64,000 nt of DNA from Myxococcales bacterium. Lineage in GTDB: Bacteria; Myxococcota; Myxococcia; Myxococcales; Myxococcaceae. Every line of letters starts with the position of its first letter. Within the stretch, counting starts at the first letter, position 1. The stretch covers positions 1 to 64,000 of the forward strand of contig JADLDB010000008.1 in the NCBI GenBank assembly GCA_020846875.1, in the 5' to 3' direction. A program made the translations under genes and the position numbers. Positions 1-64,000 of the stretch are shown piece by piece. Below the pieces are notes generated by a model that saw only the letters and a list, made by a program, of their open reading frames with translations, was not told the origin of the DNA and ran no database searches.

Positions 1-1
1 G

Positions 2-373
2 CACGGGGAGACCTGGACGAAGGAAGCGGGCATCGTCGGCGCGCTGACGAACTTCCACCGCGGCTTCCCGGCGTCCCTCATCGGCGGCAGCGCGGCGATC
101 CTCGCCAGCCGGGAGGCGCTCCGTACCCAGCCCATCACCCGCCTCTCGGTGCTGAACGACTTCGGCAGGCTGGGCGAGCTGATGGCGTTGGCCGAGCTCT
201 CCCGCGTGCGCGAGCTGTCCGTAGGCCCGGCGCTCGGCTCGTACCGGCGCCACCTGACCCTTCCCGCGGAGCAGTTTGCGCTGATCGCCCGGTCCCCCCA
301 CCTCGCTGGCCGACCTGGCGGCGCGCTTCGCCCACCGGCCCGGGCTGCTGGTGCGCTGAGCGAGCGGCCCTGA
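2..373 (+). CDS. C-terminal part of a TIGR02996/LRR-like protein, probable frameshift near the end
   Basis: The gene enters from the left edge in frame 2, so its start is outside the window. The visible part has the pattern 'NFHRGFPASLIGG...' followed by 'PITRLSVLN' and 'LSRVRELSVG'. This resembles the repeat-companion (TIGR02996) and leucine-rich-like proteins common in myxobacteria, whose function is unknown. The open frame stops at 371-373, but its last 25 residues are Pro/Arg-rich and unnatural. Dropping one C from the run of six at 294-299 switches to a frame reading 'SLADLAARFAHRPGLLVR' and ending at the TGA at 357-359, which looks like the genuine end. The family assignment is by pattern only. 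Confidence 0.55.
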   Translation, partial: HGETWTKEAGIVGALTNFHRGFPASLIGGSAAILASREALRTQPITRLSVLNDFGRLGELMALAELSRVRELSVGPALGSYRRHLTLPAEQFALIARSPHLAGRPGGALRPPARAAGALSERP

Positions 374-411
374 CCTTCGCGCGCCGCCCCCCGCTGCGGT
401 AGGACGGCCGA

Positions 412-1314
412 ATGCTCCTCCGGCTCTTCCTTCTGGCGCTCGTCCTGTCGGCGTGCGCCGGTGCTCCGGCGGTGACGGACGCGGGCGGTGAAGACTCGGG
501 GACGCCCGACGCAGGCCTCGTGGGGGACGGCGGGCCCGGGGACGCGGGGGTTTCCGACGCCGGCGCGCAGGACGGAGGCGCGGTGCAGGATGCGGGCGCT
601 GGGGATGGCGGCGCCACGGATGGGGGACTCGACCAGGACGGCGACGGACTGCCCGACGACTTCGAGGCGGCGCTGGCGGCCGGCTACTTCCCGTACCTCT
701 CGCTCGCGCCCGACGACGCCTGCCCCCTGGGAGGCATCGTCTACAGGGTGCACCCCCACCCGGACGATCCCACCCTGGTACGGCTCTTCTTCGCCCACCT
801 CTACGAGCGCGACTGTGGGCTCAACGGCCACGTGGGCGACAACGAAGACTTCGGCGTCACGGTGGACCCCTCGCTGCCTCCGCCTCAGGGCTTCAAGACG
901 CTCAAAGCCATTGGCCACCAGGGGACGATCTGCCAGCAGGTGACGTCCTGCGGCCGCTGTGGAGGGTTGACCGGGTGCGAGTACACCGACGCGGGTCTCC
1001 CCATTCTGTACGTCAGCAAGAACAAGCACGCCGGCTACGTCGAGCGCAGTCGCTGCAACCCGGTCACCGCCTGTCTCGACACCTGCGCCTTCAACCCCGT
1101 GCCCCGTGTCCCGCCCATGGTGAACGCCGGTGAGCCCGGCCGGCCGCTGGTGCGCGAGCTCACCGACGAGGGCTTCATCACGGTGGATGGAGGCTGGACG
1201 GAGCCATCCGTCTTTCACTTCGATCCGTGGGACGCGGGCGCGATGTTCGGCACGGTGTCGGGCCTCGCCGGGCGGCTGGTCGATCCCCAGTTCGTCCCAC
1301 CGGCGTGCCGGTGA
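412..1314 (+). CDS. lipoprotein with Asp/Gly-rich stalk and Vps62-like domain
   Basis: This 300-residue protein starts with a lipoprotein signal peptide (lipobox LSAC, Cys15). A low-complexity stalk of repeated D-A-G and D-G-G units follows, from about residue 20 to 75. Next comes 'DQDGDGLPDDFE', a calcium-binding-loop-like sequence often seen before myxobacterial surface domains. The rest ('YFPYLSLAPDD', 'VYRVHPHPDD', 'GHVGDNEDFGV') resembles Vps62-like domains of unknown function. A Cys cluster lies around residues 175-190 and may form disulfides. The likely location is the outer membrane, facing the periplasm or the surface. It is monocistronic and ends 6 nt from the convergent nucleotidyltransferase. 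The Vps62 resemblance is from memory of the family and is moderate. Confidence 0.8.
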   Translation: MLLRLFLLALVLSACAGAPAVTDAGGEDSGTPDAGLVGDGGPGDAGVSDAGAQDGGAVQDAGAGDGGATDGGLDQDGDGLPDDFEAALAAGYFPYLSLAPDDACPLGGIVYRVHPHPDDPTLVRLFFAHLYERDCGLNGHVGDNEDFGVTVDPSLPPPQGFKTLKAIGHQGTICQQVTSCGRCGGLTGCEYTDAGLPILYVSKNKHAGYVERSRCNPVTACLDTCAFNPVPRVPPMVNAGEPGRPLVRELTDEGFITVDGGWTEPSVFHFDPWDAGAMFGTVSGLAGRLVDPQFVPPACR

Positions 1315-1320
1315 CACTTC

Positions 1321-1782
1321 TCACCGGCGCGTCGCGGCGAGCAGCTCGAGATCGAGCAGATCCTTCGGTCTGCCGGCCGCGCTCTTGTTCGCCTCCAACT
1401 GGGCGCGGCCAAGAAATGGCACTGCATGGCCCCGGACGTCGCGAGTGATGCGGCTCGTCCATGCCTCGTCGAAGGTGACGCCGCTGAGGGCGGTGAGCAC
1501 GTCGATGCGCCGCGGGGCGATGCCGATCTGGTACACGGTCCCGGCTCGCTCCAGGTCTGCCTCAGTGAGTCCCATGGCCGAGAGGGGCGCTCCGAACTTC
1601 TGGAGGGCCCGGAAGACACGGCCTGCGTTCTCGCGGGTGGGACGCACGAAAAAGTCGATGTCGCCCGTGGCTCGAGGCACGCCATGCGCGGCCAGGGCGT
1701 AGGCTCCGACGACGACGAACTCGGCGCCTTCTGCCAGCAGGAGCGCGCACAGGTCGACGTAGTCGTCGTTCCAGTCGCTCAT
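1321..1782 (-). CDS. AbiEii/DUF6036-like nucleotidyltransferase
   Basis: A 153-residue protein with the minimal nucleotidyltransferase signature: 'VVVGAYALAAHGVPRATGDIDFFV' spans about residues 20-43, with the paired acidic residues D-I-D expected to bind metal. This is the layout of AbiEii/DUF6036-type enzymes, which include toxin-like nucleotidyltransferases and housekeeping homologues. The start at 1782 is chosen because the ATG overlaps the stop of the upstream gene as ATGA, which indicates translational coupling. The frame stays open upstream to 2073, but that part is a shadow of the neighbour. The C-terminus ('KSAAGRPKDLLDLELL') matches the K..gRpKDl.Dl.. ending common in this family. 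The substrate is not deducible. Confidence 0.8.
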   Translation of the reverse strand: MSDWNDDYVDLCALLLAEGAEFVVVGAYALAAHGVPRATGDIDFFVRPTRENAGRVFRALQKFGAPLSAMGLTEADLERAGTVYQIGIAPRRIDVLTALSGVTFDEAWTSRITRDVRGHAVPFLGRAQLEANKSAAGRPKDLLDLELLAATRR

Positions 1783-2027
1783 CGGCTGCAGTTCAGCTCC
1801 TCCAGCGTGTCGGGCCTCGGCTCGCCCGGGAGGAACCTGCGACAAACCCACTCCGAGCGCGGTTTCGGGGCCCCCGCCACCAGCCCCCAGGCCTGCCGGG
1901 TGAGCTCGCCCACCGCGTCCCACGCCACCGACATGTCTTCGCACCGTGGCACGTCGTCGGCCGCCAGCGTCGTCCTGACGACTGGCCAGCTCGCCCGCGC
2001 TCGAGCACGTTCCTCCGGGGTCGACAT
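1779..2027 (-). CDS. small protein coupled to the nucleotidyltransferase
   Basis: An 82-residue protein beginning 'MSTPEERARARASWPVV' and ending at the ATGA junction with the nucleotidyltransferase gene. I chose this internal Met because the upstream extension (from 2066) is Arg/Pro-rich, and 'TPEERARARASWPV' resembles the start of small myxobacterial proteins that accompany nucleotidyltransferase genes. No catalytic motif, signal peptide or membrane segment is visible; it is Trp-rich and probably helical. The tight coupling suggests a functional pair. It could be an antitoxin or partner subunit, but that is inference only. Confidence 0.65.
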   Translation of the reverse strand: MSTPEERARARASWPVVRTTLAADDVPRCEDMSVAWDAVGELTRQAWGLVAGAPKPRSEWVCRRFLPGEPRPDTLEELNCSR

Positions 2028-2073
2028 GGAAGGAGCGTAGCACGGCGGGCGCGGTCGCCTGCCCACGGTCCAT

Positions 2074-2922
2074 TCAGCCGCGCAGCTTCTCCTGGCTGCG
2101 CGGGCCGGTGCTCTCTGCCTCGCCTGAGATGGGGGCGATCGGCTCCATCGCGCCGCCGGTCATCAAGGCCTCGCTCTCTTTCACCGTGGCGGCCACCGCG
2201 TCGACGCCGGTGAGCAGATCGTCGAGCTGCTCGGTCAGCTGATCCGGGGACGTCATTGTGAGCGCCTGGTCGCGCAAGAGGCGCACCGAGTTCTCGATCA
2301 GGTTCATCTGCCCCCGGGCGCGGGCGAGGAACTTCTCGATTTCCTGGATCGTCTCCAGCCGCTTCTTCAGCACCGCGGCGTTCTTCGAGGCCAGGCTGCG
2401 CACCGACTCATCGCCCATCTTCTCCTGCAGCACCTCCTGCGCCTTGAGCTGCCGCTCCAGCTCGCGCAGATCCACCGCCTGCAGGTACGACTCGGCGCGG
2501 CGGCACCCGTACGCCAGCTTCACGAAGCTCATGTGCAGGTGCTTCAGCTTCTCCAGCTCCGTCGCCAGCAGGATGGCCTGGAACGACGGGTTGTTGGCCA
2601 TGTCCCGCTCGATCTCCCGCCGCAGTTCGTCGAGCGCCTTGGCCCGCTGCCACTCGCGCTCCGGCAGCTCGGCCATCAGCTTGTCCGCGCGCTCGCGATC
2701 CGCCTTGTCCCGCTCCCGCCGCTCCGCCTCGCGCACCGTCCGCTGGAAGGGCTTCAGGTCCGGCCCCAGCACCAGCCACAGGGCCTCCACCGCGCCCGCG
2801 CCCGCCAGGATCAACCAGTCCCCGGTCGCCGCCGCCGCCACCGCCGCCCCTGCCAACAGCGACAGGTTGTAGACGTTGAGGAACGCCGCCTTGAGGAAGT
2901 TGGGAGGTCCGTCCGAGGCCAT
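2074..2922 (-). CDS. membrane-anchored coiled-coil protein of the OmpA-SBP transporter operon
   Basis: This 282-residue protein has two adjacent hydrophobic stretches at about residues 18-55. The second ends in 'LVLGPDLKPFQ'. A long, charged, mostly helical region (about 60-245) follows, with strong coiled-coil character, and then an Ala/Pro-rich tail. No enzyme motif is seen. It is the last gene of the five-gene minus-strand operon and follows the ATPase gene by 11 nt. Membrane anchoring next to an ABC importer suggests a scaffold or regulatory partner on the cytoplasmic side. It may be related in spirit to PspA- or TelA-type envelope-stress proteins, but I see no defining motif of either. 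Confidence 0.75.
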   Translation of the reverse strand: MASDGPPNFLKAAFLNVYNLSLLAGAAVAAAATGDWLILAGAGAVEALWLVLGPDLKPFQRTVREAERRERDKADRERADKLMAELPEREWQRAKALDELRREIERDMANNPSFQAILLATELEKLKHLHMSFVKLAYGCRRAESYLQAVDLRELERQLKAQEVLQEKMGDESVRSLASKNAAVLKKRLETIQEIEKFLARARGQMNLIENSVRLLRDQALTMTSPDQLTEQLDDLLTGVDAVAATVKESEALMTGGAMEPIAPISGEAESTGPRSQEKLRG

Positions 2923-2933
2923 CTCTTGGTCGC

Positions 2934-3818
2934 CTACAGCCCCACGCGAATGTTCCCCTGCACGTTGGACTCGTACAGGAGGTCGAGGATGTGGTTCTCC
3001 ACCCGCTTGAAGGCCTCCGTCTGCTTCAGCTTCGCGTCGCGCTCCTTGAAGTACGGCACCTCGATGCGGTGCAGCACCCGCGCCGGCCGGTGTGACAACA
3101 CGAAGATCACGTCGCCCAGGTACACCGCCTCGGACACGTCGTGGGTGACGAAGAGCACCGTGTTGTCCTGGGTGCGCAGCACGTCGAGGATCAACGTCTG
3201 CATGCCCCAGCGCGTCTGGGGATCGAGCGCGCCGAACGGCTCGTCCATGAGGATCAGCTTGGGCTTGTTCGCCAGGGTGCGGGCGATCGCCACCCGCTGC
3301 TTCATGCCGCCCGACAACTGGCGGGGCAGGTGATCCGCGAAGTCCTTGAGCCCCACCTGCTCGATGAGGGCCAGGGACAGCTTCTTCCTCTCGGCGGGCG
3401 CGATCCCCTGCAGCTCCAGCCCGTACTCCACGTTCTGCCGCACGGTGCGCCAGGCGAAGTGGGTGTAGCTCTGGAAGACCATGCCGCGGTCCCGCCCGGT
3501 CCCCGTCACTGGCACCCCATCGACCAGCACCTGGCCCGAGTCGGGGGTGAGCAGCCCGGCCACCGCCTTCAAGATGGTGCTCTTCCCGCAGCCCGACGGC
3601 CCGAGGAAGACGGCCAGCTCGCCCTGGCCCGGCTTGTTGGCCACGGTGAGGCTGACGTTCTCCACCGCCTGCACGGTGCGGCCCTGGCGATCGGTGTAGC
3701 TGATGAACAGATCCTGCAGCTCCAGCTTGGGCAGGGTGGTGCTGCTGCCCAGCCGAGGCGTCCCAGCCGGGGCGGGGGCGGGGCTCGCGGCGGGCGGCGA
3801 GGTCGGCTGCTCAGGCAT
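2934..3818 (-). CDS. ABC transporter ATP-binding protein, nitrate/sulfonate/taurine type
   Basis: A 294-residue ABC ATPase energising import with the adjacent permease. Walker A 'GPSGCGKST' is at residues 73-81, followed by the Q-loop 'VFQSYTHFAWRTV', signature 'LSGGMKQR', Walker B 'LILMDEPFGALD' and switch His in 'FVTHDVSEA'. The 'Q-S-Y-x-x-F-x-W-x-T-V' Q-loop is characteristic of the SsuB/TauB/NrtD group. A Pro/Ala-rich N-terminal extension of about 30 residues is longer than usual for the family. The start overlaps the permease stop by 8 nt, so the two are translationally coupled. The substrate cannot be named. Confidence 0.95.
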   Translation of the reverse strand: MPEQPTSPPAASPAPAPAGTPRLGSSTTLPKLELQDLFISYTDRQGRTVQAVENVSLTVANKPGQGELAVFLGPSGCGKSTILKAVAGLLTPDSGQVLVDGVPVTGTGRDRGMVFQSYTHFAWRTVRQNVEYGLELQGIAPAERKKLSLALIEQVGLKDFADHLPRQLSGGMKQRVAIARTLANKPKLILMDEPFGALDPQTRWGMQTLILDVLRTQDNTVLFVTHDVSEAVYLGDVIFVLSHRPARVLHRIEVPYFKERDAKLKQTEAFKRVENHILDLLYESNVQGNIRVGL

Positions 3819-4665
3819 CGACTTCCCTCCACGAGAAGAGCATGCGGTTGATGGTGCGGATCACCAGGTCGGTGAGGATGCCGATGATCCCCACCACCAG
3901 GATGCCGGCGAAGCTCCACTCGGGCTTGAGGTGCTGCTCGGCCAGCCGCAGGATGTAGCCGATACCCGACTGCGGGTTCACGATCTCAGCGAGGATGATG
4001 TACGTCCAGGCGATCGCGTTCATCACCCGGAAGCCGTCGAAGATCTGCGGCAGCGCGGCGGGGATGAGCACGGTGCGGATCACCTGCCCCTTGGTGGCGC
4101 CCAAGGTGAAGGCGGTCTGCACCATCTCGTCCGGCACCACGCGGATCGCGTCCACCACCGCCGGCAGCAGGTACACCACCGTGCCCAGGAAGAGGAACGC
4201 CACCTTCTGCGTCTCGTCGATCCCGAACCAGAGGATGAGCAGGGGGATGAAGGCGGTGATCGGCAGGTACCGCATCGGGGCGATGATCGGCTCGAACAGC
4301 CTGTTCACCACCTCGAAGCTGCCCATCAGGATCCCCAGCGGCAGGGCCACCGCCAGCGACAGCCCGAAGGCCTTGGCGATCCGCAGCCCGCTCACCCCCA
4401 CCGCCTGCAGCAGATCCTTCTCGAAGATGAGGAAGAAGAGGCTCTTCAAGACCTGGTCGGGCGCGGGCAGGAAGAAGTGCGGCACCAGCGGCACCGACTC
4501 GCCGTTCCTCGTCACGTGCACGTAGCTGAGCACGCACCACACGCCCAGGAGGAAGCCGAGCGACGACAGGGACAACAGGCGCGCGGTGCCCGCCGGCAGC
4601 GTGGTGCGCAGGCTCCACAGCGGCGGGGTGGCATGCTTGCGCGCAGGCGGCTTCTGCGGGGCCAT
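3811..4665 (-). CDS. ABC transporter permease, SsuC/TauC-like
   Basis: A 284-residue inner-membrane permease with about six hydrophobic segments. The conserved EAA loop that contacts the ATPase is visible as 'TAFTLGATKGQVIRTVLIP' near residue 190. The stretch 'MRYLPITAFIPLLILWFGI' is typical of SsuC/TauC/NrtB permeases (BPD_transp_1 fold). The gene follows the substrate-binding gene by 13 nt and overlaps the ATPase gene by 8 nt. With those two it should form a complete importer, probably a permease homodimer plus two ATPases. The N-terminal 25 residues are Pro/Lys-rich and cytoplasmic. Confidence 0.93.
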   Translation of the reverse strand: MAPQKPPARKHATPPLWSLRTTLPAGTARLLSLSSLGFLLGVWCVLSYVHVTRNGESVPLVPHFFLPAPDQVLKSLFFLIFEKDLLQAVGVSGLRIAKAFGLSLAVALPLGILMGSFEVVNRLFEPIIAPMRYLPITAFIPLLILWFGIDETQKVAFLFLGTVVYLLPAVVDAIRVVPDEMVQTAFTLGATKGQVIRTVLIPAALPQIFDGFRVMNAIAWTYIILAEIVNPQSGIGYILRLAEQHLKPEWSFAGILVVGIIGILTDLVIRTINRMLFSWREVDA

Positions 4666-4678
4666 GGCTGCCTCCCGG

Positions 4679-6346
4679 CTACTGCGCGTTCAGGACGACC
4701 TTGATGTCCGTGCGCCGGTTGAGCGCGCGCCCGTCCTCGGTGGTGTTGGGGGCCACCGGGTTACCGCTGCCCTTGCCCACGGTGACGAAGCGCTTCTCTT
4801 CGATCTTGAAGTTCTGCACCAGGTACGCCCTCACCGCGTCGGCGCGCTTCTGGGACAGCGTCTTGTTGACCGCCTCGTTGCCGCGGCTGTCGGTGTTGCC
4901 TTCCACCTGCAGGTAGGTGTTGCCGAAGGCCAACATCGTCTCGCCCAGCGAGTCGAGCGTGAAGTAGCTGCCGGGCATGATCTCGTCGGAGCCGGTGGTG
5001 AAGTGGATGGACAGGCTCTTGTTGACGATCGCCCGGTCGTTCAGCTTGGGCTTGTCCTTGAAGGCGAAGGACTCCTCCACCTTCTGCGTGGCGTACTGCG
5101 AGGCCAGCGCGGCGACGAAGCGCGCGTCCTTGAAGTCGGGCGCGTCCACCACCGTGTTCACCACGCCCTTCTTCCGCCAGATCACGAAGGCGCCGTTGAA
5201 GAGGGAGTCGAAGTACGGCTTGGGCCCCGCCAGGCCGAAGAAGAGCGCGTTGTCGGCGTACGGCGTCAGCTTGAGGCCGCTGAGCATGCCGGACACGTCG
5301 TCGGGCGTCAGCTTCAGCGCGTCGGCGACGATCCGGTTGGTGCCCTGCGGATCTTCCTTCATCACGCTGATCGCGTCGAACCAGCCGGCCACGAAGCTGG
5401 CCACCGACTTCGGCGCCTCGTCGAGGACCTGCTGCCGCGCCACCAGGGTGTCGGCGATCACGTTGGTGGCCGCGGTGGTGGACACCAGCACGTGCGCGTC
5501 GTTCTCCCGCGCCGCAACCGCGCCAGAGAGATCCGGCTCCCAGGTGACCGCCGCGTCCACCTTGCCGGCCTTGAACATCGCCGCGGCCTTGGGCGCCTCG
5601 TCGGCCCACACCAGGTTCTTCTCGATCTCGTTGCGATCCTGCGGGGACAGGCCCGACTGCGAGAGCAGGAACAGCAAGAGCCAGTGCGAAGGCGTGTACC
5701 TGGTGGTGGCGATCCGCTTGCCCTTGAGGTCCTCCACCGACTTGATCGTCTTCAGGCTGACGATGCCGTCCCCTCCGCGGCTCCAGTCCTCCTGGAGGAT
5801 GGCGCGCGCCTTGAGGCCCTTCTCCTTGAGCTCGCTGGCCTCGCGGGCCCACGAGTCCACCGTGTCCCACATGATGTCGATGTCGCCCTTGATGAAGGCG
5901 GCCAGCTTGGCGCTGGGGTCCTCGAGCAGCACGAACTCCACGTCCAGGCCGTACTTCTTCTTGTAGAGGGACGCGGCGCTGCCCGGCTTCAGCCCGCCGT
6001 TGGCGACGATCCCCGGGGCGTGACCGGCCCAGGTGTTGATGCCCACCCTGAGCGGACGGTTGAGCGACTTGTCGGGCACCGCCTCGCCGCCCTTCACGTC
6101 CATGCCGCCCTGCTTGGGCGCGTCGGTCAGCCCGGCGTTGATGTTGCTGAAGTCGTCCTTGGTCACGTCCTGGCCGGTGCCCGTGCCGCCGGTGCCCGCA
6201 GCGCCAGTCCCTCCGGCGCCCGTCTGCTTGGGGCCCGCGCCGGACCAGGCACGGACCTCGTCGCCGTACTTCTTCCAACCGATGAAGCCGATGACGCCCA
6301 GCGCCACCAACGCGATGAACAGCTTCCCGAACGGAGTGAGTTTCAT
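4679..6346 (-). CDS. membrane-anchored NMT1/SsuA-type substrate-binding protein fused to an OmpA peptidoglycan-binding domain
   Basis: A 555-residue fusion. Residues 7-23 form one hydrophobic segment with no obvious cleavage site, so an inner-membrane anchor is likely. A Gly/Thr-rich linker (about 37-60) leads to a solute-binding domain (about 97-410) of the NMT1/SsuA/TauA type: 'LRVGINTWAGHAPG', 'GDIDIMWDTVDSW', 'AAVTWEPDLS'. The last 112 residues (from about 444) are an OmpA-like domain with 'GNTDSRGNEA', 'LSQKRADAVRAYL' and 'LNRRTDIKV', retaining the Asp and Arg that bind diaminopimelate in OmpA. Binding proteins of this class are normally free or lipid-anchored. Here the receptor would be tied both to the inner membrane and to the cell wall. 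Confidence 0.93.
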   Translation of the reverse strand: MKLTPFGKLFIALVALGVIGFIGWKKYGDEVRAWSGAGPKQTGAGGTGAAGTGGTGTGQDVTKDDFSNINAGLTDAPKQGGMDVKGGEAVPDKSLNRPLRVGINTWAGHAPGIVANGGLKPGSAASLYKKKYGLDVEFVLLEDPSAKLAAFIKGDIDIMWDTVDSWAREASELKEKGLKARAILQEDWSRGGDGIVSLKTIKSVEDLKGKRIATTRYTPSHWLLLFLLSQSGLSPQDRNEIEKNLVWADEAPKAAAMFKAGKVDAAVTWEPDLSGAVAARENDAHVLVSTTAATNVIADTLVARQQVLDEAPKSVASFVAGWFDAISVMKEDPQGTNRIVADALKLTPDDVSGMLSGLKLTPYADNALFFGLAGPKPYFDSLFNGAFVIWRKKGVVNTVVDAPDFKDARFVAALASQYATQKVEESFAFKDKPKLNDRAIVNKSLSIHFTTGSDEIMPGSYFTLDSLGETMLAFGNTYLQVEGNTDSRGNEAVNKTLSQKRADAVRAYLVQNFKIEEKRFVTVGKGSGNPVAPNTTEDGRALNRRTDIKVVLNAQ

Positions 6347-6395
6347 GATCGGCCCCTGGTGAGACGTGTCAGTGCTGCGAAGAAGAAGGAAGCGC

Positions 6396-7100
6396 TCACG
6401 CCTTCGGCGCGGCGGGCGGAGGAGGCGCTGAGGACGCCCCGAAGAAGTCCAGCACGCGGTGCACCTCGGCCTTGCGGGTGTCGGCCGCCGCGGAGACGGA
6501 CGCCAGCGTCTCGGTCTTCCTGGTGATGTCCGCCCGGAGCCCGATGATCTTGTCCTCGAGCTGGGCGATCTGCGCCTGCGCGTCGGTGATCGCCTTCGCC
6601 GTCTGTGACTCGTTGAGGCGGACGTAGGTCTCCAGCGCCTTCAGTTGGTTCTGCGCGGCCCCGACGATCTTCGCCACCTCGAAGCCGAAGGCCTTCAAGG
6701 ACGCCTCGACGATCTGCCGCTTCACGTCCTGGGGGGTGGACTCGGGCAGGCTCTTCAAGAGCTCCTCGGCCTTGCGCACCCGGTCCAGCTCGGCCGCGTC
6801 CATGCCCGCGCCCTTGAAGACGGCGTCGAAGTCCACCTTGGCGGGGGTGACGGGGCCGGCGGGGGCGGGGATGACGGCCCGCGGAGGTGCCGTTCCCGTT
6901 GCCGGCGCGCTGGCCTTCCGGGGTGCGGACTGGCCGGCCAGCTCGGCGACCAGCTCGGCGGCTGACTTCTCGCTGGCCTCTCCGGCCTCGCCCGCCTCCT
7001 GCGACACCGCCTCGGTGCCTTCGGCGGGCGTACCGTCCTTCCCCTCGGTCTCGACGAACAAGCCGAGGATCTTCGACCCCAAGCCTTTGTCTTCGGGCAT
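6396..7100 (-). CDS. coiled-coil protein, first gene of the OmpA-SBP transporter operon
   Basis: A 234-residue soluble protein with no signal peptide. The N-terminus has 'GLGSKILGLFVE', then an Ala/Pro-rich linker to about residue 85. A compact conserved-looking block follows ('FDAVFKGAGMDAAELDRV', 'LLKSLPESTPQDVKRQIV', 'ASLKAFG'), then a C-terminal coiled coil (about 150-215). It opens the minus-strand operon 49 nt before the binding-protein gene, and its start faces the divergent GAF gene across 58 nt. I do not recognise a named family. Position and coiled-coil content suggest it works with the coiled-coil protein at the other end of the operon. Confidence 0.8.
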   Translation of the reverse strand: MPEDKGLGSKILGLFVETEGKDGTPAEGTEAVSQEAGEAGEASEKSAAELVAELAGQSAPRKASAPATGTAPPRAVIPAPAGPVTPAKVDFDAVFKGAGMDAAELDRVRKAEELLKSLPESTPQDVKRQIVEASLKAFGFEVAKIVGAAQNQLKALETYVRLNESQTAKAITDAQAQIAQLEDKIIGLRADITRKTETLASVSAAADTRKAEVHRVLDFFGASSAPPPPAAPKA

Positions 7101-7158
7101 GGCCGCTGTTTAGCAGAGAGAATTCCGCATACCGCCGAAATCTGGTTTGTTCGGCCGC

Positions 7159-8349
7159 ATGCCCAAGTACGAGGTGTTCATCCCGGCCGTGGAGCCGGGA
7201 GGCTTCAACCTGACGCTCAAGGTCGGCGCCGACAACTGGATGGCAGCGCTCAAGGCCGGCATGCAGAAGCTCGGCGAGCAGGGCGCGGTCAGCCAGAACG
7301 TGATGGTGGACATCCAGGACGACAACTCCATCCACGTGACGGAGTCGGCGTCGGGCCGGGTGTTCCGGATCCGCGAGCTCACCGCCGAGGAGGCGGCGAA
7401 GGCCCAGGTGAAGCGCCCGTCGCAGATCCGCACCGCGCCGGTGGCGCCGGGCAAGCCGCCCTTCCAGTCTTCGCGCAGCGAGGTGAAGACCGAGCCGGGC
7501 CTGCAGGCGGTGGCGCCCGCGAAGCCGGTGGCGCCGGCGGTGGACGCCAACAAGACGATCCCCATGGGGCTGGGGCCGCCGCCGGCGGTACCGCCCACGC
7601 CGGTGGAGGCGCCGCCGCCGGAGAAGAAGCCCGAGGCGCAGACCCAGCCGCCGCCCGCCGCGCAGGACCAGACGCTCACCGCCCTCGACGAGCCGCCGCC
7701 GCGACGGGTGAAGTCGTCGCCCTCGCAGATCCTCCGCGGGCGGGTAGAGATCGTCGACGTCGAGGAGCTGGTGCAGCCGGTCAAGCCCGTCACCGGCTCC
7801 ATCGGCCGCGTGAAGAGCAGCCCCCAGGTGGGCAAGACGCAGCGGCAGATGACCGAGGACTTGCTCGCAGAGGTCTTCATGCGCGTCGTCGAGCTGGACA
7901 AGATCACCAGCATGGACGACGCGGCGAAGTGGGTGCTGGACCTGGCGATCGAGAAGATCCCCTGCGAGGCCGGCGCGGTGTTCAAGGCCGATGGAGCGAC
8001 GGGCGACCTGTCCTTCGTGCACGCCTTCGGGCCCAAAGCGCACGACCTGCTGCGCTCGAAGATCACCATCCCCGCGGGCACCGGCATCGCCGGCTTCTGC
8101 GCCGCGGAAGGCGTGTCGGTGGCCGTGTCCGACGTGGAGAAGGATCCGCGCTTCTACGCCGCCATCGGCGAGCGCGTCGGCTTCCAGACCAGGTCCATGC
8201 TCTGCAGCCCGATGATGACCCACGGGCGCAGCTTCGGCTGCATGCAGGTGATCAACCGCAAGGGCGGGCCACAGTTCCAGGAGCACGAGGTGGGGCTCTT
8301 GTCGTACCTGGCGCACCAGGCCGCGCTGTACATGAACGCGAAGCTGTGA
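7159..8349 (+). CDS. GAF-domain sensor protein
   Basis: A 396-residue cytoplasmic protein. The N-terminal 70 residues ('PKYEVFIPAVEPGGFNLTL', 'ADNWMAALKAGMQKLGEQ') form a small conserved domain seen in myxobacterial GAF proteins. A Pro/Ala-rich linker (about 95-200) follows, then a C-terminal GAF domain (about 230-395), with 'IPAGTGIAGFCAAEG', 'VSDVEKDPRFYAAIGERVG' and 'SMLCSPMMTHGRSFGCMQV'. GAF domains bind small ligands or mediate dimerisation; no output enzyme is attached. I prefer the ATG at 7159 over an in-frame TTG at 7147. The stop overlaps the GTG of the next gene. Confidence 0.88.
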   Translation: MPKYEVFIPAVEPGGFNLTLKVGADNWMAALKAGMQKLGEQGAVSQNVMVDIQDDNSIHVTESASGRVFRIRELTAEEAAKAQVKRPSQIRTAPVAPGKPPFQSSRSEVKTEPGLQAVAPAKPVAPAVDANKTIPMGLGPPPAVPPTPVEAPPPEKKPEAQTQPPPAAQDQTLTALDEPPPRRVKSSPSQILRGRVEIVDVEELVQPVKPVTGSIGRVKSSPQVGKTQRQMTEDLLAEVFMRVVELDKITSMDDAAKWVLDLAIEKIPCEAGAVFKADGATGDLSFVHAFGPKAHDLLRSKITIPAGTGIAGFCAAEGVSVAVSDVEKDPRFYAAIGERVGFQTRSMLCSPMMTHGRSFGCMQVINRKGGPQFQEHEVGLLSYLAHQAALYMNAKL

Positions 8350-8579
8350 CGGCCCCGCGTCCCCCTGCGCGCCCCCGGCCGTTCGAGCGCTGGTTCTCGC
8401 TGGGCCTGGGGCTGCTGCTGATCGGCGCCTCGGGGTACGCCCTGGTGCAGTTCGGCGCCGCGGGGGGCCTGGGCTCCGTCGTGGGCGCCGTGGTGCTGGG
8501 GGGCCTTGGGCTGGAGGCGACGCTCGCGGCGATCCGCGACCGGCGCTCCTGGCTGGCGCGCCTGGGCCCGCTGCCCTGA
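8346..8579 (+). CDS. small two-helix membrane protein
   Basis: A 77-residue protein starting at a GTG that overlaps the stop of the GAF gene (GTGA), so it is probably translationally coupled. Two hydrophobic segments ('FSLGLGLLLIGASGYALV' and 'LGSVVGAVVLGGLGLEA') span roughly residues 17-34 and 42-58, with Arg-rich ends. This predicts a hairpin in the inner membrane. No family is recognised. It may help localise the GAF protein, but this is speculation from coupling alone. Confidence 0.6.
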   Translation: MTAPRPPARPRPFERWFSLGLGLLLIGASGYALVQFGAAGGLGSVVGAVVLGGLGLEATLAAIRDRRSWLARLGPLP

Positions 8580-8587
8580 CCGCTTCG

Positions 8588-9607
8588 TCAGTCCTGCTTG
8601 AACAGCTCCCGCAGCACCACCGTGGCGTAGCTGCCGGAAGGCAGCGTCAGCTCGAGCCTCACCACGCCGCCGCCGTCGTCCTGCAGCGCCGCGTCCAGAG
8701 GAATGCGCAGAAAGCGGCGAGCCCCCGCCGTCTCGCCGCCGCCCGCGGTGAACAGCTCGGCCGTGACAGCGTCGCCGGCCAGCACCTGCGCCTCGAGCGC
8801 CGCCACGTCCCCGCCCGGCGCGCGCATCTCGGGGCCGTAGAGCGGGCCGGTGGGGCTCACCTCGAAGACGTCCACGCGAGGTTGATCGACGGCCGGCGCC
8901 TCGCAGAGAAACTCGCCGCCGGTGGCGTGCTTCTTCAGCACGTCGCCTTCGAGCGCGGTGGTGAAGGCGCCGGCCACAAGGCGCCTGGCCAGCACCTGGT
9001 TGAACAGCGCCGACTGGTAGGCGGACAGGAACAGCTTGCGCTCGAAGCGATCCCGGTGACGCCCGCCCGCCTGCAGGATGGCCTTCCCCTTCGCCGCGTT
9101 GTCCCCCGAAGCGCCGAAGCGCTGCTCGCCGAAGTAGTTGGGCACGCCGCTCCGCTTCAGCGCGTCCAGCGCCGCGCGCGCCGCCGCCACGTCCTTCACC
9201 TCGCGCAAGGCGAGCCAGAAGCGGTTGCCTGCGAGGTGGCCCGACTTGAGCTTGTTGCGGTGCCGCTTCGCCCACAGCACGGTGACGCCGGGCAGGGCGA
9301 GCGAGGGCACCAGGGCTTCCGCCTTCTTCGCCGGCACGCAGAGGAGCTGCCTTGTCACCGCCTGGCGATCCTTGAGCCCCGCCCAGCTCACCTCCTTCTC
9401 GGTGAGGGTGAGGGCCCTGGCGAGCGCCTTCGCCGCGTCCTGCGTGGAGCGCCCGCGCTTCTCCACCCACAGGAAGAGGTGCTCGCCTTCGCCGCTGGGC
9501 TGGTAGGCCGGCAGCTCCTCCACCACGAAGTCTTCCGGGCTCGCCTTGAAGACGCCGCCGCAGCCGGGGACTTCCCGAGTCAGGTACGGCAGCGCGTCAG
9601 CGGGCAT
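8588..9607 (-). CDS. truD: tRNA pseudouridine(13) synthase TruD
   Basis: A 339-residue enzyme that isomerises uridine 13 of tRNA-Glu to pseudouridine. Diagnostic features are the N-terminal 'SPEDFVVEELPAY', the catalytic-Asp motif 'GLKDRQAVTRQ' (about residues 80-90), and 'VPNYFGEQRFG', which matches the family N-Y-F-G-x-Q-R-F-G motif and precedes the TRUD insertion domain. Length is normal for TruD. The ATG at 9605-9607 overlaps the end of the upstream PATAN gene by 11 nt, so truD is the distal gene of a DsbA-PATAN-truD operon. Confidence 0.95.
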   Translation of the reverse strand: MPADALPYLTREVPGCGGVFKASPEDFVVEELPAYQPSGEGEHLFLWVEKRGRSTQDAAKALARALTLTEKEVSWAGLKDRQAVTRQLLCVPAKKAEALVPSLALPGVTVLWAKRHRNKLKSGHLAGNRFWLALREVKDVAAARAALDALKRSGVPNYFGEQRFGASGDNAAKGKAILQAGGRHRDRFERKLFLSAYQSALFNQVLARRLVAGAFTTALEGDVLKKHATGGEFLCEAPAVDQPRVDVFEVSPTGPLYGPEMRAPGGDVAALEAQVLAGDAVTAELFTAGGGETAGARRFLRIPLDAALQDDGGGVVRLELTLPSGSYATVVLRELFKQD

Positions 9608-10925
9608 CGAGGGGCGCCAGCATGTCCTTCACGCGGCGGGCGAGATCCTCGTCGGCGGCCGACTCGAGCAGCTCACCGGCCTGGAAGAGGAGGAAGAACA
9701 TCACGTCGGACAGGGCCTGCCGCAGCGACATGATCGGCTCGCTGCCCATCAGCCCCTGCGAGGCCAGGGCGGCGAACTTGGCCAGCACCTGCTGCTCCGC
9801 CAGCGAGCCGTCGCCGGTGAAGGACAGCCCGGTCAGCACGGGGGAGGCCGACACGCCGTTGCCCTTGAGCGCCGCGTTGGCCGAGACGATGAAGGCGTCG
9901 AGGTTGCCGCGCTGGGCCACCTCGTTGCGCACCTCGCGGAAGATGGCGTTGAAGATCTGCACCACGCGCGCGGCGTCGATGCCCCCGGGCGGCGGTGGCG
10001 CGGCGGTCACCGGGACTCCCGGCGAGGACGGCACGGACGGGGCAGGGGGCGGCGCGGCCTCGGCGGGCTGCTGCGAGAGCGACACGAAGCCGCCTTCGAT
10101 CAACCGGTAGGTGATGCGGGTGGCGTCGAACTCGGAGATCTTCGCGCTCTGCCCGACCTCCAGCACCGTGCGGCGCCCGTCGACCTGCTTGAGGACCGAC
10201 TCCTCTTCGGGCTCCAGCGTGCCGTCGGACGCGCGCTTCTTCAGCACGTACATCCGCCCGTGGGGGATCTTCTTCCGGAACTGGGCCAGCTCGTCGATCT
10301 TCCGAATGCTGTCCATCAACAGGCCCTGCATGGACAGGGACAGGTTGTGGGTGAGCGCCTTGTCTTCCACCGTCTGATCGATGAGCGCGAAGGTGCCTTC
10401 CTTCGCCAGCATCATCCCGTGGAAGATCTCGCTGATCTGCTCGTGGAGGCACTTGTAGAGGTCGTGCGCCTTGATCAGGTTGCGCTCGACCATCACCTTG
10501 CCGAGGCGAGACGGGGGCGCCTCGTTGAGCACCGCCTCCAGGTGCCCGCGCGTCACGTAGCCCAGGCGCACCATCACCTCACCGATCCGGTCCGCCACCG
10601 AGTCGGACGCGGCCGAGCGCACCTCGCCGTCCTTGAGCAGCAGGCTGCGCTCCACGCCGGGCATGGCCACGCGCAGCACACCGGACCAGCGCGACTGGCC
10701 GAGGAAGGCGATCAGATCCTGCAGCGGAAATCCGTTGGCGTCGCCGGTGAGCACCACCCGGGGCCGGGTCTCCTGCACGCCGCCCTGCGCGGGGCTGCGC
10801 AGGAAGACCGCCCAGTCCGGCGAGGTGTTCTGCAGGCGGAAGTAGCCCGAGCGCCCCGAGAGCGGGCTCTGCCCGTCTGCCGGGGTCAGGGCTCCGCGCG
10901 CGTCGACGAGGAATCGGGGATCCAC
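9597..10925 (-). CDS. PATAN/DUF4388 domain protein
   Basis: A 442-residue protein. Its N-terminal half contains a PATAN/DUF4388 block ('LTGDANGFPLQDLIAFLGQ', 'WSGVLRVAMPGVERSLLL') followed by 'VMVRLGYVTRGHLEAVL' and 'LGKVMVERNLIKAHDLYKC', the usual 'lengthened' PATAN region. Homologous domains occur in gliding and polarity regulators and in GTPase-linked myxobacterial proteins. A Pro/Ala-rich linker lies near residue 310, and the C-terminal 120 residues are helical. The likely start is the GTG at 10923-10925, only 4 nt after the DsbA-like gene; nearby non-ATG alternatives exist. Its role is probably signalling, without an enzymatic motif. Confidence 0.82.
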   Translation of the reverse strand: MDPRFLVDARGALTPADGQSPLSGRSGYFRLQNTSPDWAVFLRSPAQGGVQETRPRVVLTGDANGFPLQDLIAFLGQSRWSGVLRVAMPGVERSLLLKDGEVRSAASDSVADRIGEVMVRLGYVTRGHLEAVLNEAPPSRLGKVMVERNLIKAHDLYKCLHEQISEIFHGMMLAKEGTFALIDQTVEDKALTHNLSLSMQGLLMDSIRKIDELAQFRKKIPHGRMYVLKKRASDGTLEPEEESVLKQVDGRRTVLEVGQSAKISEFDATRITYRLIEGGFVSLSQQPAEAAPPPAPSVPSSPGVPVTAAPPPPGGIDAARVVQIFNAIFREVRNEVAQRGNLDAFIVSANAALKGNGVSASPVLTGLSFTGDGSLAEQQVLAKFAALASQGLMGSEPIMSLRQALSDVMFFLLFQAGELLESAADEDLARRVKDMLAPLDAR

Positions 10926-10929
10926 GGTG

Positions 10930-11820
10930 TCAGTTAGAAGGCCAGGCGCTGTTCCCGGCGAGCCACTCCAGCTCGTCGTCAATCGTCAGAGACAGCGTAT
11001 CCCCCGACAGGCCCAGCGAGAACTTCCTTCCGTTGACGTACAGCGAAGGCGTGGAGTCCACCCCGGCCAGCTTGCCTGCTTCCCTGGAGGCGTTGAGCTC
11101 GTCGACGTACTTGTTGGCCGCCACCGCCTTCTCGAAGGCCTTCAGGTCGAGGCCCAGCTTCGTCACCAAGCCCTTGATGGTCGCCTCGGACATGGACAAC
11201 TGCGCGTCGAACAGAGCGTCGTGCATCGGCCAGAACTTCCCGTTGTCCCGGGCGAACAGCGCGGCCTGCCCGGCCAGCTGGCTGTGAGGGTGCTGCTGCA
11301 GCGGGAAGGGCGCCCAGCACAGCCGCGCCGAGGGCCTGGCCTTCACCGCGTCCTCGAGCAGCGGGCGGGCCGCGGCGCAGAAGGGGCACTCGAAGTCGGA
11401 GAACTCCACCAGCGTCACCTTCGCGTCTTTGGGGCCCTGGCAGGTCCGCTCGTCCACCTTCAGGGTGGCGCGGCCCTTCCCGAAGGTCTGGTTGTACTTC
11501 GACAGCGAGACGATGATCTCGGTGGCCGGCGCGCCCTCGGCGGCCAGGGTGGCGGCGTAGCCCACCAGGCGCCGGGTGTGCTTGCAGGCGGCGCCCTTCT
11601 TCACGGAGGCCAGCAGCGTCAGCGGGCGGCCGCAGTAGTCGAACTCGTCGGTGAGCACCGACGCCAATTCCTTCTTCGCCGGCGCGGGCAGCCGCGAGAA
11701 GTCGAAGCCGGGCACCTCCAGCGCGCGCGACGCCTCGTCAGCCGCCGCCGCCGCGCCCGCGATCAGCGTCGACGCGAGCGCGAGCACCACCGCACACCTT
11801 GTCCGGCTCCAGCGCCCCAC
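10930..11820 (-). CDS. DsbA-like periplasmic thioredoxin-fold protein
   Basis: A 296-residue exported protein of the DsbA/thioredoxin_4 group (COG1651). A signal peptide ('CAVVLALASTLIAGAAAAA') follows a GTG start at 11818-11820. The redox motif C-P-F-C sits in 'LVEFSDFECPFCAAARPLL', and the cis-Pro region is 'AGVDSTPSLYVNG'. An extra N-terminal domain of about 100 residues carries further cysteines ('DYCGRPL', 'ACKH'). The expected activity is thiol oxidation or isomerisation of secreted proteins, which fits a genome rich in Cys-containing lipoproteins. It leads the operon with the PATAN and truD genes and diverges from the asparaginase gene across 76 nt. Confidence 0.88.
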   Translation of the reverse strand: MGRWSRTRCAVVLALASTLIAGAAAAADEASRALEVPGFDFSRLPAPAKKELASVLTDEFDYCGRPLTLLASVKKGAACKHTRRLVGYAATLAAEGAPATEIIVSLSKYNQTFGKGRATLKVDERTCQGPKDAKVTLVEFSDFECPFCAAARPLLEDAVKARPSARLCWAPFPLQQHPHSQLAGQAALFARDNGKFWPMHDALFDAQLSMSEATIKGLVTKLGLDLKAFEKAVAANKYVDELNASREAGKLAGVDSTPSLYVNGRKFSLGLSGDTLSLTIDDELEWLAGNSAWPSN

Positions 11821-11896
11821 GATGCCGGGCGTTGTAGCCACCCGGTCCGGGCTTGTAAAGGAACGCCCCACGTCGCTTCTCGCACGGCCTTTCCCC

Positions 11897-12883
11897 ATGA
11901 AGAACGTCCTCCTCGTCCACACCGGTGGCACCCTGGGCATGGCCGGCCGCCGCCCCGACGCGCTCAAGCCGGGTTCCTTCTTCCGCACGGTGCGGGAGCG
12001 CGTGCCCGAGCTGACGAAGCTGGCCCGGGTGGAATTCCACCTGTTCGCCAACGTCGACAGCTGCGAGCTGCAGCCGGAGCTGTGGGCGGAGCTGGCGACG
12101 CTGTTGTACGAGCGGCTGCCCCGCTACGACGGCGCCGTCGTCACCCACGGCACCGACACCCTGGCGGAGACGGCCTGCGCGCTGTCCTTCATGCTGAAGA
12201 ACCTGCCCCGGCCGGTGGTGCTGACCGGCGCGCAGCGGCCGCTCAAGGAGATCCGCAGCGACGCGCGGCTCAACCTGATCGACGCGGTCACCGCCGCGCT
12301 CCACGGCCCGAAGGAGGTGACGGTGTGCTTCGACTCCCACCTCTTCCGCGGCAACCGGGTCCGCAAGGTGTCGGTGTCGGAGTACGACGCCTTCGACAGC
12401 CCCAACCACCCCACCCTGGGGGTGCTGGGCGTGGACACGCGCTTCGAGAAGGGGCTGTCACGCCGCGGCCGCTTCACGCTGGAGGCCGAGGTCGATCCCC
12501 GCGTCTTCCTCCTCAGGGTTTTCCCTGGGCTCGATCCGGCGATCCCCCTGGCGATCCTCCCGAAAGTGCGAGGGGTGGTGGTGGAGGCCTACGGGGCGGG
12601 CAACTTCCCCGTGTCGAAGGCCCTGGGGCGATCGCTCGAGCCATTCTTCCACGAGGCGAGGCGGCGGGGCGTGCCGGTGGTGGTGGTGAGCCAGGCGCAG
12701 CGAAACGGCGTCGATCTGTCGCTCTACGAGTCGGGCAACGTGGCGCGCGCGTCCGGGGCGATCAGCGGCGGCGACATGACGGTGTCGGCGGCTGTGGTGA
12801 AGTTGATGCACGGCCTCGCGCGACACCGGGGTGACGCGCTGCGCCGGTACCTCGAGCGATCTGTGGCGGGCGAGCGCGGGTGA
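11897..12883 (+). CDS. L-asparaginase, type I-like cytoplasmic
   Basis: A 328-residue amidohydrolase converting L-asparagine to aspartate and ammonia. The two catalytic Thr motifs are present: 'VHTGGTLGM' at residues 7-15 and 'VVTHGTDTLAETACAL' around residue 80. 'VVVEAYGAGNFPV' and the C-terminal 'SGAISGGDMTVSAAVVKL' are also typical. There is no signal peptide, which supports a cytoplasmic enzyme. The ATG at 11897 gives a standard family length; earlier in-frame codons overlap the divergent DsbA-like gene. The stop is immediately followed by the FHA-GGDEF gene. Confidence 0.93.
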   Translation: MKNVLLVHTGGTLGMAGRRPDALKPGSFFRTVRERVPELTKLARVEFHLFANVDSCELQPELWAELATLLYERLPRYDGAVVTHGTDTLAETACALSFMLKNLPRPVVLTGAQRPLKEIRSDARLNLIDAVTAALHGPKEVTVCFDSHLFRGNRVRKVSVSEYDAFDSPNHPTLGVLGVDTRFEKGLSRRGRFTLEAEVDPRVFLLRVFPGLDPAIPLAILPKVRGVVVEAYGAGNFPVSKALGRSLEPFFHEARRRGVPVVVVSQAQRNGVDLSLYESGNVARASGAISGGDMTVSAAVVKLMHGLARHRGDALRRYLERSVAGERG

Positions 12884-12933
12884 GTGCTAGCTTCGCGGAA
12901 GATCAGGCCCACGGGGGCGAGACGCCGGTCGGT

Positions 12934-13848
<915 letters not shown>

Positions 13849-13873
13849 CCCGCCTTCGCCCCAGGTGACCCAG

Positions 13874-14788
13874 TCAGGCTCTCGGCGGCAGCACCGGCGG
13901 GATCTTCGGCACCTCGGCGGGCTCGCGCTCGGGGCGGGGCTCGGGGCCGGTGAAGAACTCCACCCGGTTGCCCCCGCGCGCCGTCGCCGCGGTCAGCCCG
14001 TCCTGAGCCTGCCGCACCAGGTCCGAGAAGTTGTACTCGCGGCCTGGCTCGCCCGCCGCCACGCCCACGGAGATGGTCGGGTGGATCACCGTCTCGTCCG
14101 ACTGCAGGGTGGCCTTCGACACCCGCTCGCAGATGCGACGCGCGACGATCAGCGAGCCGGCGAGATCGGTGTGCGGCATGAGCAGCAGCACCCGATCGGC
14201 CGAGTACTGCACCGGGTAGTCCGTGTCGCGCAGCGAGCGGCGGATGGACAGCGCCAGGCCGCCCATCAACTGGGTGAGCAGCTCGGCGTTCATCTCGCCC
14301 TGCACCGGATCGAAGGCGATCAGCGCCAGGGCCAGCGGGAAGCCGTAGCGGCGGGCCCGCTTCACCTCCACGAAGAGGACCTCCTTGAAGTGGGCGAAAG
14401 TGTAGAAGTTGGTGGTCGGGTCGAGGATGCCTTCCCCCGGGCGCGCCTGGGGGATGAAGGGCTGATCGTTCCGGTGGGCGAGCTCGACCAGCCGCACCTT
14501 GAGATCGTTCGGGGAGACGGGCAGCGGCAGCACCGCGTCGGCCCAGGCGGCCTTGAAGCCCTTGGACTGCGCGGCCATCACCAGCGCGTTGGGCAGGTGG
14601 GAGCGGATCTCGCGCGCCAGGCGGGTGCCCGAGCCGCCCGAGGGCCCCACCACCACCAGGTGCTCCTTCTTCAGCGCCGCGGCGGCGCGCGACGGGGAGA
14701 TCTTCAGGCCGGCCTTCTTCAGCGCGGCGCACAGCGTCTTGTACCGACCGTCGTTGGGCTCCAGGACGGCGGCGAGCTTGATGGTCAT
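13874..14788 (-). CDS. degenerate GGDEF-domain protein
   Basis: A 304-residue protein. The N-terminal 110 residues resemble a receiver fold ('LVVVGPSGGSGTRLAREI', 'SHLPNALVMAAQSKG') but lack a clear phospho-acceptor Asp. The C-terminal 170 residues follow the GGDEF fold ('DPTTNFYTFAHFKEVLFVE', 'PTISVGVAAG'). The active-site loop is replaced by 'VQYSADRVLLLMPHTD', so cyclase activity should be lost. It may bind a partner or c-di-GMP instead, but no RxxD site is evident. It is convergent with the active FHA-GGDEF gene (25 nt apart) and ATGA-coupled to the upstream HEAT-repeat gene. Confidence 0.85.
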   Translation of the reverse strand: MTIKLAAVLEPNDGRYKTLCAALKKAGLKISPSRAAAALKKEHLVVVGPSGGSGTRLAREIRSHLPNALVMAAQSKGFKAAWADAVLPLPVSPNDLKVRLVELAHRNDQPFIPQARPGEGILDPTTNFYTFAHFKEVLFVEVKRARRYGFPLALALIAFDPVQGEMNAELLTQLMGGLALSIRRSLRDTDYPVQYSADRVLLLMPHTDLAGSLIVARRICERVSKATLQSDETVIHPTISVGVAAGEPGREYNFSDLVRQAQDGLTAATARGGNRVEFFTGPEPRPEREPAEVPKIPPVLPPRA

Positions 14789-16392
14789 GGTGTGGGACTC
14801 CCGGCGCCGAGTTTACGCAACGATTCGGCCGCTGCGAGTTTCACGGAAGGATCGCGGTCGTTTTTCGCGGCCCGGTCCAGCGGCCCCAGCGCCTGAGGGC
14901 CCCCCACCGTCGCCAGGGCCAGGGCCGCCGCTCGGCGCACCTCGGGCACGTCGTCTTTCTCCAGAGCCGCCACGGCCTTTGCCCGGCACTGGCCGGGATC
15001 GAGCGTGGCCAGCGCCTTGAGCGCCTCGGCGCGGACCTGGGGCGAGGCGTGCGCGGCCAGCTTCACGGCCCGCGCGGCCTGGGCTTTCTGCCGGTGGCGC
15101 GCCGCTCCCGCCAGGCCCGCGGCGAGCATTGCGGGATCGCCCGAGGCCAGCGCCGCCGTGCTCAGGCTCAGCGTCCGCGGGTTGGTCGGCCCTTTCACGG
15201 CCGCCCAGGCCGCCGCCGCCCGCTCCTGTGGATCCGTCGACGACGCCGCCGACTCCACCGCCGCTTCGGCCCGCGCCCAGTCGCAGCCGGCGGCGGTGGA
15301 CAGCGCGGCGCTCCGCACCCGCACCGGGGCGTCCCTCAGCTCCCAGGCGCGCAGCCCCACGTCGGCGCAGCCCGGGGACGAGGTGTCCGACAGGAGCTCG
15401 AGCCAGGCCAGGCGCGCAGGCACCCCCGCCTCCTCCTGGCCGGCCAGCCGCGCCCCCGCCGCCTCGGACAGCGTGCGGCCTTCACCCCGCGCCAGCCCCT
15501 TCGCAGCCGCCAGTCGGACGGAGGCGCTCACGTCCTCCAGGCAGGCGGAGAGCTCCGGCGAAGACAGCGGAGCCAGCGCGGCCAGTTGGCTCACCGCGGC
15601 CCGGCGCTCTTCCAGCGACGGGTGGGCCAGCTTCGGGCGCAGCAGATCTCTCTGCCGTGAGTAGACCGAGAGCAGCCGGTTCACCTCAGCCTGGGTGGCC
15701 GGGGTCGCGGCGAGGAGCAGCGCCCGGCCCGCGGGCTCGTCTCCGCCCTGAGCCAGCGCCGCCAGCTCGCCGGCCACCAGCTCGTCGAACTCCACCGGTC
15801 GCGACTTGAGCGCTCCGAGCAGCACCTGCGCCGGCGGCTCGTCCAGGGCCTTCGAGAGGTGGCGCACCGCTTCCCGGCGCTCGACGGGATCGAGGGCGAA
15901 CAGCGCAGGCTCGACCAGCTCCAGCAGCTTCGCCTCCAGCACCGCGCAGGCGCCGGCGGCCGAGGGCTCCCCGGTCTTCGTAGGAGCGAGGAAGTCGCCC
16001 AGTCGCTGCTCGAGAGCGCCCGCCACGTGCAGCGCCGTCAGGCAGGCCTGCACCCGCTCCCCGCCCGCGCTCCTCGCCACCCATTGCCCCAGGCGGCGCT
16101 GAGCGCTCTGGGGCGTGCCTCGCGCTTCGAGCCGCAGCGCCCCCCAGCGGATGGCCCAGTCCGGATCCTCCCGGGCGCCCGGTGGGGCTTGCTCGAGGCG
16201 CTCCAGCCACGCCGCAGGCTCACCGGGGTGGGTGAGGCAGGGAGCGCAGGCGGCCGCCTGGGCGCGGACGTCCGGGACGTAGCGGACGCAGGCCTCCCGG
16301 CAGCGGGCGGTGGCGTCGCGGCTCTGGGCCTGGGCCGCCAGGCACGGCAGCAGCACCAGGCAGAGCAGGGCAGAGGGCGCGAAGCGGCGCAT
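14785..16392 (-). CDS. secreted HEAT-repeat protein
   Basis: A 535-residue protein with a signal peptide ('LLCLVLLPCLAAQAQS'). A Cys-containing segment ('CREACVRYVPDVRAQAAACA') precedes a long series of Ala/Leu-rich helical pairs typical of HEAT or PBS-lyase-like repeats, for example 'ASPQVRAEALKALATLDPG' and 'EVRRAAALALATVGGPQAL'. Such repeats form protein-binding scaffolds. The probable location is the periplasm. The start at 16392 is 29 nt from the divergent start of another HEAT protein, so both promoters must be very compact. The stop overlaps the degenerate GGDEF gene as ATGA. Confidence 0.82.
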   Translation of the reverse strand: MRRFAPSALLCLVLLPCLAAQAQSRDATARCREACVRYVPDVRAQAAACAPCLTHPGEPAAWLERLEQAPPGAREDPDWAIRWGALRLEARGTPQSAQRRLGQWVARSAGGERVQACLTALHVAGALEQRLGDFLAPTKTGEPSAAGACAVLEAKLLELVEPALFALDPVERREAVRHLSKALDEPPAQVLLGALKSRPVEFDELVAGELAALAQGGDEPAGRALLLAATPATQAEVNRLLSVYSRQRDLLRPKLAHPSLEERRAAVSQLAALAPLSSPELSACLEDVSASVRLAAAKGLARGEGRTLSEAAGARLAGQEEAGVPARLAWLELLSDTSSPGCADVGLRAWELRDAPVRVRSAALSTAAGCDWARAEAAVESAASSTDPQERAAAAWAAVKGPTNPRTLSLSTAALASGDPAMLAAGLAGAARHRQKAQAARAVKLAAHASPQVRAEALKALATLDPGQCRAKAVAALEKDDVPEVRRAAALALATVGGPQALGPLDRAAKNDRDPSVKLAAAESLRKLGAGSPTP

Positions 16393-16421
16393 CGTCGCCG
16401 GCGATGCTACCGTTGTCGGCG

Positions 16422-17381
16422 ATGATTCGCCTCGGCTGGCTGCTCTGGGTGGTCCTGTCCGTCCCCGCGCTGGCGCGCCCCAACAACCGCGCCGAGGCCA
16501 CCAAGGTGCTGGAGGACTTCTTGTCCGGGCGGATGAGCGTCAACCAGGCCACCAATCGCCTCACCTTCCTCGGCGAGGCCGCCTACGCCACCGAGGAGCT
16601 GATCGGCGCGCAACGCCGGTCCGATCCCAAGGTGCAGGCGCAGATCCTCGAGGTGGTGGTGGGCCTGGGCGTCGTCAACGAGGACACCGAGAAGTACCTC
16701 GTCCGCGCGCTCGACACCGACGACGTGGCCCAGCTCGTCACCGCCACCCGCGGCCTGGGGAAGGTGAGGAGCGCCCGGGGGCTGAGCCGCGTCACCGAGA
16801 ACCTCGCGGCGAAGCAGCCGGTGGTGCGCAAGGAGTCGGCCCGGGCGCTGGGAGAGATGCGCTCGCCCAAGCCGGGCAAGGCGCTGGTGGAGGCCGCGAA
16901 GAAGGAAACGGATCTGGAGACGAAGCTGGCGATGGTGGTGGCGGTGGGGAAGTGCGGGGACAAGAAGCAGGTGGGCGCGCTGGAGGCGATGCTCAAGGAC
17001 GAGTCCGAGGGCACCCGCGCGGCGGCCGCGCAGGCGCTGTGCCTTCTGGGCGCGAAGTCGGGCGTCGCCTACGCCACCGGGCTGCTCGCCTCACCCGAGA
17101 AGCTGGCGCGACTCCAGGGCGTGCTGCTCTTCGAGGGCGCGACCGCGAAGGTGGCCGCCGGCCCGCTCAAGGTGGCGCTCTCGGACAAGGACCACCGGGT
17201 GCGCGCGACGGCGGCGCGGGTGCTGGCCGAGGGCGGCGACAAGACGAAGGTGGACTGGCTGGTGCTGGAGAGCGCCAAGGCGGTGGGCGAGGACCGCCTG
17301 CCCTACGAGGATCAGCTGGAGAAGCTGCGGCTGACCGACGACGCGCGGCAGGAGATCCTCAAGAAGGCGGGCCTCAAGTGA
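16422..17381 (+). CDS. secreted HEAT-repeat protein
   Basis: A 319-residue protein beginning with a signal peptide ('IRLGWLLWVVLSVPALA'). At least five HEAT-like helical repeats follow, such as 'QLVTATRGLGKVRSARGL', 'PVVRKESARALGEM' and 'KDHRVRATAARVLAEGGD'. A periplasmic scaffold role is inferred. ATG at 16422 is chosen because it directly precedes the signal peptide; an upstream in-frame start (16404) adds six unhelpful residues. It heads a three-gene operon with the DUF1460 and YhfC genes, joined by GTGA overlaps, and diverges from a second HEAT gene. Confidence 0.82.
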   Translation: MIRLGWLLWVVLSVPALARPNNRAEATKVLEDFLSGRMSVNQATNRLTFLGEAAYATEELIGAQRRSDPKVQAQILEVVVGLGVVNEDTEKYLVRALDTDDVAQLVTATRGLGKVRSARGLSRVTENLAAKQPVVRKESARALGEMRSPKPGKALVEAAKKETDLETKLAMVVAVGKCGDKKQVGALEAMLKDESEGTRAAAAQALCLLGAKSGVAYATGLLASPEKLARLQGVLLFEGATAKVAAGPLKVALSDKDHRVRATAARVLAEGGDKTKVDWLVLESAKAVGEDRLPYEDQLEKLRLTDDARQEILKKAGLK

Positions 17382-18178
17382 CCTGGGCGCTGGCGCTGGT
17401 GCTGACCGCCGCCCCGTGGTCCAGCCTCTCCGACACGCAGCGCGCGCAGGCCCTCCTGAGCCTCAAGGCCACGCCGATGCCCGAGCGCGTCGCGCGCGCC
17501 ACCGACGGCTTCCTCGGCACCACCTATGTGCTCTCGCCGCTGGGGGAGGGCGAGGGGAAGGATCCCGATCCGCTCATCCGCTACGACGCGGTGGACTGCG
17601 TCACGCTGGTGGAGGAGGCGATCGCGCTCTCGCTGGCGGACGATCCCGCCGGGGTGCTGCCCACGCTGACCGCGATCCGCTACGCGGGGGCGCCCACCTA
17701 CGAGTCGCGCAACCACGTCATGGAGGCCCAGTGGCTGCCCGAGAACGTGCGCCGCGGCTACTTGAAGGACGTCACCCGCGCATACGGAGGGGCGGCCACC
17801 ATCACCGCCACCAAGGTGATCACCGCCGACACCTGGAAGGAGAAGAGCGGCAAGGCGCTCGGCTTGTCCGAGGCGGCCCAGCCCAAAGGCTCGTTCTCGC
17901 TCGAGCTCATCCCGGCGCGGCGGGCGGTGGAGGCGCTCCAGCGGGCGCCGTCGGGCCTGGTGGTGGTGGTGGCGCGGGCCGATCGCCCCTGGCTGGTGAC
18001 GCGCATCTCGCACGTGGGTGTGCTGGTCCAGTCGGAGAAGGGGCCGCTGCTCCGCCACGCCTCCCGCAGCTTCAAGCGCGTCGTGGACGAGCCTCTCGAG
18101 CGGTACCTGTCGCGCAACCTCGACTACGGCAAGTGGACCATCGACGGGCTGGCCGTCTTCGAGCCGCGCGCGCCGTGA
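17378..18178 (+). CDS. DUF1460 N-acetylmuramoyl-L-alanine amidase-like protein
   Basis: A 266-residue exported protein with a short signal peptide after a GTG start. The DUF1460 (NlpC/P60-related amidase-like) hallmarks are 'YDAVDCVTLVEEAIALSL', which carries the nucleophile Cys, 'ESRNHVMEAQWLPENV', and the His-containing 'TRISHVGVLVQSEKGPLL'. Structurally characterised relatives cleave muropeptide or related amide bonds, so a peptidoglycan-remodelling role is likely. The GTG overlaps the upstream HEAT stop, and its own stop overlaps the GTG of the protease gene, indicating translational coupling. Confidence 0.85.
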   Translation: MTWALALVLTAAPWSSLSDTQRAQALLSLKATPMPERVARATDGFLGTTYVLSPLGEGEGKDPDPLIRYDAVDCVTLVEEAIALSLADDPAGVLPTLTAIRYAGAPTYESRNHVMEAQWLPENVRRGYLKDVTRAYGGAATITATKVITADTWKEKSGKALGLSEAAQPKGSFSLELIPARRAVEALQRAPSGLVVVVARADRPWLVTRISHVGVLVQSEKGPLLRHASRSFKRVVDEPLERYLSRNLDYGKWTIDGLAVFEPRAP

Positions 18179-18963
18179 GCTCGTTCGATCCGTGGATCGC
18201 CGCCGCGCTCTCGATGTCCGCGGCGATCGCCCTGGTGGGGCCGCTGGTGCTGGCGACCGTGCTGTGGCGGGCGCTGAAGGCGCGCTGGCTGGCCTGGCTG
18301 ATCGGCGCAGGCACCTTCGTGGTGTTCCAGGGCGTGCTCCGGCTGCCCTGGCAGATCGCGCTGGGCCTGGCGCTCAAGGAGAAGGTGGCGGCCGATCCGG
18401 TGGTGGCATGGACCTGGCTCGCCGTCTCGGCCCTGAGCGCTGGCCTCTTCGAAGAGACCGGCCGCTACGTCGCCTACCGCTTCTTCTGGAAGGACCGCAC
18501 GGCGGTGGGTGGCGTGATGCTGGGGGCCGGCCACGGAGGCATCGAGTCCATCGTGCTGGTGGGGCTGAACCTCGCCGTCAGCGCGGTCCTCTACGTGCTC
18601 CTCTCGCGTGGGATGACGCTGGGCCTGCCTGAGGCCCAGCTGGTGCTGGTGAAGGGCCAGTTCGCGAAGCTCACGCCCGCGCTGGCGCTGGCCGGGGGCG
18701 CGGAGCGCCTCTCGTCGATGGCCGTGCACTGCGGGCTGTCCCTGCTGGTGCTGCAGACCTTCACCCGGGGCTCGAAGCGGTGGCTGTGGGCGGCGATCGC
18801 CTTTCATGGCCTGAGCAACCTGGTGGGGGCGGGCGTGTCGAAGGCGGTGGGGGTGGGCCCCGGCGAAGCGGTGATCGGCCTGTTCGCCCTGGCGGCGCTG
18901 GCCTGGACCGTGGGCTGGGTGCGGGCGGAGCGGCGCTCACTCGCCGACGGGCGTCTCGCCTGA
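18175..18963 (+). CDS. YhfC-family intramembrane metalloprotease-like protein
   Basis: A 262-residue polytopic membrane protein with about seven hydrophobic segments. 'LFEETGRYVAYRF' carries the E-E-x-x-R motif of YhfC/CPBP-type intramembrane proteases. 'GAGHGGIESIVLVG' and 'AIAFHGLSNLVGAG' supply the conserved His/Glu residues expected near the active site. The substrate is unknown. The GTG start overlaps the DUF1460 stop. The 3' end overlaps the convergent small gene by 27 nt. The operon HEAT-DUF1460-protease suggests an envelope quality-control or remodelling role, which is inference from context. Confidence 0.85.
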   Translation: MSSFDPWIAAALSMSAAIALVGPLVLATVLWRALKARWLAWLIGAGTFVVFQGVLRLPWQIALGLALKEKVAADPVVAWTWLAVSALSAGLFEETGRYVAYRFFWKDRTAVGGVMLGAGHGGIESIVLVGLNLAVSAVLYVLLSRGMTLGLPEAQLVLVKGQFAKLTPALALAGGAERLSSMAVHCGLSLLVLQTFTRGSKRWLWAAIAFHGLSNLVGAGVSKAVGVGPGEAVIGLFALAALAWTVGWVRAERRSLADGRLA

Positions 18964-19236
18964 CAGCGCTTCTTCTTCGGCGGCGCGGGCGTTCTCCTCC
19001 GCGTTCTTCTCGAGGTCCTCGAGGAGGCCGGTGATGATCTCCTGCGCCTTCACCAGGGCCTCGGACGGCACGAAGATGTCCCAGAAGGCCGGGGACGCCG
19101 GCTCGAAGCCCGCCGACGCGGCGCCGCCCGCGCGGGCGAAGGCGTCCAACGCCTTTTCCTGCAGCGCCTCCACGAGCTGCTCGGCGATGAGGGGATCCTG
19201 CACCGACGTGGCGATCGCGAAGGTCCGGGGTGCCAT
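18937..19236 (-). CDS. small DUF2007-like protein
   Basis: A 99-residue cytoplasmic protein starting 'MAPRTFAIATSVQDPLIAEQ', with 'LVEALQEKALDAFARAGG' and 'WDIFVPSEALVKAQEII', ending in an acidic Glu/Ala-rich helix. The pattern of one short alpha-beta unit ending in 'IFVPSEALVKAQEII' resembles DUF2007 (putative signal-transducing) proteins. The start at 19236 is preferred over an upstream Met at 19314, whose extra residues overlap the neighbouring gene. Its 3' end overlaps the convergent protease gene by 27 nt. Confidence 0.65.
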   Translation of the reverse strand: MAPRTFAIATSVQDPLIAEQLVEALQEKALDAFARAGGAASAGFEPASPAFWDIFVPSEALVKAQEIITGLLEDLEKNAEENARAAEEEALSGETPVGE

Positions 19237-19300
19237 GGGCAGGGAACCTACCTCAGGAAAAAAACGACGGGGTGCGTTTGCGTGATATGCCTTGGCGAGG

Positions 19301-21151
19301 ATGAACCGCCTCAAGTTTCTCGTGTTCGCCCTCGTCGCGCTCGGCCTGTGGGGCTACCACCTGGTGCAGGTCTCGCCGGCGATGGCGGAGCAGGGCGCCG
19401 CCGCCGCTCAGGTTGCCGTGGTGGGCGCGCCGCAGGCCGTGGCCCTCAAGCTGGAGGCCCAGCGCTCGGAGCTGCAGGCCGCCGTCCTCAAGCTGGCCGC
19501 CAGCCCCGCCGCGCTCAACGCCGGTCCCAAGCCGGGCGCCAAGGTGGAGCCCCCCGCCATCGAGCGCTTCGCCGCGGTGCGGCCGGTGGTGGTCGACGCG
19601 CTGTCCGAAGCCAACAAGGGGGCGGTGGTGATCGCCCTGGTGAACGAGGCGGGCGCGCTGCTCGCCCAGGGGGCCGCCGAGCCCGCCGCTCCGCCCGAAG
19701 GCTTCGCGCTGCAGCCGCTGGTGGAGGCAGGCGCCGCCGGGGCGATGGCCACCTTCAACGGGGCGCAGGTGCTGTTCTACGCCACGCCGTTGCTCATCTC
19801 GGACAAGAACGAGGTCCGCTCGGGCGGCAGCGTGCTGGTGGGGCTGCCGCTGCTCCCCGACGCCAAGGCGCTGGAGGCCGTCGTCAAGGCCCGGGGGCTC
19901 CTGGCGCTGGCGATCGGGGCCGACGGGAAGGTGGTGGTCCGCGCGGGAGATGGATCCGCCGAGACGGCCCTGGCGAAGCTGAAGGCGAACTCCACCGGGG
20001 CGCTGGCCACCGGAGCGGTGCGCGTGGTGGGCCCTCTGGAGCTGCCCGTGCTGGCCGGAACGCCCACGCTGTCCACCGGCTCGCGCCAGGCGATCGCCGG
20101 GACGCCCTTCGAGGTGGTCGCCACCGCGTCCGCGCAGCCGGCGGCGCAGGCCCTGGCCAACTACCAGGTGTTCGCCCTGGGAGGTCTTCTGGGCCTGTTC
20201 TTCCTCACCATCGTCTTCGCCCTGCTGGTGAAGGGCGGCGCCGCCGAAGAGGAAGGCGGCATGGCGGTCCCTCCGCCCATGCCTGTCCCAGTGCCCACCA
20301 AGCGCCCCGACACCTCGGAGCTGCCCTCCCCGGCGATGGCCATGGCGGACCACCCGCCCGCTCCCGAGGCCAGCCCCGACGACTTCGACTTCCCCATGAG
20401 CGGCCCCTCCTCGGTGATCCCTTCGGGTCCCACGGGCCAGGCGCCCGCCTTCCAGCCGCCGCCGCCGGTGGAGGCCGATCCCTTCGCGGCCATGGCGCCG
20501 CCGCCTCCTCCCGCGCCCTCCTACCCGCCGACGCGCCCGCCCACCGCGGAGCGCCCCGCGCCCCCGCCGCCTCCTCCGCCGGCGCGCCAGCCACCGCCTC
20601 CGCCCGCCGCCGCGTCCAAGCCGCCGCCCCCGACTCCCTTCGATGACGACGACGAAGGCGCCCGCACCGTGGCGTACCCGGCCTTCAAGCCGCCCTCCGC
20701 CGCTGCGCCGCCGCCGCTCTCGGACCCCTTCGCCATGGCTGGCGGCCACGAGGACAATGGCCCCAGCTACCAGGACAGTCCCGACGCCACCCGCGTGGCG
20801 GCCGTGCCCCAGGAGCTGATCAAGCAGGCCCGCAGCGGCGCGGGCGGGAACACGGGTGAGCGCCCGGCGCTGCGTCCACCCACCGCCTCGCTCCCCAGGG
20901 TGCAGTCCGTGGCCCCGGTGGGCGCGGCGTCGGACGAGGAGCGCCACTTCCAGGAAGTCTTCCGCGACTTCGTGGCCACCCGCGAGAAGTGCGGCGAGCC
21001 CGCCGACGGCCTCACCTTCGACAAGTTCAAGTCCAAGCTGCTCAAGAACAAGGACCAGCTGGTGGCCAAGTACCAGTGCCGCACCGTGCGCTTCCAGGTG
21101 TACGTGAAGGACGGCAAGGCCGCCCTCAAGGCCACGCCCGTGAAAGACTGA
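19301..21151 (+). CDS. MXAN_5187-type membrane protein with proline-rich cytoplasmic region
   Basis: A 616-residue protein. A signal-anchor (residues 7-23) precedes a periplasmic sensor-like region (about 30-285). A second membrane span ('VFALGGLLGLFFLTIVFALLV') is near residue 300. The cytoplasmic part is very rich in Pro and Ala, with runs of P near residues 385-440. The C-terminal 80 residues ('RHFQEVFRDFVATREKCGE', 'LTFDKFKSKLLKNKDQLVA') match the C-terminal domain defined by M. xanthus MXAN_5187. Function is unknown; topology suggests a transmembrane signalling or scaffold protein. It is monocistronic, followed by 258 nt without a gene. Confidence 0.88.
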   Translation: MNRLKFLVFALVALGLWGYHLVQVSPAMAEQGAAAAQVAVVGAPQAVALKLEAQRSELQAAVLKLAASPAALNAGPKPGAKVEPPAIERFAAVRPVVVDALSEANKGAVVIALVNEAGALLAQGAAEPAAPPEGFALQPLVEAGAAGAMATFNGAQVLFYATPLLISDKNEVRSGGSVLVGLPLLPDAKALEAVVKARGLLALAIGADGKVVVRAGDGSAETALAKLKANSTGALATGAVRVVGPLELPVLAGTPTLSTGSRQAIAGTPFEVVATASAQPAAQALANYQVFALGGLLGLFFLTIVFALLVKGGAAEEEGGMAVPPPMPVPVPTKRPDTSELPSPAMAMADHPPAPEASPDDFDFPMSGPSSVIPSGPTGQAPAFQPPPPVEADPFAAMAPPPPPAPSYPPTRPPTAERPAPPPPPPPARQPPPPPAAASKPPPPTPFDDDDEGARTVAYPAFKPPSAAAPPPLSDPFAMAGGHEDNGPSYQDSPDATRVAAVPQELIKQARSGAGGNTGERPALRPPTASLPRVQSVAPVGAASDEERHFQEVFRDFVATREKCGEPADGLTFDKFKSKLLKNKDQLVAKYQCRTVRFQVYVKDGKAALKATPVKD

Positions 21152-21263
21152 CGCGACACCTGACCGAAATCCAGTCACCCCCTCTCTCCAGCGAGGCGCG
21201 CCTGTCACGGGCCTGCCAGTGGGAGATCGCCTCCGCGTCAAACCTGCTGATCTTCCCTGGCTT

Positions 21264-21278
21264 CCCTGCCTGACAGGG
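21264..21278. repeat. short palindrome upstream of the sigma54 promoter
   Basis: CCCTG and CAGGG arms are separated by 5 nt. TGTCA/TGACA pentamers recur nearby (in 'cctgtcacgg' about 60 nt upstream, within the palindrome, and in 'gctgtcaggg' just before the gene). The site lies 23 nt upstream of the -24 element at 21301. It may be an activator or enhancer site for the sigma54 promoter; this is weak evidence. Confidence 0.25.
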
Positions 21279-21299
21279 CGGTGGCGGGCGGTGCGGGAG

Positions 21300-21315
21300 T
21301 GGCACATCGGTTGCT
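21300..21315 (+). promoter_or_regulatory. sigma54 (RpoN) promoter
   Basis: The sequence TGGCAC-N5-TTGCT has GG at 21301-21302 and GC at 21313-21314, exactly 10 nt apart. It is a near-perfect match to the -24/-12 consensus. Transcription should begin about 12 nt downstream (near 21326), giving a leader of about 85 nt before the ATG at 21410 of a gene that itself encodes a sigma54-dependent activator. This supports autoregulation and excludes in-frame starts upstream of about 21326. Confidence 0.75.
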
Positions 21316-21409
21316 CAGCGGCGTGGCGCTCCGAGAGACTGCTCGGGGAACCGAAGGGCCGGCGCGTGATTTGGGGAAGTCACTCGGCTGGCTGTCAGGG
21401 GGCCGTGAG

Positions 21410-25105
<3,696 letters not shown>

Positions 25106-25151
25106 GCTCCTGGCCTCCGGCTCGGCATCAGGGTTGCAAATGGCGAGGTGC

Positions 25152-25499
25152 ATGATGGTGCGGATCGTCGGGTTACTGGCAGTCGTCCTCCTCGCCGGGT
25201 GCGGGGTGGGAGCCGACGAGGCGTACGCGGACTTTGGGGCCGGAAGCTCGGGGCAAGGGCTCGAGCAAGCCTCCCCCTCGGGGCCTGTGCCTGACACCCA
25301 ACCACCCGAAACCACGACGCCGGTACCGGGGAAAGATCCAGGGACGGTGGCGCTGCCGCAGGATCCGATTCCCGTCTACCTCGGCAAGCCTACGCCCCAG
25401 CCGAACGGGGGAAGGACGACCGATCCCGGGGTGGAGGGGGTGCCCCCGTCCGGGCTGCCGCCCCTGCCGGGCCTGCCTCCGCTGCCGCTAGGGCCCTAA
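25152..25499 (+). CDS. small proline-rich lipoprotein
   Basis: A 115-residue protein with a lipoprotein signal ('IVGLLAVVLLAGCG', lipobox LAGC, Cys17) followed by a Pro/Gly-rich, low-complexity mature part ending 'LPPLPGLPPLPLGP'. No domain is recognisable. Several in-frame Met codons exist (25095, 25140, 25152, 25155); 25152 places a compact n-region before the hydrophobic core. The earliest would overlap the stop of the sigma54 regulator gene. The stop codon overlaps by 3 nt the stop of the convergent histidine-kinase gene. Confidence 0.7.
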   Translation: MMVRIVGLLAVVLLAGCGVGADEAYADFGAGSSGQGLEQASPSGPVPDTQPPETTTPVPGKDPGTVALPQDPIPVYLGKPTPQPNGGRTTDPGVEGVPPSGLPPLPGLPPLPLGP

Positions 25500-27157
25500 C
25501 GCTCTGACAGGCGGGGCAGGCTGAGCCGGAAGCACGTGCCCTTCGGGGCGACGTCGAGGGCCTGCAGCCGCCCGCCGTGCTCCTGGGCGATCCGCTGGGC
25601 GATGGCGAGGCCCAGGCCCGAGCCGTCGGGCTTGGTGGTGACGTAGGGCTCGAAGAGGCGAGCCTTGAGCTCCGAGGCGATGCCCGGGCCCTGGTCGCTC
25701 ACCTCCAACAAGGCGTGCGTGTCCGTCTGGGAGACGCGGACGGTGACGGTGCCGCCGGCGGGGGCCATGGCCTCCTCGGCGTTCTTCACCAGGTTGACCA
25801 GCACCTGGGTGAGCTGATCCTTGTCGCCCATGACGCGGACGCCGGAGGCCAACTGCACGTCGTAGGTGAGGCCGTCGTGGGGCGCGTAGAGGGCCATCAC
25901 CGGTTGCACCACCTGGGCCAGTTCGAGGGCGGCGGGCTGGGGCCGGGGCAGGCGCGCGAAGTGGCTGAACTCGTCGACGATGCGCTTCAGGCGGTCGACC
26001 TCTTCCAGCACGGCGCGGGCGCTGTCGGAGAAGAGGCTCTTGAACTTCTCGTCGGCCTGGCCGCGAGCGCTCAAGGCGAGCAGCGTCTCCAGGGACATGC
26101 GGATGGGCGTGAGCGGGTTTCTGATCTCATGGGCGAGGCGGCGGGCGACCTCCTCCCAGGCGGCCACGCGCTCGGCGGCGACCAGGGAGTCGGTGGCGGC
26201 CTTCAGGTCGTCCGTCATTCGGTTGAAGGTCTGCACCAGGGCCTTGAGCTCGCCGGAGGCGCCGCGGGCGTCCACCTTCACGCCGGGGGTGCCGGCGGCG
26301 ATCTGCGCCGCGGCGTCGGTGAGGGCCTCCACGGGCCGGGTGACGCGGCGGCTCACCCAGAAGCCGGCGGTGACGGAGAGGAGGAGCCCGAAGGCGGCGA
26401 GGAGGAGGAAGGCGCGCAGCACCTCGCTGCGGGTGGCGAGGAGATCGGCGCTGGAGAAGCGCAATTCGAGGCGGGCCACCTCACCGAGGGGGACGGTCCT
26501 CAAGGTAGCGGGGCCGGCGAGCTCTCCCGCGGAGGCCACCACGCCCGCGTCGGTGACGATGTCCACCTTCGCGCCGGTGAGGCGGCTCAAGTCGCCCGCG
26601 TGGACGGAGGTGAGGCGCACGCCGCCCACCACCCAGACGCGGCGATCGCCGTAGTCCACGGCGCGGGCGGTGACGACGGCGGGCGCGGTGACGAGCCCCG
26701 TGGGCCCGGAGAGCTCGACGTTGGTGGCCACCACGGCGCGGGCCGGCGCCTTCGTGACGGCGAAGAGGGGATCGCTCGGCTCGCCCAGGCGCGCGGGGAG
26801 GTGCCCGGAGGAGAGGGTGCGGCCCTCGTCGTCCAGCAGGGCCAGCACATCGAGGCCGCGGGGCGTCATCAACTGGGACGCGGCGGTGGTGACGTGCGGC
26901 GGGGGCGGGGACTTCGCGGCGTCTCTGGCCACGTCCTCCAGCGCCTGGCTCTTCTCCAGCTCGTCCATGGCGCGCCGCACGTCGGCCTGGAAGCGCTGCG
27001 TCTCGGCGTCGACGGCGACCATCAACTGGGCGATGCGGCTCTCCTGCTGCCGAATGAGGAGCGCGGAGAGGTTGCGCAGCGCCACCGGGACGACGACGGC
27101 CACCTGCAGGGCGGCGAGGCCGAGGAAGGCGAGGGCGAGCGTCCAGCGCAGGCGCAA
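25496..27157 (-). CDS. NtrY-like sensor histidine kinase
   Basis: A 553-residue membrane kinase. It has a TM helix at about 7-28, a periplasmic sensor region of about 215 residues, a second TM (about 246-268) and a HAMP domain. The DHp helix carries the phospho-acceptor His in 'ARRLAHEIRNPLTPIRMS', and the ATP-binding domain shows N-box 'NLVKNAEEAM', G1 'DQGPG', F-box 'FEPYVTTK' and G2 'GSGLGLAIA'. The H-box L-T-P-I-R-M-S is typical of NtrY-like kinases. No response regulator is adjacent, so the partner is elsewhere. It is the last gene of a run with PBP1A, FG-GAP and solute-binding-like genes, 3 nt after the latter. Confidence 0.93.
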   Translation of the reverse strand: MRLRWTLALAFLGLAALQVAVVVPVALRNLSALLIRQQESRIAQLMVAVDAETQRFQADVRRAMDELEKSQALEDVARDAAKSPPPPHVTTAASQLMTPRGLDVLALLDDEGRTLSSGHLPARLGEPSDPLFAVTKAPARAVVATNVELSGPTGLVTAPAVVTARAVDYGDRRVWVVGGVRLTSVHAGDLSRLTGAKVDIVTDAGVVASAGELAGPATLRTVPLGEVARLELRFSSADLLATRSEVLRAFLLLAAFGLLLSVTAGFWVSRRVTRPVEALTDAAAQIAAGTPGVKVDARGASGELKALVQTFNRMTDDLKAATDSLVAAERVAAWEEVARRLAHEIRNPLTPIRMSLETLLALSARGQADEKFKSLFSDSARAVLEEVDRLKRIVDEFSHFARLPRPQPAALELAQVVQPVMALYAPHDGLTYDVQLASGVRVMGDKDQLTQVLVNLVKNAEEAMAPAGGTVTVRVSQTDTHALLEVSDQGPGIASELKARLFEPYVTTKPDGSGLGLAIAQRIAQEHGGRLQALDVAPKGTCFRLSLPRLSER

Positions 27158-27160
27158 GGC

Positions 27161-28462
27161 TTACTCCGGGGCGAGGAAGAGCTCGTCGAGGCGCGGCAGG
27201 CCCGAGGCGTCGCGGGAGAGGTGCTGCACGTCCCTGGCGGCGGTGACGCCCACGCCGCGGGTGGCGAGGGGGAGGAGCGGCACCTGGGGGAGGAGCTCCT
27301 GGGCCAGCTCGCGGGCGCGGGCGTCGGGCTCGGGCGCGGCGGCGATGGTGGAGAGCACCTGGGGCAGGCGCGCGCGCTGGCCGGCCGCCTCGAGCAGCAC
27401 CGCGAGGGCGGCGGGGGGCGAGGGGGGCAACAGAAGGGACTGGAGGGTGAGCTCGTTGGAGGCGGGTGGGCGGGCGCGCACCTCCTCCCGGGAGGAGGGC
27501 CTCAAGGCGACGCGGTAGCCCAGCGGCTGCAGCTTCACCTGGAGGCGCTCGGCGATGGCGCGCTCCACGTCGCTGCCGGCGTCGAAGGTGACGGCGACTT
27601 CCCGTGCGGGGGTCAGAGGCGAGGGGCGGGCGGGCCTGGGCGGAGGATCTGCCGATCCGCCGAGGGAGGGCGGGAGGAGGCCGGGCAGCGGCGCGGAGGG
27701 CGGCGGCAGGAAGAAGCGGACCAGATCCTCGCGATCGACCGTGCTCTCCAGCGCGGCGGGGAGGTGGGGCGCCAGCGCGGGCGGGAAGACGAGGACGGTG
27801 ACGAAGAGCTGCGGCGCATCGTCGGCGGGGGTGGGGGCGCCCACCACCAGGCTGGCCTTGCGCTGGGCGAAGAGGCGCTCGGCGGCGCGCGCGTCGGCGG
27901 TAGCGAGGGTGACGGCGTCGAGGAAGGGGCGGCCGGCGGGGTGGGTGGGGTTGGCCTCGGTGCGGGCGCCCTGGAAGGGGCCGGGGTGGGCGGAGAAGGA
28001 GGGGTGGCAGAGGGCGCGGGGGAGATCGGCGGTGGGGCCGGAGAGGGTGAGCTCGAGCCCGCCGGGGCTCTTCTTCCAGGAGGCGACGCCGGAGAGGAGC
28101 GCGCGGTAGGGGCCTGCGGCCTGGGAGACGCGGGTGAGGGCGTCGGCGACCTCGTCGGTGGAGACGCCCGAGCGCGGACTGAGGCGCAGGGTGCCGGGGG
28201 CGGGGGCCGAGAGGGTGACGAGCTGGCAGAGGGGCGTGTGGGTGACGGAGAGGGCGACGGCGTCGGTGGGGCTGTCGGCGAAGAGGGGGCGGGCGTCGAT
28301 CTTCTTCGTGACGAGCACCACGGGCAGGGTGCCGCCGAAGCGGGCGCGGCCGCCGGCGAGCGCGGACGTCGGGGCGAGCATCAGCCCGAGTACGACGCAC
28401 AGGCCCCCTCGCCTCCATCGGGGGGAGAGGGCCGGGGGGAGGGGAAGACGCTGTCGCTTCAC
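27161..28462 (-). CDS. family-5 solute-binding-like periplasmic protein
   Basis: A 433-residue exported protein with a signal peptide ('LCVVLGLMLAPTSALAGG'). 'GGRARFGGTLPVVLV', 'GRPFLDAVTLATADARAAER' and 'STVDREDLVRFFLPP' follow the pattern of extracellular solute-binding family 5 (peptide/nickel) proteins, but the fold is short and poor in aromatic residues. No transporter genes are adjacent. It lies between an FG-GAP gene (ATGA overlap) and a histidine kinase (3 nt gap), so it may present a ligand to the kinase rather than to an importer. Residues 7-18 ('LPPALSPRWRRG') are encoded by a palindromic element, so the natural start is uncertain. Confidence 0.75.
   Translation of the reverse strand: MKRQRLPLPPALSPRWRRGGLCVVLGLMLAPTSALAGGRARFGGTLPVVLVTKKIDARPLFADSPTDAVALSVTHTPLCQLVTLSAPAPGTLRLSPRSGVSTDEVADALTRVSQAAGPYRALLSGVASWKKSPGGLELTLSGPTADLPRALCHPSFSAHPGPFQGARTEANPTHPAGRPFLDAVTLATADARAAERLFAQRKASLVVGAPTPADDAPQLFVTVLVFPPALAPHLPAALESTVDREDLVRFFLPPPSAPLPGLLPPSLGGSADPPPRPARPSPLTPAREVAVTFDAGSDVERAIAERLQVKLQPLGYRVALRPSSREEVRARPPASNELTLQSLLLPPSPPAALAVLLEAAGQRARLPQVLSTIAAAPEPDARARELAQELLPQVPLLPLATRGVGVTAARDVQHLSRDASGLPRLDELFLAPE
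28402..28433. repeat. imperfect palindromic element inside the signal-peptide coding region
   Basis: The arms GGCCCCCTC (28402-28410) and GAGAGGGCC (28425-28433) pair with one mismatch around a 14-nt loop. Sequences of this type (C/T-rich arm, loop, GGGAGAGGG arm) are dispersed in many GC-rich bacterial genomes, and a related one occurs at 46238-46264 in this window. Here it encodes 'LPPALSPRWRRGG' of the solute-binding-like protein. Confidence 0.5.
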
Positions 28463-29757
28463 GGCATCACCTTCCGGATCACCACCAACTCCCCCGTCCC
28501 ATCACTCATCCAGGTCCCCAGCACCACCTCATCGGCGCCGTCCCCGTCGAGATCTCCCCCCGCGGCCACCACCGCGCGCCCCGCGAGAGGCTGCTGCCAC
28601 AGCGCGCTCCCCTCGGCGACCAGGCCGCTGCGCGCCGCGAGCGCCTCGGCCTCGCTCAACGACAGTACCCGCGCCTCGTCCACGGCGCCGCCGGTGCGCG
28701 CGGAGGTGACGAGCACCTCGGGCGTCCCATCCGCGTCGAAGTCCGCGAGCGCGCTGCCCGAGCCCACGCCGTTGAGGCGAGCCGTCGGCGTCACGCCACG
28801 GGCGAGGCTGGCGGTGCCGTCGGGGAACACCACCAGCGCCACGGCGCCGAAGACGCTCACGGCCTGCGGCGGGGCGGGGAAGGTGAGGGGCTTGCCGGCC
28901 CAGGTGACGGCGCTCTGGAAGCGATTGAAGCCGGGATCGGGCTTGAGGGAGACGCCGTCCTGGACGAGGCCGTCACCGGGGCCGAGGGGCCTGCCGGTGG
29001 GGCTGAACACCTCCGGCCGTTCGCGCTTCGCCGACCAGGCGACCACCTTCCCGCCGTGAAGGGCGGCCACCCCGAAGGCCTCGCGGCAGGGACGGGCCGC
29101 GGGAGGCTGGCTCAGCTCGGCGCGCCACGTCACTCGTCCCAGCGCGTCGATGGCCAGCACCTGCTCCCCGGAGAGGACCAGCACCTCGGCGCGCTTGTCC
29201 CCGTCGAGATCGCCCAGCGTCAGCGCGGCGGCCCCCTGTGGCAGCCGGGCCAGCGTCGTCACGGACAGGGCGAGGGGCGCCCCGGCGACGGGCTGCGGCG
29301 GGCGATCGGCGAGCGCGAGGGCCTGCGCGTCGGCCTCGGCGGCGGCGGCAATAGCCAGGGCCGGCCCGGAGCGGGTGGGCGCGGCTCCGGACCAGAAGTT
29401 GACCCAGGTGGACAGCGCGTCGCCCCGCACGGTGAGGCGCGTGTCGGCCAGGCCGAGGGTCAACCGCACCAGGCTGCGCACCCCGCGCTCGCGGGCGAGG
29501 CGCTCGGCGTCGGTGGCGTCCTTCGCGTCGATCACCACCGGGGCGAGGCGCGCCGCCGCCAGGCGCGAGGCCAAAAGCGATCCCCAGGCGCGCTGCAGCG
29601 GGGCGGGCGATCCCTCCACGTACACGCCCAGCGGCGGCTCGAAGCCCTTCGCCGACACCGCGGCGCTCACCTCCGTGGCCAGGCGGTCGAGCGTCGGCTC
29701 CTTCGGGGGCGGAGCCTTGGCGGCCGAGAGGGCCAGGGTGAGGACGGCGCAGAGCAT
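28459..29757 (-). CDS. secreted FG-GAP/VCBS-repeat protein
   Basis: A 432-residue exported protein with a short signal peptide ('LCAVLTLALSAAKA'). Three Asp-rich FG-GAP/VCBS-type calcium loops are visible: 'LGDLDGDKRAEVLVL', 'LADFDADGTPEVLVTS' and 'GGDLDGDGADEVVLGT'. This suggests a beta-propeller-like second half (about 170-432). The first part (about 20-160) is an alpha/beta domain of unknown type. It follows the PBP1A gene by 15 nt and overlaps the solute-binding-like gene as ATGA, so it is an internal operon member. A role in periplasmic ligand or cell-wall sensing with the downstream kinase is inference. Confidence 0.82.
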   Translation of the reverse strand: MLCAVLTLALSAAKAPPPKEPTLDRLATEVSAAVSAKGFEPPLGVYVEGSPAPLQRAWGSLLASRLAAARLAPVVIDAKDATDAERLARERGVRSLVRLTLGLADTRLTVRGDALSTWVNFWSGAAPTRSGPALAIAAAAEADAQALALADRPPQPVAGAPLALSVTTLARLPQGAAALTLGDLDGDKRAEVLVLSGEQVLAIDALGRVTWRAELSQPPAARPCREAFGVAALHGGKVVAWSAKRERPEVFSPTGRPLGPGDGLVQDGVSLKPDPGFNRFQSAVTWAGKPLTFPAPPQAVSVFGAVALVVFPDGTASLARGVTPTARLNGVGSGSALADFDADGTPEVLVTSARTGGAVDEARVLSLSEAEALAARSGLVAEGSALWQQPLAGRAVVAAGGDLDGDGADEVVLGTWMSDGTGELVVIRKVMP

Positions 29758-29772
29758 GGGGATGGAGGGGCG

Positions 29773-32301
29773 CTACCGGCCGCCCCGCTGATCGTGCAGC
29801 AGGAAGTCGTTGGGGTCGACCCCCGCGGGGCCGTGCGTCTCTTCGGTGGGCTGGGTGCCGGCGAGGAAGTACTCGGCGCGCCCAGGGACCTGCTGGCCGG
29901 CGAGCAGCCCGGTGAGCGGATCGATCTTCACCTGCATCACGCCCTCGGGTGGCTCGAAGTCGCGCACCGGCAGGCCCTGGTGGGCGGCCTTCATGAAGGA
30001 CAGCCAGATGGGCAGCGCGGCCCGGCCGCCGGTCTCGCCGGAGCCCAGCGGCTCGTGATCATCGAAGCCGACCCAGGCCGTCGCCACGAAGTCGCGGGTG
30101 AAGCCGCTGAACCAGGCGTCGCGGTACTCCTGCGCGGTGCCCGTCTTGCCGGCGGCGGGGCGGTTCAGCTCCTTCACCGCCGCGGCGGTGCCCTCCTCCA
30201 CCACGCTGCGCATCAGCGAGGTGGCGAGGAAGGCGGTGGCAGGGGACAGGGCCGGCTCGGGCGCGGCGTGGTGCTCCTCCAGCACGGTGCCCTTCGCGTC
30301 GGCTACCCGCACCAGGGTGATGGGCTCGGCGAAGTGGCCCTGGGCCTGCAGGGTGACGTAGGCGTTGGCGATCTCCAGGGGCTGGACCTCGCCGGTGCCC
30401 AGCGCGAGGGTGAGGTTCTGCGGCAGCGCGCTGTGAATGCCGGCCTTCCCGGCGAAGGCGATCACCGCGTCTGGGCCCAGGGCCTCGATCAGCCGCACCG
30501 ACACGGTGTTCTTCGAGTGCGTCAAGGCGGAGCGCAGCGAGATGGGCCCCTCGAAGCCGCCCTTCTCGTAGTTCTGCGGCTTCCACAGCTTGCCGGTGTA
30601 GGGATCGCGGATCGCCTCGGGCGCGTCGTTCATCACCGAGACGGGGGTGAACTTCCCGGTGTCCAGGGCCGCGGCGTAGAGGAAGGGCTTGAAGCTGGAG
30701 CCCGGCTGCCGGCGCGCCTGGGTGACGCGGTTGAAGGGCGAGGCGGCGAAGTCGTAGCCGCCCACCATCGCCACCACGGCGCGATCGACGGGATCGATCG
30801 CCACCAGCGCCCCCTGCACCGCGGGCACCTGCGCGAGGGTGGCGGCGAGGACCTGCGAGGCGGGCAGCGCCCGGCCGAGGCGCACCCGCACCAGCTCGCC
30901 GGCGGCCATCACCTCGCTCATCTTCGCGGGGTGCGCGCCCACCTTCCCGTTGGTGCGGCGGCGGGCCCACTTCGAGCTGGCGAAGTCCACCTGCGCGGTG
31001 ACGCCGATCAGGTCCACCGTCGCCGTGCCCTTCGCGTCGTCGATGGCCGTCACCAGCCCCACCGTCTCCACGCCTTCGGCCAGGGTGCGCACGCCGATCG
31101 CGTGGGCCAGCTGCTTCTCCGCGGTGTCGGGGGCCTCGCCTTCCTCCACCGGCTCGTCGCTCTCGCTGAGCGCCTCTTCCGGGTTCTCCGGCGCCACCTG
31201 GTCCTTCAGCACCGAGAGATCGGCCACGAAGCGCTCGTCGGGGCGGCGCTTGCCGGCCTCGGCGAGGCGCTGCACCAACAACGGCCGCAGCGCCTGAAAG
31301 CGCTCCGCCGCCACCGTGCCCAGGGGCCCGCGGTAGCCCTGGCGCTTGTCCACCGCCTCCAGGCCCTCGCGCACGGCCACCTCGGCGAAGGCCTGCAGCC
31401 GCGGCTCCATGGCGATCTGCACCCGCATCCCGCCTTCCAGCACCGCCGTCTCCCCGTAGCGGGCGACCAGCAGCTTGCGCACGTCCTCGGCGTAGTAGGC
31501 GCCCACCGGGCTGGGCGGCCGGGGGCCCAGCACGATCGGCGCCTCGAGGAAGGGGGCGACCTGCTCGGCGGTGAGGAAGCCGTGGCCGGACAGCTGCCCC
31601 AGCACGTAGCGCTGGCGCTTCTTCGCCTTGACGATGTTGGTGACCGGGTTGATCCGGTGGGGCAGTTGCACCGTGCCGGCCAGCACCGCCGCCTCGCCGA
31701 TGGACAACTCGTGGGTGTGCTTGCCGAAGTAGAAGAGCGCGGCCTCCTCCACCCCGTAGCGGCCGTGCCCGAAGTAGATGGTGTTGACGTACAGGTTGAG
31801 GATCTCGTCCTTGGTGAGGGCCGCCTCCATGCGGGGGGTGAGGATCCACTCGCGGATCTTCCGGGACAGGGTGCGCTCCTGGGACAACAAGAGCAGCCGG
31901 CACGCCTGCTGGCTGATGGTGGAGGCGCCGGACTTCATACCGCCCGGCTTCAGGTTCTTGAGCGCGCTGCGGGCGATGCCCACGTAGTCCAGGCCTTCGT
32001 GCTGATAGAAGTCCGCGTCCTCGGCGGCGAGGAAGGCGTCGCGCACGTGCTTGGGCGCCTTCGCCACGTCCACCCAGGTGCGGCGCTGCACGTAGAACTC
32101 GGCGCAGGTGCTGCCGTCGCGGCACGTCACCTTCGTCACCTGCGGCGGCCGCCACGTCTTCAGCTCCTCCACGGACGGCAGGTCGCGGGAGAAGACAAGA
32201 AAGGCGCCCACGCTGACGACGACGGCCAGCACCACCCCCGCCACGGCCAGGAGTCCCAGCCGCTTGAGCCACTTCCACAGGCGCGCGCGCAGTCCGCTCA
32301 T
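29773..32301 (-). CDS. penicillin-binding protein 1A, bifunctional
   Basis: An 842-residue class A PBP polymerising and cross-linking peptidoglycan. A TM anchor is at about 12-34. The GT51 glycosyltransferase domain (about 60-235) has 'AFLAAEDADFYQHEGLD' with the catalytic Glu, 'GASTISQQ' and 'ILNLYVNTIYFGHGRYGV'. An insertion (about 330-440) contains an acidic stretch. The transpeptidase domain (about 500-800) has S-x-x-K in 'PGSSFKPFLYAAA', S-x-N in 'THSKNT' and 'KTGTAQ'. The start at 32301 ('MSGLRARLWKWLKRL') is the last Met before the anchor. Downstream genes follow at 15 nt, so it probably heads a four-gene envelope operon. Confidence 0.95.
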   Translation of the reverse strand: MSGLRARLWKWLKRLGLLAVAGVVLAVVVSVGAFLVFSRDLPSVEELKTWRPPQVTKVTCRDGSTCAEFYVQRRTWVDVAKAPKHVRDAFLAAEDADFYQHEGLDYVGIARSALKNLKPGGMKSGASTISQQACRLLLLSQERTLSRKIREWILTPRMEAALTKDEILNLYVNTIYFGHGRYGVEEAALFYFGKHTHELSIGEAAVLAGTVQLPHRINPVTNIVKAKKRQRYVLGQLSGHGFLTAEQVAPFLEAPIVLGPRPPSPVGAYYAEDVRKLLVARYGETAVLEGGMRVQIAMEPRLQAFAEVAVREGLEAVDKRQGYRGPLGTVAAERFQALRPLLVQRLAEAGKRRPDERFVADLSVLKDQVAPENPEEALSESDEPVEEGEAPDTAEKQLAHAIGVRTLAEGVETVGLVTAIDDAKGTATVDLIGVTAQVDFASSKWARRRTNGKVGAHPAKMSEVMAAGELVRVRLGRALPASQVLAATLAQVPAVQGALVAIDPVDRAVVAMVGGYDFAASPFNRVTQARRQPGSSFKPFLYAAALDTGKFTPVSVMNDAPEAIRDPYTGKLWKPQNYEKGGFEGPISLRSALTHSKNTVSVRLIEALGPDAVIAFAGKAGIHSALPQNLTLALGTGEVQPLEIANAYVTLQAQGHFAEPITLVRVADAKGTVLEEHHAAPEPALSPATAFLATSLMRSVVEEGTAAAVKELNRPAAGKTGTAQEYRDAWFSGFTRDFVATAWVGFDDHEPLGSGETGGRAALPIWLSFMKAAHQGLPVRDFEPPEGVMQVKIDPLTGLLAGQQVPGRAEYFLAGTQPTEETHGPAGVDPNDFLLHDQRGGR

Positions 32302-32559
32302 GCGTCGGCGGGGACTGTAGCCTCGCGGGGAAGTCGAGGGGGGAGAAGCTGGGTGTGGCTCACTGCGCACAGGACGCGCGCGCAGGGTGTGGCGTTCCAC
32401 CCGCGTTTCGCGGCCGCCGCGACTCTTTGGGCTGTCCATGTCCCCCGGCCTCGCAAGGCGCGGGCCGTTGTCTCAGCCTCCGCGCACGGCGCTTCAAGAA
32501 AAACGACGGGGGCCACGACCCGCGCGGCCCCCGCCAGCCTGCTGGTGTTGCCTGTCAGG
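32302..32559. other. intergenic region between the TPR lipoprotein and PBP1A genes
   Basis: These 258 nt lie upstream of the PBP1A start and downstream of the TPR stop, both on the minus strand. Apart from the terminator at 32497-32532 I see no gene. The remaining 195 nt before the PBP1A ATG probably contain its promoter, but no convincing -35/-10 or -24/-12 pair stands out. Confidence 0.6.
32497..32532 (-). terminator. rho-independent terminator of the TPR lipoprotein gene
   Basis: Read on the minus strand, a GGGGGCC/GGCCCCC stem (32526-32532 with 32508-32514) with an 11-nt GC-rich loop is followed after 4 nt by TTTTTCTT. It begins 27 nt past the stop of the TPR gene at 32560. This is a classic intrinsic terminator, rare in so GC-rich a genome. 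Confidence 0.75.
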
Positions 32560-33498
32560 CTACGGTTCGGGCAGCGGGTGCACGTCCGTCAGGGTGTCCG
32601 GCTCCTCGAGGGACTCCCCGTCTGCCTCGGGCGCGCCGGCCTTCGCGACGCGGGCGGCGTTGATGCGCGCCTTCACGTACTTCGGGGAGAGATCCATCGC
32701 CTTCTGGTACGCCGTCTTCGCTTCCTCCCCGCGGCCGGTGCGCTCGAGCGCCACGCCCAGGTTGTTGTGCACGTAGGCGACGTGAGGGAGCAGGTCGGCG
32801 GCGCGCTCCAGCACCTCGGCGGCCTTCTCGTTCTCGTTGGCGCGGAGGTAGGCCAAGCCCAGGTTGTTGAGCGCCCAGCCGTGGTTGGGCTCGATTTCAA
32901 CCACCTTCTTGAAGCTGGTGATCGCCCCGGGGAGCTCACCCAGCGCCAATTGGCCCAGGCCCGTCACCTGGAAGCACTCCGGGTTGCCCTCGTCGCGGGC
33001 GATCGCCTCGCGGCCGGAGATCACCGCGGCGGCGAAGTCCTTCATCGCCAACTGCGCGCGGGCCTGCTGGATGAGCGGCGTCGCGTCCAAAGTCTGGAGG
33101 GCGGCGACCCGGCCCCAGGCCTCGGCGGTCAGCTCGTGCTGTCCGGCGCGGCGGGCTACTTTGGCGGTGAAGATCAGCGTCTCCTCGTCGGACGGGGTGG
33201 TGAAGAGCGCGCGGCGGCTCTCGGTGAGCGCGCCCTTCACGTCGCCCTCGCCCAGCAGCGACCTCGCGCGGGCCAGGTGATCGACGGTGGGCGTGTCGTG
33301 CGCCAGCACCAGGGGATCGGTGAAGCCCGCGTCCACCTTCGCCACCTCCACCGGGGGCGTGACGATGGGCACGGGCTTCGGCGCCTCCACCTTCGTGGCC
33401 AGCACTACCGGGATGCGGGTGGGCGGCGGTTTGGGCCTGGACTCGTCGCACGCGGCGAAGGCCAGGGCGGCACAGCAGATTCCAATCAGCTTCTTCAT
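32560..33498 (-). CDS. TPR-repeat lipoprotein
   Basis: A 312-residue lipoprotein (signal 'KLIGICCAALAFAACD', Cys17 followed by Asp). After a Pro/Val-rich linker (about 20-60), several TPR units are visible, the clearest being 'GWALNNLGLAYLRANENEKA' and 'AYVHNNLGVALERTGRGEEA' followed by 'YQKAMDLSPKYVKA'. TPRs mediate protein-protein contacts; an envelope-assembly adaptor role is plausible but unproven. The ribosome-binding sequence AAGGA lies 11-15 nt before the ATG. A sigma54-like promoter lies upstream and a clear intrinsic terminator downstream, so it is a single-gene unit. Confidence 0.88.
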   Translation of the reverse strand: MKKLIGICCAALAFAACDESRPKPPPTRIPVVLATKVEAPKPVPIVTPPVEVAKVDAGFTDPLVLAHDTPTVDHLARARSLLGEGDVKGALTESRRALFTTPSDEETLIFTAKVARRAGQHELTAEAWGRVAALQTLDATPLIQQARAQLAMKDFAAAVISGREAIARDEGNPECFQVTGLGQLALGELPGAITSFKKVVEIEPNHGWALNNLGLAYLRANENEKAAEVLERAADLLPHVAYVHNNLGVALERTGRGEEAKTAYQKAMDLSPKYVKARINAARVAKAGAPEADGESLEEPDTLTDVHPLPEP

Positions 33499-33550
33499 GG
33501 CGGTCGTTTCCTTTGTCCTTGGGGTTTCTCAGCTCCCGGAGGACGCGCAG

Positions 33551-33567
33551 AGCGAGCGCCGTGCCAA
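33551..33567 (-). promoter_or_regulatory. sigma54-like promoter of the TPR lipoprotein gene
   Basis: On the minus strand TTGGCACG-GCGC-TCGCT has GG (33565-33564) and GC (33553-33552) exactly 10 nt apart. It departs from consensus only at one T of the -12 TTGC element. Transcription would start near 33540, about 41 nt before the ATG at 33498. Confidence 0.5.
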
Positions 33568-33681
33568 TGGGGAAAGGGCTGATCTCCCTCGGGGAAGCGC
33601 GAGCGCGTGGCCAGCCTGCCGCGGGCGTTGGCGCGACGTGGAAAGGACTCGTGGCCTGGCGCGCTCGGGCGAAGGCCGCCT

Positions 33682-34443
33682 TCAGTTGAAGTTGGTGACC
33701 GACACGTCGCCCGTCTTGCGATCGACGATCGCCCACAGCCCGTGGTCGCCCTGGCCGGAGGTGCTGACGCTGAAGATCCAGTTCGCCTTGTTCTCCTCGC
33801 CGGTGGGGATCTCCTCGTTCTTCGGCACCAGCTCGATGGTGCCGGCCTTGAGCAGCGCCCGCACCTCGGCGTCGATCTTCTTCGGATCGGACAGGCCGGC
33901 GCCGTCGGGGCCGCCGAACTCGGCGACGAAGGCGGGCAGCCCGGAGTCCTTGTCGGTGGCGACCGCCTTGAGGGCGATGCCCAGCGCCTTGTCGTAGCCG
34001 ACCTCGTGCTTTCCGAAGGCGCGCTCGTGGTCGGCGATGCGGCTGGCCGGCGTGGTGTCGCGCGAGGCGTAGGCGCCGGTGTTGTCGGTCAGCTTGCTCT
34101 GCTGCGCCGAGAGGTAATTGGCGTAGTTGTCGCGCAGCGTCTTGGGCAGCGCCTTCGCCTCGGTGGTGGACAGGTAGCCGTCGCCGTTCTTGTCGCTGGC
34201 GCGGGCCCAGGCCTCCACCATCACGACGAACTCCTTCGCCACGTCGGCCGCCTTCACCGAGCCCGACGGCAGCTTGAACTGCGACGCGTCGAAGTTGTCC
34301 TTCAGATCCGCCGCCAGCTTCTTCGCCTCGGTCTTCGTCAGCAGCTGGTTCTTGTTGAGGTCGGCCTTCTTGAGCTGGTCGGCCACGTACTTCTTCGAGG
34401 CGGTGACGAGCTCGTTGATGTTCACCTTGGTCAGCTTCGGCAT
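33682..34443 (-). CDS. EF-hand calcium-binding protein
   Basis: A 253-residue protein without a signal peptide. A canonical EF-hand loop 'DKNGDGYLSTTE' is at residues 84-95. A second, weaker loop 'DLNKNQLLTKTE' at 28-39 keeps the first Asp and last Glu but has Gln where Gly is usual. The C-terminal half ('IFSVSTSGQGDHGLWAIVDR', 'VTNFN') is an unrecognised, probably beta-rich domain. Calcium is a developmental signal in myxobacteria, but the role of this protein is unknown. It stands alone, 77 nt from the divergently unrelated dipeptidase stop at 34521. Confidence 0.82.
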   Translation of the reverse strand: MPKLTKVNINELVTASKKYVADQLKKADLNKNQLLTKTEAKKLAADLKDNFDASQFKLPSGSVKAADVAKEFVVMVEAWARASDKNGDGYLSTTEAKALPKTLRDNYANYLSAQQSKLTDNTGAYASRDTTPASRIADHERAFGKHEVGYDKALGIALKAVATDKDSGLPAFVAEFGGPDGAGLSDPKKIDAEVRALLKAGTIELVPKNEEIPTGEENKANWIFSVSTSGQGDHGLWAIVDRKTGDVSVTNFN

Positions 34444-34520
34444 GGCGGCTCCCCGAGTGGTTGAAGGGCCGTGACTCTAGCGCCCGGCCGCGCCGGGGGA
34501 AGGACCGGCGAGGACTTTCG

Positions 34521-36341
34521 TCACCGGCCCGCGCCATTGAGGGCGTCGCCCGCCGTCTTCGCGGTGGCGGCCTTCACCAGCCACCCCTCCAGCTTCTTCA
34601 AGTCCTCGGTGGCCAGCACCACCTCGCGCTGCTTCGGCTCCACCTTGAGGCCGCGCGCGTCGAGCAGCTTGAGCAGCCCTTCGGCGGTCGCCTTCGCCCT
34701 GGCCTTCTTCTCGCGCTCCTCCGCCTCCTCGACGGGCGTCTTGTGGGTGCGCAGCTTCTCGCCGGTGGCCTGGGCGACGGCGCGGTACCAGCCCTCGGGG
34801 TAGCCGGGGTGCGTCACCTTGCCCGTCGCGTCCTTCACGTTGCCGTCGAGGAACTTGTAGAGGAGCTGCTTGGACAGCTCCTTCCAGCGCTCCATCACCT
34901 CGTCGCCCGCCGCCACCGAGTAGCGGGTGAGGTAGTCGCGGGCCAGCCGCGGCGACTGCTTGTAGAGCGCCACCGCCGCCTGATCGACGCCGGCCTGCTC
35001 GGCCAGGTACCGCCCTTCCAGGCCCGCCTGAACCTTCTGCACCTCTTTGCTCATGTCCGCCCAGCGCAGGTACGAGTAGTTCGACACCTGGTTGAAGACC
35101 CAGAAGGCCGAGTCCCAGGTGACGTGGTGGAAGCTGCCGGTGCCCACCGCGAAGGGCCTGGAGACCTCGGTGCTGCCGGCGTACACCGGGAAGTAGACGT
35201 TGGTGGCCGCGTCGTCCACGCCGAACCACAGCACGCCGCCGATGGGCGCCGGCAGCCACCCGCGCGACTGCGAGACGAAGGAGAAGCCCGTCTGCTGGGT
35301 GGCGGTGGCCCGCTCGTTGTGGAACTGCTGGCCGTCGACCTTCCAGGTGAGGGGCCTGAAGCGGTACGGCAGCGCGTAGGGCCCGGCGCCCACGTCCTTC
35401 GTCATGTCCAGGGGCGTGCCCTCGAAGTGATCGCGCATGAAGGCCATCACGTCGGCCACGGTCAGCTTCCGCTCGGGCTTGATCCACAGGGGCAGCGGCT
35501 CGGCCTTCGGGTTGGCGCCTTCGGCCCAGTCGGCGCTCAGCTTCGCCTTCGGCGCGGCGCGGGAGAACATGCACCACACCCGCGCGTCGCAGTGCCGGCG
35601 GGCGCCGAAGTCGGTCGGGTTGTACGCGTCGGCGAAGGAGAAGTCGGCGTCCTTTCCGGTGAACCAGCCCTTCGCGCGGGCGAAGCTGATCACGTCCGCC
35701 CCGTACAGCGTGTCGGCGGGCGAGTTGAGCGGGAACTGGCGGATGCGCGCCGCGTTGGCGTGGCCGCTGATGAAGCCGTCGGGCACCTTGCGGGCCACCC
35801 AGAGCAGCCCCTTCTGGCCCGGGCCCTTGCCGGTGAACTCGAACAGCCAGGCCTCGTTGGGATCCGCCACCGAGAAGGACTCGCCGGAGCTGGCGTAGCC
35901 GTACTTCTCGCTCAAGGAGACGATCACCTGGATCGCCTCGCGCGCCGTCTTCGCCCGCTGCAGCGCCAGGTACATCAGGCTGCCGTAGTCGACGATGCCC
36001 TCTGGGTTCTCCAGCTCCTTGCGGCCGCCCCAGGTCGTCTCGCCGATCGCCACCTGGTGCTCGTTCAGGTTGCCCACCACCGAGTACGTCTCCGCCACCT
36101 CGTCGATCTCTCCCAGGCGCTTGCCCGAGTCCCACTCGATGATCTCCCGCTTCGCGCCGGGGGGGTGGCGGGCGGCGGGGAAGCGGTAGAGCTCCCCGTA
36201 CAGCTCGTGCGAGTCGGCGGCGTAGGTGATCATCGTCGAGCCGTCGGCGCTGGCGCCCTTCGAGACGAGGAAGTTGGTGCAGGCGAAGGACGGGGCGGCG
36301 TACAGCAGGACGGCCAGGGCGGCGGCGAGGGCGAGCTTCAT
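34521..36341 (-). CDS. C69-family secreted dipeptidase
   Basis: A 606-residue exported Ntn-type peptidase. The signal peptide 'LALAAALAVLLYAAPSFA' is followed immediately by 'CTNFLVSKGASADGS', where Cys is the N-terminal nucleophile exposed by cleavage. 'SVVGNLNEHQVAIGETTWGG' and 'DYGSLMYLALQRAKTAREAI' are further family-C69 (PepD/U34) signatures. The C-terminus has a Lys/Glu-rich helical extension (about 510-600). The start at 36341 directly precedes the signal peptide; frames open upstream to 36437 are not needed. It faces the divergent RF3 gene across 86 nt. Substrate specificity is unknown. Confidence 0.92.
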   Translation of the reverse strand: MKLALAAALAVLLYAAPSFACTNFLVSKGASADGSTMITYAADSHELYGELYRFPAARHPPGAKREIIEWDSGKRLGEIDEVAETYSVVGNLNEHQVAIGETTWGGRKELENPEGIVDYGSLMYLALQRAKTAREAIQVIVSLSEKYGYASSGESFSVADPNEAWLFEFTGKGPGQKGLLWVARKVPDGFISGHANAARIRQFPLNSPADTLYGADVISFARAKGWFTGKDADFSFADAYNPTDFGARRHCDARVWCMFSRAAPKAKLSADWAEGANPKAEPLPLWIKPERKLTVADVMAFMRDHFEGTPLDMTKDVGAGPYALPYRFRPLTWKVDGQQFHNERATATQQTGFSFVSQSRGWLPAPIGGVLWFGVDDAATNVYFPVYAGSTEVSRPFAVGTGSFHHVTWDSAFWVFNQVSNYSYLRWADMSKEVQKVQAGLEGRYLAEQAGVDQAAVALYKQSPRLARDYLTRYSVAAGDEVMERWKELSKQLLYKFLDGNVKDATGKVTHPGYPEGWYRAVAQATGEKLRTHKTPVEEAEEREKKARAKATAEGLLKLLDARGLKVEPKQREVVLATEDLKKLEGWLVKAATAKTAGDALNGAGR

Positions 36342-36427
36342 GGGCGGGCGGAATACCTGCCCGCGCCGTCGGAGGCGAGCCCTTCGGTGTTCCCACCGGC
36401 CGGGACGGTGGTAAGGGCCCGCCAGCC

Positions 36428-38053
36428 ATGGCTTCACCGCTGGAGACTGAAATCGCGCGCCGCCGCACCTTCGCGATCATCTCGCACCCCGACGCGGGCA
36501 AGACGACGCTCACCGAGAAGCTGCTCCTCTATGGCGGCGCCATCCACCTCGCGGGCAGCGTGAAGGCCCGCCGCGCCAAGCGCTACGCCACCAGCGACTG
36601 GATGGCGATCGAGAAGGAGCGCGGCATCTCCGTCACCTCCTCGGTGCTGCAGTTCGTCTACCGCGATCACGCCATCAACCTGCTGGACACACCGGGCCAC
36701 CAGGACTTCAGCGAGGACACCTACCGCACCCTGTCCGCGGCCGACTCGGCGGTGATGCTGATCGACGCGGCCAAGGGCGTGGAGCCGCAGACCATCAAGC
36801 TGTTCAAGGTCTGCCGGCTGCGGGGCATTCCCATCTTCACCTTCGCCAACAAGCTGGACCGCTACGGGCGCACCCCGCTGGAGCTGATGGACGAACTGGA
36901 GAAGGTGCTGGGCATTCGCGCGTACCCGATGAACTGGCCGATCGGCTCGGGGCCGGAGTTCCGGGGCGTGTACGATCGCAAGACGAAGGCGGTGCACGCG
37001 TTCACCGCGGAAGGCCGCCACGGGGAGGCCGAGGTGACCGAGCGGGTGGTGCCCCTCGACTCGCCGCAGATCATCGAGGTGCTGTCCGACACGGAGCTGG
37101 AGCGGCTCAAGGAAGAGATCGAGCTCTTGGACATCGGCGGGGACGACTTCTCGCTGGACAAGGTGCGCGACGGGCAGCTCTCGCCCATGTTCTTCGGCTC
37201 GGCGATGACCAACTTCGGGGTGCGGCCGTTCCTCGACGAGTTCCTCCACCTCGCGCCGCCTCCCGCCGGGCGTCAGTCGTCGGTGGGCTTCGTCGAGCCG
37301 ACCCGTGAGGCCTTCACCGGCTTCGTCTTCAAGATCCAGGCGAACATGGATCCCGCGCACCGCGATCGGGTGGCCTTCCTGCGGGTGGTGTCGGGCCGCT
37401 ACGTGAAGGGGATGACGGCGCACCACGTCCGCCTCGGCAAGGACGTGCGGCTGGCCAAGCCCACCCAGTTCATGGCGTCGGAGCGCACGGCGATCGAGGA
37501 TGCGTGGCCGGGCGACGTGATCGGCTTGTTCGATCCCGGCCTGTTCCGCATCGGCGACACGCTGGTGGACGGGCCGGCCTTCGACTTCGAGTGCGTGCCG
37601 CGCTTCTCGCCCGAGCACTTCGCGATCGTCCGCACGAAGGACCCCTTGAAGCGCAAGCAGATGGAGAAGGGCCTCGAGCAGCTCGCGGAGGAGGGGACGA
37701 TTCAGATCTTCCAGCAGATGCAGATGGGCATGAAGGATCCGATCGTCGGTGTCGTCGGCCAGCTGCAGTTCGAGGTGCTGCAGTACCGCATCGAGCACGA
37801 GTACGGCGCGAACATCCTCGTGGACAAGCTGGGCTACAGCCACGCGCGCTGGGTGGTGGGCAAGGGCTTCGAGCCGAAGACCTTCGACTGGGAAGGCAAC
37901 CGGCAGACGGTGCAGGACCGCGACGGGCTGCCGCTGGTGCTCTTCCGCGATGAGTGGGCCATGCAGCACGCGCTGGAGAAGCACCCGGACCTGACGTTCC
38001 AGGCGCACGCGCCGCAGCTCAAGGCCAGCTCGGTGATCATCGGCCCCAGCTGA
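36428..38053 (+). CDS. prfC: peptide chain release factor 3
   Basis: A 541-residue GTPase that recycles RF1/RF2 from the ribosome after termination. G-domain motifs are G1 'SHPDAGKTTLTEK', switch II 'LLDTPGHQDFSEDTYRTL' and the N-K-x-D motif in 'FANKLDR'. The segment 'KARRAKRYATSDWMAIEKER' is characteristic of RF3. Length is close to the E. coli protein (529). It is monocistronic, 86 nt from the divergent dipeptidase gene. Confidence 0.97.
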   Translation: MASPLETEIARRRTFAIISHPDAGKTTLTEKLLLYGGAIHLAGSVKARRAKRYATSDWMAIEKERGISVTSSVLQFVYRDHAINLLDTPGHQDFSEDTYRTLSAADSAVMLIDAAKGVEPQTIKLFKVCRLRGIPIFTFANKLDRYGRTPLELMDELEKVLGIRAYPMNWPIGSGPEFRGVYDRKTKAVHAFTAEGRHGEAEVTERVVPLDSPQIIEVLSDTELERLKEEIELLDIGGDDFSLDKVRDGQLSPMFFGSAMTNFGVRPFLDEFLHLAPPPAGRQSSVGFVEPTREAFTGFVFKIQANMDPAHRDRVAFLRVVSGRYVKGMTAHHVRLGKDVRLAKPTQFMASERTAIEDAWPGDVIGLFDPGLFRIGDTLVDGPAFDFECVPRFSPEHFAIVRTKDPLKRKQMEKGLEQLAEEGTIQIFQQMQMGMKDPIVGVVGQLQFEVLQYRIEHEYGANILVDKLGYSHARWVVGKGFEPKTFDWEGNRQTVQDRDGLPLVLFRDEWAMQHALEKHPDLTFQAHAPQLKASSVIIGPS

Positions 38054-38056
38054 CGG

Positions 38057-38451
38057 TCAACTCGAGAGCAGCCGCTCCAGCAGCTCCGCGACCCCGAGCC
38101 GTTCCGCCCAGTGCCGCAGGTACGCGAGGTCCAGTCGGCCGCGCCGCGCTGTCACGATGCCCGCGACGTCGTTCCACTGCCGGTCGGAGACCTCGCCGGT
38201 GAGCCGGTACCAACGGAGCTTCGACACGATGGTGTCCTCGGCCGAGGCCACGGCCACCTGGCTGAGGGGATCGCCCGGCTCGAGCTCGAGGCGCACGGTG
38301 CGCCGAGGGCCTCGGCCTGGTAGTCGACGGCCCTGACGCAGAACACGTCCACCTTCGCGAGCTCGATCTCGTCGATGAGGTTGAACGAGCGCTCGTTCCG
38401 CACCGCGCTCTCGAACTCTTCGACGTCCACCGTGAAGTGGGTGATCACCAC
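38057..38451 (-). pseudogene. remnant of a nucleotidyltransferase-family protein, truncated and frameshifted
   Basis: Two overlapping frames together spell one protein tail. 38451 down to about 38300 gives 'SFNLIDEIELAKVDVFCV'. A second frame from about 38302 to the stop at 38057 gives 'VAVASAEDTIVSKLRWYRL', 'GEVSDRQWNDVAGIV' and 'LDLAYLRHWAERLGVAELLE'. These match the C-terminal half of a family of nucleotidyltransferase-like proteins, whose intact members begin with a G-S-x-A...D-x-D signature. That N-terminal part is missing upstream, and at least one frameshift lies near 38295-38305. The convergent prfC stop is 3 nt away. Confidence 0.7.
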
Positions 38452-38575
38452 ACCAGCACGGCCAGGCTCACGGCGCGGACAAGGTGAGGCGCATCGACCG
38501 GTCGTCTACCAGAAGCAGGCGCGCCGCGAGGCTTCCACCCCGCGCCGCGTCCGCCTTTGCTGCGTGCGTGGTGAA

Positions 38576-39103
38576 CTACCTCCGCGCGGACAGCCGCGTG
38601 CTCCTGGCTGGCCTGCCCGAGGTCTTGTCCCTGGTGGGGATCACCACCAGCTCGGACCGGTCGGCCTTGACGAGCGCCCGTTCCAGTTTTCCCGGTCTCA
38701 CAGGGGACACCTCGAGCATGTCGGCCAGGGCACGCATGCCGTCCGTGGTGGTGAAGACGCCGACGACTCTGTTGGCTTCCAGCACCACCGCACTCCCCAG
38801 CTTGTGCTTCGCCATGTGTCGCGCGGCCACCTCCAACGGCGTGGTCGGCGCCGCCGTGTATGGGGCCTGGCTCATCGCCTCTTCGATGGTCACCTCTTCG
38901 GCGTTCAACTGCCCCATCGACTCCACCATCTGGATGTCGCGATCGCTGACCAGACCGACCAGCTTCCCGCCATCCAGCACCGGCAGGTGCCTGATGCGGT
39001 ACGCCCGCATCATGTTCTTCGCATCGGCCAGCGTCAGGCTCACCCCGATGCTGTGGGGTGAGCGCGTCATGTAGTCCTGCACCAACACGGTCTGGGTCGT
39101 CAT
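38576..39103 (-). CDS. tandem CBS-domain protein
   Basis: A 175-residue cytoplasmic protein made of two CBS domains: 'VQDYMTRSPHSIGVSLTLAD' with 'IRHLPVLDGGKLVGLVSDRD' (about 6-65), and 'IEEAMSQAPYTAAPTTPL' with 'KLGSAVVLEANRVVGVFTTT' (about 76-140). CBS pairs bind adenosyl nucleotides and regulate partners; a stand-alone protein probably senses energy state. The start at 39103 ('MTTQTVLVQ') is preferred over 39124. The C-terminal 30 residues are Arg-rich and end near the pseudogene region. The 5' region holds a palindrome at 39154. Confidence 0.9.
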   Translation of the reverse strand: MTTQTVLVQDYMTRSPHSIGVSLTLADAKNMMRAYRIRHLPVLDGGKLVGLVSDRDIQMVESMGQLNAEEVTIEEAMSQAPYTAAPTTPLEVAARHMAKHKLGSAVVLEANRVVGVFTTTDGMRALADMLEVSPVRPGKLERALVKADRSELVVIPTRDKTSGRPARSTRLSARR

Positions 39104-39153
39104 GGCACAGGATCTGTCCAGCAACCCCCTTGCCAGCCGCGCTCCGAGAGAGC

Positions 39154-39167
39154 GGCGGCCGGCCGCC
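39154..39167. repeat. 14-bp perfect palindrome upstream of the CBS gene
   Basis: GGCGGCC/GGCCGCC is perfectly self-complementary. It lies 51 nt upstream of the CBS start and 55 nt downstream of the DUF697-SCP2 stop. No T-tract follows on either strand, so an operator or weak hairpin is more likely than an intrinsic terminator. In GC-rich DNA a chance origin is possible. Confidence 0.25.
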
Positions 39168-39221
39168 CTGCAGAAATTTCGTTTCCGGGCGAGGCGCCGC
39201 GGGGAATGCGCTCCTGGCCGG

Positions 39222-40148
39222 TCAGCCGAACAGCGGGCCCAGCTTCGCGGCCAGGTCGAGGTCCATCGGCTCCAGCGCGAGGTCGCCGCTCATCACCGCC
39301 AGTTGCACGTTCTTCTCGCCCTTCACCAGGGCCACGAAGTCGTCTGCGTCGCAGCGCACGGTCAGCTTCGGCTTCGTCCCGGCGAGGCCCGCGGAGATCC
39401 AGTCCTCAGGCTTCGTCAGATCCACCGTCCACCGGCCGCCGCCGGCGCCGGTCAACTCGAGGTGGATCACCCCGGCGATGGCCGCGCGGACCTCCGGGTG
39501 GGCCTTGAGGCGGTGGTGGAAGTCGTTCTCGACGATCTTCGCCGCCGCGCTCTTCTTCGCCGGCCCCTTCTTCTTCTTCGCGGCGCCCGCCTTCGCCGGC
39601 TTCTTCTTCGCCGGGGCCGGCTCGTCCGCTTCGCGCGTCGGCGCGCTCTTCGACTTGCGGAAGGCGTCGAAGCGCTCGCGGGAGAACAGCCTGGAGCCTT
39701 CTTCCTTCGCCTGCTGGTACACCTTCTTGAGCTGCTCCCGCGGCATGCCCGGGTTGCGGAAGTATTCCATGGCCACCCGGCCGATCGCCCAGTTCATCGC
39801 GAACGCGGCCGGCACGGTGAGCAGCGCGCCCACCACCGGGAGCAGCGCCTTGATCCCCTGCCGGGCCAGCATGCCCACGCCGGCGGTCGCGCCGAGCTCG
39901 AGGATCAAGTCCTTCGCGTCGGCCTGCGTCACCCTGCGGCCGTAGACGTGCCCCACCGTCATCACCATCGCCGACTGCATGGGCAGCATCAGCACCGCGT
40001 CTGAGAAGGGCACGGGGGAGATCGCCACGACCGCGCAGGCGTAGCTGGCCATGTTGACGACGTCGCGGGCGGCCTTGTCGCGCTCCTCCAGCTTCGCCTT
40101 GGAGAAGTCCTTCTTCCGGATGTTTTCGAGGGTGTCGAGCCAGGACAT
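39222..40148 (-). CDS. DUF697-SCP2 fusion protein
   Basis: A 308-residue protein. The N-terminal part (about 20-130) resembles the DUF697/EcsC-like membrane-associated helical domain ('SYACAVVAISPVPFSDAVLM', 'GMLARQGIKALLPVVG', 'AFAMNWAIGRVAMEYFRN'). A Lys/Ala/Pro-rich linker (about 172-200) leads to a C-terminal SCP2 sterol-carrier-type lipid-binding domain (about 205-308), with 'GVIHLELTGAGGGRWTVDL' and 'LTVRCDADDFVALVKGEKN'. SCP2 domains carry acyl or sterol lipids in a hydrophobic tunnel. The combination suggests lipid handling at the inner membrane. It appears monocistronic. Confidence 0.82.
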   Translation of the reverse strand: MSWLDTLENIRKKDFSKAKLEERDKAARDVVNMASYACAVVAISPVPFSDAVLMLPMQSAMVMTVGHVYGRRVTQADAKDLILELGATAGVGMLARQGIKALLPVVGALLTVPAAFAMNWAIGRVAMEYFRNPGMPREQLKKVYQQAKEEGSRLFSRERFDAFRKSKSAPTREADEPAPAKKKPAKAGAAKKKKGPAKKSAAAKIVENDFHHRLKAHPEVRAAIAGVIHLELTGAGGGRWTVDLTKPEDWISAGLAGTKPKLTVRCDADDFVALVKGEKNVQLAVMSGDLALEPMDLDLAAKLGPLFG

Positions 40149-40221
40149 GGTGCCGACTGTAACCCGTCGGCCGCCTCCCGCGTTCCTTCCGAAGCGTCGG
40201 GCGATCGATTCCGGCGGGTGT

Positions 40222-40764
40222 TCAATGCACGGCGACTTCCCGCCCCCAGTGCTTGTTCTCCCGCAGCTTCAAGCGGCCTTCCTTCACCCGCCGCGCGGTG
40301 GCCGGGCCGATCAGGTACCCCTTGGGGTTTGACTTGCGGAACTGCTTGCGCAGCCAGGCCTCGAGCTCCAGGTAGCGGGCGCGGAACTGGTCCGGCGCGG
40401 CGCTCTTGCGCCCGGTCTGCGCGGTGACGTCCAGCTCGGCCCACAGCTCGCCCGACAGCAGCTCGCCGTCGTCGTTGGGCAGGCAGCGCTCCCAGAAGAT
40501 GACGGGCGATCTCACCTCGTCGACGCGCCAGCTCCCCTTGTCCGGGCCGCGCTTGATCTTGTCCACCAGCGCCGGGCCGAGGTCCGACGCCACCAGGTAC
40601 ACGTCTTCTTGTGGGAAGTCGGCGTGCGCCGCCGCGGTGGCCTTGAAGGGCTTCCAGCCGGGGGGCACGCGCCGCGGGTAGACCTCGAAGTGGAAGCGCT
40701 CGAGGAAGCGCAGGAAGGTCTTCTCGTCGTCCGCTTCCATGAAGGTGAGCAACTGGTTCGCCAT
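40222..40764 (-). CDS. conserved hypothetical protein
   Basis: A 180-residue soluble protein starting 'MANQLLTFMEADDEKTFLRF' and containing 'VYLVASDLGPALVDKIKRG', 'SPVIFWERCLPNDDGELLSG' and a basic C-terminal helix ('FRKSNPKGYLIGPATARRVK'). No signal peptide, membrane segment or catalytic motif is obvious, and I do not recognise the family. The start at 40764 is chosen over 40803 because the extra residues are Gly/Ala/Pro-rich and less protein-like. It is 73 nt downstream-adjacent to the DUF697-SCP2 gene on the same strand; a shared transcript is possible. Confidence 0.75.
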   Translation of the reverse strand: MANQLLTFMEADDEKTFLRFLERFHFEVYPRRVPPGWKPFKATAAAHADFPQEDVYLVASDLGPALVDKIKRGPDKGSWRVDEVRSPVIFWERCLPNDDGELLSGELWAELDVTAQTGRKSAAPDQFRARYLELEAWLRKQFRKSNPKGYLIGPATARRVKEGRLKLRENKHWGREVAVH

Positions 40765-40817
40765 GGGCGCCGGCGCCTTCCCACACCCGCGCCCCGCAGC
40801 CAAGCCTCGTCAGCGCG

Positions 40818-41146
40818 CTACGGGGAAGGCAGCTCCAGCGCGCACACGTGGGGCTTGTGGTCGAAGTACACGAAGTCGTTCACGTCTTCGTGGCCCTCCG
40901 TGACGCCCGCCACCCAGCAGCTCCCGGTGAGCGCGTCGCTCCGCAGGTGATCGATGTTGAGGAGGCGTAGAGTCGATCGGAGATCGCCGCCTGCTCCGCG
41001 CCGTAGCCCGAGTCCGGCGTCCAGGGCTGGCTCTCGGTGGTCCCGGTGTTGATCGTCACCGCGGTGAAGCGCAGCGGCTCCACCGGCGCGGGCGCGCTCG
41101 AGCAGGCGAGGGCCGCGGCGAGGGCGAGGAAGGGCAGGGTGCGCAT
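40818..41146 (-). pseudogene. internally deleted endonuclease/exonuclease/phosphatase-family lipoprotein
   Basis: The 5' part encodes a lipoprotein signal ('LPFLALAAALACSSAP') and 'LRFTAVTINTGTTESQPW', the beginning of an EEP (DNase I-like) domain. After 'EQAAISDRLY' the frame turns to nonsense. In another frame the sequence resumes as 'LNIDHLRSDALTGSCW' and 'DFVYFDHKPHVCALELPSP', the end of such a domain, including the D-H pair. The whole catalytic middle is missing, so the junction near 40970-40985 looks like an out-of-frame internal deletion of several hundred bases. No function is expected. Confidence 0.75.
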
Positions 41147-41223
41147 GGGCCGGACGCCATAGCCCAACCCGGCGGCACCTTCCTATTCGCCACCGCGACG
41201 GCACTCCGGTACACCCAGCGGCC

Positions 41224-42705
41224 ATGCACCCGCCCCTCTTCGCCCGCATGCAGGAGCTGCGCGATCTCACCGCGGTGATCGGCCTCGCCTCGTGGGATCA
41301 AGAGACGTACCTGCCGAGGAAGGGCGACGTGGCGCGCGCCGCGCAGTTGGCCACGCTCCAGGGCTTGTACCACGAGCGGCTGGTGGACCCGCGGCTGGGC
41401 GAGTGGCTCGACTCCCCGCACACCACCGGCGACGACGAAGTGGCGATGGTGCGGGTGCTGAAGAAGGAGCGCTTGCGCGCGGTGAAGATCCCCGGCGCGC
41501 TGGTGAAGGCGCTGGCCGAGGCCCAGTCCAAAGCCCTGTCCGGCTGGCGCGCCGCCCGCGACGCGCAGTCCTTCGCCGTGTTCCGCCCCTTCCTCGAGCG
41601 CCTCGTCGCCCTGCGGCAGGAGCAGGCCGACGCCTGGGGCCACGAGGGCGAGCGCTACGACGCGCTGCTGGAAGGCTTCGAGCCGGGGATGCGGGTGAAG
41701 CGCCTGCTGCCGGTGCTGGAGGATCTCGCCCAAAGGCTCACGCCCATGGTGGGCAAGCTGGAGGCGGCGCCAAAGCCCCGCGACATCTTCGCCGGCAAGC
41801 GCTTCGAGGTGGACCAGCAGTGGGCCTTCACCATGGGGCTCTTGGAGGCGATGGGCTTCGATCTGGAGGCCGGCCGGCAGGACCGCAGCACCCACCCCTT
41901 CACCAGCGGCGCGCACCCCTCCGACGTGCGGCTCACCACGCGCCTGTTCCCCGAGTCGCCGCTGTCCGCCATCTTCGGCACCATCCACGAAGGCGGGCAC
42001 GGGCTGTACGAGCAGGGCTTCCCGCCGGAGCTGGCGCGCACCACCCTGGCCCAGGCGCCGTCGATGGGGCTGCACGAGTCGCAGTCGCGGCTGTGGGAGA
42101 ACCTGGTCGGCCGCTCCGCGCCCTTCTGGACGTACTTCTACCCGAAGCTGCAGGCGACCTTCTCTGCGCAGCTCGGCGGCGTGCCGCTGGCCGACTTCCT
42201 GCGCGCCACCAACAAGGTAGAGCGCTCCTTCATCCGCGTGGAGGCCGACGAGGTCACCTACAACCTGCACATCGTCCTGCGCACCGAGCTCGAGCTGGGC
42301 CTGGTGCGGGGCGAGCTTCAGGTGAAGGACCTCGAGGCGGCGTGGAACGAGAAGACGAAGGCGCTGCTGGGCCTCACCGTCACCGCGCCCACCCACGGCG
42401 TGCTGCAGGACATCCACTGGGCCTGGGGGGAGTTCGGCTACTTCCCCACCTACACTCTGGGCAACCTCTACGCCGCGTCGCTGTGGAAGAGGGCCTTGGG
42501 TGACATCACCGGGCTGGACGCGCACCTCGCGCGCGGCGATCTGCTGCCGGTGCGCAACTGGCTGCGCGAGAAGATCCACCGCCAGGGCTACCGGCACGAG
42601 GCCGAGGCGTTGATCCGCGCCGTCACCGGCCAGGGCCTCACCGACGTGGACTTCGTCGAGGCGCTGCGGAGCAAGTACTCCGCGTTATACGGTGTGGCGC
42701 TGTAG
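41224..42705 (+). CDS. M32-family metallocarboxypeptidase
   Basis: A 493-residue cytoplasmic carboxypeptidase (thermostable carboxypeptidase 1/TaqCP family). The zinc motif H-E-G-G-H is at about residue 256 in 'IFGTIHEGGHGLYEQG', and the third ligand Glu lies in 'LHESQSRLWENLVGRS'. 'IGLASWDQETYLP' near the N-terminus and 'TAPTHGVLQDIHWAWGEFGY' near the C-terminus are also typical. Length is normal (about 500). It removes C-terminal residues from peptides with broad specificity. It diverges from the EEP pseudogene and is followed after 18 nt by the YceI gene. Confidence 0.96.
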   Translation: MHPPLFARMQELRDLTAVIGLASWDQETYLPRKGDVARAAQLATLQGLYHERLVDPRLGEWLDSPHTTGDDEVAMVRVLKKERLRAVKIPGALVKALAEAQSKALSGWRAARDAQSFAVFRPFLERLVALRQEQADAWGHEGERYDALLEGFEPGMRVKRLLPVLEDLAQRLTPMVGKLEAAPKPRDIFAGKRFEVDQQWAFTMGLLEAMGFDLEAGRQDRSTHPFTSGAHPSDVRLTTRLFPESPLSAIFGTIHEGGHGLYEQGFPPELARTTLAQAPSMGLHESQSRLWENLVGRSAPFWTYFYPKLQATFSAQLGGVPLADFLRATNKVERSFIRVEADEVTYNLHIVLRTELELGLVRGELQVKDLEAAWNEKTKALLGLTVTAPTHGVLQDIHWAWGEFGYFPTYTLGNLYAASLWKRALGDITGLDAHLARGDLLPVRNWLREKIHRQGYRHEAEALIRAVTGQGLTDVDFVEALRSKYSALYGVAL

Positions 42706-42723
42706 CCACCTTCCTGGAGCCTC

Positions 42724-43389
42724 ATGAACTTCCTGCGCGTCGCCCCGCTCGCCGTCCTCGCCTTCGCCCTCACTGCCTGCCCGGATCCAGCGAAGGACAA
42801 GCCCAAGGCCCAGGTGACCGCCGCTCCCGCCGAGCCGGCCCACCCCGCAGGTGCGCCCGCGCCGCCCGCCATTCCGGGTACGCCGCTGCGCTTCTCCGAG
42901 GCCGGCTCCTCGATCTCCTGGACCGGCGCCAAGGTGACCGCCTCGCACGCCGGCACCTTTCAGAAGTTCAACGGCGCGATCGGGCTGGTGGACGGCGACC
43001 CAGCCAAGAGCGTCGTCTACGTCAGCGTCGTCACCGACTCCATCTTCACCGCCGATTCTGCTGATCTGCTCGAGCACCTCAAGGGCGCCGACTTCTTCGA
43101 CGTGCAAAAGTTCCCGCTCGCCACCTTCCGCAGCACCGCCATCTCAGCAGGGGGAGGGGGCAGCGCGACGCACTCCGTCACCGGCCTGCTCGAGCTACAC
43201 GGCGTCACGAAGACCATCACCTTCCCCGCGACCATCACCGCGGCCGCCGACGCCGTCACCGTGCGGGCCGAGTTCGCCATCAACCGGAAGGACTTCGGCA
43301 TCAGCTACCCCGGAAAGCCGGACAACCTGATCCGCGACGAGGTGGTGCTCAAGCTGGACATCACCGCGAAGCCTTCTCAGGGGGGTTGA
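42724..43389 (+). CDS. YceI-family lipoprotein
   Basis: A 221-residue lipoprotein (signal 'LAVLAFALTAC', Cys19) with a Pro/Ala-rich linker (about 25-50). The YceI lipid-binding beta-barrel follows: 'SSISWTGAKVTASHAGTFQ', 'LLEHLKGADFFDVQKFPLAT', 'THSVTGLLELHGVTKTITFP' and 'NRKDFGISYPG'. YceI proteins bind polyisoprenoid or amphiphilic molecules in the periplasm. The gene is 18 nt after the carboxypeptidase and 6 nt before the MoaD-MoaE fusion, so the three may be cotranscribed. Confidence 0.93.
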   Translation: MNFLRVAPLAVLAFALTACPDPAKDKPKAQVTAAPAEPAHPAGAPAPPAIPGTPLRFSEAGSSISWTGAKVTASHAGTFQKFNGAIGLVDGDPAKSVVYVSVVTDSIFTADSADLLEHLKGADFFDVQKFPLATFRSTAISAGGGGSATHSVTGLLELHGVTKTITFPATITAAADAVTVRAEFAINRKDFGISYPGKPDNLIRDEVVLKLDITAKPSQGG

Positions 43390-43395
43390 AGCGTG

Positions 43396-44067
43396 ATGGC
43401 CCAGGTCCGCGTCACCGTCCGCTTCTTCGCCGCCGCCCGGGAGCGCGCGCGCGTCGCCGAGCACCGCCTGACGCTGGACGCGCCGGCCACCGTGCAGTCC
43501 GTCACCGACGCGCTGGTGGCCGCCTTCCCGGACCTCAAGTCCCTGCTCAAGCACCTGCGGATCGCCGTCGACCAGGAGTTCGCCGAGCCGGGCGATCCGG
43601 TCCCCGACGGCGCGGAGGTGGCGCTCATTCCTCCGGTGGCGGGTGGCTCCCCCGGGCTCTTCCGCGTGGTGGACGAGCCCCTGTCGCTGGAGCAGGTGGT
43701 GGCCGCCGTGGCCAGGCAGAGCCAGGGAGGGCTGGTCACCTTCACCGGCGCGGTGAGGGATCACTCCAAGGGCAAGAAGGTGACGCGCCTCGAGTACGAG
43801 GCCTACGCGCCCATGGCCGAGAAGAAGCTGGCGGAGATCGCCGCCGAGGCCCGCGCCCAGTGGCCGGGCACCGAGGTGGCCGTGATGCACCGCGTCGGCA
43901 CGCTGAAGCCGGGAGAGCTGGCGGTCGTCATCGCCGTCTCCGCGCCCCACCGCAAGGAGGCCTTCCGCGCCTGCGAGCTGGTCATCGATCGCCTCAAAGA
44001 GGACGTCCCCATCTGGAAGAAGGAGTACGCCGAGGATGGGGAGGTCTGGGTGGGCCTGGGGCCCTGA
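43396..44067 (+). CDS. MoaD-MoaE fusion, molybdopterin synthase
   Basis: A 223-residue fusion of both molybdopterin synthase subunits, which convert cyclic pyranopterin monophosphate to molybdopterin. Residues 1-83 are a ubiquitin-like MoaD ending in 'EVALIPPVAGG', and residues from about 86 on are MoaE ('GGLVTFTGAVRDHSKGKKV', 'EVAVMHRVGTLKPGE', 'VPIWKKE'). In separate MoaD the C-terminal Gly-Gly must be free to carry the thiocarboxylate, so processing after Gly-Gly is expected, as known for M. tuberculosis MoaX. A GTG at 43393 is an alternative start. No other moa genes are nearby. Confidence 0.95.
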   Translation: MAQVRVTVRFFAAARERARVAEHRLTLDAPATVQSVTDALVAAFPDLKSLLKHLRIAVDQEFAEPGDPVPDGAEVALIPPVAGGSPGLFRVVDEPLSLEQVVAAVARQSQGGLVTFTGAVRDHSKGKKVTRLEYEAYAPMAEKKLAEIAAEARAQWPGTEVAVMHRVGTLKPGELAVVIAVSAPHRKEAFRACELVIDRLKEDVPIWKKEYAEDGEVWVGLGP

Positions 44068-44163
44068 AGGGCTTTTCCTTTCCGCGCCTTGCGCCCACCG
44101 GCCCGACTTCGGCTATACGGGCGCCGTCACCTCCGGCCGGCCTCAAACAAGGGTCTATTCTCC

Positions 44164-46224
44164 ATGAACTCTCCTCTCTTCAGGTGGGCGCTGCTGGGCG
44201 CCGCGATGGGCCTCGTCATCGCCGTCACCCCCGGCTGTACCAAGAAGTGCGGCCCGGACAACTGCAGCGGGTGTTGCGTGTCGGACTCGGAGTGCACCAC
44301 CTCCATCACCACCGCCTCCTGCGGCGCGAGTGGTGCGGCCTGCTCCACCTGCGGGGAAGGCCAGCTCTGTGAGGCCGGCGCCTGTGTCACGCCCATGCCC
44401 GAGGACGCGGGGATCGACGCCGGCCCGGGCCGCTGTGAGGACGACGGCGACTGCCTCACCGCGCCCGGCACCATCTGCGACGTGCCCACCGGCTCCTGTG
44501 TGCCCCGGTGCGACGACGACTTCGATTGCCTCGACAAGCAGAACGGCTCGATCTGCGACAACCGAACCGGCCACTGCGTGCTGGGCCAGGGCTGCAACTT
44601 CGACTCGGACTGCCAGTCGTTGAACGCCGAGGACAAGTGCTACCGGTACGGCCAGCAGTGCATCTGCGACACCCGCGACAAGCCGGACATGTCGTCGCAG
44701 GGCACCTGCCGGCTGCGCAAGGGCGCCTGCGAGGAATGCGCCAACAGCCGCGAGTGCGGTGACGACCGGATCGTCTTCGGCCCGCCCGAAGGCATCGGCG
44801 CCGGCAAGTGCGCGCAGTTGATGGGCGACACCTCAGGCAAGATGTACTGCCTGTACGAGCGCGTCGGCCAGTGCGCGTGCGGCACCATCGACGACGGCAC
44901 CGGCTACTGCAAGCCGCAGTCGAACAGCTGCAACCAGGTGGGCTGCAACGTGGACAAGGACTGCTCGTCGGGCTCGGTGTGCACGGTGAACCAGCCGGAC
45001 GCGGGCGTGGCTTCCTGCGGCGGAATCTGCGTGCCCCGCTGCCGCTGGGACTTCCTCACCAAGCTGTTGATCTCCCCGGGCTGCCCGCCGGGCAACACCT
45101 GCTGGGTGGACAGCGCCAACCTCGATCCCACGTCCATCTACTACGGCTCCGGCCGCTGCAAGCCGCCCTGCCAGTCGGACAACGACTGCAAGCAGAGCGC
45201 GGCCAACCCCTTCGGCGGTGACAACCTGAAGTGCGCCGGCGAGCAACTCAGCGGCGGCGGGACCTCGGACAAGCGCTGCCGGGCCAACGGTGACTGCATG
45301 GACAACGCGGAGTGCGCGGAGCTGCCGAACGATCAGCCGTACCTCGGCTACTGCGACCGCGCCGCCTTCACCTGCGAGACGGACTGCCGGCCGGGGAACG
45401 ATCCGGTGACGGGCCTGCCCTTCAAGGACTGCCGCGAGCCGCACCAGTGCGCGGTGGACGGCGGCGTCAACATCTGCCGGCTGAAGAGCTGCGTGGAGCA
45501 GGGCGGCGCGGGCATCGCCTGCTCCCAGGGCGAGTACTGCTGCGGCGAGGACAAGAACCGCGACGGCACCGCCGACCCCTGCCCGCCCCCCGCCGACCGC
45601 AACGCCGCCGGCTGCTACAAGGCCCCGGTGCCGCCGTTCTGCACCACCTGCATGAGCAGCGACGAGTGCCAGAACCCCAACCTGCCGAGCTGGCTGTCGG
45701 GGTCCAACGCCTGCGCCAACGGCTCGAAGAGCCCGTCCTGCAGCCCGCTGCCGCCGCGGTGCATGCAGATCCCGGTGGGGATGATGGCCAGCATCAACGT
45801 CTGCACGCCGTCCACGTGGAACGACACCACCCTCGACGGCCTCGGCCGCGCCAAGTCCGACCTCGGCTGCCCCAGGAACTACAACGAGACCTTTCTCCTC
45901 ATCGATCGCGCCGAGCAGTCGGACAACTACTGCGAGACGAACGACGACTGTAACCTCGGCACCGACGCCGGCCTCTGCGCAACTGACCCGTCGCTCCGCC
46001 TGATGGACGGCGGCTTCCTCAAGGCCTGCCGCTGCAGCGCCAGCGTGCCCGGCACCTCGGCGCGCGGTCAGTGCCCGAACGATCCGGACGCGGGCATCAC
46101 CAGCGAGTGCAAGGTGGGCGTGTCCGGCCAGCAGCTCTCGTGCATCGAGACGGTGGTGTGCACGCCCAGCGTGTCGATCCTCACCAGCCCGACTGACATG
46201 TACGGCTGCGGGCTGATGCCGTAA
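44164..46224 (+). CDS. large cysteine-rich lipoprotein
   Basis: A 686-residue protein with a signal peptide ending at a probable lipobox (V-T-P-G-C, Cys25; Pro at -2 is unusual). The mature part has roughly 70 cysteines in irregular short modules such as 'CEDDGDCLTAPGTICDV', 'DFDCLDKQNGSICD' and 'QSDNDCKQSA'. These are small disulfide-knotted units common in myxobacterial surface lipoproteins. Adhesion or surface structure is plausible; no enzyme motif is present. The 97-nt leader includes 'ggctatacgg', a possible -10. It ends at a palindromic hairpin shared with glpD. Confidence 0.85.
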   Translation: MNSPLFRWALLGAAMGLVIAVTPGCTKKCGPDNCSGCCVSDSECTTSITTASCGASGAACSTCGEGQLCEAGACVTPMPEDAGIDAGPGRCEDDGDCLTAPGTICDVPTGSCVPRCDDDFDCLDKQNGSICDNRTGHCVLGQGCNFDSDCQSLNAEDKCYRYGQQCICDTRDKPDMSSQGTCRLRKGACEECANSRECGDDRIVFGPPEGIGAGKCAQLMGDTSGKMYCLYERVGQCACGTIDDGTGYCKPQSNSCNQVGCNVDKDCSSGSVCTVNQPDAGVASCGGICVPRCRWDFLTKLLISPGCPPGNTCWVDSANLDPTSIYYGSGRCKPPCQSDNDCKQSAANPFGGDNLKCAGEQLSGGGTSDKRCRANGDCMDNAECAELPNDQPYLGYCDRAAFTCETDCRPGNDPVTGLPFKDCREPHQCAVDGGVNICRLKSCVEQGGAGIACSQGEYCCGEDKNRDGTADPCPPPADRNAAGCYKAPVPPFCTTCMSSDECQNPNLPSWLSGSNACANGSKSPSCSPLPPRCMQIPVGMMASINVCTPSTWNDTTLDGLGRAKSDLGCPRNYNETFLLIDRAEQSDNYCETNDDCNLGTDAGLCATDPSLRLMDGGFLKACRCSASVPGTSARGQCPNDPDAGITSECKVGVSGQQLSCIETVVCTPSVSILTSPTDMYGCGLMP

Positions 46225-46237
46225 GCCGCCGCCACGT

Positions 46238-46264
46238 CCCTCTCCCTCAACACAGGGGAGAGGG
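46238..46264. terminator. 9-bp perfect hairpin between convergent genes
   Basis: CCCTCTCCC (46238-46246) and GGGAGAGGG (46256-46264) form a perfect stem with a 9-nt loop, in the 42-nt gap between the Cys-rich lipoprotein stop and the glpD stop. It has no T-tract, so it could be a bidirectional transcription block or a dispersed palindromic repeat. The element at 28402 is of the same type. Confidence 0.5.
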
Positions 46265-46266
46265 CG

Positions 46267-47937
46267 TCAGGAGGCGATCGCGTGGCGCTGCGGCTGGCGC
46301 CGGAACGCGCGCGACTCGTCGACGACGCTCCGGAAGGCGGCCAGCTCCTGCGCAGTCCGCTCGGCGCTCCAGCCCAGCCGCGACGCCATGCGCCGGGCCA
46401 CCCGCTCGGCCACGCCCAGGCCTTGATCTCTCGCCCGCAGCACCAGCGGGATGCGCCGGGCCAGCACGTCGTCCAGCGTCCGCGCCAGCTCCGTGTCCAC
46501 CGCCTCGTCCACCTGCGCCAGCAGCGCCGGGTGCTCGCTGTCCAGCCGGAAGAGCGCCTCGGCGTCGGCCTCCCCGCGCGCCAGCACCGAGGCCGCCCGC
46601 GCCCCGTACGTCTCCACGAGGTAGCGGGCTCCCACCGCGTCGAGCCCCCGCGTCGCCAGGGTCCGCGCCAGCGCGTCCAACTGCGCGTCGGACTCGGTGA
46701 GGCCCACCGCGCCCGGCAGCGGCCGGTGCTTCGTCTGGCACTTCGTCTCCACGCCCAACTGCGGCAGGCAGGCGTCGATCAGCTCCGCCGCCATGTTCCG
46801 GTAGGTGGTCAGCTTGCCGCCGGCGATGGTCACGAAGCCCGGCTGCACGTCGATGAGGTGCTCCCGCGACACCGCCGACGCCGAGGCCGACTCGTCTTCC
46901 GGCTTGAGCAGCGGGCGCAGCCCGGACCAGGTGGCCAGCACGTCGGCAGGGGCGAGGTGCGCGTCGAGGAAGAAGGCGTTGGCCGTCTCCAGCAGGTAGT
47001 CCACGTCGTCGAAGGTGGGCTCCAGCTTGTCGGGCGAGCCGTCGAAGAAGGTGTCGGTGGTGCCGATCACCGTGCGGCCCAACCCCCAGGGGATGCAGAA
47101 GACCACCCGCTTGTCCCGCGGCGACTGCAGCATCAGGGCGTGCTTCACCGGCAGGCGCGTGTCGTCCACCACCACGTGCACACCCTTGGTGGGCTTCAAG
47201 ATGCCCTTGAGCGACGCCAGCGCGCGCACCTCGTCACTCCAGGGGCCCGAGGCGTTGATGACGAGCTTCGAGCGGACCTCGATGCGCTTGCCCGACTCCA
47301 CGTCCTCCACCACCAGGCCCACCACCCGCCCGGTCCCGTCTTTGAGCACCTGGCCGGCCCGCGCGTGGTTCAGCACCACCGCGCCCAGCGCCCTGGCGTC
47401 CAGCGCGTTCTCCAGGGTGAGGCGCGCGTCGTCGGTGAGGCAGTCGTAGTAGAGGATGCCGCCGCGCAGGCCCTGGGACTTGATCTTCGGTTCCAGCGCG
47501 CGCGTCTTCGTCGGGCCGAAGGTGCGGTGGTTCCGGTAGTTCCCGAACAGGCACAGCGCGTCGTAGATCCACAGCCCGAAGGCCAGCGTGGGCAGGAAGC
47601 GGCGATCGCCCTTGTAGTTGGTCACCAGGAAGGGAAGCGGGCGCACCAGGTGCCGTCCCAGCGACATGAGCCGCTTGCGCTCGTTGACCGACTCGAAGAC
47701 CAGGCCGAACTCCGCGTGCTCCAGGTAGCGCAGGCCGCCGTGGATCAGCTTGGAGGACCTGGACGAGGTGCCCGCGCCGAAGTCCGTCTTCTCCACCAGC
47801 GCCACCTTGAGGCCCCGCGCCGCCGCGTCGCGCGCCGCCCCGCACCCGGTGATGCCGCCGCCCACCACCAGCACGTCGAAGGCCTCGGTGGCCAGCCGCT
47901 GGAGCGCTGCTTCGCGTTGGGCGTTGGGAGTCTTCAC
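46267..47937 (-). CDS. glpD: glycerol-3-phosphate dehydrogenase, aerobic FAD type
   Basis: A 556-residue membrane-associated flavoenzyme oxidising sn-glycerol 3-phosphate to dihydroxyacetone phosphate and passing electrons to quinone. The FAD-binding motif is 'FDVLVVGGGITGCGAARDAA' (residues 20-39), followed by 'SSKLIHGGLRYLE', the family signature, and 'FCIPWGLGRTVIGTTDTFFD'. The C-terminal domain (about 400-540) has the usual all-helical cap. It follows the Nudix gene by 5 nt, so the two are probably cotranscribed. No glpK or glpF is nearby. Confidence 0.96.
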   Translation of the reverse strand: MKTPNAQREAALQRLATEAFDVLVVGGGITGCGAARDAAARGLKVALVEKTDFGAGTSSRSSKLIHGGLRYLEHAEFGLVFESVNERKRLMSLGRHLVRPLPFLVTNYKGDRRFLPTLAFGLWIYDALCLFGNYRNHRTFGPTKTRALEPKIKSQGLRGGILYYDCLTDDARLTLENALDARALGAVVLNHARAGQVLKDGTGRVVGLVVEDVESGKRIEVRSKLVINASGPWSDEVRALASLKGILKPTKGVHVVVDDTRLPVKHALMLQSPRDKRVVFCIPWGLGRTVIGTTDTFFDGSPDKLEPTFDDVDYLLETANAFFLDAHLAPADVLATWSGLRPLLKPEDESASASAVSREHLIDVQPGFVTIAGGKLTTYRNMAAELIDACLPQLGVETKCQTKHRPLPGAVGLTESDAQLDALARTLATRGLDAVGARYLVETYGARAASVLARGEADAEALFRLDSEHPALLAQVDEAVDTELARTLDDVLARRIPLVLRARDQGLGVAERVARRMASRLGWSAERTAQELAAFRSVVDESRAFRRQPQRHAIAS

Positions 47938-47942
47938 GGCCG

Positions 47943-48365
47943 TCAGATCTTCCGGCGCCTTCCCGTGCGCTTGTAGGCCAGGTAGTCGGCGACGATGGTG
48001 CCGTGATCGAACACCAGCTCTTTGGGGAGCTGGTCCAGGGGGAAGGCCTTCGCCTCCGCGGCGTCGTCGCTGCCCTTCGGCTCGCCTTCGGCCCAGCCGA
48101 TGTACACGGTGCTGATGGTGTGCTTGCGGGGATCGCGCTGCGGATCCGAGTAGGTGAAGAACTGCTCGGAGAGATCGACCTCGAGGCCCGTCTCTTCCCG
48201 CACCTCGCGCACGCAGGCGGCGTGGAGGGGCTCGCCTTCATCCACGAAGCCTCCGGGCAGGGCCCAGCCCACCGGCTCATTCTTCCGCTTGATGAGGACG
48301 ATCCGATCGCCGGGGAGCTCGACCAGGCAGTCCACGGTGGGCGTCGGGTTCTTGAAGGCGGCCAT
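47943..48365 (-). CDS. Nudix hydrolase
   Basis: A 140-residue enzyme with the complete Nudix box (G-x5-E-x7-R-E-V-x-E-E-T-G-L): 'GGFVDEGEPLHAACVREVRE' continuing into E-T-G-L at about residues 37-60. 'VGWALPGGF' before it and the short length suggest an ADP-ribose pyrophosphatase or 8-oxo-dGTPase-like housecleaning enzyme; the exact substrate cannot be told. It heads a pair with glpD (5 nt apart) and diverges from a lipoprotein gene across 64 nt. Confidence 0.94.
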   Translation of the reverse strand: MAAFKNPTPTVDCLVELPGDRIVLIKRKNEPVGWALPGGFVDEGEPLHAACVREVREETGLEVDLSEQFFTYSDPQRDPRKHTISTVYIGWAEGEPKGSDDAAEAKAFPLDQLPKELVFDHGTIVADYLAYKRTGRRRKI

Positions 48366-48429
48366 GTGCCGTCCTGTTTACGTCCGAGGGTGTGTCACCG
48401 CAATTCCGGCGTGTAGAGTGCCCCTCGCC

Positions 48430-48879
48430 GTGCGCTTGATCCCCGTCGCCACCGCTGCGCTGTGCCTGCTGGCCGGCTGCCGCACCCACACCCTGGAGGA
48501 CGGGGAGTACGCCTTCACCACCAGCGAGGTGCTGCGCGACGACTGCGGCGCGGCGGGCACCTTCACCGTGCTCGATCGCGGCGCGCTGCTCACCACCGGC
48601 AACCTGGTGAAGTTCGCCTTCACCAGCGGGAAGCCGGATCTGCAGGGGACCTACGAGTTCCAGCGCGAGGCCCTGGTGATGGACGGGGTGATCGCCAACT
48701 ACCGGCTGCCCCTTCGCGGGAAGGACTGCCTGCTGGACACGGTCAGTCTGCACATGGAGACGGAGACGGTGGACTCACGGAACTTCACCGGCACTTCGTC
48801 GGTGACCTTCCAGAGCCTCGTCTTTCCCGAGTGCAACTGTAAGTACTGGTACAGCTTCACCGCGGCGAAGGTGAACTGA
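48430..48879 (+). CDS. small lipoprotein of unknown function
   Basis: A 149-residue lipoprotein beginning at GTG 48430 ('LIPVATAALCLLAGC', lipobox LAGC, Cys17). The mature part ('LEDGEYAFTTSEVLRDDCG', 'VFPECNCKYWYSFTAAK') has four further cysteines and looks like a compact beta-sandwich or lipocalin-like domain, but I do not recognise a family. GTG is chosen because it directly precedes the signal peptide; the open frame extends upstream through the divergent Nudix gene. Confidence 0.75.
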   Translation: MRLIPVATAALCLLAGCRTHTLEDGEYAFTTSEVLRDDCGAAGTFTVLDRGALLTTGNLVKFAFTSGKPDLQGTYEFQREALVMDGVIANYRLPLRGKDCLLDTVSLHMETETVDSRNFTGTSSVTFQSLVFPECNCKYWYSFTAAKVN

Positions 48880-48883
48880 GCCT

Positions 48884-49723
48884 TCAGGGCTTCATCGGCA
48901 TCAGCACGCCGGTGCCGCGGCCTTTCATCACCAGCGCGATGGGCTCCAGCGGGCCGGTGCTGTGGAACGCCAGCGGCCAGAGGTCGACGCGCGCGCGCAG
49001 GAAGTCGACGTAGCGGGCGTTGAGCAGCACCCCGCCGGGGCCTTCGTAGGTGTCCTTCGAGGAGCCGCAGCGCAAGTCCGACAGGTGGAACGGCTGCTTC
49101 ACCCGCGCGCCCATCCACGCCACCACCTGCTGCACGTTCTCCTCGGGCAGCAGCGGGACGCCCGCGTTCCGCGACGGCAGCTCGCCCAGTTGCGCCTCGG
49201 AGAAGACGAAGCTCTTGTCGAGGAGGAAGCGGGTGCCGTCGGGCAGGCGGGCCACGGCGCTCCATTGGGGCTCGGGCGGGGCTTCCACCGCGGCGCCGGG
49301 GACGTTGAGGGGCATCAGCAGGCCGGAGGGCACGCCCTTCACCAGCACCACCACCGGCTGGCACGAGCCGCGGAAGCCGAAGGCCAGGTGCTTCGCGCCC
49401 ACGCGGGAAGACAGGAAGTCCACGTAGTCGCCGCCCAACTGCATGCCGCTGGCGGCGAGGTAGTGCGCGCCGTCCTTCTTCAGCGTCGAGAGGGGCGCCT
49501 TCTCCTTGAGCTTCTCCTTCAGGCTGGCCGCGGCCCACGGCGCGACCTCGGGCGGGGCCTTCGTGGCGGGCGCGTGCGACGGCTTGGCCACGTCGGCGGC
49601 GAGCAGCAGCGCCTGGTCCGAGACGAAGGGCCTGCCGGAGACGTCGAGGGAGAGCGTCCAGGCGGGCTCGCCGGCGAGGGCGGGCAGGGCGAGCAGCGCA
49701 GAGCAGAGGAGGGCGCGAGTCAT
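48884..49723 (-). CDS. secreted protein with an internal duplication
   Basis: A 279-residue exported protein (signal 'LLCSALLALPALAGEP'). Two related segments are visible: one near residues 95-135 ('YVDFLSSRVGAKHLAFGF' to 'SGLLMPLN') and one at the C-terminus ('YVDFLRARVDLWPLAFHS' to 'TGVLMPMK'), both ending in x-G-x-L-M-P-x. Each half probably folds as a similar unit of about 90-130 residues. There is no enzyme motif and no recognised family. It is convergent with the upstream lipoprotein (4 nt gap). The Met at 49723 immediately precedes the signal peptide. Confidence 0.75.
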   Translation of the reverse strand: MTRALLCSALLALPALAGEPAWTLSLDVSGRPFVSDQALLLAADVAKPSHAPATKAPPEVAPWAAASLKEKLKEKAPLSTLKKDGAHYLAASGMQLGGDYVDFLSSRVGAKHLAFGFRGSCQPVVVLVKGVPSGLLMPLNVPGAAVEAPPEPQWSAVARLPDGTRFLLDKSFVFSEAQLGELPSRNAGVPLLPEENVQQVVAWMGARVKQPFHLSDLRCGSSKDTYEGPGGVLLNARYVDFLRARVDLWPLAFHSTGPLEPIALVMKGRGTGVLMPMKP

Positions 49724-49773
49724 GGAGGAGGAACGTAGCGCGGAGGAGTCCGCCGTCACCTTCCCGCGTCAGC

Positions 49774-50010
49774 TCAATTCGGGCACACGCAGCCGCACGC
49801 CTGCTGCACCGCGGGGCAGGTCCCGCACACCGCGCGGCACACGTCGGCGCCCGTCGATTCCAGGCACCGCCCGTCGGAGGTGAGCACCCGCGTCACGTGC
49901 ACGCAGGCCTGTCCAGCCGGGCAGCCTCCGTCCAAAGCGCACAGCGCGTCGCCAGGGAACGCGCTGCCGGAGCAGCCGCTCATCGCGAGGAGCAGGAGCC
50001 AGCGCCGCAT
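49774..50010 (-). CDS. small cysteine-rich lipoprotein
   Basis: A 78-residue lipoprotein (signal 'RRWLLLLAMSGC', Cys13) whose mature part has eleven more cysteines in 'CALDGGCPAGQACVHVT' and 'CRAVCGTCPAVQQACGCVC'. This is the small disulfide module style of the larger Cys-rich lipoproteins in this window. Its start is 5 nt downstream of the stop of the outer-membrane-like gene, so it is the last member of a three-gene run with the PAP2 gene. Confidence 0.75.
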   Translation of the reverse strand: MRRWLLLLAMSGCSGSAFPGDALCALDGGCPAGQACVHVTRVLTSDGRCLESTGADVCRAVCGTCPAVQQACGCVCPN

Positions 50011-50015
50011 TCTCG

Positions 50016-50978
50016 TCAGTCTCCGGTGGCGAAGGTGTAGCGGATCCCCAGCTCCGGCACCTCGCCGGTGAGAAAGCCCAGCCGATCCTTCGAGTACACC
50101 GCCGGGATGACGCTCAGGCGCGCCTCGAGGTGGGTGCTCAGCTTCACCACCCCCTCCACGCCCACCCGCACCTGCACCAGCTCGCGCGCAGGAACGCCCG
50201 TCACGTCCACCACCACGCCCACGCGGTGCTGCCTGCCGCGCACCACGTGCAGCGCAAACCCGCCGCGCGCCCGCCACACCCAGGGAGGCGCCACCATCAC
50301 CCGCAGCGACTCCTCGAAGACGTGCATCCCCTCGGGCACACCCAGCACGTGGGAGAGGCTGCCGAGCACCTGCAGCTCGCCCGGCCCCAGCGGCAAGCGG
50401 GCGCTCAGCTCGGCCTGCAGCGTCACGACCTTCGCCTTGCCCTCCCCGTGCGCGGTCTCGAAGTCCACCTTCTGGTGGGACTCGGCCGCCGGAAGGAAGC
50501 CGCGCTCCAGCGACAGGAAGGGCAAGGCCCCGGCGCGGAGACTCACGAAGCGCCACGCGCCCGACAGCCCGACGAAGCCGCCCACCGCGCCCATCCAGAA
50601 CTGGGGCGACACCTCGAGGCCCACCCAGCGATCGTACGGCCGGCCGTAGCCGACGACGCTGCGCGCGCGCACGTATACGTAGCCCGCGTCCAGTTGCTCG
50701 GCGAAGAACCAGCGCGTCCTCCCGTCCTCCCAGCGGCGGGTGGAGAACAACGTCTCGCCCAGCCAGAGAGAGAAACCCGACGGCGCCGGCTCCTCGGGCC
50801 CGGGCCCAGCCACCGGAGCGGCCGGCGTGGCGACCGCGGGGGGAATTCCAGCAGCCACTTGGGCAGGCGCCGGATCCCCCGCGGCCTCCGGGGCGCCACC
50901 CGGTTGCCCGCCGTCCGCCGCCTGCGCCAGGGCCGCAGCAGAAAGCAAGCACACCAGCACCAGGAGCGCGCGCCTCAC
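50016..50978 (-). CDS. secreted, probably outer-membrane beta-barrel protein
   Basis: A 320-residue protein with a signal peptide ('ALLVLVCLLSAAALAQA'), a Pro/Ala-rich linker (about 20-65), then alternating hydrophobic/polar segments rich in Tyr, Trp and Phe ('FFAEQLDAGYVYVRARSVVG', 'GIRYTFATGD' at the end). A barrel with a C-terminal aromatic strand fits this. The GTG start overlaps the stop of the PAP2 gene (GTGA), indicating coupling. Its function is not known; an outer-membrane partner to a lipid phosphatase is inference from the pairing. Confidence 0.7.
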   Translation of the reverse strand: MRRALLVLVCLLSAAALAQAADGGQPGGAPEAAGDPAPAQVAAGIPPAVATPAAPVAGPGPEEPAPSGFSLWLGETLFSTRRWEDGRTRWFFAEQLDAGYVYVRARSVVGYGRPYDRWVGLEVSPQFWMGAVGGFVGLSGAWRFVSLRAGALPFLSLERGFLPAAESHQKVDFETAHGEGKAKVVTLQAELSARLPLGPGELQVLGSLSHVLGVPEGMHVFEESLRVMVAPPWVWRARGGFALHVVRGRQHRVGVVVDVTGVPARELVQVRVGVEGVVKLSTHLEARLSVIPAVYSKDRLGFLTGEVPELGIRYTFATGD

Positions 50979-51850
50979 CACGCCCCCATCAGGCTCAGGC
51001 CGGTGCCGGTGGGGACGAGGGACACGCGCAAGCCCGGCGCCGCCGTCGGTGGCCCCCACACCCGCTCGTGGATCGCCGGCACCAGGAAGCCGACCAGCGT
51101 CCCCACCGCCGCGCCCGTGAGGACGTCCGTCGCGTAGTGCATGTCCCCCATCATCCGGAACAGCGCCGTCGACGCCGCCAGCGTGAAGCCGACCGCGCAG
51201 GTGGCCACCTCCGCGGCGCCGCCGCCGAACAGCTTGAAGCGCAGGTGCTGGGAGCACATCAGCGCCGCGCCGGTGAAGGAGAAGGACGAGTGCCCGCTGA
51301 AGAAGCTGCGGTACCGCACCGAGCCCGTGCAGTCGTGCGAGTCCGCCGGCGTGTCCGCTCCGCAGGTGCGCCCGTACGGCCGCTCGCGGCTCACCAGCAC
51401 GTTGGTGAGGCCCTGGAGGGCGCCGGTGATGGCGAAGGCCTCGAGGTCGACGATCGCCATCCGCCAGGCCGCCGCCGGGCTCTTTCGGTACCACGCCGTC
51501 GTCACCAGCGCGTCGCCCAGCAGGGGCCCCATCATCAGCAGCGAGATGGTGACGTCGCTCGCGTCACGAATGGCGTACCGCGCGCTCAGCGAGTCCAGCC
51601 GCACCACGTCGCGCGCCGCCTCGTCGAAGTCCACCCGCGCAGCCGGCTGCATCGAGCGCGGCTTCAAGCTGTTCGCCAGCACCGACGCGCCGAAGCCCAG
51701 GCCGATGGTGACGTAGTCGGGGATCCCCACCGGCTCGTAGTGCACCGGCGCCGGCTCGGCTTGCGCCTCGACGGGGCTCGGCTCCGGCAGGGGAGGATCG
51801 GCCCGCGCCGTCGACGCCACGAGGAGCAACGCGAGGAGGCCGACGCGCAT
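50975..51850 (-). CDS. PAP2-superfamily phosphatase
   Basis: A 291-residue exported/membrane protein with a signal peptide ('GLLALLLVASTARA'). The three phosphatase motifs are visible: 'VSRERPYGRT', 'RSFFSGHSSFSFTGA' (catalytic His in S-G-H) and 'RMMGDMHYATDVLTGAAVG' (His and Asp). PAP2 enzymes dephosphorylate lipid phosphates such as undecaprenyl pyrophosphate or phosphatidic acid. The loop between motifs carries a Cys pair ('CGADTPADSHDC'). The ATG at 51850 precedes the signal peptide. Its stop overlaps the GTG of the barrel-like protein. Confidence 0.9.
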   Translation of the reverse strand: MRVGLLALLLVASTARADPPLPEPSPVEAQAEPAPVHYEPVGIPDYVTIGLGFGASVLANSLKPRSMQPAARVDFDEAARDVVRLDSLSARYAIRDASDVTISLLMMGPLLGDALVTTAWYRKSPAAAWRMAIVDLEAFAITGALQGLTNVLVSRERPYGRTCGADTPADSHDCTGSVRYRSFFSGHSSFSFTGAALMCSQHLRFKLFGGGAAEVATCAVGFTLAASTALFRMMGDMHYATDVLTGAAVGTLVGFLVPAIHERVWGPPTAAPGLRVSLVPTGTGLSLMGAW

Positions 51851-51922
51851 CACCGCGGTCGCTACCACACGGCCTCCACCCAATCGAGCGCAGCTTCTCG
51901 AGGCCGTGTGCTCCCTGGGGGA

Positions 51923-52324
51923 TCAGCTGTCGATCGAGACGCCCTGACTCTCTTCTCCGACGATGGGGAACGTGAAGTGGAGGTGGGCGTCGGCCTCGGT
52001 CTGCCAGGAGAAGGTGCAGCTCAGCTCCCATGCGTCAGCCGAGGTCGGACGCAACGACGGGGCGACGACGTTCGCCCAGGTGGTGGGGCCCTTGCCGGCG
52101 TTATCCCCGAGCTCGGTGAGGACCGGCTCCAGGGCGGCCTGGATCCTGGGCCAGCGCGCTTTCAGCGCCTCCAGCCAGCCTGGCCAGGCAGGGTCCGCGG
52201 CCCTGGGCTTCTTGCCGAAGAGCCCCGCCTCGCGCGCTGGGCCGAAGATGATCTTCGCCCTGAAGCCGGGGTGGAGCTCGACCTGGTGGAGAACCCATTT
52301 CCCGTCGTCTTCGATCAGCTCCAT
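51923..52324 (-). CDS. hypothetical protein
   Basis: A 133-residue soluble protein ('MELIEDDGKWVLHQVELHPG', 'KIIFGPAREAGLF', 'ELSCTFSWQTEADAHLHFTF', 'IVGEESQGVSID'). Alternating beta segments suggest a compact alpha/beta domain. No signal or motif is recognised; DUF-type immunity or cytoplasmic proteins with similar composition exist in myxobacteria. The start at 52324 is preferred because upstream residues are Arg-rich. It stands alone between the PAP2 gene and the divergent peptidase gene. Confidence 0.65.
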   Translation of the reverse strand: MELIEDDGKWVLHQVELHPGFRAKIIFGPAREAGLFGKKPRAADPAWPGWLEALKARWPRIQAALEPVLTELGDNAGKGPTTWANVVAPSLRPTSADAWELSCTFSWQTEADAHLHFTFPIVGEESQGVSIDS

Positions 52325-52415
52325 CGCTCGGCAGGCTATCAGCCTTCTCGGGGCCAAATCGCTTGCGTCGTGGCGGACCCCAGCGCGGTATCTTCTGCGC
52401 GGGAGGGCCTGTCAG

Positions 52416-54617
52416 GTGAGAGTGCACGTCTCGCAACGCCCGCAATCGGCCGGCTCGTCACGCGCCGTGCCCGGACGCCTGTCCGCGCTGGGGCTCTTCT
52501 GCGCCCTCGCCGCCTGCCGCACGCCCGCTCCGAGCGCGCCCGACGCCGGCCTGCCCACACCCGTCGCCGCCGCCGCCGTCGACGCCGGCCTGCCGCGCCC
52601 GCCCATCGCCCGCGCCGCCACCACCAGCTTCGAGCTGCACGGCGTCCACCTCGAGGACGAGTACGCGTGGATGAAGAAGAAGGGCACGCCGGAGCTCGAG
52701 GCGTACCTGGCCGCCGAGAACGCCTACACCGACGCCGTGCTGCGGCCGCTCGCGCCGCTGCGGGACACGCTGGTCGCCGAGCTGCGCGGGCGCATGAAGG
52801 AAGACGACGACTCCGCCCGCTTCCCCATGCGCGGCTACGAGTACTGGAGCCGCACCCGCAAGGACGTGGCCTTCGAGTCCTGGTGGCGCGCCCCTCGCGG
52901 CGGTGGAGCCGAGCAGCCCCTCGTCGACTTGAACGTCGAGGCCGACGGCGGCACCTTCGCGGCCCTGGGAGAGCTCGAGGTGAGCGACGACAACGCGCGG
53001 CTGGCCTGGACCATCGATCGCTCCGGCTTCAACGAGTTCGAACTCTCGGTGAAGGACCTCGGCACGGGCGCCGTCCTCGACGCGCCCATCCCCCACGTCA
53101 CCTCGGCGGCCTGGGCCGCAGACAGCAAGACGCTCTTCTACACCACCGAGAATGACGCCAAGCGCTCCTTCCGCCTCTACCGGCACGAGGTGGGCGCGCC
53201 CGCCGCGAAGGATCGCCTCGTCTACGAGGAGAAGGACGAGCGCTTCGACGTGAGCGTCTCGCGCACCGCAAGCGGTCGCTTCCTGGTGCTGGACAGCCGC
53301 AGCCTCACCACCTCCGAGGCCCGCGTCGTCGACGCGAAGACGCCCACCGCGCCCTTCAAGGTGGTGTGGCCGCGCGTGCAGGACCACATCTACGATCTCG
53401 AGGATCACGGCCAGCGCTTCCTCCTGCGCGTCAACGACACCGGAAAGACGTACCGGGTCGTCTCGGTACCGCTCGCCAACCCCAAGGCGAAGCCGGTGGA
53501 GGTGATCCCCCTGCGCCCGGAGGTGATGCTCGAGCAATTCCACGTGTCCGAGCGCTTCCTCACGGTGCTGGAGCGGAAGGGCGGGGTGCTGTCGCTGCGC
53601 GCGCTCGAGCACAAGACCGGTGCGGAGCAACGCGTCGAGCTCCCGGAGGCCGACGTCAGCCTGTGGATCGCCCAGAACGAGGACTTCGACTCCACGGCGC
53701 TGCGCTTCGGCCTCACCTCGCTGGTGACGCCGGCCACCTACCTCGAGCGCGAGCTCCTCACCGGGAAGACGACGCGCGTCTGGCAGCGAAGCGTGCCCGG
53801 GTACGAGCCCACGCGCTACGAGACCCTGCGCCTCGAGGCCACCGCGTCCGACGGGACGAAGATCCCCCTCTCGCTGGCGCGCAAGAAGGGCGTCAGCGGG
53901 CCAGGTCCTCTGCTGCTGCGCGGCTACGGCGCGTACGGGGTGAACAACGATCCCCGCTTCAGCTCCGCCGACGTGTCGCTGCTCGAGCGCGGCGTGGTGC
54001 TGGTGGAAGCGCACCTGCGCGGCGGCGGAGAGCTGGGCAAGCGGTGGCACGACGCCGGCCGCCTGGCGAAGAAGATGAACACCTTCACCGACTTCATCGC
54101 CTGCGCCGAGTTCCTCCAGCGCGAGGGGTGGACCACGAAGGATCAGCTCGTCATCAGCGGCATGAGCGCGGGCGGCCTGTTGATGGGCGCGGTGCTCAAC
54201 CTGCGCCCCGACCTGTTCAAGGCCGCCTACGTGGAGGTCCCCTTCGTCGACGTCATCAACACCATGCTCGACGAGTCGCTGCCGCTCACCGTCAACGAGT
54301 TCGAAGAGTGGGGCAACCCGAAGGTGAAGGCCGACTTCGAGGTGATGCGCGCCTACAGTCCGTACGACAACGTGAAGGCCCAGGCCTACCCGGCCATCCT
54401 CGTGCGCAGCGCCTACAACGACTCGCAGGTGCTCTTCCACGAGCCGGCCAAGTGGGTGGCGAAGCTGCGCGCGACCAAGTCGGACTCGAACCCCCTGCTG
54501 CTGTGGATGGAGCTGAAGCCCGCGGGCCACGGCGGCCGAGCCAACCGCTACGAGCTGCTCGACGACTCCGCGCGGGAGCTGTCCTTCATGCTCTGGCAGT
54601 GGGGCAAAACGAAGTGA
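52416..54617 (+). CDS. S9-family prolyl oligopeptidase, putative lipoprotein
   Basis: A 733-residue serine peptidase. A lipobox-like signal ('LSALGLFCALAAC', Cys34) precedes a Pro/Ala linker. A beta-propeller of about 350 residues follows, then the alpha/beta-hydrolase domain with catalytic Ser in 'VISGMSAGGLLMGAV' (about 583), Asp in 'RSAYNDSQV' (about 668) and His in 'PAGHGGRANRY' (about 704). The N-terminal 'LEDEYAWMKKKGTPEL' is typical of S9A/oligopeptidase B. It should cleave short peptides in the periplasm. GTG at 52416 or 52422 is possible; the longer frame upstream (from 51963) is antisense to the neighbour. Confidence 0.93.
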   Translation: MRVHVSQRPQSAGSSRAVPGRLSALGLFCALAACRTPAPSAPDAGLPTPVAAAAVDAGLPRPPIARAATTSFELHGVHLEDEYAWMKKKGTPELEAYLAAENAYTDAVLRPLAPLRDTLVAELRGRMKEDDDSARFPMRGYEYWSRTRKDVAFESWWRAPRGGGAEQPLVDLNVEADGGTFAALGELEVSDDNARLAWTIDRSGFNEFELSVKDLGTGAVLDAPIPHVTSAAWAADSKTLFYTTENDAKRSFRLYRHEVGAPAAKDRLVYEEKDERFDVSVSRTASGRFLVLDSRSLTTSEARVVDAKTPTAPFKVVWPRVQDHIYDLEDHGQRFLLRVNDTGKTYRVVSVPLANPKAKPVEVIPLRPEVMLEQFHVSERFLTVLERKGGVLSLRALEHKTGAEQRVELPEADVSLWIAQNEDFDSTALRFGLTSLVTPATYLERELLTGKTTRVWQRSVPGYEPTRYETLRLEATASDGTKIPLSLARKKGVSGPGPLLLRGYGAYGVNNDPRFSSADVSLLERGVVLVEAHLRGGGELGKRWHDAGRLAKKMNTFTDFIACAEFLQREGWTTKDQLVISGMSAGGLLMGAVLNLRPDLFKAAYVEVPFVDVINTMLDESLPLTVNEFEEWGNPKVKADFEVMRAYSPYDNVKAQAYPAILVRSAYNDSQVLFHEPAKWVAKLRATKSDSNPLLLWMELKPAGHGGRANRYELLDDSARELSFMLWQWGKTK

Positions 54618-54685
54618 ACGAGGTGGTCCACGGCCCTGCGTGCTGCCTCGCCGCGCCGCTCGCCCGCCGCGGCCACCTCCTCCCC

Positions 54686-55552
54686 ATGCCCGGCCTCGAC
54701 GACGAGGAAGGCGCCGCGCTGCCGAAGGGGCTGCCTCCCGTCGTCGACGCGCACGTCCACCTCTTCCCCGACGGCGTCTTCGACGCGCTCTGGCGCTGGT
54801 TCGACGCCAACGCCTGGCCCATCCGCTACAAGCTGCACACGCCTCGCGTCCTCGACTTCCTCTTCTCCCGCGGAGTCAGCCGCGCCGTCGTCCTCCACTA
54901 CGCCCACAAGCCGGGCCTGGCGCGGGTGCTGAACGAGTACGTGGCGAAGCTGTGCGCCGACGAGCCGCGCCTCATCGGCCTGGGCACCGTGCTGCCCGGA
55001 GAGCCCGGCGCGCGGCAGCTCCTCCGCGACGCCTTCGACGCCGGCCTCATGGGCGTGAAGCTGCACTGCCACGTCCAGCGCTTCTCACCCGACGACGCAG
55101 CGCTCCACGAGGTCTACGAGGAGTGCGTGCGCGCCGGACGCCCGCTGGTGATGCACTCCGGCCGCGAGCCGTCATCCCCCGCCTACCCGGTGGATCCGTA
55201 CACGCTGTGCGCGGTGGAGCGGGTGGAGCGCGTGCTGAAAGACTGGCCCACGCTGAAGCTCTGCGTGCCCCACTTCGGCGCCGACGAGTTCGACGGCTAC
55301 GCGCGGCTGCTCGAGCGCCACGACTCCCTCTGGCTCGACACCACGATGATCGGTGCCGGCTACTTCCCGCTCGAGGTCCCCCGCCGCCTCTACGAGCTCC
55401 GCCCGGAGCGCGTCCTCTACGGCACGGACTTCCCCAACATCCCCTACGCCTGGGATCGTGAGCTCCACAAGCTCCTCGGGCTGAAGCTGGGCGACGAGGC
55501 GGAGGCCGGCCTGCTCGGCCAGAACGCGCTCACCCTCTACGGCGCGCACTGA
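54686..55552 (+). CDS. amidohydrolase-2 family metal-dependent hydrolase
   Basis: A 288-residue TIM-barrel hydrolase (COG2159). The metal-binding H-x-H is in 'VVDAHVHLFPDGVFD' near the N-terminus, followed by 'GVKLHCHVQ', 'PLVMHSGREP', 'CVPHFGADEFDGYARLL' and 'YGTDFPNIPYAWDRE' with the conserved Asp. Family members are decarboxylases or hydrolases of ring or amide substrates; the substrate is not deducible. I prefer the ATG at 54686. A GTG at 54614 that overlaps the peptidase stop is possible and would add 24 residues with no signal features. Confidence 0.85.
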   Translation: MPGLDDEEGAALPKGLPPVVDAHVHLFPDGVFDALWRWFDANAWPIRYKLHTPRVLDFLFSRGVSRAVVLHYAHKPGLARVLNEYVAKLCADEPRLIGLGTVLPGEPGARQLLRDAFDAGLMGVKLHCHVQRFSPDDAALHEVYEECVRAGRPLVMHSGREPSSPAYPVDPYTLCAVERVERVLKDWPTLKLCVPHFGADEFDGYARLLERHDSLWLDTTMIGAGYFPLEVPRRLYELRPERVLYGTDFPNIPYAWDRELHKLLGLKLGDEAEAGLLGQNALTLYGAH

Positions 55553-55557
55553 CCGGT

Positions 55558-55573
55558 TGGAAGTTTCGTTGCG
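55558..55573 (+). promoter_or_regulatory. possible sigma54 promoter
   Basis: TTGGAAGTTTCGTTGCG has GG (55559-55560) and GC (55571-55572) 10 nt apart and a perfect TTGC. The -24 element matches only partly (TGGAAG rather than TGGCAC). It lies 34 nt before the cyclic-nucleotide-binding gene. Confidence 0.3.
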
Positions 55574-55605
55574 CGGGAAGTGACGGGCTGGTTTGTTCCC
55601 CCGCC

Positions 55606-56127
55606 ATGATCACCCGGCGAGACACCGCGGTCGCGACCTTCGTGCGTACCGTGCCCATCTTCCACGACCTCAAGGGCCGCAACCTGGACATCCTCTTCGA
55701 CTTCCTCGAGGAGCGGAAATGGGACGTGGGCGAGATCATCTGCGCCGAGGGTGAGCTCGGCCGCTCGATGTACGTGATCCGCGAGGGCGAGGTGGAGGTG
55801 GTGCGGCGCTCCAGCCGCGGCAACAGCGTCCCCATCGTTCGCCTCGGGCCCGGGGAGTGCTTCGGTGAGATGACGCTGATCGAGCTGCAGCCGCGCAGCG
55901 CGTCGGTGGTGGTGAAGAAGAAGGCGGTGACGTACTCGCTCACCAACCTGGACCTGTGGAACCTCTACAAGGCCGACAACTTCGCCTACGTGATCATCCT
56001 GCAGAACATCTGCCGCATGATGAGCCGCCGCCTGCGCAAGGCCGACAGCCGCATCGTCGAGTTCCTCGAGCTGCTCGAGCCGCCCAGGCCCGCCGGCAAG
56101 GCGCCGAAGAAGCGCAAGAAGAAGTAG
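55606..56127 (+). CDS. stand-alone cyclic-nucleotide-binding protein
   Basis: A 173-residue cytoplasmic protein with one cNMP-binding domain (about 15-135). The phosphate-binding cassette is intact: 'FGEMTLIELQPRSASVVV', with the Glu and R-S-A that contact cAMP or cGMP. There is no HTH or kinase domain, so it is not a CRP-type regulator. The C-terminal helix ends in a Lys-rich tail ('KAPKKRKKK'). It is followed after 9 nt by ribE, so it may be cotranscribed with riboflavin genes. Confidence 0.92.
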   Translation: MITRRDTAVATFVRTVPIFHDLKGRNLDILFDFLEERKWDVGEIICAEGELGRSMYVIREGEVEVVRRSSRGNSVPIVRLGPGECFGEMTLIELQPRSASVVVKKKAVTYSLTNLDLWNLYKADNFAYVIILQNICRMMSRRLRKADSRIVEFLELLEPPRPAGKAPKKRKKK

Positions 56128-56136
56128 GGACCCACC

Positions 56137-56766
56137 GTGTTCACCGGGCTCGTCACCGACATCGGCACCGTGCAGCGCCTTGAGTCCGGCGCGGTCACCG
56201 ACGTGTGGATCGACAGCCACTACCCCTCGGACTTCACTCACGGCGAGTCGATCGCCTGCGACGGGGTGTGCCTCACCGTGGTGGAGGCGAGGGGCCCGAC
56301 CTTCCGGGTGCAGGCCGCGCCCGAGACCTTGCGCCGCTCCACCTTGGGCCGCTGGGCTGCGGGCACCCACGTCAACCTGGAGCGCGCGCTGAAGCTGGGC
56401 GATCGCCTCGGCGGCCACTGGGTGCAGGGCCACGTCGACGGCGTGGCGCAGGTGCAGGGCGTGCACGACGAGGGCGGCTCCCGGGTGCTCCGCGTGTCCC
56501 TGCCCGACGCGCTGGCGCCCTTCTTCGTGGAGAAGGGCTCGGTGTGCATCGACGGCGTCAGCCTCACCCTCACCCGGGTGGAGGCGAAGAGCTTCTCGGT
56601 GATGCTCATCCCCGAGACGCAGACCGCCACCACCCTGGGCAGCAAGCACGCCGGCGACGAGGTGAACCTGGAGGCCGACGTGATCGGCAAGTACGTCGCG
56701 CGGATGATGGGCCCGCGCGGAGGCCTCACCGAGGAGCAGCTCCGGGCCGCCGGCTTCACCCCGTGA
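56137..56766 (+). CDS. ribE: riboflavin synthase, alpha subunit
   Basis: A 209-residue enzyme that dismutates two 6,7-dimethyl-8-ribityllumazine molecules to riboflavin. Two lumazine-binding repeats are visible: the first starts 'MFTGLVTDIGTVQRL' with 'GESIACDGVCLTVVEARG', the second has 'GHWVQGHVDGVAQV' and 'KGSVCIDGVSLTLTRVEAKS'. The start is GTG (the valine codon before 'FTGLV' in the standard family start). The stop overlaps the next gene as GTGA. ribD, which often precedes ribE, is absent here. Confidence 0.96.
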   Translation: MFTGLVTDIGTVQRLESGAVTDVWIDSHYPSDFTHGESIACDGVCLTVVEARGPTFRVQAAPETLRRSTLGRWAAGTHVNLERALKLGDRLGGHWVQGHVDGVAQVQGVHDEGGSRVLRVSLPDALAPFFVEKGSVCIDGVSLTLTRVEAKSFSVMLIPETQTATTLGSKHAGDEVNLEADVIGKYVARMMGPRGGLTEEQLRAAGFTP

Positions 56767-57385
56767 CGCTGCGCCTCGCGGACACCCGCGTCGCCTCGCC
56801 GTCGCTGGTCCCCGAGCTCTCGCTGCACCTCCTCACCCCCGACAGTCCCCACTTCCACGCCGTCGATCCCGACGCCCTCGGCTGGCCGTACTGGGCCGTG
56901 GCGTGGCCGGGCGGGCAGGCGCTGGCGCGCTTTCTCCTCGATCATCCGGAGGTCGTCCAAGGGAAACGCGTGCTGGACTTCGGCTCCGGAGGCGCCGTGG
57001 AGGGCCTGGCCGCCGTGAAGGCCGGCGCCGCGCACGTCCTCTGCGTCGACGTCGATCCCCTGGCCGCCGAGGCCGGCCGCGCCAACGCGAGGGTGAAGGC
57101 GTCGCGCTCGAGTTCACCACCGGGGATCTCGTCGGCGCCCCTCGCGGTGAGTGGGACGTGGTGCTGGCCGGGGACGTGTGCTTCGAGCCCGCCTTCGCCG
57201 CCCGCGTCCTGGCCTGGCTCCGCGCCCTCGCTCAAGAGGGGTGCGCGGTGCTCCTCGGCGATCCCCGCCGCGTGGCGCTCCCGGACGAGGCGCTGGAGCT
57301 CCTCGCCACGTACGACGCGCCCCACGACGGCGATCCCCGTGCGCTGACCCGCTGGCCCACCCGGGTGGCCCGTGTTCGCCCGTGA
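56763..57385 (+). pseudogene. ETFB-lysine-methyltransferase-like SAM methyltransferase, frameshifted
   Basis: From the GTG overlapping the ribE stop, the first frame encodes 'ALGWPYWAVAWPGGQALARF' and the SAM motif 'RVLDFGSGGAVEGLAAVKAG', then breaks after 'ANARVK' near 57100. A second frame continues exactly as expected with 'GVALEFTTGDLVGA', 'WDVVLAGDVCFEPAFAARVL' and 'AVLLGDPRRVAL', ending at 57385. Restoring one base near 57100 (for example an Asn codon before the Gly) joins both halves into about 207 residues of the METTL20/ETFB-methyltransferase type. A true mutation or a base-calling error are both possible. Confidence 0.8.
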
Positions 57386-57436
57386 GCCATCGCGCCGGGT
57401 GGAGTAGCCTTCTGGCCCATCAAGGGGGCCTGACGC

Positions 57437-58234
57437 ATGCTTGGCAGTGTTCTGATCACCGTCGCGCTCGGCGCGTCGAAGATGGCCGTGCTGTCCTTCA
57501 CGCCCGCGGGCGGCGTGGATCCCACCGTGGCCACCGCGCTCACCGAGGCCGTCACCGCCGAGGTCGCCGTGCGCGGCTACTTCGAGCCCATCTCCAGCTC
57601 CGAGGTGATGACCCTGCTGGGCGTGGAGCGCCAGAAGCAGCTGCTCGGCTGCAGTGACGACGCCAACACCTGCATGGCCGAGGTCGCCGGAGCCCTGGGC
57701 GCGCCCTTCGTGATGAGCGGCTCCGTCACCCGGCTCGAAGGGGTGCTGCAGCTCAACGTGCAGGTCCTCGACACGCGCAAGGCCGTCACCCTCGGTCGCA
57801 GCACCAAGCTGGCCCGCGACTTCGAGTCCCTGCGGGCGCTCATCCCCTGGGCGGTCGCCGAGGCCTGTGGCACGCCCATCCCTCCGCCTCCCTCGCGCGT
57901 GCTGCCCTACTCGCTGATCGGCGTGGGCGGCGCGGCGGTGATCGCCGGTGGCGTCCTCGGGATCGTCGCGCTCAACAACGAGAGCACGGTGCGCGGCCAG
58001 CTGTCGGCCGACGATCAGAGCAACGCCGTCGTGCTGCAGCCCGCCCAGACGTACCAGGAGCAGCTCGATCGCATCGCCGCCCAGAAGACGGTGGCGTTGA
58101 TCTCGATGCTCGCCGGGGCGGCGCTTATCGCCACCGGGATCGTGATCATGCCCGGCGTCGCTCCCGAGCCCGGAGTGAAGGTGTCGCTCGCTCCCTTCGG
58201 CGCCGGCGCCGCCCTGGTGGGGGTGTTCCCATGA
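57437..58234 (+). CDS. membrane protein with LpoB/TolB-N-like periplasmic domain
   Basis: A 265-residue protein. The N-terminal 150 residues ('SKMAVLSFTPAGGVDPTVA', 'ALTEAVTAEVAVRGYFEPIS', 'VAGALGAPFVMSGSVTRLEG', 'LNVQVLDTRKAVTLG') follow the fold pattern of LpoB/TolB N-terminal domains used by many myxobacterial envelope proteins. Two hydrophobic segments at about 158-180 and 215-238 are separated by a polar stretch. A signal-like N-terminus ('LGSVLITVALGASK') supports export. The stop overlaps the next gene as ATGA, so the two are coupled. Their function is unknown. Confidence 0.75.
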   Translation: MLGSVLITVALGASKMAVLSFTPAGGVDPTVATALTEAVTAEVAVRGYFEPISSSEVMTLLGVERQKQLLGCSDDANTCMAEVAGALGAPFVMSGSVTRLEGVLQLNVQVLDTRKAVTLGRSTKLARDFESLRALIPWAVAEACGTPIPPPPSRVLPYSLIGVGGAAVIAGGVLGIVALNNESTVRGQLSADDQSNAVVLQPAQTYQEQLDRIAAQKTVALISMLAGAALIATGIVIMPGVAPEPGVKVSLAPFGAGAALVGVFP

Positions 58235-61056
58235 GGTGGTTCGCCGCGCTCCTCGCGCTCGCGGTCCTCGGCTGCTCCACCGGGCCCCTGGAGTCCGGCC
58301 GCTACGCCTGCAATCCGTCCTCGGACGATCCCGCCCAGTGCCCGGGGGATTGGCGCTGCGGGCTGGAGCAGTACTGCCACGCCCGGGGCGACACGTCCGT
58401 CGCCTGGCGCTGCGAGACCGCCGCCGACTGCGAGGGCGGCTGGGCCTGCGGGCTGGCCCGCGCGAGGGATCACCGCGAGTGTCACGACCCCGCCGTGCCC
58501 GAAGACTGGCCCTGCGAGACCGGCGCCGACTGTGCAGGGGCGTGGGCCTGCGGCATCGCGCAGACCCGCGACTACCGCCAGTGCCACGATCCGGCTACGC
58601 CGAAGGCCTGGCCTTGCGAGGGGCCGGACGACTGCGTGGGCGGTTGGAGCTGCGGGTTGGCGCCCACCCGCGACCATCGCCAGTGCCACGATCCCGCTCT
58701 GCCCCAGGAGTGGCCCTGCGAGGTGGTCGCCGACTGTGTCGCCGGCTGGCAGTGCGGCCTCTCCTTCGATCGCGTCAACCGTGAGTGCCACAACCCGCAG
58801 GCCCCTCGCGACTGGGCGTGCGCCGGAGACGCCGATTGCCTGGGTGGCTGGCGCTGCGGCACCGACGGCCTGTGCGTCGACCCGGCCGCCGACGCGCTCA
58901 GGACCGATCCTCTCGCCGATCTGCTCGACCCAACGAAGCTCAGCCCCCTCTCCTCCAGCGCCGCCATCGAGCGCTTCTCGGTGAGCCCCTTGTACGAGGC
59001 GGGGCTCGGCCGGGGCGTGCAGACCTTCGCCTTCATGCAGTCGGGCGAGCTCTCGGCCCTGCGCCTCGACTACCTGGGCGCGAGCCTCACCCGCTACTCG
59101 CTGGGCCGCCTCTCCGGCGTGACGTCCTTCGTGGCCATGGGCAGCCGCGGCGCGCACCTCGGCGGCTTCGACGAGGAGTTGTTCGACGATCGCACGCGCC
59201 TGCTCGTCTCTTTCACCGACGCGGGGACCACCGGCTTCACGCTGGCCCCCGACGGCGGGGTGACCGTCGAGCACGGGGTGCTGGACTTCCAGATCGATCA
59301 CTTCAAGCTGGGCAGCGGCGCCAGCGGCGTCGTCCCCTCGGTGGTCGCCTTCTCCAGCGCTCCTTCTGGCGCCTTCGCGCGGCTGCGGGGGATCGACGTC
59401 GGCACGGTGCATTCGTACTGGGCCGATCCTCCCACCCTGGACTTCGATCAGTTCCCGGGCAACGTGGTGGTCGACATGGCTGCGGTGAAGCCGGCCGAGG
59501 ATCTGGAGTGCGTCTTCGCCGTCGATCGTCGCGGCCTGTGGGTCACCCAGCGCTCGCTGCGGACCGGAGTCGGCTCGTACGTCTTCGAGCCGGTCCACCT
59601 CCCGCCCTTCGACAACGCCGCCTGCGGGCCCGCCAACCAGGTGATCGCCGGCGTCGAGTCCCTCGGGGCGAACTGGTTGCTGGTGCGCACGCGCGCCGGC
59701 ACCGGCGGGGACGAGCAGGTCTCGGTGCTGGATCTCTCGCCGCTGTGGATCGAGGACGGCGACGGCTACTACTGCACCAGCTTCTCCGGTCTGCCCTGCA
59801 CCGCGGGCGATCGGATCCCGGTTCAGCTCCAGTACGGCCCCTGCGCCGCGTGCCCCGGTGGCGTGATGGAGGACATGGCCCTCGTCCGGGGCGTGGGCGC
59901 GGATCCCGCTGTGGAGGTGCGCTGCGGCCAGGCGGACGGCGGCCCCGGAGCGCTCTACCGGCTGTCGCGGCGCTCGGCGTCCAGCTTCACCTGTGACCGC
60001 GCGCTGCTCCAGGGCGAGAGCAGCCTCTTCACCTCCCGGAACCTCGTCTCACCGGAACAAGAGACTCCGGGTGGTGTCTCGTGGGGCGGTTGGGAGGGGC
60101 AGCTGTGGTCCGGGGAGGACGCCACCCACGCCGTGTCGATCGCGCTCGATCGCCCGGCCATCGGCGTGGTGCGTCGCGGCGCCGACGCGGGTGACGTGCT
60201 GGCCTTCACCGAGGAGGTGGTGGCGCGCCCCGCCGCGGGCGTCGGCCTCTTCTCCACCCGGGAGTCGTCGCTGCGCGCCTCCGTGGCCCACCGGCCCGCC
60301 TGGGCGCTGATGCGGAACCTGCTCGTCGACCTCTCCGGCGCGGCCTCCGTCAACGAGGCGCGCACGCTGGGCTTCGTCGGCACCAGCCAGACGGTGCTGG
60401 CCGGGCCCTTCCACGTCGTCACCACCACCGCCAGCTCGGGCGCGCAGGTGGCCGTGGTCGGCGCCGGCACCGTGCTCTTCGCCGGGGAGCTCGATCGCGT
60501 CCTCTCCGGCCAGGATCCCTTCGCCGCCCTCACCCAGCGCGCGGCGTCGGTCAACCCCATCCTCTCGCTCGCCTTCCCCGGCTCCTCCCCTCCGGCCAGC
60601 GCCTGGCTCAGCGGCTACGCGGTCAGCGGCGGGCGCGTGCAGCGGGTGGTGGCCGAGTCGCCCACCCGCTGGCGCTTCGAGGAGCTCACCTTCCCGGCGG
60701 CCCTGGTGCCCCGCGAGGTGTGGTTCGACGGCGAGCGCGGCCGCGTGGGCTTCGACGACGGCGTGGTGTACTCCCTGCCCAGCCGCGTGCCGATCGCCCC
60801 GCCGCTGCCCGGCGCCCAGGCGGTGGACTTCGCCCAGACCTGCGGGCTGCAGCTGGCGCTTGCGCCTTCCGGCCTCTTCCGCTTCGAGCCGGAAGCGACA
60901 GGCCCCATCGGCCGGTGGGCGCCGGTGCCGCTGCCCCCCGGCTTCGGAGCCCAGGGCCTGGCCGACGGCCGCCTCCACGCCGTGGCCGACGAGGTGTACG
61001 TGTTCACCCGGACGGGCGAGACGGCCCGCCTCACGCTCGCCCCCTGCCCGCCCTGA
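58231..61056 (+). CDS. large lipoprotein with five 34-residue Cys/Trp repeats
   Basis: A 941-residue lipoprotein (signal 'LLALAVLGC', Cys15). From about residue 59 it has tandem 34-residue repeats of pattern W-x-C-E-x4-D-C-x-G-x-W-x-C-G-x6-R-D-x-R-x-C-H-D-P, four full units plus a fifth that is divergent. Each unit has four cysteines, consistent with a small disulfide-bonded motif. The remaining 700 residues (about 230-941) form a beta-rich region with many V/F/Y strands and no recognised enzyme motif. A surface or adhesion role is plausible. It is coupled to the preceding LpoB-like gene and precedes ribBA by 50 nt. Confidence 0.82.
58405..58880 (+). repeat. tandem 102-bp coding repeat
   Basis: Four consecutive 102-bp units begin at 58405, 58507, 58609 and 58711, and a partial fifth at 58813. 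All encode the W-C-E...D-C...W-C-G...R-x-C-H-D-P module of the lipoprotein. They are more conserved in protein than in DNA, which argues for old duplications kept by selection. Confidence 0.85.
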
Positions 61057-61106
61057 CGCCTTCCCGCTTGCACCGTGGCGCCGCCGGGGCGATGAGGAGA
61101 GCTGGC

Positions 61107-62276
61107 ATGACGACTCCCGCCGCCGAGAAGCGCAGCATCGCCCTGGTCGAGCAGGCCATCGCCGACATCAAGAAGGGCAAGATGGTGGTCCTCACCGACG
61201 ACGAGGATCGCGAGAACGAAGGCGACCTGGTGATGGCCGCCTCGAAGGTGACGCCCCAGCACATCAACTTCATGGCCCGCGAGGGCCGCGGCCTGGTGTG
61301 CCTCGCCCTGACCGAGGAGCAGGTGCGCCGCCTCGCCCTGCCCTTGATGGTCACCGACAACGAGTCGCCGCGGCAGACCGCCTTCACCGTGTCCATCGAG
61401 GCCGCGAAGGGCGTCACCACCGGCATCTCCGCCGCCGATCGCGCCCACACCATCCGCACCGCCATCCGCCCCGACTGCCGCCCCCAGGAGCTCACCCGGC
61501 CCGGACACGTCTTTCCCCTGCGCGCCCGGCAGGGTGGGGTGCTGGTGCGCCCCGGCCACACCGAGGCCTCCGTCGATCTCGCCCGCCTGGCCGGCCTCAC
61601 CCCCGCCGGCGTGATCTGCGAGATCATGAACGACGACGGCACCATGGCCCGCCGGCCCCAGCTGGTCCGCTTCGCGAAGAAGCACGGCCTCACCCTGCTG
61701 GCCATCGCCGATCTGATCACCTGGCGGCTCGCCCACGAGCGCCTCATCCAGCGCGTCGGCGAGGCCCTGGTCCACCGCGAGCCCTGGGGTGAGTTCACCG
61801 CCTACGCGTACACCACCCACGGCGACGGCTCGGTCCACCTCGCGCTCGTCTACGGCGACGTGGAAGGCAACAAGCCCGTGCTGACCCGCGTGCACCGCGC
61901 CACCCTGCTGGGCGATCTGCTCGATCACGTCACCGGTGAAGGCAGCCTGCGCGACGCCTTCCAGCGGATCGTCAAGGAAGGCGCCGGGGTGATCGTCCTC
62001 CTCCAGCGGCACCGCGCGGCGCACGCCCTGTCCCTGAAGCCCCCCTCCAACGAGCAGCAGGTGGTGGGCCACGAAGGGCAGACGCGGCTGCGCGAGTTCG
62101 GCCTCGGCGCGCAGATCCTCCAGGACCTCGGGGTGAAGAAGCTGCGCCTGCTCACCAACACCCCCAACCGGATCGTCGGCGTCGAGCGCTACGGCATCAA
62201 AGTGGTCGAACAGCTCCGCCTCTCGGCTGCTCCCCCCGGGCAAAGTGGCGGGCGCCGCCGTTCCTCTGTAGGGTGA
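61107..62276 (+). CDS. ribBA: RibBA with active DHBP synthase and degenerate GTP cyclohydrolase II domain
   Basis: A 389-residue two-domain protein. The N-terminal DHBP synthase domain (about 10-205) has an intact active site ('[16 protein letters not shown]', '[17 protein letters not shown]', '[15 protein letters not shown]') and converts ribulose 5-phosphate to 3,4-dihydroxybutanone phosphate. The C-terminal GTP cyclohydrolase II-like domain (about 210-375) keeps '[12 protein letters not shown]' and '[18 protein letters not shown]'. It lacks the zinc cysteines (E-C-L-T-G-D and R-C-D-C-G are replaced by '[17 protein letters not shown]') and the 'GRGIGL' loop ('[11 protein letters not shown]' instead). 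A ribosome-binding GAGGA lies 9-13 nt before the ATG at 61107. Confidence 0.94.
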
Positions 62277-62285
62277 AAGCAAGCC

Positions 62286-62759
62286 ATGCCCCGCACCATC
62301 GAAGGCACCCTGGTCAACCCCCACGGCCGCTTCGCCGTGTGTGTCAGCCGCTTCAACTCCTTCATCACCGAGCACCTGCTCACCGGCGCCGTCGACGCGC
62401 TGGTGCGTCACGGGGTGGCCGACGCCGACCTCGACGTCTTCCGCTGCCCCGGCACCTTCGAGCTCTCCGGGCTGGTCCGCCGCGTCGCCCAGGGCGGCAA
62501 GTACGTGGGCGTGGTGGCCTTGGGCTGCGTCATCCGTGGAGGGACGCCGCACTTCGAGTACGTGGCCGGCGAGGTGGCCAAGGGCATCGGCCAGGTGGCG
62601 CTCACCGCTGACTGCGCCGTCACCTTTGGCGTGCTGACCACCGACACCGTCGAGCAGGCCGTCGATCGCGCGGGCGTGAAGGCCGGCAACAAGGGCGGCG
62701 ACGCGGCGATCGCCTGCATCGAGCTGGTCAACCTCTACGCGCGGATGGGGGCGAAGTAG
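62286..62759 (+). CDS. ribH: 6,7-dimethyl-8-ribityllumazine synthase
   Basis: A 157-residue enzyme condensing 3,4-dihydroxybutanone phosphate with the pyrimidinedione precursor. Typical residues are 'FAVCVSRFNSFITEHLL' near the N-terminus, 'VFRCPGTFELSGLVRRVA', 'VGVVALGCVIRGGTPHFEYV' with the catalytic His, and 'FGVLTTDTVEQAVDRAG'. Length is normal. It forms icosahedral or pentameric cages. It follows ribBA by 9 nt and precedes nusB by 3 nt, the usual order ribBA-ribH-nusB in this lineage. Confidence 0.96.
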   Translation: MPRTIEGTLVNPHGRFAVCVSRFNSFITEHLLTGAVDALVRHGVADADLDVFRCPGTFELSGLVRRVAQGGKYVGVVALGCVIRGGTPHFEYVAGEVAKGIGQVALTADCAVTFGVLTTDTVEQAVDRAGVKAGNKGGDAAIACIELVNLYARMGAK

Positions 62760-62762
62760 CCC

Positions 62763-63188
62763 ATGGGCGCGCGGCACCTCGGGCGCGAGCGCGCGCTCCA
62801 GGCCCTGTACCAGCTGGAGCAGGATCCCCGCCTCGACGCGAAGGCCGCGCTGGAGGCCGCCTGGAACGCCAGCGACGAGGACGGTCCCCGCGAGCCGCAG
62901 GCCGATCAGTTCGCCCTGGAGCTGGTGGGCGGCGTGCGCGATCACCTCGCAGAGATCGACCAGCTCATCGAAGCCCACTCCCTCAACTGGCGGCTCGATC
63001 GCATGCACCGCATCGATCGCAACGTGCTGCGCATCGGCATCTTCGAGCTCAAGTTCCGCCAGGACATTCCCCGCAAGGTGACCATCAACGAGGCGGTGGA
63101 GCTGGGCAAGACGTTCGGCAACGAGGCATCCAGCGCCTTCATCAACGGCCTGCTGGATCGCGTGGCCGGCGTGGTCGAGAAGGCCTAG
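62763..63188 (+). CDS. nusB: transcription antitermination factor NusB
   Basis: A 141-residue all-helical RNA-binding protein acting with NusE on boxA in rRNA antitermination. 'ARHLGRERALQALYQLEQDP' at the N-terminus, 'IDQLIEAHSLNWRLDRMHRI', 'RIGIFELKFRQDIPRKVTIN' and 'FGNEASSAFINGLLDRV' are diagnostic. It follows ribH by 3 nt and precedes the M17-like gene by 5 nt, so all are one transcript. Confidence 0.97.
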   Translation: MGARHLGRERALQALYQLEQDPRLDAKAALEAAWNASDEDGPREPQADQFALELVGGVRDHLAEIDQLIEAHSLNWRLDRMHRIDRNVLRIGIFELKFRQDIPRKVTINEAVELGKTFGNEASSAFINGLLDRVAGVVEKA

Positions 63189-63193
63189 AGGGC

Positions 63194-63649
63194 ATGGCCG
63201 GCAACGTGTCGAAGGTGCCCGCCAGCCTCGCCGCCCTCGACGGCCTCGAAGGCACCGAAGCCATCTGCTGCTTCCTCTGCGAGGACGAGCGCCCCCTCAC
63301 CGGCGCGGCTGGCTTCCTCGACTGGCGGCTGTGCGGGGGGCTGTCCCGGGTGCTCAAGGCCGGCTTCTTCACCGGCGCCCCGGGCGAGAAGCTGCTCCTG
63401 CCGTCCTCGAGCCAGGTCCCCGCCCCGAAGATCTTCGCGGTCGGCCTGGGCCGCGCCTCCTCCATCACCCCGCTGGGCCTCGAGCACGCCCTGTCCCAGG
63501 CCGGCACCATGCTGACGAAGGCCCAGGTGGCCTCGGTGGCGCTCACCTTCCCCACGCTGCCCAGGACGGTGCTCGACAGCCGCGAGGAGCTCGTCGGGCG
63601 CACCTTCACCGCGTCCTTCGCCGGGCGGATCACCGTCTTCACCGGCTGA
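63194..63649 (+). CDS. stand-alone M17 aminopeptidase N-terminal-like (macro-type) domain protein
   Basis: A 151-residue cytoplasmic protein with no catalytic M17 domain. 'AICCFLCEDERPLTGAAGFL', 'WRLCGGLSRVLKAGFFTG', 'KLLLPSSSQVPAPKIFAVGL' and 'TMLTKAQVASVALTFPTLPR' match the Peptidase_M17_N fold that precedes the metal-binding half of leucyl aminopeptidases. Full enzymes are about 480-500 residues, so the catalytic metal ligands are missing here by design or by ancient loss. Regulatory or ligand-binding function is inferred. It follows nusB by 5 nt. Confidence 0.75.
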   Translation: MAGNVSKVPASLAALDGLEGTEAICCFLCEDERPLTGAAGFLDWRLCGGLSRVLKAGFFTGAPGEKLLLPSSSQVPAPKIFAVGLGRASSITPLGLEHALSQAGTMLTKAQVASVALTFPTLPRTVLDSREELVGRTFTASFAGRITVFTG

Positions 63650-63686
63650 TCGCCCGCGTCCCCGCGCGTGCTAGCATGTGGGTATC

Positions 63687-64000
63687 TTGAGCACCCACAA
63701 GGTCCTCATCGTCGAAGACTCACGGGCCACGCGGGAGCTGCTCGCCGCTGCCCTGAGCGGCCTCGACGGGGTGGAGGTGCACACCGCGGTGTCGGGCTTC
63801 GAGGCCTTGAAGGTGCTGCCGCGCCACCGCTTCGCGTTGATCATCACCGACATCAACATGCCGGACATCAACGGGCTGGAGCTGATCAACTTCGTGAAGA
63901 AGAACCCGCACTACAAGGAAACGCCGCTCTTCGTGGTCACCACCGAGGGCCGCCCGCAGGATCGCGACCGCGGGCTGCAGCTCGGCGCCAGCGAGTACGT
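63687..64000 (+). CDS. CheY-like response regulator, 5' part
   Basis: The gene runs off the right edge. The visible 104 residues form a receiver domain: 'KVLIVEDSRATRELLAAAL' with the acidic pair, phospho-acceptor Asp in 'FALIITDINMPDINGLELI', and Thr in 'FVVTTEGRPQDRDRG'. The likely start is TTG at 63687, giving S-T-H-K-V-L-I-V-E-D; an in-frame GTG at 63678 is the alternative. The ATG at 63676 is in another frame and stops at once. The output domain, if any, is outside the window. Confidence 0.85.
   Translation, partial: MSTHKVLIVEDSRATRELLAAALSGLDGVEVHTAVSGFEALKVLPRHRFALIITDINMPDINGLELINFVKKNPHYKETPLFVVTTEGRPQDRDRGLQLGASEY

Follow-up and report, generated by a model that had tools for sequence, protein, structure and literature searches.

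Organization of the operon

The window analyzed here, a 64,000-nt stretch of contig JADLDB010000008.1 from a Myxococcales bacterium, carries near its start five intact open reading frames on the minus strand (Table 1). Read 5' to 3', these encode a helical protein (CC234), a binding protein fused to an OmpA domain (SBP-OmpA), a permease, an ATPase and a second helical protein (CC282), with junctions of 49, 13, -8 and 11 nt, the negative value being the 8-nt overlap of the ATPase start with the permease end. Recomputed from the ORF coordinates, order and junctions are exactly those given in the first-pass annotation of this DNA. The coding signature is strong in all five genes, with GC3 of 0.93-0.98 compared to 0.51-0.60 at positions 1 and 2. 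The gap separating CC234 from the divergent neighboring gene is the probable promoter region of the five-gene operon.

Table 1. Features of the operon and its upstream flank
Feature	Position	Strand	Description and evidence
CC234 (234 aa)	6396..7100	-	First gene; cytosolic helical protein (AlphaFold, family conservation)
SBP-OmpA (555 aa)	4679..6346	-	N-terminal anchor, NMT1 binding domain, OmpA_C (Pfam, pocket and OmpA conservation)
Permease (284 aa)	3811..4665	-	SsuC/TauC class; PF00528, 7.5e-21
ATPase (294 aa)	2934..3818	-	TauB/SsuB/NrtCD class; PF00005, 8.2e-32, and motifs
CC282 (282 aa)	2074..2922	-	Membrane hairpin and cytosolic helical bundle (AlphaFold)
Intergenic gap, CC234 to divergent GAF gene	7101..7146		Probable operon promoter region
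GAF-domain protein (400 aa)	7147..8349	+	Divergent neighbor; PF01590, 3.5e-15

As judged from sequence, the operon encodes a complete type-I ABC importer of the SsuABC/TauABC class. The ATPase (Pfam ABC_tran) retains intact Walker A, LSGG signature, Walker B and H-loop motifs, and the single permease (Pfam BPD_transp_1) has an EAA-type loop; these domains and motifs agree with the transporter class assigned at first pass. The ATPase, the permease and the NMT1-type binding domain resemble those of the SsuABC, TauABC and NrtABC importers, but the NCBIfam equivalog scores of the window's proteins all fall below cut-off. The nearest models for the permease are SaoP, TauC and SsuC, each below its cut-off. 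With no NCBIfam equivalog model reaching cut-off for the transporter proteins, none of these models assigns a substrate such as an aliphatic sulfonate, taurine or nitrate. To our knowledge, classical SsuABC, TauABC and NrtABC operons have no OmpA fusion, no inner-membrane anchor on the binding protein and no coiled-coil partners.

A binding protein with two predicted anchors

SBP-OmpA contains an NMT1 domain (PF09084, 8.8e-11, residues ~95-425) followed by an OmpA_C domain (PF00691, 2.5e-18, residues ~445-550). Its single hydrophobic segment is N-terminal (residues 6-24), and the protein has no cysteine and is therefore not a lipoprotein; the N-terminal segment probably holds it in the inner membrane. 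The OmpA_C domain has the LSxxRA motif along with the aspartate and arginine of diaminopimelate binding, D486 and R501, which are kept in 84/84 and 83/84 relatives, respectively. SBP-OmpA is thus predicted to be doubly anchored, in the inner membrane as well as in the wall. The original description of the protein as wall-tethered fits its OmpA wall domain but is incomplete, as it leaves out the inner-membrane anchor.

In the binding domain, N104, W106, G108, P111, D187, W188, S189, G191, D193 and W269 are kept in 83 to 84 of the 84 relatives with this type of module (module A). These positions were assigned to the pocket from the family, with no solved complex used, and are referred to here as the presumed pocket; the nearest solved structures of the domain bind taurine, nitrate and sulfonates. 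The invariance of the presumed pocket across phyla suggests that a single ligand is probably shared by the module A binding proteins of several phyla.

Two coiled-coil proteins

Neither CC234 nor CC282 matched a Pfam family above cut-off. In its AlphaFold model (pLDDT 87, pTM 0.77), CC282 consists of a short N-terminal helix, a hydrophobic membrane hairpin at approximately residues 17-55 and a bundle of long helices at residues 57-256. The CC234 model (pLDDT 81, pTM 0.52) has a short N-terminal helix, a disordered linker, helices at residues 91-137 and a single helix at residues 142-219, and the protein contains no hydrophobic segment. The CC234 family is conserved in Myxococcota and Acidobacteriota, and the CC282 family has a paralogue in a second cluster of the same genome, module B, described below.

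PspA and ESCRT-III belong to one superfamily. Profile comparisons with PspA were not significant for CC234 (hhalign E 0.043) or CC282 (E 0.28), and a relationship of either protein to PspA is not supported; nor is one of CC234 to TelA (hhalign E 0.19). CC282 was rejected as XpaC or DUF948, as the members scanned gave no Pfam match above cut-off. A search of PDB sequences with the CC234 and CC282 profiles returned nothing significant. By fold comparison, the top rows for CC282 were designed bundles, gamma-TuRC and BAR/F-BAR domains at Z 8.5-11.4, which is under the level that the tool deems meaningful for helical bundles, and the best row for CC234 reached Z 5.7; ESCRT-III rows appeared in these comparisons but tied with unrelated ones. 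CC234 gave weak structural rows to CHMP2A/3, CHMP1B, Snf7/Shrub and Vipp1, and CC282 one row to Asgard ESCRT-IIIB; these ESCRT-III-type rows (Z about 4-5; Foldseek E 0.6 and above) lie in the aligner's range for unrelated helical proteins.

Conservation of the gene order

An alignment of SBP-OmpA was scanned against 84,980 species genomes, yielding 382 relatives, and gene neighborhoods were compiled for the best 80 of the 382, which belong to Myxococcota, Acidobacteriota and Planctomycetota together with one bin labelled beta proteobacterium. Among loci of these 80 with enough flank, the permease and ATPase genes follow SBP in 69/71, CC282 follows in 54/60 and CC234 precedes in 53/63, and the full order CC234-SBP-OmpA-permease-ATPase-CC282 occurs in 41 of 49, from Myxococcota and Acidobacteriota; these counts are not independent, the set having been picked by SBP similarity and holding close relatives and many MAGs. 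Within the window's own family, the SBP-OmpA, CC234 and CC282 genes co-occur in the same order.

Searches were also run from each coiled-coil gene. Of 193 Myxococcota genomes, 28 carry CC234; 22 of these are from the window's family, where the gene lies mostly inside the same operon. Outside that family, five of the six genomes place it within the module or next to it, and in the sixth (L213) it is an orphan on a short contig. The CC282 search returned 20 further Myxococcota loci, nearly all from other families, and 16 of these adjoin SBP, PspA or AAA+ genes. The order PspA-SBP-permease-ATPase-CC282-AAA+ recurs in further Myxococcota families picked by CC282 rather than by SBP. Some Acidobacteriota (L106, L118, L124, L134 and L100) have SBP, permease and ATPase with neither CC234 nor CC282 nearby, indicating that neither gene is required by the transporter at such loci.

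The first-pass annotation had named conserved co-occurrence of the coiled-coil genes with SBP-OmpA as support for a module, and scattered coiled-coil homologues as the sign of a local accident. Linkage was kept in the searches from both genes, and a conserved module is supported. The absence of the operon from many members of the window's family and order (SBP-OmpA in 18 of 60 relatives) would suit a chance neighborhood, but the recurrence of the same order in several phyla and the strict linkage seen from either coiled-coil gene leave that explanation a negligible probability.

PspA, AAA+ and TerB-family neighbors

Beyond the clade to which the window belongs, most relatives carry two further genes, a PspA gene between CC234 and SBP and an AAA+ gene after CC282, giving a full set of CC234-PspA-SBP-OmpA-permease-ATPase-CC282-AAA+. 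Across the loci of the best 80 of 382 relatives, PspA lies between CC234 and SBP, or just before SBP, in 48/80, and the AAA+ gene follows CC282 in 28 of the 47 with room for it. The PspA gene of these operons has ~235 codons and matches PspA/IM30 (PF04012, 1.5e-19 and 5.8e-15); in Planctomycetota, a PspA gene (PF04012, 6.9e-11) directly precedes SBP. The AAA+ product is ~600 aa with a C-terminal PF00004 domain (6.8e-25). TerB-family genes (PF05099, 6.3e-10) adjoin the module in about ten relatives. These genes, in or beside the modules of relatives, support a link of the module to envelope-stress genes, in line with the envelope-stress reading suggested from the window alone.

The window operon has neither a PspA nor an AAA+ gene in cis. 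In the SBP tree, the window falls inside an 11-row clade (SH-aLRT 99), none of whose members has an operon PspA and which is nested among Myxococcota and Acidobacteriota operons that do; two long-branched rows of unsure placement (L127 and L128) also lack it. The simplest history is that the operon PspA was lost in the ancestor of the 11-row clade, and the window operon appears to be a derived version of a conserved envelope module, one without PspA and AAA+.

A second cluster in the same genome

Module B, on contig C62 of the window's genome, comprises genes for PspA, an SBP without OmpA, a CC282 paralogue (272 aa, 30% identity to CC282), a 532-aa lipoprotein-like protein, a Ser/Thr kinase and an AAA+ protein, along with a region in which an FtsX-type permease reading frame is predicted and an ATPase matches in part. 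No SsuC/TauC-type permease lies beside its SBP. Module B is common in the window's family and order, and its PspA gene is the only one found in the window genome. In module B SBPs, several of the presumed pocket positions are altered: W106R, W188R and D193 to E are consistent replacements, and D187 is G or S. Matches to the ~600-aa AAA+ query in the 60 relatives aligned over the AAA domain only, as FtsH proteins might; the one in the window's own genome proved to be 580 aa long, of the query's family and encoded in module B.

Related arrangements occur elsewhere. In one locus (L135), PspA, CC282 and AAA+ form a group, with an SBP-permease-ATPase set without CC282 lying a few kb away, and in another (L187), CC282 and PspA lie together apart from the importer. 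Based on module B and the L135 arrangement, PspA, CC282 and AAA+ look like a core to which the importer with its OmpA-linked SBP is attached.

Relation to known systems

Our literature searches found one direct precedent. A single passage of Ravi et al. 2024 (PMC11237479) notes an association of PspA, TM-Snf7, AAA+, ABC and PBPB-OmpA, with OGG56892.1 as the example; the same source describes two AAA+ domains in the AAA+ protein of such operons, the N-terminal one inactive, and reports PspA with Snf7 in Deltaproteobacteria and a third coiled-coil gene in Bacteroidetes. The general association of PspA, AAA+, ABC transporter and SBP-OmpA is therefore already known from that passage. The operons described there share with the window the ABC ATPase, the permease, the SBP fused to OmpA and a TM-containing coiled-coil protein, and share PspA and the AAA+ protein with the window's relatives only; unlike them, the window operon lacks PspA and AAA+ and has CC234, of which no mention was found in the main text of PMC11237479. 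Judged from its position, CC282 is likely the "Snf7 homologue with a TM segment" of that passage. CC282 does have a TM hairpin, but its match to the PspA profile is not significant and its structure matches are tied and middling. The locus represents a real, conserved and unusual module of a wider kind noted once before, in PMC11237479. What is new is the CC234 family, the operon variant without PspA together with the clade that carries it, module B as a paralogous cluster, and the cross-phylum invariance of the presumed binding pocket; our searches found nothing published on CC234, the clade lacking an operon PspA, the paralogy between modules A and B, or the pocket conservation.

The module also resembles the bacterial PSP system (pspABC, liaIH, Vipp1/IM30) in the PspA/IM30 linkage of its relatives and in having a membrane-anchored helical partner. 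It differs in that no PspB, PspC or Toastrack component was identified, and in that the window operon has no PspA.

The first-pass annotation had also stated that similar OmpA-linked binding proteins occur beside TelA/TerD-type genes in other phyla. This is borne out by the TerB-family genes of relatives and by an operon on the Vibrio penaeicida plasmid NZ_AP025146.1 (L211). As that annotation noted, no TelA or TerD gene lies beside the transporter in the window operon; TelA itself was seen only in the distant Vibrio operon. Like the window, L211 has SBP-OmpA, an ABC ATPase and a permease, as well as a 257-aa hairpin and coiled-coil protein of similar layout and a cytosolic helical TelA (PF05816, 2.8e-49). 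Unlike the window, its SBP is only 28% identical and TelA and vWA genes stand in place of CC234 and PspA. Despite the alike layout, homology of the 257-aa protein to CC282 is not supported (E 0.22-0.44).

Proposed role and alternatives

We favor, with a probability of about 0.6, the reading that the window carries a derived form, without PspA, of a conserved envelope module that couples uptake or sensing to envelope upkeep. That PspA and AAA+ are linked to this envelope module as an evolutionary association is, from the gene neighborhoods, very likely. Physical coupling does not follow from shared gene neighborhoods, and the following scheme is tentative and rather less likely than not. The double-tethered SBP would bridge membrane and wall and hold the importer there, with CC282 forming a membrane platform on the cytosolic side. 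CC282 and CC234 may recruit or control PspA and the AAA+ remodeller, CC234 and PspA acting on the CC282 platform and the AAA+ protein turning the assembly over, such that ligand binding, transport activity or wall-membrane strain would be coupled to local membrane stabilization. In the window's clade, PspA and AAA+ might be supplied in trans from module B; as the operon has neither in cis, a role for them there has to be argued from relatives and from module B.

The locus could also be an ordinary SsuABC/TauABC-class nutrient importer, with the coiled-coil proteins as accessory scaffolds, the OmpA tail keeping the SBP in the periplasm, and PspA and AAA+ answering the stress of importer overproduction. 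An intact ATPase, permease and SBP, a presumed pocket invariant across phyla, which implies one conserved ligand, and relatives that hold just SBP, permease and ATPase are all consistent with this. However, CC282 and PspA stay together away from the importer in L135 and L187, and do so again in module B, where the SBP has no OmpA domain and no SsuC/TauC-type permease is present, and we know of no ordinary TauABC or SsuABC operon that carries CC282- or PspA-type genes; on balance we consider the plain importer rather unlikely. The opposite proposal, in which SBP, permease and ATPase form a receptor that reports ligand binding or strain to PspA by way of CC282 and CC234 without meaningful uptake, draws on the double tether and on module B, which keeps an SBP with an altered pocket beside PspA and CC282 but has no SsuC/TauC-type permease. 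It appears somewhat improbable, as the catalytic motifs of the module A ATPase are all intact, which pure sensing would not need, and the conserved core has no transcription regulator. The first-pass annotation had proposed either that the coiled-coil proteins may scaffold or gate the importer, or that the module is an envelope-stress or sensing device rather than a nutrient importer. Given the PspA/AAA+ linkage and the location in module B of the only PspA found in the window's genome, the device is the better of these two readings, but the exclusion of nutrient import is not supported, as the transporter is intact and its pocket residues are invariant.

CC234 and CC282 could instead be ESCRT-III-like (Snf7-like) remodelling subunits, giving the window operon a machine of its own with no need of PspA. 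The TM-containing Snf7 described for such operons in the passage of PMC11237479 points this way, as do the weak structural rows of both proteins. Those rows all fall among unrelated helical proteins, CC282 aligns equally well to BAR-type bundles and the PspA profile comparisons are not significant, and we regard the proposal as unlikely. More speculative still would be a bacterial ESCRT-like coat of which CC234 and CC282 form two new families, coupling membrane remodelling to the double-tethered importer; in Myxococcaceae and Archangiaceae such a coat would be independent of PspA and AAA+ from its own operon, either borrowing them from the sister cluster or replacing them.

On the favored reading of a derived envelope module, the conserved set offers named candidate genes for how PspA is recruited and driven in bacteria without PspB and PspC: CC282 as membrane-anchored adaptor, the cytosolic CC234, the AAA+ protein and the wall-anchored importer. 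The control of assembly of PspA homologues that lack an associated AAA ATPase is stated to be unknown in Ravi et al. 2024 (PMC11237479). Module B provides an internal comparison in the same genomes, with the same partners and no matching importer permease.

Upstream of the operon, the divergent GAF-domain gene is kept only in the window's own clade (Myxococcaceae/Archangiaceae loci), and its association with the module is weaker than that among the five operon genes.

Flanks of the operon

Divergent from CC234, the cytosolic helical protein encoded first in the operon, is a GAF-domain gene, possibly a regulator; this position next to CC234 is kept only in Myxococcaceae/Archangiaceae loci. Immediately downstream of CC282, the membrane-hairpin protein encoded last, lie an AbiEii-like nucleotidyltransferase (Pfam E 2.3e-4, narrowly below the cut-off) and a small overlapping ORF, neither of which was seen downstream of CC282 in the loci of relatives.

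Module genes apart from the full set

The same genome carries a second cluster (L178) from which an SsuC/TauC-type permease is absent. Related clusters were found throughout the family and order, and the pocket residues of the L178 binding protein (SBP) are changed, yet consistently so. In L135 (Vicinamibacteria), only a few kb separate a transporter-free trio from genes for an SBP, permease and ATPase that have no CC282 with them. At L052, a solitary second paralogue of the OmpA-fused SBP (38-39% identity) is adjoined by neither permease nor ATPase. No other module genes surround the CC234 homologue of L213 within the 9 kb of contig fetched, and this homologue may be foreign to its bin, because bin contamination is 6%.

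TelA and TerB neighbours

An operon on a Vibrio penaeicida plasmid (L211) includes TelA and is a TelA counterpart of the module. TerB-family genes (PF05099) occur next to the module in about 10 Myxococcota loci, two of which are tabulated.

Coordinates of flanking genes and related loci
Feature	Source	Position
GAF-domain gene	window	7147-8349
AbiEii-like gene	window	within 1321-2073
Small ORF	window	1779-2066
PspA, SBP without OmpA, CC282 paralogue, Ser/Thr kinase, AAA+ protein; 532-aa lipoprotein-like protein; region with FtsX-type permease frame	L178, G000:C62	38000-55000
PspA-CC282-AAA+	L135	12977-16422
CC234 homologue	L213, G056:C389	1593-2300
SBP-OmpA paralogue	L052, G009:C658	1851-3605
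Two OmpA-carrying SBP-like proteins, vWA protein, 257-aa hairpin/coiled-coil protein, TelA; urea-type SBP, permease, ATPase	L211, NZ_AP025146.1	4919-14290
TerB-family gene	L084	6073-6519
TerB-family gene	L086	13958-14416
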